A DNA stretch of 44,713 nucleotides from Clostridioides difficile (GTDB lineage: Bacteria; Bacillota; Clostridia; Peptostreptococcales; Peptostreptococcaceae). This document shows positions 1 through 44,713 of the stretch, in pieces. A program made the translations under genes and the position numbers. The stretch spans positions 1 through 44,713 of the forward strand of contig NZ_OEZH01000174.1 in assembly GCF_900243075.1 (NCBI RefSeq), read 5' to 3'. The first letter of the stretch is position 1. Each line of letters begins with the position of its first letter. A model generated the notes under the pieces. The model worked only from the letters and a program-made list of their open reading frames with translations. It was not told where the DNA came from and did not search any database.

Positions 1-1
1 A

Positions 2-1104
2 AAAGCTTATAAGTTTAGAATGTATCCAAATAAAAAACAGCAAGAGTTAATTAACAAAACTTTTGGATGTTGTAGATTTGTATATAATAAATATCTTGAT
101 AAAAGAATAGAAGTTTATAAAAACGATAAAGAAACTTTTACTTATAAACAGTGTAGTTCTGATTTGACCAATTTAAAAAAAGAATTAAAGTGGCTTAAAG
201 AACCTGACAAATTTTCACTACAAAACGCCTTAAAAGATTTAGATAATGCATATGAAAAATTCTTTAAAAAAAGGCAGGATTTCCTAAATTTAAATCAAAG
301 AAAATTAATAGATTTTCATATAAAACTAACTTTACAAATGGAAATATCGTGTATTGTGGTCAACATATAAAATTACCTAAACTTGGTATGGTTAAAGTAA
401 GGGATAAACAAGTACCTAAAGGGAGAATACTTAATGCTACTATATCTAAAGAACCAAGTGGTAGGTACTATGTATCATTATGTTGTACTAATGTAGATAT
501 TGAAGTATTTGAAAATACTAACAATCAGATAGGTTTAGATTTAGGAATTAAAGAATTTTGTATCTCAAGTTGTGGAGAATTTATAGAAAATCCTAAGTAT
601 CTTAAGAAGTCATTAAACAAACTTGCTAAATTACAAAGAGAATTATCGAGAAAGACAATCGGTAGTTTAAATAGGAATAAAGCAAGATTAAAAGTTGCAA
701 GACTTCAAGAACATATAGCTAATCAAAGAAATGATTTTCTACAAAAATTATCTACTAAATTAATAAAAGAGAATGATATTATTTGCATAGAAGATTTACA
801 AGTAAAGAATATGATTAAAAATCGTAAACTATCTCGCTTAATTTCTGATGTGTCATGGTCAGAATTTATTCGTCAATTAGAATACAAGGCTAATTGGTAT
901 GGTAGACAAATTGTAAAGGTAGGTAAATTCTTTGTAAGTTCACAAATATGCAATAAATGTGGGTATAAAAACGAGGAAGTTAAGGACTTAAATATAAGAG
1001 AATGGATTTGTCCTAGTTGTAATGAAACTCACGATAGAGATATAAATGCAAGTATAAATATATTAAAAGAAGGATTAAGACTAATAACAATTCAAAATAA
1101 ATAA
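2..1104 (+). pseudogene. tnpB: TnpB RNA-guided nuclease, split by a -1 frame change
   Basis: TnpB is the RNA-guided nuclease of IS605-family elements and the ancestor of Cas12. The reading frame is open from base 2 (KAYKFRMYPNK is a typical near-N-terminal TnpB motif), so the true start is upstream of the window. The first frame stops at 370. The remainder ([10 protein letters not shown] onward) continues in the -1 frame to 1104. The junction lies at a run of seven A followed by GG (266-274); one more A, or a -1 slip there, restores one protein. The C-terminal half keeps the RuvC motifs IGLDLG (Asp codon 538-540), ICIEDL (Glu codon 790-792) and HDRDINAS (1030 onward), plus a CNKC...CPSC zinc finger. 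It may be a simple frameshift pseudogene or may use slippage. Confidence 0.85.
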
Positions 1105-1221
1105 CTTATGTAAGAACCGTAGGAACTACGGGGATGGCCTGTGGAGAATTAGTAAGACATATTTTAGTATGCAAAATTCTATGAAGCAGGAACCCTGTGA
1201 CTTTAGTCATGGGAGGTTCAG
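1105..1221 (+). ncRNA. Probable omegaRNA (right-end RNA) scaffold
   Basis: The noncoding segment between the tnpB stop and the element right end is where IS605-family elements encode the omegaRNA that guides TnpB. It shows small stems, including CCGTAG/CTACGG (1118-1134 area), and the terminal hairpin GAACC...GGTTC enclosing TGACTTTAGTCA. In this family the guide is the host sequence directly after the right end, here from about 1222, which is the interrupted transporter gene. The assignment rests on position and folding; the RNA start cannot be fixed by eye. Confidence 0.6.
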
Positions 1222-1831
1222 GTTTGGTATTATGTCTATAGTGGATGCTGTGGGTATATATTTCTTCCAATATGTATTAGGTAGAGAAGACTTACTTCCA
1301 ACATATATGATACTAGGAAAAGGTGCTGTATTAGTTGGATATGCTGTTACTCCACTTCTATTAAAGAAATTTGACAAGAAAGAAATAATATTTTGGTTTA
1401 CTGTAGTTACTTTATCTCTTCCAATAGGAATGATGTTCTTAGGAAAAGAACATATAACTTTAATTATGATTCTTAGAGTCATTCATGGTATAGCTTATTC
1501 TAGCACTGGAATAATGTGGAGCTTAGTTCCAGATACTATTGAATATGGTGAATTAAAAACAGGAAAGAGAAGAGAAGGTATAACTTATTCTATAATAGGA
1601 TTTTTCTTTAAGTTTGGTATGGCTTTAGGTGGCTTAGTTCCAGGTGTGGTACTATCTATGACAGGATATGTTGCAAATACTTCTCAAACTTCACAAGCTT
1701 TGTACGGTATTCGTTCTATAAATGGTGTTATACCAGTAGTACTTACAATAGCTATGTTAGTACTTATAAAGATGTATCCATTAACTGAAAAAAAATGTAG
1801 AGAGGTAATAAATGAATTAAGAAGCAGATAA
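1222..1831 (+). pseudogene. GPH-family sugar:cation symporter, C-terminal part after element insertion
   Basis: About 200 residues match the second half of a glycoside-pentoside-hexuronide symporter (MelB/XynP/XylP class, usually about 450-480 residues). Several hydrophobic helices are clear, and the loop motif WSLVPDTIEYGELKTGKRREG is typical of the family between helices 10 and 11. The reading frame enters directly from the upstream element, so the ATG at 1169 is inside the element and is not the native start. The N-terminal half must lie upstream of the element, outside the window. The gene ends just before a terminator-like repeat at 1845. Its neighbours (alpha-xylosidase, xylR, xylBA) resemble the Lactobacillus xylPQR-AB set, so isoprimeverose or another xyloside is a possible substrate. 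If the element splices as an intron, the gene may still work. Confidence 0.75.
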
Positions 1832-1844
1832 TATATATAGGGAG

Positions 1845-1952
1845 TGTCTCAAAGTGAACTTTTTAGTTCATGAGGCACTCTTTTTTATATTAAATCAAGC
1901 GTGTTTTAATCATTTTAACAATGAAAAAGAGATTTATCTATATTTTGAGACA
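1845..1952. repeat. MITE-like repeat with terminal inverted repeats, copy 1
   Basis: A 108-bp unit bounded by TGTCTCAAA (1845-1853) and its inverse TTTGAGACA (1944-1952). Its left part forms a strong hairpin (GAGTG..TGAACT / AGTTCA..CACTC, about 1843-1884) followed by a T run, so it should terminate transcription from the transporter gene on the left and, read in reverse, from araC on the right. A diverged copy lies at 42186-42291. The right 19 bases overlap the end of the AraC gene. Confidence 0.7.
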
Positions 1953-2803
1953 ACGTCTTTTTTAGTTTTATTTAGTTGTTGTCGTTTTTGACTTGGTGTA
2001 CAATTATATACTTTCTTAAATAACTTCATAAATTGTTTATAATTATAAAATCCATTGTTCTGAATAATATCTAATATATTATTATCTGTATTTATAAGGT
2101 CACTATACATATTTTCAAGTCTTATATTGTTTACATAAGAGGTAAACGTTATTCCCATATGTGTTTTAAAAAATCTAGATAAATATTGAGGTGTTAAATT
2201 TACAACTTCACTTGCTGTGGATAGAGAAATTTGCTCTTTGTAATTTTCTTTTACATAATCAGTTATAATTTTTAATCTATCAAAATATTTATCTGTATTT
2301 TTGTAAGATATTGAGTCTATAGAAATTGAATAATTTCCATATAAAATATATAAAAATTCATATAATAAAATTTTTGAGTTTAATATATATAGTTGAGGCT
2401 CTTTGCTATATATCTTATATAATTCATTTAAAGTATTTTTTAATTTATTCACATTAGCATTATCAGTATTAGTAAGCAATTCTTTATAATTAATACGTAA
2501 CTCATTTATATTAGGTATGTTTTCTTCTAAAAATTTATAAGGAATTTGAAGAACTATAGATTCATTACCATCAGAACAAATAGCTGAATGAATTTGCTTT
2601 GGATTTAATATTATTAAATCATTTGCTTTTAAATTTAATCTTTCATTATCTATAAAAAGATTAAAGCTTCCATTAAGTATGAGAATAATTTCAAGACTAT
2701 AATGCCAGTGTTTAACTGTAAAACTACCGTTATCAATAGATAGATAGAGCTTCACACCTATATCATCATGGATATTTACCGATTCATGTTTAAGTGTATT
2801 CAT
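1934..2803 (-). CDS. AraC-family transcriptional regulator with N-terminal cupin
   Basis: A 289-residue regulator with the usual AraC layout. An N-terminal cupin-like sugar-sensing domain (residues about 15-150, with KHWHYSLEIILILNGSF and NPKQIHSA) is followed by two helix-turn-helix units in the last 100 residues (STASEVVNLTPQYLSRFFK and the DIIQNNGFYNYKQFMKLFKKVYNCTPSQ signature). The ATG start has AGGAG upstream on the reverse strand. It is divergent from the GH31-PTS operon and probably activates that operon, or the transporter gene beyond it, in response to a sugar. The last residues (VSKYR) and the stop are encoded by the inverted-repeat element at 1845-1952, so the native C-terminus was probably different. 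Family assignment is firm; the target is inferred. Confidence 0.9.
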   Translation of the reverse strand: MNTLKHESVNIHDDIGVKLYLSIDNGSFTVKHWHYSLEIILILNGSFNLFIDNERLNLKANDLIILNPKQIHSAICSDGNESIVLQIPYKFLEENIPNINELRINYKELLTNTDNANVNKLKNTLNELYKIYSKEPQLYILNSKILLYEFLYILYGNYSISIDSISYKNTDKYFDRLKIITDYVKENYKEQISLSTASEVVNLTPQYLSRFFKTHMGITFTSYVNNIRLENMYSDLINTDNNILDIIQNNGFYNYKQFMKLFKKVYNCTPSQKRQQLNKTKKDVVSKYR

Positions 2804-2952
2804 AATAGACTCCTAAAAAACAATTTTTTGATTTTCAATGAATATCTAATGTATATAAATATTATCATAGATATTAAAAAGTATAAATAAAAAATATTAA
2901 AAATTACTTTCTATTAATGAATTAGAAAATTTTACTAAAATCCGGAAAGCGA

Positions 2953-2981
2953 TTGACAAACAAAGTCAAATAAAGTATATT
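2953..2981 (+). promoter_or_regulatory. Sigma-A promoter of the GH31-PTS operon
   Basis: TTGACA (2953-2958), a 17-nt spacer, then TATATT (2976-2981): a near-consensus vegetative promoter. It lies about 130 nt upstream of the GH31 start and is the only strong one in the 310-nt divergent intergenic region. Confidence 0.8.
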
Positions 2982-2989
2982 ATTGGTAA

Positions 2990-3008
2990 GTTAGTTTAAT
3001 GTACAAAT
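2990..3008 (+). promoter_or_regulatory. Probable XylR operator of the GH31-PTS operon
   Basis: GTTAGTTTAATGTACAAAT starts 9 nt after the -10 box, over the expected transcription start. Its left 11 nt (GTTAGTTTAAT) are identical to the left part of the palindrome downstream of the xylBA promoter at 9505, and the position relative to the promoter is nearly the same. The right half is less symmetric. Binding by the ROK repressor XylR is inferred from this match. Confidence 0.6.
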
Positions 3009-3113
3009 GAATTATATATAAAATCTAATTTATAAAATAACGATATTAAACGACATTATTTAACTTAAGATACATAAAAATAGAATATTATACCATTGAT
3101 TTAGGAGGTAGCC

Positions 3114-5192
3114 GTGATAAAAATATCTGAAGACTATATTGAAAAAAGATTTGACAATGAACTATTGCGAATAGAAGCATGGGGAAAAAACTCTTTACGT
3201 ATCAGGTCGTTTGTAGACCAAAATTTTGTTGATGAAAACTATGCTCTTAACGAAAAACCTAAGTTAAATAAAGATGATATTATGATTGATAAAAATGAAG
3301 ATGGAAGTGCAATCATTAAAAATGGAAAGATAAAAGCTATCTTAGACCATAGAGATAGAATTACTTTTTACAATGATAAAAATGAAATATTATTGAAAGA
3401 ATATATTCGATTAAGAGCTGTAAAACATGATGATGGTGGAGAAGATGTAGGGACAATTGAAATTACCAAAGACTTTAACTCTACTCTAAAATTAAAATCA
3501 AGAGAATATCGACCAAGCCATAGTGGAGAATTTGAAGTAACTACTAGATTTGAGTCTGAGCCCTCTGAAAAGATTTTTGGAATGGGACAATATCAACATA
3601 AATTTTTAGATTTAAAGAATACTGTGCTGGAGTTAGCCCAAAGAAATTCTCAAATATCAGTTCCTTTTTATATTTCTAGTTTAGGTTATGGACTTTTATG
3701 GAATAATCCAGGAATTGGAAGAGTATCTTTTGCCAAAAATATGACAGAATGGAAGATGTTTTCTACAAAATTTATAGATTATTGGATTACTTGTGGAGAA
3801 AGTCCAAAAGAATTAAATAAAAATTATTCTCAAGTTACAGGAACTGTTCCTATGATGCCTGAAAACCTTTTAGGTCTATGGCAAAGTAAATTAAGATATA
3901 GAACTTCAGAAGAAGTTTTAGATGTTGTGGAAGAATATTCTAAAAGAGGAATTAAGCTTTCATCAATTGCAATTGACTACTTTCATTGGCCTAAGCAAGG
4001 TGAATATAAATTTGACCTAGATTATTGGAAAAATCCTAAAGAATTAGTCAAAAAACTGAAAGAAGAGTATTCAGTGGAGCCAATAGTGTCTGTGTGGCCT
4101 ACGGTTCAAAGTGATGCAGAAAACTACAATGATTATTTAGAGAATGGTTATTTGGTTAATGTTAACCGTGGTGTTAGAATGACAATGCAAATTCAAGGAA
4201 ATACAGTTTTTGTAGATATGACAAATGAAAATGCAAGAGAATATGTTTGGGATAGAATAGATAAAAATTATAAACAACTTGGAATTGATTACTATTGGTT
4301 AGATGTAGCTGAACCTGGCTATTCTGTTTATGATTTTGATAATTATAGATATAAGAAAGGCAATGTTTTAAGTTGTGGTAATATTTATCCTATTGATTAT
4401 TTAAAAATGATTTATGACGGTTTGTATGAGGATACAGAGTCTGTTGTAACTCTTGTAAGAGGAGCTTGGGCAGGGGCTCAAAAGTATGGAGCTTTAGTAT
4501 GGTCTGGTGACATTGATTCTAGTTTTGAGGCTTTTAATAATCAAGTAAATACAGGGTTAAATATGGGACTGGCAGGTATACCATGGTGGACTACTGATAT
4601 TGGAGGTTTCCATGGAGGAAATCCTAAAGACCCAGAATTTAGAGAACTTATGGTAAGATGGTTCCAATATGCCACTTTTTCACCAATTTTGAGAATGCAT
4701 GGAGATAGATTGCCTCATAGTAAACCATTATCAAATAAAGGTGGAGGTTCAATGGTAACTGGAGCCCCTAATGAGATATGGTCTTATGGTGAAGAAGTAG
4801 AAGTAATTCTTACAAAGTTCGTAAAAATTAGAGAAAGTTTAAAAACTTATTTAAAAAAATTGATGAAAGAAGCGCATGAAGATGGAACGCCAATTATGAG
4901 AACTCTATTTTATGAATTTCCTGAAGATGATAAAACTTGGGAGGTTGATAATACATATATGCTTGGAGATGAAATTTTGGTTGCTCCAATAATGAATTAT
5001 AAAGATAGAAGCAGAAAAGTATATTTACCAAAAGGTCATACATGGGAAAATATATTTAATGGGGTTAGTTATAAAGGTGGGGAAACTTATGAAATTGAAT
5101 GCCCACTTGAAGAAATTCCTATTTTCTTAAAGCAAAATTCTAAATATAACTTTAAAGAACTAAAAAATATTTTAAGAGAGGTGAAATCATAA
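3114..5192 (+). CDS. GH31 alpha-xylosidase / alpha-glycosidase
   Basis: A cytoplasmic 692-residue glycoside hydrolase family 31 enzyme with no signal peptide. The start is GTG with AGGAGG at 3102-3107. The catalytic barrel is in the middle of the protein: the nucleophile Asp397 lies in YYWLDVAEP and the acid/base Asp466 in WSGDIDSSFE. The IAIDYFHW and HGDRLPHSKP segments are also typical of GH31. It heads an operon with a complete mannose-class PTS, its stop overlapping the IIC start by one base. It sits beside xylR and xylBA and shares their operator, which favours release of D-xylose from an alpha-xyloside such as isoprimeverose. An alpha-glucosidase role cannot be excluded. A GH31 coupled to a PTS is unusual because the imported sugar should be phosphorylated. 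Confidence 0.85.
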   Translation: MIKISEDYIEKRFDNELLRIEAWGKNSLRIRSFVDQNFVDENYALNEKPKLNKDDIMIDKNEDGSAIIKNGKIKAILDHRDRITFYNDKNEILLKEYIRLRAVKHDDGGEDVGTIEITKDFNSTLKLKSREYRPSHSGEFEVTTRFESEPSEKIFGMGQYQHKFLDLKNTVLELAQRNSQISVPFYISSLGYGLLWNNPGIGRVSFAKNMTEWKMFSTKFIDYWITCGESPKELNKNYSQVTGTVPMMPENLLGLWQSKLRYRTSEEVLDVVEEYSKRGIKLSSIAIDYFHWPKQGEYKFDLDYWKNPKELVKKLKEEYSVEPIVSVWPTVQSDAENYNDYLENGYLVNVNRGVRMTMQIQGNTVFVDMTNENAREYVWDRIDKNYKQLGIDYYWLDVAEPGYSVYDFDNYRYKKGNVLSCGNIYPIDYLKMIYDGLYEDTESVVTLVRGAWAGAQKYGALVWSGDIDSSFEAFNNQVNTGLNMGLAGIPWWTTDIGGFHGGNPKDPEFRELMVRWFQYATFSPILRMHGDRLPHSKPLSNKGGGSMVTGAPNEIWSYGEEVEVILTKFVKIRESLKTYLKKLMKEAHEDGTPIMRTLFYEFPEDDKTWEVDNTYMLGDEILVAPIMNYKDRSRKVYLPKGHTWENIFNGVSYKGGETYEIECPLEEIPIFLKQNSKYNFKELKNILREVKS

Positions 5193-5971
5193 TGGAGCCA
5201 CAATTATGGCAATTATTATTAATCGTACTATATGGATTTTTTATAAACTATGAAAAAAATTCAACAATGTTTGGAACATATCAACCAGTAACAGCAGGTT
5301 TTATTACTGGTCTTATCTTAGGAGATATAAATACAGGGTTATATATTGGAGGTACATTACAACTATTATCATTAGGTATTAGTAACTTTGGTGGAGCATC
5401 AATACCTGATTATCAAACAGCCAGTATAGTAGCCACATTTATAACTATTACTACTAAGCAAGAAGCATCTGTAGGAATCTCTATAGGTATTCCAGTTGCT
5501 TTATTGATGGTACAATTGGATGTTCTTAGAAATACTATTGGTATATGGCTAGTTCATAAAGCAGAAGATGGAGCTAAAAAAGGAAATTATAAAAATATAA
5601 CCTATATGCAAATGTTAGGAGTATTATTAACAGCAGCTACAACAGGTATTCCAGTTGCTCTATCTGTAATATTTGGACCTTCTTTAATTAATACAATTTT
5701 AAAATATACACCTGAATGGTTAACAGGTGGTCTAACAGTAGCTGGAGGATTACTTCCAGCAGTAGGAATAGGATTATTACTTAGATACCTTCCTGCTAAG
5801 GAGTATTTTAGTTACTTAGTAATTGGCTTTGTTTTAGCAGTATATATGAAAGTACCATTATTAGGTGTAGCTTTAATTGGTGGAGCAATTGCACTTATAA
5901 TTTACAAAAAGAATTTGGAAAATCAAGCACAACAATATACTGTAGTAGGAGGTATGGACGAAGATGAGTGA
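5192..5971 (+). CDS. PTS mannose-family IIC component
   Basis: A 259-residue membrane protein with repeated glycine-rich hydrophobic helices. It matches the IIC subunit of mannose/fructose/sorbose-class PTS permeases (the TAGFITGLILGDINTGLYIGG region near residues 34-54 is characteristic). It forms the membrane channel with IID. Its ATG overlaps the GH31 stop (TAATG), and its own end overlaps the IID start by 8 bases, so the genes are translationally coupled. Substrate specificity is not visible; the operon partner suggests an oligosaccharide carrying an alpha-linked xylose or glucose. Confidence 0.9.
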   Translation: MEPQLWQLLLIVLYGFFINYEKNSTMFGTYQPVTAGFITGLILGDINTGLYIGGTLQLLSLGISNFGGASIPDYQTASIVATFITITTKQEASVGISIGIPVALLMVQLDVLRNTIGIWLVHKAEDGAKKGNYKNITYMQMLGVLLTAATTGIPVALSVIFGPSLINTILKYTPEWLTGGLTVAGGLLPAVGIGLLLRYLPAKEYFSYLVIGFVLAVYMKVPLLGVALIGGAIALIIYKKNLENQAQQYTVVGGMDEDE

Positions 5972-6773
5972 TAAGGTATCATTAAATAAATCAAATGAAA
6001 AGGTCAAAAAAAGTGTCTTATGGCGTTGGTTTTTTACTAGTTCTGTTTCTTCAAACTATGAGAAGATGCAGGCTTTGGCATACTGTTATGCAGTACTACC
6101 TTTTTTAAAAGTAGTATACAAGGATAATCCAGAAAAGTTGCAAAGTGCTGTATTAAATCATTTACAATTTTTTAATACTAATCCATGGGTTGCACCTTAT
6201 ATTTTGGGTATTAATGTAGCAATGGAGGAATTATCAAGTGAAGAAACTGAAGAGGCTGTTGCCTCAATTAAAACAGGCTTGATGGGACCAGTAGCAGGTT
6301 TAGGAGATAGTTTGTTTGTTGTTATTCCATGGACAATTTTTGGAGCTATAGCAGCTAATATGGCAATAGATGGAAGTCCGTTTGGAATCTTACTGTGGAT
6401 TGTGGTGAGTGTAGCATTGAAATTATTAAGTATACCATTATTTAATGCTGGTTATACATCAGGTACTAAGCTAATATCTTCAATTGAAAAAAGTTTGAAG
6501 ATTTTAACTGAGAGTACATCTATTTTAGGATTAATGGTTGTAGGTGCATTAATACCTTCAGTAGTAAAAGCTAATGTTGCTCTTAACTTTCAGCAAGGTG
6601 ATTTTACAATGAAAGGTCAAGAAATATTAGACCAAATTATGCCTGGGCTAGTTCCTGCAATTTTAGTTGTGATTGTTTATTGGGCTCTTAAAAAGAACGT
6701 AAAACCTATATACTTAATTTTAGGCGTAATGGTTGTTTCAATAATTTTATATGCATTAGGTATTTTAAAATAA
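5964..6773 (+). CDS. PTS mannose-family IID component
   Basis: A 269-residue IID subunit of a mannose-class PTS. The N-terminal cytoplasmic part carries RWFFTSSVSSNYEKMQALAYCYAVLPFLK, then NTNPWVAPYILGINVAMEE and LMGPVAGLGDSLF, all family signatures; several membrane helices follow. It pairs with the upstream IIC to form the translocation unit. Its start overlaps the end of IIC. Sequence and context agree well. Confidence 0.92.
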   Translation: MSDKVSLNKSNEKVKKSVLWRWFFTSSVSSNYEKMQALAYCYAVLPFLKVVYKDNPEKLQSAVLNHLQFFNTNPWVAPYILGINVAMEELSSEETEEAVASIKTGLMGPVAGLGDSLFVVIPWTIFGAIAANMAIDGSPFGILLWIVVSVALKLLSIPLFNAGYTSGTKLISSIEKSLKILTESTSILGLMVVGALIPSVVKANVALNFQQGDFTMKGQEILDQIMPGLVPAILVVIVYWALKKNVKPIYLILGVMVVSIILYALGILK

Positions 6774-6807
6774 GGAAAGTTAAAATAAAGAAAGGATGGT
6801 ATTAGGT

Positions 6808-7290
6808 ATGGAAATGAAAGGTATTAAAAATATTCGTATAGATGACCGTTTAATTCATGGTCAAGTTGCAACTATGTGGAGTAATAAATTAGGTGTTACA
6901 AGATTGATGGTAGTAAATGATGCAATAGCTAACAATTCTGTTCAAAAACAAGTTCTAAGAATGGCGACACCTGCAGGAATAGCATCATCTATAATTACAG
7001 AAGAGACTGCTATAAAAAATATTACTGCTGGGAAGTATGAAGGACAAAATGTATTATTAATTGTTAAATCTCCTGTCGACCTTATTCCATTTGTAGAGGC
7101 GGGACTTAAAATACACAATATAAATGTAGGAAACATGTCAAGTAGAAAAGACACAACAGTACTAAAACCTAATATCAGTGTTACTGAAGAAGAGAAAGAA
7201 GCATTTAAAAGACTTTTAGATGAAGGAATTGAAATTACAACTATAATGACACCTGATGATAAGAAAACTTATCTTGTAGACATTTTATAG
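6808..7290 (+). CDS. PTS mannose-family IIB component
   Basis: A 160-residue cytoplasmic IIB protein that passes phosphate from IIA to the sugar. The phosphorylated residue is His17 in IRIDDRLIHGQV, the standard mannose-class IIB motif. An in-frame ATG at 6796 touches the ribosome binding site GAAAGGA (6789-6795), so the ATG at 6808, about 12 nt downstream, is preferred. It is the fourth gene of the GH31-PTS operon. Confidence 0.9.
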   Translation: MEMKGIKNIRIDDRLIHGQVATMWSNKLGVTRLMVVNDAIANNSVQKQVLRMATPAGIASSIITEETAIKNITAGKYEGQNVLLIVKSPVDLIPFVEAGLKIHNINVGNMSSRKDTTVLKPNISVTEEEKEAFKRLLDEGIEITTIMTPDDKKTYLVDIL

Positions 7291-7310
7291 ATTTAGAGAG
7301 GTGTATTAAA

Positions 7311-7715
7311 GTGAATAGTATTATTTTGATGAGTCATGGCAATATGGCTGAAGAAGTCTTAAATTCTGCTAAAATGATAATAGGGGATTCTATAGATTAT
7401 CCTACTGTAAATATGAAGCAAGATGATGGAATTGAAGGAACAATAGAAAAATTAAAAAAAGCTTTGGAAGTATATAAAGACAGTTCAGAAATAATTATAA
7501 TGGTGGATTTACTAGGTGGAACTCCATGTAATGCTGCTTTATTAGAGGCTAATATTGATGGTAGAATTAAAGTTATTTCAGGACTAAATTTAGGTATGGT
7601 TATTGAATCAGCCTTTTCAGATACAAAAGAACTGGCAGTAAAATTAGAGAAAATAGGTAAAGATAATATTTCCATAGTTGAAACAACAGCAAGTTTATTA
7701 TCTGATGATGAATAG
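7311..7715 (+). CDS. PTS mannose-family IIA component
   Basis: A 134-residue EIIA(Man)-type protein that takes phosphate from HPr. His9 in MSHGNMAEEVL is the phosphorylation site, and DLLGGTPCNAA is a second family motif near the middle. The GTG start follows GAGAGGTG at good spacing. It completes the IIC-IID-IIB-IIA set and ends the operon. IIA and IIB are separate polypeptides here, unlike the fused ManX of enterobacteria. Confidence 0.92.
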   Translation: MNSIILMSHGNMAEEVLNSAKMIIGDSIDYPTVNMKQDDGIEGTIEKLKKALEVYKDSSEIIIMVDLLGGTPCNAALLEANIDGRIKVISGLNLGMVIESAFSDTKELAVKLEKIGKDNISIVETTASLLSDDE

Positions 7716-7845
7716 CAAGGTTATATTAATATTTAAAATAAAAGCCTTATATTAACATTGAATTAATATATAACTTCTTAGAAAAAGAATTTAATCAATC
7801 TTGCGTAAACTCCATAATAAATTTAATTTTAGAATATATGATTTA

Positions 7846-7877
7846 AAGGGTTATGGCTATATATAGTCATAACCCTT
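7846..7877. terminator. 32-nt near-perfect palindrome, possible bidirectional terminator
   Basis: AAGGGTTATG at 7846-7855 pairs with CATAACCCTT at 7868-7877, and the centre (GGCTATATATAGTC) also pairs, with one G-U pair. It lies 130 nt after the IIA stop. Neither flank has a long T run, so it could be an mRNA-end stabiliser or a weak terminator. Confidence 0.5.
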
Positions 7878-8173
7878 ACTTAAGATTATGCATATTCTTG
7901 TAAAAATAGCATCTATTTAAAGATGTTTTCATTTTTCTAACTTTCATAATGACTGCAACTAGTATTTAATTAAGATGAATATTTAATTGATTTAATATTT
8001 TAGGTCAGGTTCTAAAACTTTGAATTTACTTATATAATAATCATTAATCTATTAAATAAAGTGATTTAAGAAGTGATTCATCTGTTGTAAATGTTGATTT
8101 AGATGTAGTTATATTTTTTTATTATTCTATTACCTTTTAATATAGATGATAGCATTAGTTCGTTTAAAAATTA

Positions 8174-8203
8174 AAAATGTAACTAGCTTGTTTAAGCTAG
8201 TTA
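8174..8203 (-). terminator. Intrinsic terminator of xylR
   Basis: Perfect 10-bp stem TAACTAGCTT (8180-8189) / AAGCTAGTTA (8194-8203) with a GTTT loop. In the xylR direction it is followed by a T-rich tract, and it lies 16 nt after the xylR stop. Confidence 0.85.
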
Positions 8204-8218
8204 TCAGATTACTTGATA

Positions 8219-9400
8219 TTATAGTACAGCTATCTTCTCATTTATTTCATTCATCAAGGTTAAATTTTGTATATTCAAAAAGCTCTTAATATTTACAGCA
8301 GAGCCACCATAGAGAGATGCCTCAGACCCTAATGATGAAATTTCTATATTTATCCCCTTGTTAAAAGAGCTAACTAACATGTCTTTTGTAATTTGTAATA
8401 TTTCAGGGATATCTCTGATTATTTGGCTATTTAAATATATTATCTCAGGAGCATATGTTGCAATAGCGTTATTTATAGCTATTGATAAGTAACTACAAAA
8501 CTCATGGATAACTTTTTTAGTATTTTGATTATTTTCATAGTATAATTGCTTTAGCATATTAGAATCTATTTTAGGAATATTTTCTAAAGAAGAAAGCTGT
8601 TCAAACACTTTTTTCTCTGAACAATACTGTTCTAAACAGCCACGGTTTCCACAAGGACATAGTTTACCATTAGGCATGATAATAGTGTGACCAATTTCGC
8701 CACTCATACCATTTCTACCACTATATAATTTATTGTTTATTATAATGCCTGAACCAAATCCACTGTGAATACTAAGACTAAGTAGTGAATTATGTACAGT
8801 TGAGAAAGTACTCTCAGCTAAAGCTGTCAAGTTTGCTTCGTTTTCTATATGGATAGGAAAGTCATATTTTTTACTAAGGATACCATATAAATCAATCTGA
8901 TTAAGATTGTAATATGGAGTGAACAATATTTTATTTTCACAAGTAATCCCATGTATAGCCAAAGTAAGACCTATTACCTTATAAGGAGTGTCTATTTTAG
9001 ATATGTTATAACTATCTATAATTTCATCTATTAATTGTATAATATTATCTTTATTTACTTGTATATCTGTTAACTTCTTAGAATTTATAATGGTTCCATC
9101 TAAGTAAGATAGAGAAGAGAATATATAGTCATATCCAATATCCATACTTAAAGAAATCCCTGCACATTTATTAAATACTAATAATATGGGTTTTCTTCCG
9201 CCACTATGAGTACTACTTCCAATTCCTATTTCATGAACTAGAGATTCATCAATAAGTTTTTTGGTAATAGCAGATATAGTTGCTTTATTTAATCCTATAG
9301 TAGAGGCTATACTTGCCCTAGAAATAGGACCATTTTTTATAATTTGTTCAAGTACCAATCTTTCATTCATTTCTCGAATAGTGTATTTATCAGTAACCAA
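8219..9400 (-). CDS. xylR: ROK-family xylose repressor XylR
   Basis: A 393-residue transcriptional repressor: an N-terminal winged helix (residues about 1-70, with ISRASIASTIGLNKATISAITKKL) followed by a ROK sugar-kinase-like domain. That domain carries the zinc motif CPCGNRGCLEQYCS and HSGFGSGIIINNKLYSG. The preferred start is TTG at 9400 because AAGGAGG (9410-9416, reverse strand) lies just upstream; a longer frame to 9472 has no such site and would run into the xylB promoter. It is divergent from xylB. It probably binds the GTTAGT...ACTAAC palindrome at 9505 and the related site at 2990, and is released by xylose. Confidence 0.9.
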   Translation of the reverse strand: MVTDKYTIREMNERLVLEQIIKNGPISRASIASTIGLNKATISAITKKLIDESLVHEIGIGSSTHSGGRKPILLVFNKCAGISLSMDIGYDYIFSSLSYLDGTIINSKKLTDIQVNKDNIIQLIDEIIDSYNISKIDTPYKVIGLTLAIHGITCENKILFTPYYNLNQIDLYGILSKKYDFPIHIENEANLTALAESTFSTVHNSLLSLSIHSGFGSGIIINNKLYSGRNGMSGEIGHTIIMPNGKLCPCGNRGCLEQYCSEKKVFEQLSSLENIPKIDSNMLKQLYYENNQNTKKVIHEFCSYLSIAINNAIATYAPEIIYLNSQIIRDIPEILQITKDMLVSSFNKGINIEISSLGSEASLYGGSAVNIKSFLNIQNLTLMNEINEKIAVL

Positions 9401-9465
9401 TTTGATATTCCTCCTTAAAATAATATTGTAATACTTTTTACACAAAAATAAAAGGTTATTTTGCA

Positions 9466-9494
9466 TTGACAAAGATAATTAAATATTTTATTAT
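9466..9494 (+). promoter_or_regulatory. Sigma-A promoter of xylBA
   Basis: TTGACA (9466-9471), 17 nt, TATTAT (9489-9494). It stands in the divergent xylR-xylB region about 120 nt before xylB, with the probable operator immediately downstream. Confidence 0.8.
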
Positions 9495-9504
9495 TAGTTC
9501 ATAA

Positions 9505-9523
9505 GTTAGTTTAATATACTAAC
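9505..9523 (+). promoter_or_regulatory. Probable XylR operator of xylBA
   Basis: GTTAGTTTAATATACTAAC is a perfect inverted repeat (GTTAGT/ACTAAC, 7-nt centre) placed at the expected transcription start, where a repressor would block initiation. Clostridial and lactobacillar XylR boxes have a similar TTAGT...ACTAA layout. A related site precedes the GH31 operon at 2990. Confidence 0.75.
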
Positions 9524-9613
9524 AAAAATAAAGCAAGTAAAATATACCTAAAGTATAAAAAAATAAGGTAGGAAAACGATAATTATGAAGTGGTGTTTCA
9601 AGGAGGGATGAAG

Positions 9614-11155
9614 TTGGAGTATGTATTAGGTGTGGATATTGGTACATCAGGTACTAAAACAGTCTTATTTGATAAACTAGGAAATACTATAAAAAGTTGT
9701 ACATATGAATATCCTATTATACAGGAGAAAACAGGCTGGGCAGAACAGGATGCAAATGATTGGTGGGAAGCTGTAGTCGAATCTATAAGACGTGTAATTC
9801 AAAGTTCAAATATAAATAGTGAATTTATAAAAGGAATTGGGTTGTCAGGGCAGATGCATGGTCTAGTTATGCTAGATAAAGAAGGAAGCACATTGAGAAA
9901 CTCTATAATATGGTGTGACCAACGAACAGTAAAAGAGTGTGAAGAAATAACTAATTTAGTAGGTAAAGAAAGACTGATTGAAATAACTGCCAATCCAGCG
10001 CTTACAGGATTTACAGCATCAAAGATATTATGGGTTAGAAATAATGAACCTGATATTTATAAAAATACTAATAAAATACTTCTTCCAAAAGATTATATAA
10101 GATACAAATTGACTGGTGAATATGCTACAGAAGTGTCAGATGCAAGTGGTATGCAGTTACTCGATATAAGAAAAAGAGATTGGAGTGATGAAGTACTAGA
10201 AAAGTTAAACATAGATAAAAATCTTTTAGGTAAAGTTTATGAATCTCAAGAGGTTACAGGATATGTAACTAGAGAAGTAGCAAACTTGACAGGGCTTAAA
10301 GAAGGAACAATAGTGGTAGGTGGAGCTGGAGACCAAGCAGCAGGAGCTATAGGAAATGGAATAGTTAAGGATGGAGTAGTTTCATCTACTATTGGTACAT
10401 CAGGCGTAGTATTTGCATATACAAAAGAACCAAAAATTGATAAAGAAGGTAGAGTTCATACTTTTTGTCATGCAATACCAAATACATGGCATATTATGGG
10501 GGTTACTCAAGGAGCTGGACTATCATTAAAATGGTTTAAAGATAATTTCTGCCAAAGTGAAGTGGAAGTTTCAAATTCTTTAGATAAAGATGTATATGAG
10601 ATTATAAATAGTCAAGTAGCTAAAGTGCCAACAGGATGTAATGGACTACTTTACTTACCATATATGATGGGAGAAAGAACTCCTCATCTTGACCCTTATG
10701 CAAGAGGTGTATTCTTTGGACTATCTCCAATCCATTCTAAAAAAGAAATGGCAAGGTCAATAATGGAAGGTGTTTCGTATAGTCTTAAAGATTGTATGGA
10801 GATAATAGAAAACCTTAATATAGAAGTTAATGAAGTAAGAGCCTCAGGTGGGGGTGGTAAAAGTAAAGTATGGAGACAGATGCAAGCAGATATGTTTAAT
10901 GAAGATGTGTACACTATAAATTCAAGTGAAGGACCAGCACTTGGGGTGGCAATTCTTGCATTAGTAGGAGCTGGAATATACGAAAATGTACAAAAAGCTT
11001 GTGATATTATAATAAAAACTTCAACTAAATTAGAGCCAATAAGTGAAAATGTAGATATATATAAGAGATATCACAGATTGTATAAAAAAATATACAAATC
11101 TTTGAAAGAAGATTTTAAGTTATTGGATGAAGCAGTTAATTTTAAAGATAAATAG
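9614..11155 (+). CDS. xylB: Xylulokinase
   Basis: Phosphorylates D-xylulose to D-xylulose 5-phosphate with ATP. It is a FGGY-family kinase of about 513 residues. The N-terminal YVLGVDIGTSGTKTVLFD is the first ATP/phosphate motif, GLSGQMHGLVMLD binds substrate, GGAGDQAAGAIGNG contains the catalytic Asp region, and ASGGGGKSKVWRQMQADMF is the C-terminal FGGY signature. AAGGAGGG ends at 9607, so TTG at 9614 has the best spacing; ATG at 9608 is only one base from it and ATG at 9590 lies before it. Followed by xylA after about 100 nt. Probably repressed by XylR. Confidence 0.95.
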   Translation: MEYVLGVDIGTSGTKTVLFDKLGNTIKSCTYEYPIIQEKTGWAEQDANDWWEAVVESIRRVIQSSNINSEFIKGIGLSGQMHGLVMLDKEGSTLRNSIIWCDQRTVKECEEITNLVGKERLIEITANPALTGFTASKILWVRNNEPDIYKNTNKILLPKDYIRYKLTGEYATEVSDASGMQLLDIRKRDWSDEVLEKLNIDKNLLGKVYESQEVTGYVTREVANLTGLKEGTIVVGGAGDQAAGAIGNGIVKDGVVSSTIGTSGVVFAYTKEPKIDKEGRVHTFCHAIPNTWHIMGVTQGAGLSLKWFKDNFCQSEVEVSNSLDKDVYEIINSQVAKVPTGCNGLLYLPYMMGERTPHLDPYARGVFFGLSPIHSKKEMARSIMEGVSYSLKDCMEIIENLNIEVNEVRASGGGGKSKVWRQMQADMFNEDVYTINSSEGPALGVAILALVGAGIYENVQKACDIIIKTSTKLEPISENVDIYKRYHRLYKKIYKSLKEDFKLLDEAVNFKDK

Positions 11156-11259
11156 TTAAAATAGCTTAAAAATAAAGAGAAAGATAAAAATAAAAATAAT
11201 TTTAAATTAAGAAAAAATATTACATACATCATATATGTAAAACATTGGGAGGATATAAA

Positions 11260-12597
11260 ATGAGTGAGATATTTAAAGGAATAGGACAGATAAAATTTGA
11301 AGGACCAAAATCTAATAATGAGTTAGCATTTAGATACTACAATCCTGAACAAGTAGTAGGCAATAAGACTATGAAAGAGCATTTAAGATTTGCAATGAGT
11401 TATTGGCATACTTTATGTGGAGAAGGTAATGACCCATTTGGAGTAGGTACAGTAGAGAGACCTTGGAATAATATGACAGACCCAATTGAGATAGCTAAGA
11501 TTAAAGTTGATGCAGGATTTGAATTTATGTCTAAGATGGGAATTGAGTATTTCTGTTTTCACGATAGAGATATAGCTCCAGAAGGAAGAGATTTAGAAGA
11601 AACAAATAAGATATTAGATGAAATAGTTGAGTATATAAAAGTTAAAATGGAAGAAACAGGTATAAAGTTATTATGGGGAACTGCTAATATGTTTGGGAAT
11701 CCGAGATTTGTACATGGTGCATCTACAACATGTAATGCTAATGTTTATGCCTATGCAGCAGCTCAAGTTAAGAAAGCTATGGAAGTAACTAAGTATTTAG
11801 GAGGAGAAAACTTTGTATTTTGGGGTGGAAGAGAAGGTTATGAAACTTTACTTAACACTAATACAGAACTTGAAATGGATAACTTTGCGAGATTCTTACA
11901 AATGGCTGTAGATTATGCTAAGGAAATAGGGTTTACTGGACAATTCCTAATAGAGCCTAAGCCAAAAGAGCCTACTAAACATCAATATGATTTTGATACT
12001 GCTACTGTTTTAGGATTCTTAAGAAAGTATAGTCTAGATAAATACTTTAAAATGAATATAGAAGCAAACCATGCAACACTTGCAGGTCATACTTTCCAAC
12101 ATGAATTAAATATAGCAAGAATAAACAATGTTTTAGGAAGTATAGATGCAAATCAAGGAGACCTATTATTAGGATGGGATACAGACCAATTCCCAACAAA
12201 TATATATGATGCAACACTTGCTATGTATGAAGTATTAAAGCAAGGTGGAATAGCACCAGGAGGATTTAATTTTGACTCTAAAGTAAGAAGAGCATCTTTT
12301 GAGGTAGAAGACTTATTCCTAGCTTATATTGCAGGGATGGATACATTTGCAAAGGGATTATTAATAGCTTATAAATTATTAGAAGATAAAGTATTTGAAA
12401 ACTTTACTAAAGAAAGATATGCAAGTTTTAGTGAAGGTATAGGTAAAGATATAGTAGATGGTAAGGTTGGATTTAAAGAGTTAGAAACTTATGCACTGCA
12501 AATGCCAGTTATAAAGAATAAGTCTGGAAGACAAGAAATGCTAGAAGCTATACTTAACAGATATATATATGAAGTAGATACAATTTCTAATAAGTAA
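11260..12597 (+). CDS. xylA: Xylose isomerase
   Basis: Converts D-xylose to D-xylulose. It has 445 residues, the usual length for class II enzymes. Catalytic His101 and Asp104 lie in FCFHDRD; other signatures are [42 protein letters not shown] (metal-binding Glu and His) and [12 protein letters not shown] 11260 follows GGGAGGA; an upstream TTG at 11245 overlaps that site and is rejected. Second gene of the xylBA operon; together with the upstream GH31 enzyme it can channel released xylose into the pentose phosphate pathway. Confidence 0.97.
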
Positions 12598-13119
12598 TTA
12601 TGTAGTTATTAAATTTGAATGTTTGAATAAAATAACAGAATATTTTCTTGTTTTTATTCTAAAACAGATAAAGATAAGTGTTTGTAAAAATTCTCATAAT
12701 CTTGATAAATTAAGGATATAGACTTAAGTATAATTAGTTTATATCCTTAAAATTTCTATCAAAAATAATCATTTCTATAGTTATCAATATTTCTAGTTAT
12801 CAATATCTTTCTTAACTAATAACCAAAAATAAGTAAAGTATCTCAATTTAAGCCATCATAATGGATAAGTTTTTTAGGATATCTTTTTTAGCATATCACT
12901 AATAAGAATTTACTTTCAGGACATGGTGGAAAAATAGATGTTTAAATATGATTGTTATTTTATAACTTGCAAGAAATAATTTTGAAAATACAAATAAAAA
13001 TTTTTAAAAGAGAGTAATCGTGGAATATATCTTCAGGAATTTCTTTTAGTTGTTTAGGTGATAATAAAATAATGATACAATGTATTAAAATATATAATTT
13101 GAAAGTTGATGAGAATTGC
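12598..13119. other. Intergenic stretch after xylA
   Basis: About 520 nt without a convincing gene. It contains a perfect 11-bp inverted repeat TTAAGGATATA (12710-12720) / TATATCCTTAA (12740-12750) with a 19-nt loop, a possible weak terminator for xylBA. A second imperfect hairpin with a T run (about 12838-12891) reads like a decayed terminator. Nothing else is recognisable. Confidence 0.5.
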
Positions 13120-14319
13120 ATGAAAAAGAAAATAGTGTTTTCAATAGTTATTTTAGTATTTATAATTTTATTAGGTAATTCTACTTATTCTCAAAAGAAT
13201 CAACTATCTGAAGAGGAAAAGGTAGATGACTTTAATTATGTATATAATGTTATAAAAACAGGATATCCATATCTAGATGTAAATAAAAGGCTTAATAATA
13301 TTGATTGGTTAGAAAATAAGGATGAATATACAAAAAGAATAAAAAGTACTGAAAATGATGAAGAATTTATAGAAGAACTGTCGTCTATATTATCTGATTT
13401 AAATAATAAACATACAGAATTAATAGATAATAATAAACGATATGAACTTTTTAAGAAATCATATTCTAATAATGATTGGTATGATTTTCTTAATGACAAA
13501 AAAGTTGTAGATAGATATGACTCTATGAATCCTAAAATAAAAATGCCAAATGATATTTTTGTAAAAAAAGAATTGATTTTAAAAGATATCGTTAAGGGTA
13601 AGGTTGGATATATGTATTTACCATCAATGTCATCAAAGAATGGGTCTATAGATAATGATTTAAAAGTGATTGGAGACTATATTAACACTTTAGAAAAACA
13701 TAAGGCTTTAATTATTGATATAAGAGGTAATTCAGGCGGAAGTGATAGGTATTGGCAAGGAATCGTATCTAAACTTATAAAAAATGATGTTAAAATAAAT
13801 GGATATAGAATTTATAGAAATAACAATAAAATAGTAAAAAAATACACCAATGCAAGAAATATAAAATTAGAGCCTATAAATAATTTACCACAAAATGTAA
13901 AAGAAAATGCTCCCAAAGAAATTATAAAAGATTTTAGTAGTTTTGAAAATACTTCTTATACCATAAAATCTACGAAGGATTTAAAATTTAAAGGGAATAT
14001 ATATTTACTTGTCGATAAAAAGATATATTCATCATCAGAGTCGTTTGCAATGTTTTGTAAAGAAACTAAATTTGCAACTTTAGTGGGTGAAACTACTGGC
14101 GGAGATGGAGGGTGTATAGACCCTGTATTGTTTAATTTAAAAAGTAGTGGTCTAATAGTTAGAATGGCAAGTTGTATGTATTTAAATAAGAATGGAATAT
14201 GTGATGAGGAATTTAAAACTATTCCAGAATTTAAAGTAAAAGATTGTAAAAGGACTGCTGATTTTAAAGATGATAGTTGCATAAGAAAAGCACTAGAACT
14301 TGAAAATATTAATTATTAG
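13120..14319 (+). CDS. S41-family peptidase, exported
   Basis: A 399-residue protein from ATG 13120 begins with a clear signal or anchor sequence (KKKIVFSIVILVFIILLG). The remainder matches the tail-specific protease (S41) fold. LIIDIRGNSGGSDRYW is the conserved pre-catalytic strand, KIYSSSESFAMFCKE holds the probable catalytic Ser, and VGETTGGDGG follows. No PDZ domain is evident, so it resembles stand-alone S41 peptidases rather than CtpA. An upstream ATG at 13072 would bury the signal peptide and is rejected, although no strong ribosome site is seen for either start. It stands alone, with no operon partner; its target is unknown. Confidence 0.8.
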   Translation: MKKKIVFSIVILVFIILLGNSTYSQKNQLSEEEKVDDFNYVYNVIKTGYPYLDVNKRLNNIDWLENKDEYTKRIKSTENDEEFIEELSSILSDLNNKHTELIDNNKRYELFKKSYSNNDWYDFLNDKKVVDRYDSMNPKIKMPNDIFVKKELILKDIVKGKVGYMYLPSMSSKNGSIDNDLKVIGDYINTLEKHKALIIDIRGNSGGSDRYWQGIVSKLIKNDVKINGYRIYRNNNKIVKKYTNARNIKLEPINNLPQNVKENAPKEIIKDFSSFENTSYTIKSTKDLKFKGNIYLLVDKKIYSSSESFAMFCKETKFATLVGETTGGDGGCIDPVLFNLKSSGLIVRMASCMYLNKNGICDEEFKTIPEFKVKDCKRTADFKDDSCIRKALELENINY

Positions 14320-14440
14320 ATAAAAGAATAGAATTAAAACTACCTTTTTTTAAAGCATCAATTATAGTAGTATTTCTTATAGTCAATTTTATAGGATAAA
14401 TAGGAAATATAAGAATATGCTGTAATTTAATGTTGAATAT

Positions 14441-14449
14441 TGGTATAAT
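14441..14449 (+). promoter_or_regulatory. Extended -10 promoter of the RpiR gene
   Basis: TGGTATAAT is an extended -10 element (TGnTATAAT) 37 nt upstream of the regulator start. No good -35 box is seen at the usual distance. Confidence 0.55.
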
Positions 14450-14486
14450 ATTTATGACGATTTTTAATTAAAGGGGATAATAGTTT

Positions 14487-15272
14487 ATGAGATTAGAAGA
14501 AATGATTTTTTTAAATTATAATAAATTGAATGAGACAGATTTATTAATATGGAAATATATAACTGCAAATAAAAAACATTGTAGTAAGATGTCAATAAAT
14601 GAACTTGCTATGAAATGTAATGTATCTCGTGCAACTATTACAAGATTTGTTAAAAAATTAGATTTAAAAGGTTTTAGTGAATTTAAAGTCTTATTAAGCT
14701 GGGAATCAGAAAAGGTTCATGTTATAGAAAATCAGTCATTTGATATTGCGTGTAATTCAATAATTAAGTATGTTGAAGATCAAAAAAATAAAGATTATGA
14801 TGCATTGTGTAAACTTCTTTATGAATCAAAAACAATATATGCTTATGGTTCAGGGGATATTCAAAATGTGGTTGCAAAACAGATAAAGAGAATGTTCTTA
14901 TCATGTCAAGAAATAATATATGATTTTGAAGGAAGAACATTTGATGATTCTTTTTACAATATTGTCAGTAAAAATGATGTTATGATTATTATATCCCTAA
15001 GTGGTGAGAATGAAAATACACTTAATATTGCTAGAAGATTAAAATTAATAGGAACTAAAATAATTTCAATTACAGAGTTTAAAAATAATACATTAACTGA
15101 TTTAAGTGATGAATCAATTTATATTTCAGCAACTAATATCTCATTTTTACAAATGCACCCTAGTTATAAATTGACAATGTTATATTTTATATTGATTGAG
15201 TTATTATTTATTAAATATAGTATTTATAAAAGACATAGAATGATTACAGAAGGGATTGATTGCAAATTGTAG
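14487..15272 (+). CDS. RpiR/MurR-family transcriptional regulator
   Basis: A 261-residue regulator with an N-terminal HTH_6 domain (residues about 1-75, MSINELAMKCNVSRATITRFVKKLDLKGFSEFK) and a C-terminal SIS domain that binds phosphosugars (TIYAYGSGDIQNVVAKQIKRM and IIISLSGENENT). It precedes an alpha-glucoside PTS operon, as GlvR-type regulators often do, and probably senses a 6-phospho-alpha-glucoside or glucose 6-phosphate. The gene has its own terminator overlapping its last codons. Confidence 0.9.
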   Translation: MRLEEMIFLNYNKLNETDLLIWKYITANKKHCSKMSINELAMKCNVSRATITRFVKKLDLKGFSEFKVLLSWESEKVHVIENQSFDIACNSIIKYVEDQKNKDYDALCKLLYESKTIYAYGSGDIQNVVAKQIKRMFLSCQEIIYDFEGRTFDDSFYNIVSKNDVMIIISLSGENENTLNIARRLKLIGTKIISITEFKNNTLTDLSDESIYISATNISFLQMHPSYKLTMLYFILIELLFIKYSIYKRHRMITEGIDCKL

Positions 15273-15287
15273 TCATTCTTTTTTTTT
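15237..15287 (+). terminator. Intrinsic terminator overlapping the end of the RpiR gene
   Basis: AGAATGATTACA (15237-15248) pairs with TGTAGTCATTCT (15268-15279) over 12 bp with one G-U pair, followed by nine T. The left arm is inside the coding region. It separates regulator transcription from the operon downstream. Confidence 0.85.
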
Positions 15288-15318
15288 ATGAAAATTTGAA
15301 CATAAAAATGTGCAAAAA

Positions 15319-15338
15319 CTTATTTGATTGTGAATAAG
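15319..15338 (+). promoter_or_regulatory. Inverted repeat, possible RpiR operator
   Basis: CTTATTTGATTGTGAATAAG has 6-bp arms CTTATT/AATAAG with an 8-nt centre, 20 nt upstream of a possible promoter. Its position fits regulation by the adjacent RpiR protein. The arms are AT-rich, so chance is possible. Confidence 0.35.
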
Positions 15339-15358
15339 CTCCGAATATAGCCTAAAGA

Positions 15359-15386
15359 TTGTATATATTTATTAACCTGTTAAAAT
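15359..15386 (+). promoter_or_regulatory. Probable promoter of the alpha-glucoside operon
   Basis: TTGTAT (15359-15364), 16 nt, then TGT-TAAAAT (15378-15386), an extended -10 form. It lies about 55 nt before the PTS gene. Confidence 0.5.
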
Positions 15387-15442
15387 AATAGATATCTAAG
15401 GCCAAAGATAAAATAAAAATATAAGGAGGGGGAGTAGTTTAT

Positions 15443-18353
<2,911 letters not shown>

Positions 18354-18366
18354 GGAGAACAAAAAC

Positions 18367-18855
18367 ATGATAACAAATAAAATAAAAAATATCACAGCAG
18401 TATTAAAAGATGAAAATATATTTCTTTCAATGGTGATGATTTGTTTTCTAATATTACCTGTTCTATATATAGTGTATTTAGAATTGACATCATTATTTAC
18501 AAATGTTTCATTTTCACAACTTTTAAATAATGATGTTAATGCAAGTTTAAATTTAGTCTCTAACTTTAGTGCAGTATACAGTGCATATGTTATTTATAAT
18601 ATAAAAAAGAATAAAGATATAAAAGAAAACATGATTGCTTTCTATTTAGTCTTATTAGGGCAGGTATTTCAAATTTACACAATAACTATTGTTATCATGT
18701 TTACCTATGTTTATAAATTTGTTGGAATTAAACAAATCATAAGCAGTATTAAAGAACTACAATGGGGAAAGAGCTATAAAGCTCTTTTTTCCTCAGTTGC
18801 AGTATGCTTAATATCGTTATTTGTAATGATAATCAGAATAAAGTTAATTATGTAA
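18367..18855 (+). CDS. Unknown membrane protein with four helices
   Basis: A 162-residue protein not recognised. It has about four predicted membrane segments (near residues 20-45, 65-80, 92-118 and 132-160) with short charged loops such as IKKNKDIKEN. ATG 18367 follows AAGGAG 14 nt after the GH4 stop, and the next gene starts 14 nt later, so it is embedded in the operon between GH4 and IIA. The position suggests a role linked to alpha-glucoside uptake or its control, but no motif supports a specific function. Confidence 0.65.
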   Translation: MITNKIKNITAVLKDENIFLSMVMICFLILPVLYIVYLELTSLFTNVSFSQLLNNDVNASLNLVSNFSAVYSAYVIYNIKKNKDIKENMIAFYLVLLGQVFQIYTITIVIMFTYVYKFVGIKQIISSIKELQWGKSYKALFSSVAVCLISLFVMIIRIKLIM

Positions 18856-18868
18856 AGGAGTGTTTATA

Positions 18869-19336
18869 ATGTTCTTTAAAAGAAAAAAAGAAGCAATTAC
18901 AATTAATTCTTATATTGATGGAAAAATAATTAATCTTGAAGAAATTCCTGATAAAGTATTTTCAACTAAGGTAATGGGGGATGGATTTGCTATAATAGCA
19001 AAGGACAATGTTCTTAAATCACCAACTAAAGGGATAATAAGTTTTATTGCTCAAACTAACCATGCTATAGGTATTAAATTACAAAATGATGTTGAAATTC
19101 TTATTCATATTGGATTAGATAGTGCAACAACAAAAACAGAAAACTTTAAATTAGAAGTTAAACAAGGTCAAGAAGTTAATATGGGGGAAAAGTTAGTAGA
19201 AATTGATAATAAATTACTTGAAAATACTTTATATATTCCTTTAGTTATTGTAGAGAATCCTAATACGGTAAAATATCATCTTTCAAACTTAAATCAGGAA
19301 GGAAATAGTGGTATTAAAGTTATCAATTTTGATTGA
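18869..19336 (+). CDS. PTS glucose-family IIA component
   Basis: A 155-residue EIIA(Glc)-type protein that passes phosphate from HPr to the IIB domain of the IICB protein. The two active-site histidines are His65 (NHAIGI) and His80 (ILIHIGLD); the second carries the phosphate. FSTKVMGDGFAI and the GISSFIA-like strand fit the fold. ATG 18869 follows AAAGGAG; a GTG at 18860 lies in that site and is rejected. Stand-alone Crr-like proteins can also regulate sugar permeases, so a regulatory role is possible. Confidence 0.93.
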   Translation: MFFKRKKEAITINSYIDGKIINLEEIPDKVFSTKVMGDGFAIIAKDNVLKSPTKGIISFIAQTNHAIGIKLQNDVEILIHIGLDSATTKTENFKLEVKQGQEVNMGEKLVEIDNKLLENTLYIPLVIVENPNTVKYHLSNLNQEGNSGIKVINFD

Positions 19337-19338
19337 TT

Positions 19339-20490
19339 ATGATTAATAAAGCGATTAAATTTAAATTTATCATATTCTATTTTTTCTCATATATTATTTT
19401 TGCTTTTGCGTCAACAAAATTCACACCTTTCTTATCAAAATTAGGTTACTCAGCGTTTGAAAGAGGAATTATATTATCGAGCTATGCAATAACCAATATA
19501 TTATTTCAATTATTATTTGGAGTATTAGCTGATAAGTATCAAACAATGAAAAAAATTGTTTTGATTAGTCTATCAGTTTATGGAATTGCATCAGTTATTA
19601 TGTTTTCTACTGAATCTGCAACTTTTATAATATATTTATTACTGGTTGCTTTATCAGGAGGTCTATTAAATACTTGTTGTAGTTTATACGATACTTGGAT
19701 AATAGGTTGTGGAGATAAGATTAATAATTATTTGTCATTTATTAAAACTTTTGGATCGATTGGATGGGCTATTGGGAGTATGGTAGCATCTTACTTAATT
19801 CTTAAGTTTTCATATTTTGGATTATCTGTAGCTATTGGTTTAATTGTAGTATTACTTATTATAAATATATTATTATTGCCTGATATTGAAAAGATTAACA
19901 AGAAAGTAAATGTAACTAATAAAGATATTATTCAATTATTAAAAGATAAGAAATATATTTTACTAGTATGTATTTTATTTTTACTATACTCAATGGTGGT
20001 GGCAAATAACTGTACTGTAATAGATAAGATGATAGCTTTAAATGCTACAAATTCTCAAATATCTTTGAAGTGGTCTTTACAGTCATTATTAGAGATACCA
20101 ACGTATTTAGCTGGATCTTATTTATTAAAAAAATATAGCAGTTTAAAGCTATTAAAATTAAGTGCTATTATGATAACAGTTCAGTTTTTATTGTTTGCTT
20201 TGGCAAGTGATTCAAGTATAATCATTATACTGTGTGTTTTTCAAGTGTTTTCTACTCCTTTAATTTTAATTACATCAAAAACATTAATATTTGAAGTTTC
20301 TCCTAAAAAACTCAGAAGTAGTAGTCAGTTAATTGCTTTAAGTATATTTATGGGGGGTTCATCTCTGATTATTCCAACTATTGCTGGATTTTTAAGTATT
20401 AATATTGGTTATAATTATACATTAATGATATTAAGCATTTTTGGATGTTTAGCTTATGGTTTGATATTATGTTTAAAAAACAAACTTTGA
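19339..20490 (+). CDS. MFS transporter, sugar-permease-like
   Basis: A 383-residue major facilitator protein with about twelve membrane helices. The SAFERGIILSSYAITNILFQLLFGVLADKYQTMKK region contains the MFS loop 2-3 signature, and the sequence resembles the oligosaccharide:H+ symporter (LacY-like, MFS_1_like) branch. It begins 2 nt after the IIA stop. As last gene of the alpha-glucoside operon it may export the non-phosphorylated product sugar or import a related disaccharide; direction and substrate cannot be read from sequence. A TTG at 19333 is an alternative start. Confidence 0.8.
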   Translation: MINKAIKFKFIIFYFFSYIIFAFASTKFTPFLSKLGYSAFERGIILSSYAITNILFQLLFGVLADKYQTMKKIVLISLSVYGIASVIMFSTESATFIIYLLLVALSGGLLNTCCSLYDTWIIGCGDKINNYLSFIKTFGSIGWAIGSMVASYLILKFSYFGLSVAIGLIVVLLIINILLLPDIEKINKKVNVTNKDIIQLLKDKKYILLVCILFLLYSMVVANNCTVIDKMIALNATNSQISLKWSLQSLLEIPTYLAGSYLLKKYSSLKLLKLSAIMITVQFLLFALASDSSIIIILCVFQVFSTPLILITSKTLIFEVSPKKLRSSSQLIALSIFMGGSSLIIPTIAGFLSINIGYNYTLMILSIFGCLAYGLILCLKNKL

Positions 20491-20537
20491 AATGAAAAAA
20501 TTATAAGTATAACTTAAAAAAATTATCACATAGGTTA

Positions 20538-20562
20538 GGGGGTTCTTAGGAACCTCTTTTAT
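20538..20562 (+). terminator. Intrinsic terminator of the alpha-glucoside operon
   Basis: GGGGTTC (20539-20545), TTAG loop region, GAACCTC (20550-20556), then TTTTATTT. It lies about 50 nt after the MFS stop. Confidence 0.8.
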
Positions 20563-20567
20563 TTATG

Positions 20568-20581
20568 TTACAAAAGTGTAA
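20568..20581 (+). promoter_or_regulatory. Candidate BceR-type response regulator site
   Basis: TTACAAAAGTGTAA is the inverted repeat TTACA-N4-TGTAA, the same spacing as the TNACA-N4-TGTAA sites of Bacillus BceR/PsdR-type regulators. A further TGTAA lies 20 nt downstream (20597-20601), about two helical turns away. It is about 100 nt upstream of the bceA-like gene, whose two-component system is encoded downstream. Confidence 0.6.
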
Positions 20582-20679
20582 TACTAGTAGTTAAAATGTA
20601 ATATTTACTTAAGGATTTATCTACATAAAACCTTTAAAATAAATATATATTAAAAAATTAGTAACTGGAGGCTATTATT

Positions 20680-21432
20680 ATGAAAGAAATATTAAAAATA
20701 AAAAATATATCAAAAGATTATGGAATAAAAGGATTTAGAACAAATGTATTAAAAAATATATCTCTTACAGTCAATGAAGGTGATTTTATATCGATAATGG
20801 GTCCATCTGGTGCAGGGAAGACAACTTTATTAAATCTAATGTCTACACTTGACAAACAAACCTCAGGAGAAATAATACTAGATGGGGTTAACATATCAAA
20901 AGTAAAAAATAATGAACTATCAAAATTAAGAAGAGAAAAAATAGGGTTTATATTTCAAGATTATAATCTATTAGACAATATGAAACTAATGGATAATATA
21001 GCACTTCCTTTAGCATTAGGAAAAAAGAAAAGTAAGGATATAGAAGCAAAGGTATTTTCTATATCCAAAAAATTTGGATTAGAAAATCATTTAGATAAAT
21101 ATCCTTATCAATTATCAGGAGGACAAAAACAAAGAGGTGCAGCAGCTAGGTCATTAATTACAAATCCAGCAGTTATATTTGCTGATGAACCAACAGGTGC
21201 TTTAGACTCTAAATCAGCGTATGAACTTCTAGAATCATTAGAAAAAATAAACAGAGAAAACAATGCTACTATTATAATGATTACACATGACCCTTTAACT
21301 GCAAGTTATTCAAATGAAGTGTATATGATAAATGATGGAAATATAAAGTGTAAATTAAACAAAGGAAGTAGTAGAAAAGAATTTTATGGAAAAATCATGG
21401 ATATGTTAGCTTCTATGGGAGGTGAAATGTAA
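20680..21432 (+). CDS. BceA-like ABC transporter ATP-binding protein
   Basis: A 250-residue ATPase of the MacB/BceA family. Walker A is GPSGAGKTT (residues about 41-49), the Q-loop FIFQDYNLLDNM, signature LSGGQKQR, Walker B VIFADEPTGALD and H-loop MITHD. It pairs with the large permease beginning directly after its stop. Such BceAB pairs protect against bacitracin, lantibiotics and similar cell-wall peptides and also act as sensors for the partner kinase. The actual peptide is not predictable from sequence. ATG follows GGAGG. Confidence 0.9.
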   Translation: MKEILKIKNISKDYGIKGFRTNVLKNISLTVNEGDFISIMGPSGAGKTTLLNLMSTLDKQTSGEIILDGVNISKVKNNELSKLRREKIGFIFQDYNLLDNMKLMDNIALPLALGKKKSKDIEAKVFSISKKFGLENHLDKYPYQLSGGQKQRGAAARSLITNPAVIFADEPTGALDSKSAYELLESLEKINRENNATIIMITHDPLTASYSNEVYMINDGNIKCKLNKGSSRKEFYGKIMDMLASMGGEM

Positions 21433-23340
21433 GTGAGTATACTTGGAATTGCTTATAATAATTTTAAGAGTAACATAAGAACGTATCTAGCATTTTTTAT
21501 ATCTATGGTTTTTTCAGTAGTCGTACTAACTAATTTTGAGTTATTAAGATATGGTGATGCTATAAATGTATTACAAGGAGAAAACAAAAAATTTACATTA
21601 TCAGTATTGATATCTGTGATAATGATACTATCAGTGTTTTTATTTTTCTTTATATGGTATGCGACAAACATATTTTTTAAGAATAGGTCTAAAGAAATAG
21701 GAATATTGTCCTTTATGGGCTTAGATTTATATACTATAGGAAAAATATTTTTTGTAGAAAATATGCTTATAGGAATAAGTTCTTGTATAACAGGAATAAT
21801 TATAGGGATAATAACATCTAGATTTTTTCAGGTAGTGATAATAAAGTTATCTGGATTTGATATAAAAGTATCTAATGGACTTAGCATAGAGGCTATACTG
21901 TATGCTACTTTAATATTTATTTCTATATTTATAATAATGGCTGTAAAAGGTTTTATAACAATATGTAGAAGTAGTGTAATAAATTTAATTAATACATCTA
22001 AAAAGCAAGAAAAAATACCAAAGGTAGGAATAGGTATATATATATTAGCTATAGTATCAATTATAGTAATAGGATATGGCTATTATCTTTCTACTAATCT
22101 AGGAAGTGGAAATATAACTAGTGTAATACCTGTTATAGGTATAATAATAATAGGTACTTATGGTTTATTTAAATCAGTTATGCCTGTTGTATTTGACATT
22201 ATAATAAAAAATAAAAAAATATTATTCAAGGGAAATAATATAATTGCAATAAATAACATAAACTACAGACTAAATAAAAACTACAAAACTTATGCTATAA
22301 TAGCTATAATTGTAACTGCTACAATATCAACTCTTGGTGCTTCAGTTGCAATGAAGTATATACATCAGAATGCCCAAGAACAAAGAAATATATATACTGT
22401 AAGCATAGTTTCAATGGATAAAGATGAAGTGAATAAAAAACAAATAGAGAATGTAATAAAAGATACTAATAAGATAAAATATTCAGTAAATCCAGAACTA
22501 ACAGTTTTAGAAAAAAAAGACAGCAAAAATATTTACAACAAAATAGATGCTATAATGAAATATAGTGATTTTTGTAATATTCTTAAAGTAAATGGTAATG
22601 GTGAAGAATTAAAAGAGTATGGTAAGGAATTGATTAGAGGAAATAATGTAATAGAGTTAAAAAGTCCTCAAACGATAGTATCAATGACTACAAAAGAAGC
22701 TAAGATAAAACTTGATGGGCAGTTGTATAATATTTCAAAGGGAAAGATAAAGGTTCCAGTATTGGGTACAGGATTTAATCAAAGTATTATAGTAGTAAAT
22801 GATAATGCATATTTCAAATTAAGAGATAAGGGTCAGCAAGTATATTTTTATGGAGCGAAGGTGTATCAAGAAGAAAATAGCCAAGCAATGTTCAGTAATA
22901 TTGAGAAGAATTTAAGTTTAAAAAACGGATATATTAGAAATGGATATAAAGCTCTAAATGAGGGTCAATGGATGAAATTTGCATATGTAGTGCTTGTGTT
23001 TTTATTCTTAGTATTTGCAATTGTAGCTGGAAGTATAATATATATGAAAATATATAGTGATGCTTATGAAGATAAAGACAAATACAAAATTTTATTAAAA
23101 ATAGGTACTACAGAAAAAGATATAAATATAGCTATACTTAAAGAAGTAGCCATATTTTATACTTTACCAATGTTAAGTGCAACGATATCTAGTTATTTTG
23201 CATTGAGATTAGCAGGAGATTTATTGATGGCCAATTTATTTGGTATATATATACTAAGTTTAGTGATATGCTTGATAATATTCATAATATATGGAGCAGT
23301 ATCTGTTAATAAGTTTAAGAGTATAGTATATAAAAATTAA
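21433..23340 (+). CDS. BceB-like ABC transporter permease
   Basis: A 635-residue FtsX-family permease with the ten-helix layout of BceB. There are about six to seven helices in the first 300 residues, then a large extracytoplasmic domain (residues about 305-515) thought to bind the target peptide, then three helices at the end. The N-terminal FKSNIRTYLAFFISMVFSVVVLTNFE and the NRSKEIGILSFMGL segment are family-typical. GTG start immediately after the bceA stop (TAAGTG). Works with the ATPase before it and, by analogy, with the histidine kinase downstream. Confidence 0.9.
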   Translation: MSILGIAYNNFKSNIRTYLAFFISMVFSVVVLTNFELLRYGDAINVLQGENKKFTLSVLISVIMILSVFLFFFIWYATNIFFKNRSKEIGILSFMGLDLYTIGKIFFVENMLIGISSCITGIIIGIITSRFFQVVIIKLSGFDIKVSNGLSIEAILYATLIFISIFIIMAVKGFITICRSSVINLINTSKKQEKIPKVGIGIYILAIVSIIVIGYGYYLSTNLGSGNITSVIPVIGIIIIGTYGLFKSVMPVVFDIIIKNKKILFKGNNIIAINNINYRLNKNYKTYAIIAIIVTATISTLGASVAMKYIHQNAQEQRNIYTVSIVSMDKDEVNKKQIENVIKDTNKIKYSVNPELTVLEKKDSKNIYNKIDAIMKYSDFCNILKVNGNGEELKEYGKELIRGNNVIELKSPQTIVSMTTKEAKIKLDGQLYNISKGKIKVPVLGTGFNQSIIVVNDNAYFKLRDKGQQVYFYGAKVYQEENSQAMFSNIEKNLSLKNGYIRNGYKALNEGQWMKFAYVVLVFLFLVFAIVAGSIIYMKIYSDAYEDKDKYKILLKIGTTEKDINIAILKEVAIFYTLPMLSATISSYFALRLAGDLLMANLFGIYILSLVICLIIFIIYGAVSVNKFKSIVYKN

Positions 23341-23357
23341 TTGATAGATTAGTAAAG

Positions 23358-23391
23358 ACAAAGGAGATTCTTATAATAAGAGTCTCTTTGT
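23358..23391 (+). terminator. Long hairpin between bceAB-like genes and the two-component system
   Basis: ACAAAGGAGATTCTTAT pairs with ATAAGAGTCTCTTTGT over most of its length. There is no long T run after it, so it may be a partial terminator or mRNA stabiliser that lets bceAB be expressed at a different level from the regulator genes. Confidence 0.55.
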
Positions 23392-23432
23392 TGATTAACT
23401 AGACAATTTGGGTAATAAATTTATATAAAATA

Positions 23433-23441
23433 TGTTATGAT
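23433..23441 (+). promoter_or_regulatory. Extended -10 promoter of the response regulator
   Basis: TGTTATGAT (TGn plus TATGAT) lies about 50 nt before the response regulator start, downstream of the hairpin at 23358. No good -35 box is visible. Confidence 0.45.
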
Positions 23442-23491
23442 ATTAATAATTAATAGAATACTGAAATATTAGGATAATGGAGAATATACAA

Positions 23492-24172
23492 ATGTATAGA
23501 ATTTTATTAGTAGAAGACGATATTGATTTATCAAAAGAGATTGCGTTGGCACTTGAGAGATGGGGATTTAAAGTAGAATTAATTGATGATTTTGAGGTAG
23601 TCTTAGATGAATTTATGGATAAAAAACCAGATGTAGTACTTTTGGATGTAAATTTACCCTTATATAATGGATTTTACTGGTGCGAAAAAATAAGAGCTAT
23701 TTCAAATGTTCCATTAATATTTTTATCATCAAGAGATTCTGATATGGACTTAATAATGGGTATAAATAATGGAGCAGATGATTATATTACCAAACCATTT
23801 TCTATAGACATATTGGTTACCAAAATAAATGGTATAATAAGAAGAGTCTATAATTATAGTGATTCTAATAGTATTTTGTATTGTGAAGATTTGATGTTTG
23901 ATGTGGGGAAAGGGATTATAAAACATAAGTATAAGGATAAAAGTATAGAGTTGACTAAAAACGAAATAAAAATTTTAACATTATTATTAAAAAATAAGAA
24001 TAGGGTTGTATCAAGGGAAAGTCTTATGATGACTCTATGGGATAATGATGAGTTTGTGACAGACAATGCACTTACTGTAAATATGAATAGATTGAGAAGT
24101 AAAGTTAAAGAACTAGGTTTTGATGATTTTATAAAAACTAAGAAGGGGATAGGATATATAATACAATGCTAG
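23492..24172 (+). CDS. OmpR-family response regulator (BceR-like)
   Basis: A 226-residue regulator: receiver domain with acidic pair E8-D9-D10 and phosphorylation site Asp52 (VVLLDVNLP), Lys in DDYITKPFS, and a C-terminal winged helix (residues about 125-226, SIELTKNEIKILTLLLKNKNRVVSRESLM). ATG 23492 has GGAGA at good distance and gives the usual N-terminus; ATG 23477 would overlap that site. It overlaps the kinase start by 7 bases. Likely target is the TTACA-N4-TGTAA site upstream of the transporter genes. Confidence 0.9.
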   Translation: MYRILLVEDDIDLSKEIALALERWGFKVELIDDFEVVLDEFMDKKPDVVLLDVNLPLYNGFYWCEKIRAISNVPLIFLSSRDSDMDLIMGINNGADDYITKPFSIDILVTKINGIIRRVYNYSDSNSILYCEDLMFDVGKGIIKHKYKDKSIELTKNEIKILTLLLKNKNRVVSRESLMMTLWDNDEFVTDNALTVNMNRLRSKVKELGFDDFIKTKKGIGYIIQC

Positions 24173-25185
24173 TAAAATATTTAAAAGGTAGACTTAAGTA
24201 TATTATCCTTTTTTTATCTATTGTTAGCATAATAAATATTTACCTATTTGCTATAAATATATTTAAAAACCAATATTCAGAATTGATATACTTGGATTTT
24301 CTAGCTTTGCTCATAATAACAGTATTTTTTATTATAGATTATATAAACTTTAAAAATAGCTATAAAGATTTATGTAAGTATCTAGAAAATAATGATGATA
24401 TGGATAGTTCCTTGATTAGTGGACAATCCTTTGAAGAAAATATCATAAGAGGTATTATTGAAAATTTGAAATTAAAGAATAATGATGATATAAAAAATTA
24501 CAAACAATCTTTAAAAGAATTAGATGAATACATAGCTAAATGGGTTCATGAAATAAAAATTCCAATATCATCTTTGAGTATAATTACAGATAGATTAAAT
24601 AATGTAGAAGATAGTATAGATATTAAGAATCATATCGCAAAAATAAACTTTTTAGTAAACTCTATTTTATATAGCAGTAGAAGTAATAGTATGTTTGAGG
24701 ACATATTTATGAACAAAGTTAATTTAGAAAAATTGATAAAATCCTCTGTAAAGAATAACTCATTTTTACTTATAAAAAACAATATTGAAGTTACTTTAAA
24801 TGACTTAAATTATGCTGTTTATACAGATTCTAAATGTATGGCATATATTTTAGACCAAATTATTAATAATGCTATAAAATACTCAAAAGAAGTTGGAAAA
24901 ATTGAATTTAATGCAAAAACATTAGAAAATGGAGTAGTGTTATCTATAAAAGATTACGGTATTGGTATAAATGAAGAGGATATATGTAGAGTTTTTGATA
25001 AAGGATTTACAGGAACAAATGGGAGAAATAGATTATATAAATCTACAGGAATGGGATTATATTTTGCAAAAAAGATGATGGATAATTTGGGTCATAAGGT
25101 TGATGTGTATTCAGAAAATGGTGTTTATACCATTTTTAATATTTATTTTTATGATATATCGGATTATTTAAATTTAGATAATTGA
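24166..25185 (+). CDS. Intramembrane-sensing histidine kinase (BceS-like)
   Basis: A 339-residue kinase with two N-terminal membrane helices (residues about 12-32 and 38-58) separated by a very short loop, and no extracellular sensor domain. That is the mark of BceS-type kinases, which sense through their ABC transporter. The phosphoacceptor is His128 in KWVHEIKIPISSL; the ATPase part has N box DQIINNAIKYS, DYGIGI and TGMGLYFAKKM. Translationally coupled to the response regulator. Confidence 0.92.
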   Translation: MLVKYLKGRLKYIILFLSIVSIINIYLFAINIFKNQYSELIYLDFLALLIITVFFIIDYINFKNSYKDLCKYLENNDDMDSSLISGQSFEENIIRGIIENLKLKNNDDIKNYKQSLKELDEYIAKWVHEIKIPISSLSIITDRLNNVEDSIDIKNHIAKINFLVNSILYSSRSNSMFEDIFMNKVNLEKLIKSSVKNNSFLLIKNNIEVTLNDLNYAVYTDSKCMAYILDQIINNAIKYSKEVGKIEFNAKTLENGVVLSIKDYGIGINEEDICRVFDKGFTGTNGRNRLYKSTGMGLYFAKKMMDNLGHKVDVYSENGVYTIFNIYFYDISDYLNLDN

Positions 25186-25251
25186 AAAGGTTAAATTATA
25201 AATTGAGCAAAGCCTAATGTTAATATATTGAAAATGAGAATGAGGTCTGTT

Positions 25252-27819
25252 ATGAAAAGTCTAAAAGTAGTAAAAAAATATTTGATTTCATACAAATTAA
25301 GATCACTTGCAATTATCATAAGCATGATTTTTTCTATAATGTTAATAGTTGGAACGAGTGTTCTTAGATATACTGATAATAATCTAGATTTACAGACATT
25401 AAAATATAAAAATGGACCTTACCATGTTTTATTTAATGGAATTAATAAAGAACAATTAAATAAAATTCAATCAAATAGTAGTATTGAACACATAGGATTA
25501 CAATATCTATATAATCAAACTTCAAAAGAAGAAAAGCAAAATATAGATATAATGAGTGCAAATAATGATTATTTATTGAGTGGATCTAAAATAAAAGAAG
25601 GGCGATTGCCAAAAAATAAAAATGAAATAGTTGTAGAGGACTGGATTTTAAAACTCTTAGGATTGGATTTTAAATTAAATCAAGAAATTACTTTAAGGGT
25701 TAATGATAATGATGGAAAATATAAAGAAGAAAAGTTTTTTATTGTTGGTATATTAAATGATATAGCTTCAAATAAATTGTATGGAAGAAGGAATTTATAC
25801 TTAAACTTTAAGGAAAAAGATAGCAATGAAACCTTTGCATATATAGAATTTAAGCAACATGTCAATATAGAAAAAGAAATAGAAAAAATAACAACTTCGA
25901 TTAACATTCCAAGAGAAAATGTTCACTTGCAAAGTGATATTATCAGTTTAGAAAATATAAATAACAAAATTAATTTTAATGATTTACAATTTGTGATTAT
26001 AATAAGCTCTATATGTGGATTGATTATATATGGTATTTTTAACATTTCAATATACGACAGAATCAAAGACTATAGCATTTTAAAAGCTGTTGGATGTAAT
26101 AATTATAAAATTTTTAAACTTGTTTTTATTGAGCTTATACTTATGTACATAATTTCTATACCTATAGGTGTAGTATTTGGGTTGTTAGGAGCATTTGGTA
26201 TAAATAGTATATCAAATAAAGTTAATACCAATATAATAATTCATGGAACATTAGTAGAATTTAAAGTTATTATACCAATATCTATTATTTTAATATCTAT
26301 ATTATTTATTGGAATTGTAATATTTTTAATATCAGTTTTATTATATAAACAAATAAGAAAGATTTCAATTATAGATGGAATAAATAAAAGGCTTAGTACT
26401 GCAAATTTAGAAAAAAGCATTATATCAATAACTACTTTAAGGAAATTTATGAAAACATATATAGCCCTATCTTTTAAAAATATATTTAGAAACAAAAAGA
26501 CATTTTTAATTATATTACTTTCACTAAGTATATGTGGAATAACATTTATTGTTTTGTCATACAAACTTTCAATAGAAAAAGAAAGAGGGAATTATCAAAA
26601 CTGGGAATTACATTCTAATTCTGATTTCCAAATAGATGTATATAATGAGAATAAATCAAAAGGAATATCAGAAACCTATCTGAATAAACTTAAAAAACTA
26701 GATGGCATAAAAGATATAGATACCTGCAAACTAATACCATCAAAAATGATTTTAAATGAAGAAGATATAAAAAATCAAAAATATTTTGATAATTTAAACT
26801 TAGGTGTTAAGGATATGTACTTTAATTCTTATTTGGATAAAGATAAAAATACAAATGAGCTTATTCTAAAAAATAGTTTGAGGGGATATAATGATTCAGC
26901 TTTAAATAAATTAAAAAGATATACTATAAAAGGAGAGATAAATATTAAAGATATGAAAGAGCATGGAGATGCAATTTTATATATTCCACAGACTAACAAT
27001 GAAAGTATTAGAGTATTGCCTCAAGGAGAAAGTGTAGTCAATATACAACCAGGAGATTTAGTTACTATTAAGTTTAGAGAAAATAAAGTATTAGACAATA
27101 AATATTATAAATTAGAGGATTTAAATGAAAAGTATCTTTACAAAACATTTAAGATAGTAGCTATAGTTTCTTATGATTATATGTATGATGGGTTTGAAAG
27201 AAGCTACTTAAGTCCTAATTTAATCTTAAGTGAAGATACTTTTGAAAGTGTTACAGGTGTAATAGATTATTATTCAATCAATATTGATATTAAAAATGGA
27301 TACAATCATAAAACAATTGAAAGGAATATATCTAAAATTACATCAACAGGAGATAATATTAGACCAAGAAATTTGGTACAAGAGAGGACTAATTTAGAAT
27401 CTTTATATAAAAAAAGCAAAATTTATAGTAAAGGTATAAATTTGGTTATATTTATTATAGTTATCATTAATATAATTAATAACATTAACTATAATATAAT
27501 ATCAAGAAAAGATGAGTTATCAATTTTAAGGTCAATGGGATTAGGTGAAATTAAACTAAAAAGAATGCTATTAAGTGAAGGTTTATTTTATTGGTTCCTA
27601 TCAAACATTATTATTATATTTACATCTAGTATTTTACAAAGGATAATTTACAACTTATTGAATATAAGTAGCATAGGCATTAAATTTAAGACTAATTATA
27701 TAGATTATATCTTAATTATATTTATAAACTTAATAGTTATCATTTTAGCAATATATTTTTCTATTAAAAAGATTAAAGAAGTTAACTTAATAGATGGGAT
27801 AAGAGATTTCAATAGATAA
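25252..27819 (+). CDS. FtsX-family ABC transporter permease, large
   Basis: An 855-residue permease with two FtsX modules: a helix at residues about 15-40, an extracytoplasmic domain, three helices near 245-380, then a second copy (helix near 415-440, second outer domain, three helices at about 715-850). This double layout is typical of Gram-positive MacB/YknZ-like and lipoprotein-release-like exporters and differs from the BceB form upstream. ATG 25252 follows GAGG with 6-nt spacing; earlier in-frame TTG and ATG codons lack a site. Its ATPase follows at 27844. Substrate unknown; a peptide or antimicrobial is likely from context. Confidence 0.85.
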   Translation: MKSLKVVKKYLISYKLRSLAIIISMIFSIMLIVGTSVLRYTDNNLDLQTLKYKNGPYHVLFNGINKEQLNKIQSNSSIEHIGLQYLYNQTSKEEKQNIDIMSANNDYLLSGSKIKEGRLPKNKNEIVVEDWILKLLGLDFKLNQEITLRVNDNDGKYKEEKFFIVGILNDIASNKLYGRRNLYLNFKEKDSNETFAYIEFKQHVNIEKEIEKITTSINIPRENVHLQSDIISLENINNKINFNDLQFVIIISSICGLIIYGIFNISIYDRIKDYSILKAVGCNNYKIFKLVFIELILMYIISIPIGVVFGLLGAFGINSISNKVNTNIIIHGTLVEFKVIIPISIILISILFIGIVIFLISVLLYKQIRKISIIDGINKRLSTANLEKSIISITTLRKFMKTYIALSFKNIFRNKKTFLIILLSLSICGITFIVLSYKLSIEKERGNYQNWELHSNSDFQIDVYNENKSKGISETYLNKLKKLDGIKDIDTCKLIPSKMILNEEDIKNQKYFDNLNLGVKDMYFNSYLDKDKNTNELILKNSLRGYNDSALNKLKRYTIKGEINIKDMKEHGDAILYIPQTNNESIRVLPQGESVVNIQPGDLVTIKFRENKVLDNKYYKLEDLNEKYLYKTFKIVAIVSYDYMYDGFERSYLSPNLILSEDTFESVTGVIDYYSINIDIKNGYNHKTIERNISKITSTGDNIRPRNLVQERTNLESLYKKSKIYSKGINLVIFIIVIINIINNINYNIISRKDELSILRSMGLGEIKLKRMLLSEGLFYWFLSNIIIIFTSSILQRIIYNLLNISSIGIKFKTNYIDYILIIFINLIVIILAIYFSIKKIKEVNLIDGIRDFNR

Positions 27820-27843
27820 AATAATTATAAAAGGGTGAATTAA

Positions 27844-28506
27844 ATGACTATACTAAAAACAAAAAATTTAACAAAGATGTATGGTTTAAAAGAAAATAAT
27901 TTAATAGTACTAAAAGATATAAATATTAGTATTAATAAGGGTGAATTTATATCGATAATTGGGCCAAGTGGTAGTGGAAAATCTACATTATTACATTTAC
28001 TAGGAGGTTTAGATCGACCAAGTAGAGGAGAAATAATTGTAAATGGTGTAGATATAAATTCTTTTTCAGATAAAAAATTAGCAGAATATAGGAGAACAGA
28101 AATTGGATTTGTATTTCAGCAGTTTAATTTGCTTCCTATATTAAGTGTCAAGGAGAACATAGAGCTTCCAATGATGATTGGTGAAGAAGAAATAGATTCA
28201 AATTATATAGAAGAACTTATTTTTATGTTAGGTTTAGAAGAGAAGAAAGATTATCTTCCAAGTAAATTATCTGGAGGACAACAACAAAGAGTTGCAATAG
28301 GACGGGCTTTATCAACAAAACCTAGTATTATATTAGCAGACGAGCCAACTGGAAATCTTGATAGTAAAACAAGTAATGAAGTTATTGAGCTTTTTAAACT
28401 TTCAAGCAATAAATATAATCAAACTATAATTTTAGTAACCCATGATATGAATATAGCTAAGAAAGCGGATAGAGTAATCGAAATAATTGATGGAAATATA
28501 ATTTAA
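27844..28506 (+). CDS. MacB/LolD-like ABC transporter ATP-binding protein
   Basis: A 220-residue ATPase partner of the preceding permease. Motifs in order: Walker [10 protein letters not shown] (residues about 40-48), Q-loop [12 protein letters not shown], signature LSGGQQQR, Walker [14 protein letters not shown]-loop LVTHD. It starts 24 nt after the permease stop and is followed within 20 nt by the subtilase gene, so these genes form one transcription unit. Confidence 0.92.
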
Positions 28507-28525
28507 AAAGCTAGAAGGTGAGATT

Positions 28526-29506
28526 TTGAAAAATAAGATAAAAGTTGCTGTGTTAGATACTGGTATAGATAAAAATCATGACTTTTTAAGAGAAAGTATA
28601 GTTGGAGGAATTTCCTTTAAAACTAAAAATGGTTATATTATGATTACAGAAGATTATGAAGATAAAAATGGCCATGGAACATCATGTTCATCAATAATAA
28701 AAAGAGAATTTAATAATGTAGAATTGTTTATAGTTAAAGTTTTAGATGATTTTGGAAATAGCAATATACAAGTATTGGAAGAGGGATTAAAATTTGTACT
28801 TAATACAGATGTAAAAATTGTAAATTTAAGTTTATCAGTTCTAGGAAATAAATCAATTGAAGATTTATATAGTATATGTGAAAGGCTAAAACAAAAAGGA
28901 AAAATAATCGTATGTTCAGTCGAGAATGGCTTTGAATCAAGCTATCCAGCACAATTTGACAATGTTATAGGGGTTAGAGGATTTGTATTAGAGAGAGAAA
29001 GTGCTATTTGGTATAATAAGGATTATAGAATTCAATGTGTAATGGATAATAATTCTTATAAATTATTTGGAAAGAGTAATAGTCAGTCAGCTGCAAAGCT
29101 TACTGGTAAAATAGCTGAAATACTATATAGATTTCCAAATATTAACTTAGAAGATTTAAGTGAAAAATTAGAAAAATTGTCAATGAGGAATCATTGGACA
29201 GAAAAAGATTTAGAGAGAAGTAAGAGATTCCCTGAAATTCAACAATATGATAAGTCTATAAATTATAAATTGGTTAAAGACTTAATAAATATATTAAAAA
29301 ATGAATTAAACATAACTGAGAGTATAGATGATGTTCATGATATAATTTTATTTAATGATTATGTTGGCTTAAATGATAACAACTGTTTTAATATATTAAA
29401 AAAAATAGAGAATAATTTCAATTTAAAATTTGATTATATGAGCATATCAAGGTATGATCTTATATCGATATATTCGTTAATGCACTTAGTTACTAAATAT
29501 ATGTAA
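28526..29506 (+). CDS. Cytoplasmic subtilase with degenerate acyl-carrier-like C-terminus
   Basis: A 326-residue S8-family serine protease starting at TTG with AAGGTGAG upstream. The triad is complete: Asp11 (VAVLDTGID), His50 (KNGHGTSC) and Ser186 (KSNSQSAAKLTG), with oxyanion Asn134 (VENGFESSYPA). There is no signal peptide and no propeptide, so it should act in the cytoplasm, like the leader peptidases of some lantibiotic systems. Residues about 245-326 resemble a phosphopantetheine carrier fold, but the DSL serine is replaced (GLNDN, Asp284), so it should not be loaded. Carrier-related proteins occur in clostridial peptide maturation clusters. The gene lies between two ABC transporters. 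The protease call is firm; the carrier call is a pattern judgement. Confidence 0.8.
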   Translation: MKNKIKVAVLDTGIDKNHDFLRESIVGGISFKTKNGYIMITEDYEDKNGHGTSCSSIIKREFNNVELFIVKVLDDFGNSNIQVLEEGLKFVLNTDVKIVNLSLSVLGNKSIEDLYSICERLKQKGKIIVCSVENGFESSYPAQFDNVIGVRGFVLERESAIWYNKDYRIQCVMDNNSYKLFGKSNSQSAAKLTGKIAEILYRFPNINLEDLSEKLEKLSMRNHWTEKDLERSKRFPEIQQYDKSINYKLVKDLINILKNELNITESIDDVHDIILFNDYVGLNDNNCFNILKKIENNFNLKFDYMSISRYDLISIYSLMHLVTKYM

Positions 29507-29545
29507 GTGCATAAATAAAAATTTTACTAGATGGTGGGCGAATAA

Positions 29546-31282
29546 ATGACTAATTTTAATAATAAAAATTTATTTAGGTTTTTGAAGTTAATAATAAAAC
29601 AAAATAAAACAAAATTAATAGTAGCATTTATTGTTACATTTGTAATTTCTATACTAGATCTTTCAATGCCTCAGATAACAAGGATGATTATAGATGATGG
29701 AATAGAGTATGGTAATATAGAAATACTAATTAAATTAGTTATTATATATATATTAGTCACAATATTTTCCTCAATTTTTGAGATTTTATTAGCATATTTA
29801 TATTCTTCAATTAAAAATAAAGCAACAGTTAATTTAAAGGTTAAGTTATTAAATCATATTTCTAAATTATCTGGTAGGTATTACTCAAATATCAAAACAG
29901 GAAATATTTTATCTGTGATTAATACTGATATGTATATGTTAGAAAACTTTAGTGCAGAACTTATATTTACAATGTTAGTAAATATATTTACTGCAATTAT
30001 ATCATTGTATTTCTTAGTGAAAATACAAACAGATTTATTTTTGGTTGTATGTATATTACAAATTATATTAACTATTTTACAGGGAAAAATTACAAAAGTA
30101 ATAACCCTTAAAACTAGTGAAATAAGAAATGATGGTGGAAATTTATCAAATTTAATACAAGAATACATTTCTAATATTATGAATATTATAGTATCTAAGT
30201 CGAGAATGAAATTTTTTTCTTCTTATTTAAATAAAGAAAGAAATCTAATTCATAAATTTCTGAAACTAGATATAATTATTTCGGGAAATTTTGCAATATC
30301 AGGTATTATAACTGGTTTTATCACTATATCAATATTTGGATATGGTGGTTACAAAATAATAAAAGGAAATATGACACTAGGAGAACTATTAGCATTTCAA
30401 ATGTATAGTGGAATGTTAATAGGGCCATGTGTATCTATAGTGAGAGCGAATACTAGGATTGGGCAGGCGAAAGCTTCTATTAATAGAGTCTATTCAATCC
30501 TAGATGAAAAAGTAGATATAAAAGTGAATAATTTAGGATACAGACTGGTCAAAAATGATTGTAATATTATAGAATTTAAAAATGTATATTTTAAATATGA
30601 CAAAGATGGTAAATATATATTAAATGATATGAATTTGAAATTTGAAAAAGGAAAAATAAGTGCAATTGTAGGAGGAAGCGGTTGTGGTAAATCTACAATA
30701 GTTAATTTAATATATCGTTTTTGGGATATTAACGATGGATTAATATTATTTGACAAATTTAAAATTGATGAAATTAACTTGAAATCCCTCAGAAATAGTA
30801 TTAATATAGTTACGCAAGATGTACTAATATTTGATGATACCATAAAAAATAATATTATATTAAATTATAAAATTAATGATAATGAGCTAAATGAAATAAT
30901 CCATAAGGTAGGCTTAAATGATTTTATTGATAGTTTAAATTATGGATTAGAAACTATAGTTGGTGAAAGAGGAACTAAAATATCAGGAGGACAAAAGCAA
31001 CGGATTGCTCTAGCTAGAGCAATAATTAGTGATAGAGATATATTAATTTTTGATGAAGCAACTTCAGCTTTAGATAACATATCACAAGAGAAAATTTTAA
31101 AAAATATTAGTTTCTATTTAAAAAATAAAATTGTAATAATTATAGCGCATAGGCTTTCAACTATAAAGGAAGCAGATATAATATATGTAATAGAAAATGG
31201 CAGGGTTATTGAATCAGGAAATGATGATATACTATCATCTAAGAATGGTTTATACAAAACATTGATTTCAGCGATAAATTAA
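29546..31282 (+). CDS. ABC exporter, fused permease and ATPase
   Basis: A 578-residue half-transporter of the MsbA/LanT-like exporter class. Six membrane helices in residues about 20-310 are followed by an ATPase domain with Walker A GGSGCGKST (376-384), signature ISGGQKQR (about 479-486), Walker B ILIFDEATSALD and H-loop IAHRLST. It lacks the N-terminal C39 peptidase domain of bacteriocin exporters, which fits a system where a separate protease (the subtilase before it) removes a leader. It ends the unit and is followed by a strong terminator. Probable substrate is a peptide, but no precursor gene is seen nearby. Confidence 0.88.
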   Translation: MTNFNNKNLFRFLKLIIKQNKTKLIVAFIVTFVISILDLSMPQITRMIIDDGIEYGNIEILIKLVIIYILVTIFSSIFEILLAYLYSSIKNKATVNLKVKLLNHISKLSGRYYSNIKTGNILSVINTDMYMLENFSAELIFTMLVNIFTAIISLYFLVKIQTDLFLVVCILQIILTILQGKITKVITLKTSEIRNDGGNLSNLIQEYISNIMNIIVSKSRMKFFSSYLNKERNLIHKFLKLDIIISGNFAISGIITGFITISIFGYGGYKIIKGNMTLGELLAFQMYSGMLIGPCVSIVRANTRIGQAKASINRVYSILDEKVDIKVNNLGYRLVKNDCNIIEFKNVYFKYDKDGKYILNDMNLKFEKGKISAIVGGSGCGKSTIVNLIYRFWDINDGLILFDKFKIDEINLKSLRNSINIVTQDVLIFDDTIKNNIILNYKINDNELNEIIHKVGLNDFIDSLNYGLETIVGERGTKISGGQKQRIALARAIISDRDILIFDEATSALDNISQEKILKNISFYLKNKIVIIIAHRLSTIKEADIIYVIENGRVIESGNDDILSSKNGLYKTLISAIN

Positions 31283-31294
31283 ATATATATTCTA

Positions 31295-31348
31295 AAAACA
31301 AATAAACTACTAATTAAATTCTATGACATAGTAGTTTATTTGTTTTTT
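31295..31348 (+). terminator. Strong intrinsic terminator, usable in both directions
   Basis: A perfect 18-bp stem, AAAACAAATAAACTACTA (31295-31312) with TAGTAGTTTATTTGTTTT (31329-31346), followed by T. It lies 12 nt after the ABC exporter stop. Its right arm also contains the stop codon of a gene remnant on the opposite strand. Confidence 0.88.
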
Positions 31349-31530
31349 AAAGGAAATATTAAATTCAATTTATTTGCAGCTTCAACTTTCTTATCTACTA
31401 TAATATAGTTATAACTATCTATAGTAATATTAAGGTCAGAGGGTTTAAGTAAAGGTTGTACTATTTTAGATGTAATATCAACTCTAAATAAGTATATAAC
31501 ATATAAAATATATTTTGCTATGAAAAAAAA
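31336..31530 (-). pseudogene. C-terminal remnant of an unrecognised protein
   Basis: On the reverse strand the frame is open from 31530 to a TAA at 31336 and reads about 64 residues, ending SYNYIIVDKKVEAANKLNL then IFPLKNK. The composition looks like real protein, but there is no ATG, GTG or TTG near its beginning. It is probably the surviving 3' end of a deleted gene whose terminator is the hairpin at 31295. I do not recognise the family. Confidence 0.45.
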
Positions 31531-31545
31531 TTACACTAAAGTATA

Positions 31546-31574
31546 TTGACATTGAAAATATTTTGAGTTAATAT
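31546..31574 (+). promoter_or_regulatory. Sigma-A promoter upstream of anmK
   Basis: TTGACA (31546-31551), 17 nt, TAATAT (31569-31574). It lies about 190 nt before anmK, with a terminator hairpin in between. Confidence 0.7.
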
Positions 31575-31694
31575 TTAACTAGGACAAAAAACATAATAAA
31601 ATTAATTTCAATGTATTTTATGGAAGTGAATTTTTATAGCTAAAATTACATAAAAAATAAATGCTAAGTAATTTGATATCTTTTTAAAATATAC

Positions 31695-31723
31695 ACCTTG
31701 TGCAATAATGTACAAGGTATTTT
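31695..31723 (+). terminator. Terminator hairpin in the anmK leader
   Basis: ACCTTGT (31695-31701) pairs with ACAAGGT (31712-31718), followed by ATTTTT. It stands between the promoter at 31546 and the anmK start, so it is either an attenuator in the leader or the end of a short RNA of about 140 nt. Confidence 0.65.
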
Positions 31724-31761
31724 TAGTATGAAATAACTATAAACTTAAAAGGATGATAACT

Positions 31762-32913
31762 ATGTATAGTGTAGGTTTAATGTCAGGAACTTCCTTAGAT
31801 GGAGTTGATGCAGTACTAGCTGAAATTAGTGGGAATGGTAGAAATACTAAAGTTAAGCAAATAGAATTTATAACTCTAGAAATTCCTAAAGATATAAAAG
31901 ACGAAATAAGAAAGTGCTGTATAGAAGAGGAATCGAGTGTTGATTTAATCTGTAGCTTAAATTTTAAGCTTGGATATTTATTTAGTAAAGCTGTAAAATC
32001 AGTGTGTCATAAAGCAAACTTTCATATAGCAAATTTGGATTTTATCGCATCTCATGGTCAAACAATCTTTCATATACCAAGAAGTTATAATAATTTTGTA
32101 TCTTCAACGCTTCAAATAGGTGAACCAGCAGTTATAGCATATGAAACAAATACAAAGGTAATATCTAATTTTAGAGTAATGGATATAGCAGCAGGTGGAG
32201 AAGGTGCTCCATTAGTACCATATAGTGAATTTTTATTATATAGTGATAACAATAAAAATTTAGCACTTCAAAATATTGGTGGAATAGGAAATATTACTAT
32301 AATACCTAAATCATGTAACATAGATGATGTATTTGCATTTGATACAGGACCAGGAAATATGATAATAGATGGAGTATGTCAAAGATTATTTAATAGAAAG
32401 TATGATAAAAATGGATACTTTGCATCAAAAGGTAAAATTAATGAAGAAATGTTAAAAGATTTGATGAGTCATAAGTATCTTAGTCAAGCGCCACCTAAAA
32501 GCACTGGAAGAGAGGCATTTGGACAAGTCTATTTGGATAATATGCTTAACAAATATAAACATGTAGATAAATATGATTTGATAGCAACGGTAACTATGTT
32601 TACGGCAAAAGCTATATATTATAATTATAAAAACTTCATACTTCCAAAGGTTAATGTAGATACTTTATTAATTGGAGGTGGAGGAGCTCATAATCTAACT
32701 TTAATAGGATATATAAAAGAGTTATTATTAGAGGTTGAAGTATTAACTCAAGATGAATATGGGTATTCTTCTGATGCAAAGGAGGCTTTGGCATTTGTAA
32801 TCTTGGGCAATGAAACATTAAATAATTCTTTTTCTAATGTAATATCTGCAACAGGGGCTAAAAATAAAGTTATTTTAGGGAATATAACACCTAAACCTTT
32901 TGGAGGTAAATGA
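31762..32913 (+). CDS. anmK: Anhydro-N-acetylmuramic acid kinase
   Basis: Opens and phosphorylates 1,6-anhydro-MurNAc to MurNAc 6-phosphate during cell-wall recycling. It has 383 residues, the usual length. The start YSVGLMSGTSLDGVDAVLAE is the family signature; IASHGQTIFH, NIGGIGNIT, DTGPGNMIID and LLIGGGGAHN follow in the expected order. ATG 31762 is 9 nt after AAAAGG; the ATG at 31753 touches that site. It opens the MurNAc recycling region; its product is the substrate of MurQ encoded downstream. Anhydro-muropeptides are less common in Gram-positives, so its presence with MupG is informative. Confidence 0.95.
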   Translation: MYSVGLMSGTSLDGVDAVLAEISGNGRNTKVKQIEFITLEIPKDIKDEIRKCCIEEESSVDLICSLNFKLGYLFSKAVKSVCHKANFHIANLDFIASHGQTIFHIPRSYNNFVSSTLQIGEPAVIAYETNTKVISNFRVMDIAAGGEGAPLVPYSEFLLYSDNNKNLALQNIGGIGNITIIPKSCNIDDVFAFDTGPGNMIIDGVCQRLFNRKYDKNGYFASKGKINEEMLKDLMSHKYLSQAPPKSTGREAFGQVYLDNMLNKYKHVDKYDLIATVTMFTAKAIYYNYKNFILPKVNVDTLLIGGGGAHNLTLIGYIKELLLEVEVLTQDEYGYSSDAKEALAFVILGNETLNNSFSNVISATGAKNKVILGNITPKPFGGK

Positions 32914-32914
32914 C

Positions 32915-33313
32915 ATGTCTAATAATAAAAAAAAGAAAAGAAAGAAAAATAATAATTATAAAAATGCAAAAAGTACAAAAAGTAATAAAAATACTAAGAA
33001 ACAAATGGAGAAAAATCAAAGAACAGATTATAATATTCCAACTATAAGTTTTAAAAGTGGATTAATACTAATAGTTTCATCTCTAGTAAGTACTGTAGTT
33101 TTTCCTTTGTTATTATCTATATTTGGAATAGATAATAGATTTGGAGTTGTTATAGGAAATTCATTAATTACATCTTTTGCAGTTGCATATACAAGATACT
33201 TTGTTGAAACTAAGAGAGGTTTTTCTTTGGGATTTTTTAGACTGTATATTTTATTTGCTTTATCATTTGCAATAATAGGTTACTTCTGGATATATAAAGG
33301 AATACATATTTAA
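32915..33313 (+). CDS. Small membrane protein with lysine/asparagine-rich N-terminus
   Basis: A 132-residue protein not recognised. The first 45 residues are extremely rich in Lys and Asn (SNNKKKKRKKNNNYKNAK) and probably disordered. Three hydrophobic segments follow (about 55-75, 80-98 and 108-130). ATG 32915 follows GGAGGT that lies inside the end of anmK, so the two are coupled. A terminator follows, which separates the pair from the PTS genes. Confidence 0.7.
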   Translation: MSNNKKKKRKKNNNYKNAKSTKSNKNTKKQMEKNQRTDYNIPTISFKSGLILIVSSLVSTVVFPLLLSIFGIDNRFGVVIGNSLITSFAVAYTRYFVETKRGFSLGFFRLYILFALSFAIIGYFWIYKGIHI

Positions 33314-33323
33314 AAAAGTATTG

Positions 33324-33365
33324 AGACTATTTTATGTTAATAATAAGGTAGTCTTTTTTCTTTTT
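33324..33365 (+). terminator. Intrinsic terminator after the anmK pair
   Basis: AGACTATTTTAT (33324-33335) pairs with ATAAGGTAGTCT (33343-33354) with two G-U pairs, followed by a T-rich tract to 33365. Confidence 0.8.
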
Positions 33366-33529
33366 TAAGAAAAGATATGAGTATTTTAAGTAGTGTGTAA
33401 TTTTAGCCAAAAGAATGATTAGGTAAATAAAGCAATTAAAGCAAGATATAAATGCATGAAATAAAATTACAATTAAAAATGTAAAATATGAAAAATATAT
33501 ACAAACGTATTCCTGTAATCAAAAATACA

Positions 33530-33538
33530 TGCTATAAT
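33530..33538 (+). promoter_or_regulatory. Extended -10 promoter of the PTS IIB/IIC genes
   Basis: TGCTATAAT is a consensus extended -10 element 37 nt before the IIB start. The expected -35 position reads TTCCTG, a weak match. Confidence 0.65.
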
Positions 33539-33574
33539 GATTGAAAAGAAATAAAAAAACAAGGGGGAATAAAT

Positions 33575-33883
33575 ATGAGAGTATTATTTGTTTGTTCATC
33601 AGGGATGTCAAGTGCTATAGCAGTTAATGCATTACAAAAAGAAGGAGCAAAAAATGGAATAGATATAGATGTTTTAGCTGTTGGGACTCAAGAGTTTGAG
33701 GATGAAGTTAAAAATGGATGGGATATTGCTATGGTAGCTCCACAAGTCAGACATAGATTTGACTATTTAAAAGGTTTTGCTGATGAAGTTGGTGTACCGT
33801 GTGCATTAATACAAGCACAAGCTTATAGTCCATTAGGAGGACCAAAGTTACTAAAACAAGTTCAAGAGCTGTTGAGTGAATAG
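33575..33883 (+). CDS. PTS lactose/cellobiose-family IIB component
   Basis: A 102-residue cytoplasmic IIB protein. The phosphocysteine is Cys7 in the P-loop VLFVCSSGMSSAI, and VAPQVRHRFDYLK is also typical of cellobiose-class IIB. It accepts phosphate from a IIA protein that is not encoded in this window. It lies upstream of the matching IIC and of MurNAc recycling genes, so the likely cargo is a MurNAc-containing sugar such as the GlcNAc-MurNAc disaccharide. Confidence 0.92.
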   Translation: MRVLFVCSSGMSSAIAVNALQKEGAKNGIDIDVLAVGTQEFEDEVKNGWDIAMVAPQVRHRFDYLKGFADEVGVPCALIQAQAYSPLGGPKLLKQVQELLSE

Positions 33884-33972
33884 CAGTTGCAGTAGTTGTT
33901 AAGTTAGAAGAAAGTTAATTTTACAAAAATTTTAATTATAATAAAAATAAATATTAATTAAGGAGAGAAAAG

Positions 33973-35319
33973 ATGCTAGATAAATTTACAGAATTTTTAG
34001 ACACTAAATTATCAACTTCTATGGCTAGATTGGCAGAACAACGTCACTTAAGAGCTGTAAGAGATGGAATCGTAGCTTCATTACCACTTATAATAGTTGG
34101 GTCATTTTTCTTGATATTAGCATTTCCTCCATTACCAGATTCATGGGGGATAACTCAGTATCTAAAGGAAAATGCAGTTACAATATTACTACCATATAGA
34201 ATGACATTTTTTATTATATCAGTATATTCTACATTTGGCATAGGTTATAGTTTGGCAAAGTCATATAAGTTAGATGGATTGACAGGAGGTTTATTAGCTA
34301 CAGCTACATTCCTTTTGACAATAGTTCCTACTGCAATAGAGGGTCTCACACCTGATTTATTAAAGATAGTTGAAAAGAGTCCAGAACTTTTAGCTTGGTA
34401 TAATTCAATTCCTCAAGGATGGCAAATGCCAATGGCTAATCTTGGTGGAGGTTCAATGTTTGTTGCTATTGTAACGTCTATAATAGGTGTTGAGATTTAT
34501 AGATTTACTGACAAATCTAAGTTCAAGATAACCATGCCAGAAGCAGTTCCAGCATCAGTCACAAGGTCTTTTGAAGCTCTGACACCAGCTGCATTAATAA
34601 TAATCTTAATGGCTATTGTTACTTATTTCCTAGGCTTTGATTGGCATGGTTTCATAGCTAAATTAGTAACTCCATTAGTTTCAGCCACTGACACATTACC
34701 ATCAGTAATTATACTAATATTTTTAATAACGTTTTTTTGGTCATTTGGAATACATGGTGTATCAATAATAGGTTCATTAGCAAGACCTTTATGGATACAA
34801 TTATTAGATGCTAATACAGCTTCATATGCTGCAGGTCAAGCAGTTCCAGGTATTGCTGCTGAACCATTCTTTCAATGGTTTATATGGATTGGAGGTTCTG
34901 GAGCTACAATAGGCTTAGCTCTACTTCTTGCATTTAGAGCAAAATCAGCTTATGGAAAATCTTTAGGAAAAGCAACTGTAATACCAGCAATATTCAATAT
35001 AAATGAACCAATAATATTCGGAGCTCCAATAGTATTAAATCCAATATTAATAATACCATTTGTTGTAGCACCAATAGTAATGGGTACAATTTCATGGTTT
35101 GCGATGAGTGCTAATTTAGTGTCTAGAGTAGTAGTTACTGCCCCTTGGACATTACCAGGTCCAGTAGGGGCATACTTAGCCACTGGTGGGGATTGGAGAG
35201 CTTCAGTTCTTAATTTATTGTGTATAGCTATATCAATAATAATATACTATCCATTTGTTAAGATGTACGATAAGAGGTTACTTCAGGAAGAAAAAGTTGG
35301 AGAGCAAGAAGCTTATTAA
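33973..35319 (+). CDS. PTS lactose/cellobiose-family IIC component
   Basis: A 448-residue membrane permease of the lactose/N,N'-diacetylchitobiose class with about ten helices. Typical parts are LRAVRDGIVASLPLIIVGSFF near the N-terminus, FFWSFGIHGVSIIGSLARP in the middle and the sugar-binding FNINEPIIFGAPIVLNP loop. AAGGAGAG precedes the ATG. Family members carry disaccharides, which agrees with the downstream MupG enzyme acting on a phosphorylated disaccharide. Confidence 0.92.
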   Translation: MLDKFTEFLDTKLSTSMARLAEQRHLRAVRDGIVASLPLIIVGSFFLILAFPPLPDSWGITQYLKENAVTILLPYRMTFFIISVYSTFGIGYSLAKSYKLDGLTGGLLATATFLLTIVPTAIEGLTPDLLKIVEKSPELLAWYNSIPQGWQMPMANLGGGSMFVAIVTSIIGVEIYRFTDKSKFKITMPEAVPASVTRSFEALTPAALIIILMAIVTYFLGFDWHGFIAKLVTPLVSATDTLPSVIILIFLITFFWSFGIHGVSIIGSLARPLWIQLLDANTASYAAGQAVPGIAAEPFFQWFIWIGGSGATIGLALLLAFRAKSAYGKSLGKATVIPAIFNINEPIIFGAPIVLNPILIIPFVVAPIVMGTISWFAMSANLVSRVVVTAPWTLPGPVGAYLATGGDWRASVLNLLCIAISIIIYYPFVKMYDKRLLQEEKVGEQEAY

Positions 35320-35422
35320 TTAGAAACTATATTAAGAATTAGAAACTTTATTAAATTAGTATAAATTTTAAAGTATAACAATTTTGAAATAAGTAACAAG
35401 GATATTTTGGTGATTATTTATG

Positions 35423-35452
35423 AAAAAAGAAAAGGTAAACTTTTCTTTTTTT
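35423..35452 (+). terminator. Intrinsic terminator after the PTS IIC gene
   Basis: Perfect 12-bp stem AAAAAAGAAAAG (35423-35434) / CTTTTCTTTTTT (35440-35451) with a GTAAA loop. It separates the PTS pair from mupG. Confidence 0.75.
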
Positions 35453-35464
35453 GTAAATATATAT

Positions 35465-35499
35465 GAAACTTTTTTTCGCTGAATTTTGAAAAAAGTTTC
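35465..35499 (+). promoter_or_regulatory. Inverted repeat upstream of mupG, candidate MurR site
   Basis: GAAACTTTTTT (35465-35475) and AAAAAAGTTTC (35489-35499) form a perfect 11-bp inverted repeat about 50 nt before mupG, just after the terminator. RpiR/MurR proteins bind inverted repeats, and MurR is the last gene of this unit. It could also fold as a second hairpin. Confidence 0.45.
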
Positions 35500-35551
35500 G
35501 TGTAATTCAAAATAAATTTAAACACATATAGGATATAAGGAGATGACACAG

Positions 35552-36649
35552 ATGGGAAGATTAGGAATATCAATTTATCCAGAAAAGACAACCTCTAAGG
35601 AAATATATGATTATATAGATAAAGCTGCTGAAAATGGATTTACACGCATGTTTTCATGTTTACTATCAGTTAAAGATACTAAAGAAAATATAATTAAAAA
35701 ATTTAAAAGTATAAATGAATACGCTAAGCTTAAAGGTTTTGAAGTAATACTTGATGTAAATCCTAGAGTATTTGGTGAATTAGAAATAAGTTACAAAGAT
35801 TTGAATTTTTTTAAAAGGACGAAGGCAGATGGAATAAGGCTTGATATGGGATTTACGGGTTCTGAAGAGGCATTAATGACTTTTAATCCTCAGAATCTTA
35901 AAATAGAAATCAATATGAGTAACAATACTCATTATATAGATACAATAATGGATTACCAACCAAATAAAGAAAATTTAATAGGATGCCATAACTTTTATCC
36001 ACACAGATATAGTGGATTAAATTTAGAACACTTTATAAAATGTACAGAAAGATTCAATAAGTATGGATTAAGAACAGCAGTTTTTGTAACAAGTCAAAAT
36101 GAAAATACATTTGGACCATGGTCTGTAACTGATGGACTTCCAACAATTGAGATGCACAGAAGTCTACCTATAGATGTTCAAGTAAAGCATATAATAGCTA
36201 TGAATAATATAAACGATATAATAATATCAAATTGTTATCCAACATATGAGGAGCTTAATGTATTAGGTTCTATGAGAAAAGATATGGTTACATTTGATGT
36301 AATAATGGAGGAAAATATACAAGAAATTGAGAAAAAGATACTCTTTGAAGAAATACATTTTAATAGAGGGGACATATCTGACAATATGATAAGGTCTACT
36401 CAATCTCGAGTTAAATATAAAGGATATAAATTTGAATTATTCAATGCTCCTAAAATGATAAAAAGAGGAGATATAGTAATTGAAAGTAGTGAATATGGAC
36501 ACTATGCAGGGGAGTTACAAATAGCTTTGACTGATATGAAAAACAGTGGTAAATCGAATGTAGTAGGATGTATAAGAAAAGAAGAATTATTTATATTGGA
36601 TTATATTAAACCATGGCAAAAGTTTAGTTTTAAGCCTTCAACAAAATAA
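35552..36649 (+). CDS. mupG: 6-phospho-N-acetylmuramidase MupG (DUF871)
   Basis: A 365-residue cytoplasmic protein of the DUF871 family. In Staphylococcus aureus, MupG of this family splits MurNAc 6-phosphate-GlcNAc into MurNAc 6-phosphate and GlcNAc. The N-terminal barrel begins GRLGISIYPEKTTSKE with GFTRMFSCLLS and GIRLDMGFTG; the C-terminal small domain starts near residue 265 (HFNRGDISDNMIRSTQSRVKYKG). ATG 35552 has AAGGAG at good distance; ATG 35543 is too close to it. Followed by murQ, whose substrate it makes. Confidence 0.9.
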   Translation: MGRLGISIYPEKTTSKEIYDYIDKAAENGFTRMFSCLLSVKDTKENIIKKFKSINEYAKLKGFEVILDVNPRVFGELEISYKDLNFFKRTKADGIRLDMGFTGSEEALMTFNPQNLKIEINMSNNTHYIDTIMDYQPNKENLIGCHNFYPHRYSGLNLEHFIKCTERFNKYGLRTAVFVTSQNENTFGPWSVTDGLPTIEMHRSLPIDVQVKHIIAMNNINDIIISNCYPTYEELNVLGSMRKDMVTFDVIMEENIQEIEKKILFEEIHFNRGDISDNMIRSTQSRVKYKGYKFELFNAPKMIKRGDIVIESSEYGHYAGELQIALTDMKNSGKSNVVGCIRKEELFILDYIKPWQKFSFKPSTK

Positions 36650-36728
36650 TTTATTATTGAGATATAATTATGAAGACTAAAATTAAAATGTGTTTAAAAA
36701 TTTAATATTAAGAAAATGAGGAAATGAT

Positions 36729-37643
36729 ATGTTAATAAAAACTTTGGAAAACCTAGTTACAGAAGGTAGAAATAAGAATACATTACAAATAGATAAAGAA
36801 GATACATTAGGCATAATAGAATTAATAAATAACGAAGATAAAACTGTAGCCTATGCTGTTGAAGAACAAAAAGAAAGTATAGCAAAAGCTGTTAATATAA
36901 TAGTAGATAGAATGAAACAAGGAGGTAGATTATTCTATATAGGAGCAGGTACTAGTGGGAGAATAGGAATACTAGATGCCACAGAATGTCCTCCAACTTA
37001 CGGAGTTGATTTTGAGCTTGTCCAAGCTATAATAGCTGGTGGAAATCAAGCGATATTTAAAGCAGTAGAAGGTGCTGAAGATGATAAAGAACTTGGAAGG
37101 CAAGATATAATAGACAGAGGAGTTACATCTAAGGATGTTATATGTGGTATAGCTGCATCAGGAAGGACTCCTTATGTGATAGGAGCTATGGAGTATGCTA
37201 AGGAATTAGGGTGTGCAGTACTATCAATAACTATGAATCCAAATAGTGAAATGAGTAAAAAAGCAGATTTACCAATAAGCATTATAGTAGGTGCAGAAGT
37301 AATAATGGGTTCAACTAGAATGAAAAGTGGCACAGCTCAAAAAATGGTATGTAATATGTTGACAACAGCTTCTATGGTTAAGATGGGGAAAGTATATTCA
37401 AACTTAATGGTAGATGTTAAGACATCAAATGAAAAGTTGGTTGAAAGAGCAAAAAGAATAATAATGATAGCTACAAGTGTAGAATATGATGTTGCAGAAA
37501 AGTTCTTAGAAGAAGCAGATAATAGTGTCAAATTAGCTATATTTATGATAAAAAGTGGTCTAGATAAGGATAGTGCAAAAAATATACTCGATAGACAAGA
37601 AGGTTATATAAGTGAAGCTTTAAAATCAATAGAAATATTGTAA
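36729..37643 (+). CDS. murQ: N-acetylmuramic acid 6-phosphate etherase
   Basis: Removes the lactyl ether from MurNAc 6-phosphate to give GlcNAc 6-phosphate and D-lactate. It has 304 residues with a SIS domain: [24 protein letters not shown] carries the catalytic Glu86, and [15 protein letters not shown] and [19 protein letters not shown] are family signatures. GAGGAAA precedes the ATG. It joins the AnmK and PTS/MupG routes, because both deliver MurNAc 6-phosphate. Confidence 0.97.
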
Positions 37644-37664
37644 AATAAATAATAATACTGATAA

Positions 37665-37723
37665 CCTTTCAATATTAAAAGTATGGTATTGGGAGGCTAT
37701 TTTTAAGTATTAAATATTGAAGG
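37665..37723 (+). promoter_or_regulatory. Inverted repeat between murQ and murK
   Basis: CCTTTCAATATT (37665-37676) and AATATTGAAGG (37713-37723) pair over 11 bp with one bulged T and a 36-nt loop. The 109-nt gap between the genes holds nothing else. It may be an mRNA processing or stabilising structure. Confidence 0.35.
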
Positions 37724-37752
37724 ATTTATTAAAAATATTGTAGGGGGATAGT

Positions 37753-38673
37753 ATGTATTTTTTAGGTGTAGATGGCGGAGGAACTAAAACAACATTTACA
37801 TTAGTAGATGAAGAATTAAATATAGTGGGAAATATAACAAAAGGAACTTGTCATTATAATCAAATAGGATTTGATAATCTAACAAAATTATTAATAACTG
37901 GGTTGGAAGAAGTTTGTAAAGATGCTAAGATAAATGTAGAAGAAATAACGTATGCATTTGTTGGACTTGCTGGATATGGAAAAATAAAAGAAGTGTTATA
38001 TGCATTAGAAGTAGCAACAAAAAATGCATATAGTCATATAAATTATACTTTAGGCAATGATGTAGAAATAGCATTAGCAGGTTCTTTAAATGGAGAAAAA
38101 GGTATAAATATAATTGCAGGTACTGGTTCAATAGCACAGGCTTTAGATAAAGATGGGAATCTTCACAGATGTGGAGGATGGGGCTATGTATTAGGAGATG
38201 AAGGGTCAGCGTATTATATAGGAATGGCTACTCTAAAAATGTTCACAATGCAGTCTGATGGAAGGTGTTTAAAAACAAAATTATACGATTTAATAAAAAG
38301 ACATCTTGATATAGGGAATGATTATGACATAATAAAATATGTAAATGATGAAATAAAAGGAGATAGAATAGAAATAGCAAAGTTTGCTACTATATGTTTA
38401 AAAGCAGTTATTGAAGGTGATAATACTGCTAGTAAAATATTTGATGATGCAGCTTATGAACTAAGTAGGCTTATAATGGGATTAGAGCATCATTTTGAAC
38501 AAGGTACAAAGATAAAGGTATCTTATTCAGGTGGAGTATTTAATTCAGGAGATTTGATATTAGAACCACTTAAAAAATATCTGAATAAAGCGAGATTTGA
38601 TATAGTGAGACCAGTGTTGACTCCAGATTTAGGAGCATGTTTACTTGCTAAGAAGAAATATTATAGTAAATAG
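37753..38673 (+). CDS. murK: BadF/BcrA-family amino-sugar kinase (MurK-like)
   Basis: A 306-residue sugar kinase of the ASKHA superfamily: YFLGVDGGGTKTTFTLVDE is the phosphate-binding motif, IAGTGSIAQALDKDGNLHRCGGWGYVLGDEGSAYYIG the middle signature, and SYSGGVFNSGDLI the adenosine motif. Clostridial MurK phosphorylates MurNAc and GlcNAc to their 6-phosphates. Here it can rescue the GlcNAc freed by MupG. GGGGGA precedes the ATG. Specificity for MurNAc versus GlcNAc is inferred from context. Confidence 0.88.
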   Translation: MYFLGVDGGGTKTTFTLVDEELNIVGNITKGTCHYNQIGFDNLTKLLITGLEEVCKDAKINVEEITYAFVGLAGYGKIKEVLYALEVATKNAYSHINYTLGNDVEIALAGSLNGEKGINIIAGTGSIAQALDKDGNLHRCGGWGYVLGDEGSAYYIGMATLKMFTMQSDGRCLKTKLYDLIKRHLDIGNDYDIIKYVNDEIKGDRIEIAKFATICLKAVIEGDNTASKIFDDAAYELSRLIMGLEHHFEQGTKIKVSYSGGVFNSGDLILEPLKKYLNKARFDIVRPVLTPDLGACLLAKKKYYSK

Positions 38674-38689
38674 GTAGAGGTGGTGGAGT

Positions 38690-39541
38690 ATGAGTTGTAT
38701 TTTAAAGTTAAAACAAATATATGAAGATTTAACAGAAGTAGATAAAAAAATAGCTGATTATATATTGAATAATACAGAAACTATTAGTAAACTTTCTGTA
38801 TCAGAATTGGCATCAAACTCAAAAACGAGTACAGCAAGTATAGTTAGATTTTCTAGAAAAATGGGATATTCGGGTTTTGGAGATTTAAAAATTGAGATAG
38901 CCAAAGATTTGATGGGGAAAGAAAATGAATACACATATGTAGATGAAAACTATGATTGCAATATAGATAGTGTTATAAACAAAATTACAAACAAAAACAT
39001 AGAGACTATCAACCAAACAAGGTTGTTGAATGAAAAAGATGTAATAAGAGAAGCTGTTGAACAGATAATAAAGGCTAAAAATATATATATATTTGGAGTA
39101 GGAGGTTCGGCTTTAGTTGCACTAGATTTGCAAATGAAACTTTTAAGGATAAATAAACAAGCATTTACCTCTTTAGATAGTCATACACAACTTATGGTAT
39201 CTTCAAATGTAGATAAAGAAGATATAGCTATAGCAATATCTTACTCTGGAGAATCAAAAGAAGTAATAAAGTCTATAGAAAATGCAAAATTAAAAGGATG
39301 TAAGGTCATTTGTATAACTAAATATAGTGACAATCATCTTAGTAAGATTAGTGATTTAAAGCTAGTAGTACCAAATATAGAAAAAAGGCTTAGAGAAGGA
39401 GCTATTTCTTCAAGAATAGCAATGCTTACGTTGATAGATATAATATATATTTCTATAATTCAAGAAAACTTAAATGAGGCAGAACAGAAACTACAAGAAA
39501 CAAAAAGGATACTTGATTATTTAAATATTGATAATGCTTAA
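38690..39541 (+). CDS. murR: RpiR-family regulator, MurR-like
   Basis: A 283-residue regulator with an N-terminal HTH_6 domain (KLSVSELASNSKTSTASIVRFSRKMGYSGFGDLK) and a C-terminal SIS domain (IYIFGVGGSALVALDLQMKLLRI, IAISYSGESKEVI). As the last gene of the MurNAc operon it probably represses the unit and is released by MurNAc 6-phosphate, as shown for MurR in E. coli. A GGTGG site precedes the ATG, 16 nt after murK. It is clearly distinct from the other RpiR protein in the window. Confidence 0.9.
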   Translation: MSCILKLKQIYEDLTEVDKKIADYILNNTETISKLSVSELASNSKTSTASIVRFSRKMGYSGFGDLKIEIAKDLMGKENEYTYVDENYDCNIDSVINKITNKNIETINQTRLLNEKDVIREAVEQIIKAKNIYIFGVGGSALVALDLQMKLLRINKQAFTSLDSHTQLMVSSNVDKEDIAIAISYSGESKEVIKSIENAKLKGCKVICITKYSDNHLSKISDLKLVVPNIEKRLREGAISSRIAMLTLIDIIYISIIQENLNEAEQKLQETKRILDYLNIDNA

Positions 39542-39589
39542 AATTAGGTTATATATCAACTAAACAGTGAAATTAGATTATAAGTATAA

Positions 39590-39721
39590 GTCGATAAGAA
39601 CCGTTCTGGGGCAGAATTAGCGAAGTATTGTAAAAAAAATGATGTGACTATTAAAATAGAAATCATTGATGAAAAAGCTAATACTGGAATTGGTCAAGTA
39701 ATGTATGTTCGATATGAATAA
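39590..39721 (+). pseudogene. Gene fragment of unknown origin
   Basis: An open frame without a start codon, preceded in frame by TAA, reads 43 residues: DKNRSGAELAKYCKKNDVTI, then KIEIIDEKANTGIGQVMYV and RYE before the stop. The amphipathic composition looks like a protein end. The GC-rich hairpin at 39758 follows it. I do not recognise the family; it is probably a leftover of a deleted gene. Confidence 0.4.
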
Positions 39722-39757
39722 TGATTTAATTATGACAGTAGAAGAAATTATAAACAT

Positions 39758-39785
39758 TGCGCCCTCTTGTTGGGGCGCATTTAAC
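39758..39785 (+). terminator. GC-rich terminator hairpin
   Basis: TGCGCCC (39758-39764) pairs with GGGCGCA (39773-39779) around an 8-nt loop, followed by TTTAAC. Its high GC content stands out in this AT-rich region. It may end the MurNAc operon or the lost gene represented at 39590. Confidence 0.65.
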
Positions 39786-39802
39786 ATTATATCTGGTATT
39801 TC

Positions 39803-39819
39803 GTAGTTGGGTCAACTAC
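39803..39819 (-). terminator. Small hairpin after the exporter-like gene
   Basis: GTAGTTG/CAACTAC with a 3-nt loop, 17 nt beyond the stop of the reverse-strand gene. There is no T run on the reverse strand, so terminator function is weakly supported. Confidence 0.35.
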
Positions 39820-39835
39820 TGGATTTCTATCATTT

Positions 39836-40810
39836 TTATTTAAAAAAATTATTATCTCTAAGAACTTGGGCACGTTTACGGTTAATTAGAAACTGTTTTA
39901 ATTCAGTTAAGCAAAAAAATAAAATAGCCCTATTTTCAAATTCTGTTCTGTCAACAGGTAGAGGTTGGTTTTGCATACTAAGCATTAATCTCTTCAATTC
40001 TTCAAGAAGAAGATTTCCTGTTTCAGCTTCAAATTCAGTATAACCTATCTTATGTATGAAAGCAGATAGAATATGAGCTTGTGGTGGTGTAGAATTTAGT
40101 TGAGATACATAACTATACAAATTTTCTAAGATATCACGTTGACTTTTTATGATATTCATATGTTCTAAGAAGAATCTGGTATCACTTAATAAAGTATTAT
40201 TAATATTATCGTAAGTTTCAGAAATACTGTTGTCAATAAGTGAATTTAATGTATATAAATCTCTACTATATCCATTTTCTTTTTTTGGATTTACAATAAT
40301 ATCTGCAATGTCTATAAGTACAATGCTCACTTCTTTCTGTAACTTTTTTTGAACCTCATAGATTTTATGTATATTTGTTGGAATATACATGTTTATTATG
40401 ACACCTATTCCAGTCCCTACTGCAAATATTCCAGCTTCGTTTAAAATCCACTTAATAGATGTTTCTCCTTGAAGAAAGTAATGGGATGCTATGACTACAC
40501 ACATAGCAATAACATCTTGAATATTTAATAAAAAACAAAGTGGTATAATTATAAATATAAATATTGAAAATGAAGTCAAATTATATCCTAAAATATTAAA
40601 ACATAAATATGAAAAAATAGTACATAAAAGAAAACCATAAATCTTTCCAATGGAGCCTTTAAGAGTTTCTCTTTTAGTGTCTTTTACTGTGAGTAGTACT
40701 ATAACTCCAGCAACCATTGAGTATTCTAATTTTAATAGCCAAGCAATAAATATAGCAAGAGAACATCCAAGAGATAATTTTATTACTTTAAGTGAATTAA
40801 TATTATTCAA
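39836..40810 (-). CDS. Aromatic acid exporter family (DUF939/ArAE_1) membrane protein
   Basis: A 324-residue protein. The N-terminal 145 residues contain about five or six membrane helices (with LLTVKDTKRETLKGSIGKIYGFLL, a typical ArAE segment); the remainder is a helical cytoplasmic domain (KKLQKEVSIVLIDIADII ... FLTELKQFLINRKRA type). The start is probably TTG 40810, 7 nt from AGGAGGT on the reverse strand; TTG 40816 is nearly touching that site. Such proteins are related to FUSC/YqjA families and may export aromatic acids or act in envelope homeostasis; the substrate is unknown. Confidence 0.8.
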   Translation of the reverse strand: MNNINSLKVIKLSLGCSLAIFIAWLLKLEYSMVAGVIVLLTVKDTKRETLKGSIGKIYGFLLCTIFSYLCFNILGYNLTSFSIFIFIIIPLCFLLNIQDVIAMCVVIASHYFLQGETSIKWILNEAGIFAVGTGIGVIINMYIPTNIHKIYEVQKKLQKEVSIVLIDIADIIVNPKKENGYSRDLYTLNSLIDNSISETYDNINNTLLSDTRFFLEHMNIIKSQRDILENLYSYVSQLNSTPPQAHILSAFIHKIGYTEFEAETGNLLLEELKRLMLSMQNQPLPVDRTEFENRAILFFCLTELKQFLINRKRAQVLRDNNFFK

Positions 40811-40823
40811 ATTCAAACCTCCT

Positions 40824-41273
40824 GTAAATCAATATAATAAAGACAATTTTAACATAAAACTAATATTGCTTAAAAGACAATTAACTATACTTAATTATTT
40901 TATTGCCCTATTTATTTGAATACAATCAATATATTTTTATTTTATGAAATTTTTTTAAAAATTTTAAATTTAGAAACTGACATAAGCCTATAAAATAGAA
41001 ATAGTTTATTATAGAAAGAAAATTTAAGATTAATATTAAGGTATCAAATAAAAATAATCAAAGATATATATACTATTATTAAAAAAATAAAATTATATAG
41101 TTAATATGATTTTATAATTGGTTTAGTATAGAGATTTTTAACTTTTATGTTATACTATTTATAAAAGTAGGTATAAAGATTAAAATACATAATTAAATAT
41201 GTATAAGAAGTTTTAAATAGTTTTATTAATGAACTTAATTACTGTTCACAATAGAAAATTGGAGGAGATAAAC
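40824..41273. other. Intergenic stretch with divergent gene starts
   Basis: About 450 nt of very AT-rich DNA between divergent genes. The one clear signal is an extended -10 element TGTTATACT (41148-41156) directed at the peptidase gene. A short ATG-initiated extension from 41229 is in frame with that gene but lacks its own ribosome site. Nothing else is recognised. Confidence 0.5.
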
Positions 41274-42155
41274 ATGAAAATTACTGAAGGATATATGCCT
41301 TTTAAAGGTTTTAAAACCTATTACCGTATAGTAGGAGAAAATACAGAAGGGAAGAAACCATTGGTATTACTTCATGGAGGTCCAGGTTCTACACACAACT
41401 ATTTTGAAGTATTGGACAAGGTAGCCGAAAGTGGTAGACAAGTAATAATGTATGACCAAATTGGTTGTGGAAATTCATTTGTAGAAGGGCATCCTGAGTT
41501 ATTTAATGCTGACACTTGGATAGAGGAGCTTATTGAACTGAGAAAGCATCTAGGGCTTGAAGAAATTCATCTATTAGGTCAATCTTGGGGAGGCATGCAG
41601 GCTATTTGGTATGCTATTGAATATAAGCCAAAAGGTATTAAGTCTTACATCCTTTCATCTACTCTTTCTTCTGCAAAGCTTTGGGAGAAAGAACAAAAAA
41701 GAAGAATATCATATATGAGTGAAGCTGACCAAAAAGCATTGCTTGATGCAGTAAATACTGGAGACTACTCTAGTAAAGAATATAATGAGGCATTAGAAAG
41801 ATTTATGGAAATGTATTGTGCAGGTGAAGTAACAGAAGATTCTCCAGAGTGCCTAAGAAGAACTAAAAAATCAGGTTCTGAAGCATATATTGTAGGATGG
41901 GGACAAAATGAATTTTCTCCTACAGGAACTCTTTCTGGATATGAATTTACAGATAGATTACATGAAATAAAAGAGCCTTGTCTAGTAACTAGTGGAGCAA
42001 TAGATTTATGTTCACCATATATTGCAAAAACTATGTACGATAGAATTCCTAATAGTAAGTGGGAGTTATTTGAGTATTCAAGACATATGCCATTCGTTGA
42101 AGAAAATGATAAATATATAAAAGTCCTAACTGAGTGGTTAGATGCGAACGATTAA
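41274..42155 (+). CDS. Proline iminopeptidase (S33 alpha/beta hydrolase)
   Basis: A 293-residue cytoplasmic aminopeptidase that removes N-terminal proline. HGGPG (residues 34-38) is the oxyanion motif of the family, Ser104 in GQSWGG the nucleophile, Asp in TSGAIDLCSP and His in SRHMPF complete the triad. ATG 41274 has GGAGGAG upstream, so the earlier ATG at 41229 is rejected. Length and motifs match the PepI/Pip group of Gram-positives. Monocistronic, ending in the terminator of repeat copy 2. Confidence 0.9.
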   Translation: MKITEGYMPFKGFKTYYRIVGENTEGKKPLVLLHGGPGSTHNYFEVLDKVAESGRQVIMYDQIGCGNSFVEGHPELFNADTWIEELIELRKHLGLEEIHLLGQSWGGMQAIWYAIEYKPKGIKSYILSSTLSSAKLWEKEQKRRISYMSEADQKALLDAVNTGDYSSKEYNEALERFMEMYCAGEVTEDSPECLRRTKKSGSEAYIVGWGQNEFSPTGTLSGYEFTDRLHEIKEPCLVTSGAIDLCSPYIAKTMYDRIPNSKWELFEYSRHMPFVEENDKYIKVLTEWLDAND

Positions 42156-42536
42156 AAATTATATAAATTTATATAAAAAAATGAGTGTCTCAAAATGAAC
42201 TTTTTAGTTCATTAGGCACTCTTTTTGCATGAAATCAAATATATTTTCATTATTTGAACGATAAAATGAGGCTTATATCTATTTTGGGAAAGTAATTTTT
42301 TATTACTAGCGTTAGATTCTAATCTAATTGTATACTTATTGAAATAATAGAAATATATTGGTGTTTATAACTTAATTTTATTGTTTTTTAGAAATTTTTT
42401 TATATATTGGTATAATTATTCTGTTTAAATTTGATTAAAAAGTATATTAATTATAATAAGAAACAATTATATAAATAGGAATAGATTATTATAATTAATA
42501 TAGATATAAAAATAATTATAGAAAGAAAGGCACATT
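42156..42536. other. Intergenic stretch before the MoxR operon
   Basis: About 380 nt. The first part is the second copy of the inverted-repeat element (42186-42291). The rest is AT-rich DNA with no good promoter match that I can defend, although transcription of the downstream operon must begin here. Confidence 0.5.
42186..42291. repeat. MITE-like repeat, copy 2 (diverged)
   Basis: It begins with TGTCTCAAA (42186-42194) and ends with a decayed inverse TTTGGGAAA (42283-42291). The first 45 nt are nearly identical to copy 1 at 1845, and the rest aligns with several changes. The hairpin formed by its left part (42183-42222) plus the T run serves as terminator for the iminopeptidase gene. Confidence 0.7.
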
Positions 42537-43340
42537 ATGGAAAAATTGAGAGTTATTGAAATGATAAAAAATAATCCCAATATTATAGCTACAATAGATA
42601 ATCCAACTGATGAAATGAAATTGTTAGCTATTAAAGAAAATGGGCTTGTACTAGAATATATAGATAATCCAACTAGAGAGATGCAAGAACTAGCAATAGA
42701 TAATAATATTAGAGCAATCAAATTTATTGATAATCCAACAGAAGATATGATGATAAAAGCAGTAAATGAGGGATGGAGTATACTGGATTATATTAAAAAT
42801 CCAACTGATAAAGTTATTGAAATGGCTATAAATCAAGCAGGATGGGCAATTAAATATGCTAAAAATCCAAATGAAGAATTACAACTATTAGCAGTAAGAA
42901 AAAATTATGATTCGATAAAGTTTATAAAACAACCTTATGAAAGAGTACAAGAAGAGGCAGTGAGAATAAGTTATGATGCCTTGAGGTATATAGAGTCACC
43001 TAGTCATAGTGCAGAACTTATAGCTATAAAAAATAATGAAGCAGCTATTAGCTTTATAACTGATTTAGATAAGAATAAAATGTTGGAATTTCTAAAAGTG
43101 AATATTTTAGTGATTAAGTACATTATAAAAAAAATATCTAAAGATGAATTGGAGGAAGTATTAAAAGAAGTATTATCAAAAGAAGATGTTGAAGAGAAGT
43201 ATATTAGAGATTTTTTAAATTGTAGTGTTATAGATAGAAATAGTGAGAATATACCAATAGATAAAATTATGTTTATTTATAAATATGGAAGTAAGACAGC
43301 AAAAAAAATAGCTGTAGATGAGAAATTAAAGATTATTTAG
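42537..43340 (+). CDS. Protein of eight helical repeats (DUF4116-like)
   Basis: A 267-residue protein whose first 180 residues are about eight repeats of 22-23 residues with the pattern AI..N..AI.YI.NPT.EM, each likely a helix pair. The YIDNPT and FIDNPT turns mark the units. The last 85 residues are charged and helical without visible repeats. It resembles DUF4116-type repeat proteins, which are probably protein-binding scaffolds. AAAGG precedes the ATG, and the MoxR gene follows after 11 nt, so it is the first gene of a three-gene unit. Function unknown. Confidence 0.75.
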   Translation: MEKLRVIEMIKNNPNIIATIDNPTDEMKLLAIKENGLVLEYIDNPTREMQELAIDNNIRAIKFIDNPTEDMMIKAVNEGWSILDYIKNPTDKVIEMAINQAGWAIKYAKNPNEELQLLAVRKNYDSIKFIKQPYERVQEEAVRISYDALRYIESPSHSAELIAIKNNEAAISFITDLDKNKMLEFLKVNILVIKYIIKKISKDELEEVLKEVLSKEDVEEKYIRDFLNCSVIDRNSENIPIDKIMFIYKYGSKTAKKIAVDEKLKII

Positions 43341-43351
43341 GAGAGATAAAA

Positions 43352-44482
43352 ATGAATTTTATAGACACATTAAAAAGCGTTGACTTAATATTATCCACTG
43401 GAGAAGTACCTTTAATAGTAGGTGAAAGTGGAATAGGAAAAACAGCTTTAGCAAATAAGCTTGCCAAAGAAAATGATTGGAGTTTAGTTGTTATTGATGG
43501 AAACCTACTTAAAGAGGGTGAAATAGGTGGTCTTCCTACTATAGAATCTTATGTAGGAGTTAATTCTAATGGATACAAGACTGAAAAGAAAACAACAGTA
43601 TATGCTGTTCATAATAAATTAAGGGAAATTGATGAAGAGATATCTAAAGGTAAGATAGTTCTTTTATTTATAGATGAGATAAATCGTTGTGAGCATACAG
43701 TACAGCAAGAACTTATGAATTTAATTTTAAATAGAGAAATTAATGGATATAAATTGCATGATGATGTAAAGATTTTAGCAGCGATGAATCCATCAAGCAA
43801 ATATGGTTCAGATTTTGATTATCAAGTTGTAGATATGGATGCAGCTCAAGAAAATAGGTTTGTTTGGTTAAGTATGGAGAGTGACCATACACAATGGCTA
43901 AAATGGGCAATAGATGAGGGAATTGAAAGAAAAGTTATCGAATTTATTTCCACTTTTCCAGAATATCTGCATAAAATAAACGAAGATGATGTAAGAGCAA
44001 CTCCTAGAAGTTATGAAAGAGTATCTAAAATTTATAAAGTTTATAAGGAAAAAAATAATTCTATTCCTAGAGCAGTATTTTTAAATGTTATAAAAGGGAA
44101 TGTAGGTAAAGTTATTGCAGAAGAGTTTATAAGCTTTATTGAATCAGATTCTAAGCCATTAATATCCTATGAAGATGTTTTTTTAGGAGAATCTATTGAC
44201 GAGTCTATTATAAAAAGAGTAAAAAATGAGAGTCATACAAGACTTTATCTATCAGCTATGAATATTCTAAAAGACTTAGAACTAAATATTAAGAATGATA
44301 AATATGAATCAAACCACTATATTAATAGATTTATTGAATTTTTAAAAATGTATCCTGTAGATTTAATGATAGGTATTATGAAGGATATTAGAAACAGTTA
44401 TATTGAAGTATATAAAAAAGCTATAGAAAATGAAGAGTTTGTAAAATCATATTTTGAATCTTATAGTTTAATAAGGGGATAA
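43352..44482 (+). CDS. MoxR-type AAA+ ATPase
   Basis: A 376-residue AAA+ protein. Walker A is GESGIGKT (residues 24-31), Walker B is VLLFIDEINRC (near residue 105), and sensor 1 is ILAAMNPSS. EINRCEHTVQQELMNLILNREINGYKL is characteristic of MoxR/RavA-like ATPases, which remodel partner proteins together with a von Willebrand A-type protein. AGGAGAG precedes the ATG. The next gene, interrupted after 36 codons, is in the place where that partner is usually encoded. Confidence 0.9.
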   Translation: MNFIDTLKSVDLILSTGEVPLIVGESGIGKTALANKLAKENDWSLVVIDGNLLKEGEIGGLPTIESYVGVNSNGYKTEKKTTVYAVHNKLREIDEEISKGKIVLLFIDEINRCEHTVQQELMNLILNREINGYKLHDDVKILAAMNPSSKYGSDFDYQVVDMDAAQENRFVWLSMESDHTQWLKWAIDEGIERKVIEFISTFPEYLHKINEDDVRATPRSYERVSKIYKVYKEKNNSIPRAVFLNVIKGNVGKVIAEEFISFIESDSKPLISYEDVFLGESIDESIIKRVKNESHTRLYLSAMNILKDLELNIKNDKYESNHYINRFIEFLKMYPVDLMIGIMKDIRNSYIEVYKKAIENEEFVKSYFESYSLIRG

Positions 44483-44485
44483 TGT

Positions 44486-44596
44486 ATGGAAAATTATTTT
44501 GATAAACAAGCAAAAGAGCTTTATAATAAAGCAAGTGAAATTATAAATACTCATTCTATGCTAAAGGCAAATCGTGCTAATGAGAAATTTGATTAA
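44486..44596 (+). pseudogene. Third gene of the MoxR unit, interrupted by an element
   Basis: Only 36 codons (MENYFDKQAKELYNKASEII ... RANEKFD) are host sequence; the stop TAA (44594-44596) is the first triplet of the inserted element. AGGGG precedes the start, 3 nt after the MoxR stop. By position this is probably the VWA-like or metallopeptidase-like partner of MoxR (DUF2201 group), but the visible part is too short to prove it. If the element splices out as a group I intron, the reading frame may be restored in mRNA. Confidence 0.6.
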
Positions 44597-44713
44597 AAAA
44601 TAGCTACGCACACTTGTGACTTTAGTCATGAGTTAGTAGCTAAAATAGTCAGCATATAGGGAAACCTATATGTAGAGATAGGATAGAACCTATCCAATAC
44701 TACTTGAATTGCT
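44594..44713 (+). mobile_element. IStron-type element, 5' end
   Basis: The element starts directly after TTGAT (44589-44593), the insertion target reported for the C. difficile IStron CdISt1. Its left end has the palindrome TGACTTTAGTCA (44617-44628), also present at the right end of the element at 1198. The following sequence folds as the 5' domain of a group I intron and runs off the window edge, so the transposase genes are not visible. Confidence 0.8.
44594..44713 (+). ncRNA. Group I intron, 5' domain (P1 to P element)
   Basis: The internal guide GTCAG (44648-44652) can pair with the exon end TTGAT, with a U-G pair at the splice site, as group I introns require. An extended P1 contains TAGCTAC/GTAGCTA (44601-44607 with 44636-44642) and, inside it, the transposon hairpin. 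P2 is CATATAGG-GAAA-CCTATATG (44653-44672), P2.1 is GATAGG/CCTATC (44677-44682 with 44689-44694), and AATTGCT at the window end matches the conserved P element. The catalytic core lies outside the window. Confidence 0.75.

What the first reader, a model, noticed from the sequence alone, without database searches (positions are those of the whole stretch)
25252..31282. Possible undescribed peptide system: FtsX transporter, cytoplasmic subtilase with dead carrier tail, ABC exporter
The subtilase has a full triad but no secretion signal or propeptide, and its last 80 residues look like an acyl carrier domain whose serine is lost (GLNDN). It sits between an FtsX-type transporter and an exporter lacking a peptidase domain. 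That is the layout of leader removal plus export, yet no modification enzyme or precursor gene is in view. The dead carrier domain may be a docking module for a peptide or partner.
Basis: partly seen in the sequence, partly recalled or inferred. Interest (0 to 1): 0.75.

Follow-up and report, generated by a model that had tools for sequence, protein, structure and literature searches.

The report
Peptide-trimming protease with dead carrier tail
In a Clostridioides genome, four neighbouring genes look like the leftover back half of a small modified-peptide factory: a cell-interior protease carrying a disabled carrier-protein tail, plus two transporters, whose relatives elsewhere sit beside the missing peptide and the enzymes that would modify it.

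Summary
Window 28526-29506 encodes a 326-residue cytoplasmic S8 protease with intact triad (D11, H50, S186) and a C-terminal acyl-carrier fold lacking the phosphopantetheine serine (0 of 30 homologues). It sits in a tight block with an FtsX permease, a LolD-type ATPase and a peptidase-less ABC exporter. Of 19 tailed loci away from folC (window included), 14 carry radical SAM/SPASM genes, 14 a 47-62-residue Cys-containing candidate precursor, 13 both. A C. difficile plasmid (p_TW11) has a compact set: two radical SAM genes, a 59-residue peptide, protease with tail, exporter. So this is the leader-protease/export part of a radical-SAM RiPP system. The window copy is an orphan: one congener lacks the block at the same site; another keeps a scar with pieces of FtsX and apparently a radical SAM gene. 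Closest known: CLI_3235/CcpM clusters such as SacP23 (separate acyl-carrier-related protein and subtilase) and QhpDEF. I found no description of the fusion or the precursor family: a new variant of a known kind. Eleven conserved folC-linked homologues without radical SAM genes remain unexplained. What the dead carrier does (docking?) is untested.

The parts
28526..29506 (+). Cytoplasmic S8 (QhpE-like) protease with C-terminal acyl-carrier-like domain, 326 aa; catalytic codons at 28556 (D11), 28673 (H50), 29081 (S186)
   Evidence: Pfam S8 E 3.4e-19; NCBIfam QhpE model 93.2 bits, below its 165-bit cut-off; triad 30/30
29231..29503 (+). Modelled tail, residues 236-326: four-helix acyl-carrier fold (from about residue 247) without the phosphopantetheine Ser (D284 here, 29375-29377)
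   Evidence: profile match to stand-alone TIGR04069-type proteins, E 2.4e-5, probability 76%
25252..27819 (+). FtsX/MacB-type ABC permease, 855 aa (possible start at 25228)
   Evidence: Pfam FtsX E 1.3e-20, two stretches; a member of the same protein cluster in 17 of 19 tailed non-folC loci, in pieces in L043, not seen on the 4 kb contig L059
27844..28506 (+). LolD/MacB-type ATPase, presumed partner of the FtsX permease
   Evidence: LolD model E 1.9e-70, 237 bits, below the equivalog cut-off of 308
29546..31282 (+). ABC exporter (MsbA/HlyB-like core) without a peptidase domain, 578 aa
25184..31506 (.). Extent of the block that is absent at the same chromosomal site in a congener (G004)
   Evidence: blastn: window 25183 and 31507 map to L183 4806 and 4588, 217 bp between
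25459..25553 (+). Stretch of FtsX still recognisable (91%) in the deletion scar of a second congener (G010)

Best explanation
The four genes are the processing-and-transport part of a radical-SAM RiPP system. In complete relatives one or more radical SAM/SPASM maturases cross-link a short Cys-containing precursor in the cytoplasm (inferred). The S8 protease then cuts off the leader inside the cell, perhaps just after the conserved Gln (inferred). The peptidase-less ABC exporter secretes the core (inferred). The FtsX/LolD pair gives immunity or a second export route (inferred). The C-terminal domain is an acyl-carrier fold (predicted) without the Ser that takes phosphopantetheine (shown); most likely it is a docking module for the modified precursor, a maturase or the exporter (inferred). 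In the window copy the maturase and precursor are missing, so it is an orphaned remnant with intact reading frames, acting if at all as transporter/immunity or in trans.
For: Radical SAM genes in 14 of 19 tailed non-folC loci (window included), against 1 weak hit in the 74 subtilase loci that are not family members (2 of 80 in all, the other being member L076). Precursor-family peptides in 14 of the same 19 loci and in 16 of 71 genomes. p_TW11 has rSAM-rSAM-59 aa peptide-protease/tail-exporter; that peptide, annotated only as hypothetical, matches the precursor profile (19.1 bits, a one-sequence search). QhpE is the best NCBIfam match of the window protein and matches all 30 homologues; QhpE cuts a radical-SAM-modified precursor in the cytoplasm before export by QhpF (PMC7876137, passages). 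Orphan state: block absent in G004; G010 scar with FtsX and radical SAM pieces; the own-genome paralogue at C145 lacks the 2.9 kb precursor/radical SAM segment that G009 has.
Against: No biochemistry. 5 of the 19 loci show no radical SAM gene (window, L039, L044, and the contig-limited L042 and L060). Eleven folC-linked homologues have no radical SAM gene in view yet are conserved (dN/dS 0.10-0.19 in five pairs), so the family may have another job. The cleavage site is a guess. The SacP23 authors place subtilase cleavage before, not after, modification. At C145 against G009 the four genes have higher dN/dS (0.06-0.16) than four flanking genes (0.01-0.07). The radical SAM piece in the G010 scar is only 17 residues (E 1.1e-4 in a tiny search); in the control, run on a stretch that cuts the match short, 0 of 200 resampled sequences reach its score, but narrowly (21.9 against at most 21.6 bits).
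Confidence: 0.75

Rival explanations
1. The window block is not a remnant but a stand-alone self-protection or detoxification unit: FtsX/LolD and the exporter pump out a rival's peptide, and the protease degrades what gets in.
For: Block intact without maturase or precursor at two loci of one genome; at the second (C145, against G009) the four genes are under purifying selection, dN/dS 0.06-0.16; the window block lies directly downstream of a BceAB-like transporter (my label) and a two-component system.
Against: The nearest relatives of the window protease include loci with maturase and precursor (L043, L045); the G010 scar has an apparent radical SAM piece at the same site, which suggests loss.
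Confidence: 0.3
2. The protease acts in trans on another precursor of the same genome, such as the one in the complete cluster at C41.
For: One precursor-family gene found in the genome, at C41.
Against: C41 has its own protease (336 aa), only about 30% identical to the window's and in another subclade.
Confidence: 0.12
3. The carrier-like tail is only a structural cap or remnant with no binding role.
For: More variable than the protease domain (pooled dN/dS 0.154 against 0.109 in folC-type genes of eight Clostridioides genomes).
Against: Aligned in 30 of 30 full-length homologues (which were chosen as full-length), with N286 invariant; still constrained in orphans; the stand-alone equivalent is a gene of its own in CcpM-type clusters.
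Confidence: 0.25
4. An anti-phage or other defence system built on a subtilase.
For: Weak PADLOC hits to subtilase/IetS models (4.7e-6 and 1.4e-4); a weak hit to the S8 anti-phage model IteS in NCBIfam (0.18).
Against: The protease hits cover only the generic S8 core (residues 5-125); the ATPase and exporter hits are of the generic ABC/AAA kind; radical SAM and precursor partners in relatives.
Confidence: 0.03

Closest known systems
CLI_3235/CcpM-type sactipeptide clusters (SacP23 of Paenibacillus polymyxa, PMC10731318; Roseburia intestinalis, PMC4573289)
   Same: Radical SAM maturase, subtilase, acyl-carrier-related protein (TIGR04069) and ABC transporter; Cys-rich precursor in SacP23. Of loci fetched here by TIGR04069, L220 has CcpM (615 bits), TIGR04066, a TIGR04069-type protein (65 bits, just under its cut-off), a CLI_3235 precursor, a QhpE-like protease and an exporter; L221 has LolD and an FtsX-like gene as well.
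   Different: There the carrier-related protein and subtilase are separate genes. Here they are one protein; the precursors give no CLI_3235 match and the radical SAM proteins scanned score far below the CcpM cut-off.
QhpD-QhpE-QhpF maturation of the QHNDH gamma subunit (PMC7876137, passages)
   Same: Cytoplasmic S8 protease that removes the leader of a radical-SAM thioether-bridged polypeptide before ABC export.
   Different: 93 bits against a 165-bit cut-off; the 219-position QhpE model aligns only to residues 6-217, so it has no counterpart of the carrier tail.
PapB-type ranthipeptide maturases
   Same: One radical SAM enzyme of the L055 cluster resembles PapB (184 bits); its relatives occur in other loci.
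   Different: Below the 340-bit cut-off; bond type unknown.
ElxP-type cytoplasmic lanthipeptide proteases (PMC10885120, passages)
   Same: Cytoplasmic S8 leader protease; Gln at -1 matters for ElxP, and 15 of 19 precursor rows have a Gln near the end of the conserved leader.
   Different: No lanthipeptide synthetase was looked for or noticed here; no carrier tail known to me (recalled).

Membership tests
QhpE (NF049966) | Curated score cut-off 165 bits | tested here: not met
   93.2 bits
QhpE (NF049966) | S8 protease starting at the catalytic core, without signal or propeptide | tested here: met
   Pfam S8 from residue 3 of 326
QhpE (NF049966) | Acts once, on a radical-SAM-modified precursor | not testable with these tools
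   Needs biochemistry
Acyl carrier protein | Four-helix carrier fold | tested here: met
   (predicted structure and profile match)
Acyl carrier protein | Phosphopantetheine-accepting Ser at the start of helix II | tested here: not met
   0 of 30 have Ser at residue 284
TIGR04069 acyl carrier-related protein | Curated score cut-off 70 bits | tested here: not met
   4 of 30 members match at E up to 1, best 8.6e-4; window protein not matched; own genome no match at E 1e-3
TIGR04069 acyl carrier-related protein | Homology by profile comparison | tested here: inconclusive
   hhalign E 2.4e-5, probability 76% over 81 columns, shallow alignments of 7 and 3 rows
CLI_3235/CcpM RiPP system | CLI_3235 precursor family | tested here: not met
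   0 of 19 precursors match TIGR04065 at E 0.1
CLI_3235/CcpM RiPP system | CcpM maturase (TIGR04068, cut-off 500 bits) | tested here: not met
   best of the five radical SAM proteins scanned: 127 bits; control, L219 and L220 reach 567 and 615
CLI_3235/CcpM RiPP system | TIGR04066 partner protein | not tested
   no dedicated search in the tailed loci; present in L219, L220 and, below cut-off, L221
Radical-SAM RiPP cluster | Precursor gene beside maturase gene | tested here: met
   met in relatives: 13 of 19 tailed non-folC loci have both; not met in the window locus itself
PCAT (peptidase-containing exporter) | N-terminal C39 peptidase | tested here: not met
   no peptidase domain among the exporter's Pfam matches at E up to 1

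The most novel reading that the evidence does not exclude
Serine-less carrier folds, fused here and stand-alone in CcpM-type clusters, are a general docking device of radical-SAM RiPP pathways: a phosphopantetheine-free carrier that hands a modified precursor to its leader protease, playing for proteolysis the part that RRE domains play for modification.
Probability: 0.3. Interest if true: 0.75.

Novelty: new variant of a known kind. Interest (0 to 1): 0.56.

Why it matters
It ties the unexplained 'acyl carrier-related' protein of CcpM-type systems to leader proteolysis: what are two genes there are one polypeptide here, so the two parts probably work together. It also points to a RiPP family, not found in the papers searched, in Clostridioides and relatives, chromosomal and on a mobilizable C. 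difficile plasmid, with AgrB beside it in three loci, and it offers compact clusters for expression and a direct test of what a dead carrier does.

Tried and rejected
Single-protein scan of genome contigs found no relative; the alignment query did, though mostly general subtilases (80 loci kept, six of them family members). Promoter scan was uninformative: 86 found against 65 in shuffles. Pfam gave no PqqD/RRE hit at E 0.1 on the five radical SAM proteins scanned, so an N-terminal RRE, which their sequence suggests to me, is recall only. Defence reading: only generic PADLOC hits. Acquisition rather than loss of the window block was considered: the G010 scar favours loss, but G004 alone cannot decide. 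Precursors matched no NCBIfam or Pfam family well (single members to lachnocin 0.0083, inorganic pyrophosphatase 0.042, Homez 0.027, a zinc finger 0.048). Phage records gave S8-core hits only, none covering 80% of the query. L067 (its two subtilases show no match to the tail profile; radical SAM genes and a 42-residue precursor-like peptide present) was dropped from the 30-row alignment and the 19-locus counts; counting it, radical SAM is 15 of 20 and precursor 15 of 20. Three weaker matches that also run past residue 300 (G063:C3, two of G058/G064) were not aligned; two of them hold stop codons. The S8 tree sets the two CcpM-system proteases outside the tailed clade, but both are long branches, so no origin of the fusion is claimed.
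Full report
What is there. The window is contig C154 of a 4.2 Mb genome. Its genus is taken as Clostridioides because loci of that name (L072, L073) lie on contigs of the same length as those of same-genus genomes G006 and G008. Window 25252-31282 holds four closely spaced genes: an FtsX-type permease, a LolD-type ATPase, an S8 protease and an ABC exporter. The protease starts at its catalytic core; D11, H50 and S186 are identical in all 30 full-length homologues aligned. Its best NCBIfam model is QhpE (93.2 bits, cut-off 165), which all 30 match at E up to 1.

Relatives and what stands beside them. Among 71 genomes of the family, 58 have some S8 match; 30 matches in 22 genomes run to query residue 322 or beyond. 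I looked at these 30 loci (the window is one; 29 fetched) plus L067, whose subtilases lack the tail. Eleven are folC-linked (below). Of the other 19, 14 have one or more radical SAM/SPASM genes: L041, L043, L045, L046, L050, L055, L059, L061-L066, L068 (Pfam and NCBIfam on examples). The five without are the window, L039, L044, and L042 and L060, which are limited by contig ends. Control: in the 80 subtilase loci, two have a radical SAM hit, one being the family member L076; five more of the 80 are family members without a hit (L070-L074), leaving 1 weak hit in 74 non-members.

The precursor. Small ORFs in the gaps of these loci form a family of 47-62 residues (42 in L067): a charged leader ending in V/I-x-x-Q (Gln in 15 of 19 rows, counted by eye) and a core with conserved Cys. 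They occur in 14 of the 19 loci; 13 have both parts (L059, a 4 kb contig, has radical SAM only; L044 has a precursor only). A profile search finds them in 16 of 71 genomes at E 0.01, in the window genome only at C41, inside a complete cluster. They match no curated family well. As an independent check, tblastn of the window protease against PLSDB gave three plasmids; the C. difficile one, p_TW11 (NZ_CP045225.1, mobilizable), is annotated radical SAM, radical SAM, 59-residue hypothetical protein, S8 peptidase, ABC transporter, with no FtsX gene in the stretch shown. The hypothetical protein fits the precursor profile (19.1 bits) and the peptidase has the tail.

The window copy is an orphan. In congener G004 the flanks of the block lie 217 bp apart. 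In congener G010 the same place keeps 95 bp of FtsX (91%), adjoining a 17-residue match to the radical SAM enzymes (E 1.1e-4 against this short stretch; 0 of 200 resampled sequences reach its score, narrowly, on a stretch that truncates the match). At a second locus of the window genome (C145, L039) the four genes stand alone, while G009 (L046) has a further 2.9 kb with precursor and two radical SAM genes at the junction. The four genes there show dN/dS 0.06-0.16 against 0.01-0.07 in four flanking genes, and lower dS (0.07-0.14 against 0.17-0.72), which may mean recent exchange of the block. Loss of the front half thus seems to recur; whether the rest still works is open.

A folC-linked branch. 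Eleven loci (8 Clostridioides genomes, 3 of genus g8) hold a tailed protease alone next to folC, forming one branch of the tree (fork support 93/95) inside an 18-row fork that also holds the window protein (98/99). None has a radical SAM match in the fetched stretch, all have a gene of the response-regulator cluster c6 upstream (the L040 copy is LytTR), triad intact, dN/dS 0.10-0.19 in five pairs against 0.04-0.06 for valS in two, tail 0.154 against protease 0.109 pooled over 28 pairs. Six of these genomes (G004-G007, G020, G022) have no detectable precursor. This is the main fact the RiPP model does not explain.

Comparison with the known. Published clusters with CcpM, TIGR04069, a subtilase and an ABC transporter exist: SacP23 (PMC10731318, passages and section 3.2 seen), whose table assigns leader removal to the subtilase and whose text places that cut before modification, and Roseburia (PMC4573289, one section read). 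In loci fetched here by TIGR04069, L220 holds CcpM (615 bits), TIGR04066, a TIGR04069-type protein, a CLI_3235 precursor, a QhpE-like protease and an ABC exporter; L219 holds CcpM, TIGR04066, TIGR04069 and an exporter but no S8 gene in the 13 kb seen; L221 and L222 (one genome) hold TIGR04066/CcpM-like genes, Cys-rich small ORFs and FtsX-like ORFs, and L221 also LolD and a QhpE-like protease. The fused tail and the stand-alone proteins match in profile comparison (E 2.4e-5, probability 76%). QhpDEF supplies the mechanistic model (PMC7876137 passages). Paper searches showed me no description of the fusion or of this precursor family; that covers the listings seen and open-licence PMC only.

Verdict.

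Noticed in passing
L040, L047-L049, L051-L054, L056-L058 (next to folC): Tailed protease without radical SAM match or precursor in view, conserved as one branch in 8 Clostridioides and 3 related genomes, with a response-regulator gene of cluster c6 upstream in all 11; function unknown.
   Followed up: partly
L041:5474-8424, also L050 and L061: AgrB-cluster gene (Pfam AgrB 6.8e-36 in L041) and, in L041 and L061, histidine-kinase and response-regulator genes of AgrC/AgrA type beside complete clusters; small ORFs that look like AgrD (recall): possible quorum control.
   Followed up: partly
L223 (NZ_CP045225.1 p_TW11): Compact five-gene RiPP set on a mobilizable C. difficile plasmid; the 59-residue peptide is annotated only as hypothetical protein.
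   Followed up: yes
window 20680-25185: BceAB-like transporter with two-component system directly upstream; kept in G004, which lacks the four-gene block.
   Followed up: no
L046:17142-17666: Short ORFs resembling pieces of a LytTR-type response regulator near the G009 cluster, apparently broken (resemblance by eye).
   Followed up: no
L185 and L186 (G010, G003): Precursor-family hits with FtsX-like genes and partial exporter, LolD or radical SAM matches nearby: further decayed clusters.
   Followed up: no
L067: Subtilases without the carrier tail in a locus with radical SAM genes and a precursor-like peptide: a possible unfused relative.
   Followed up: partly
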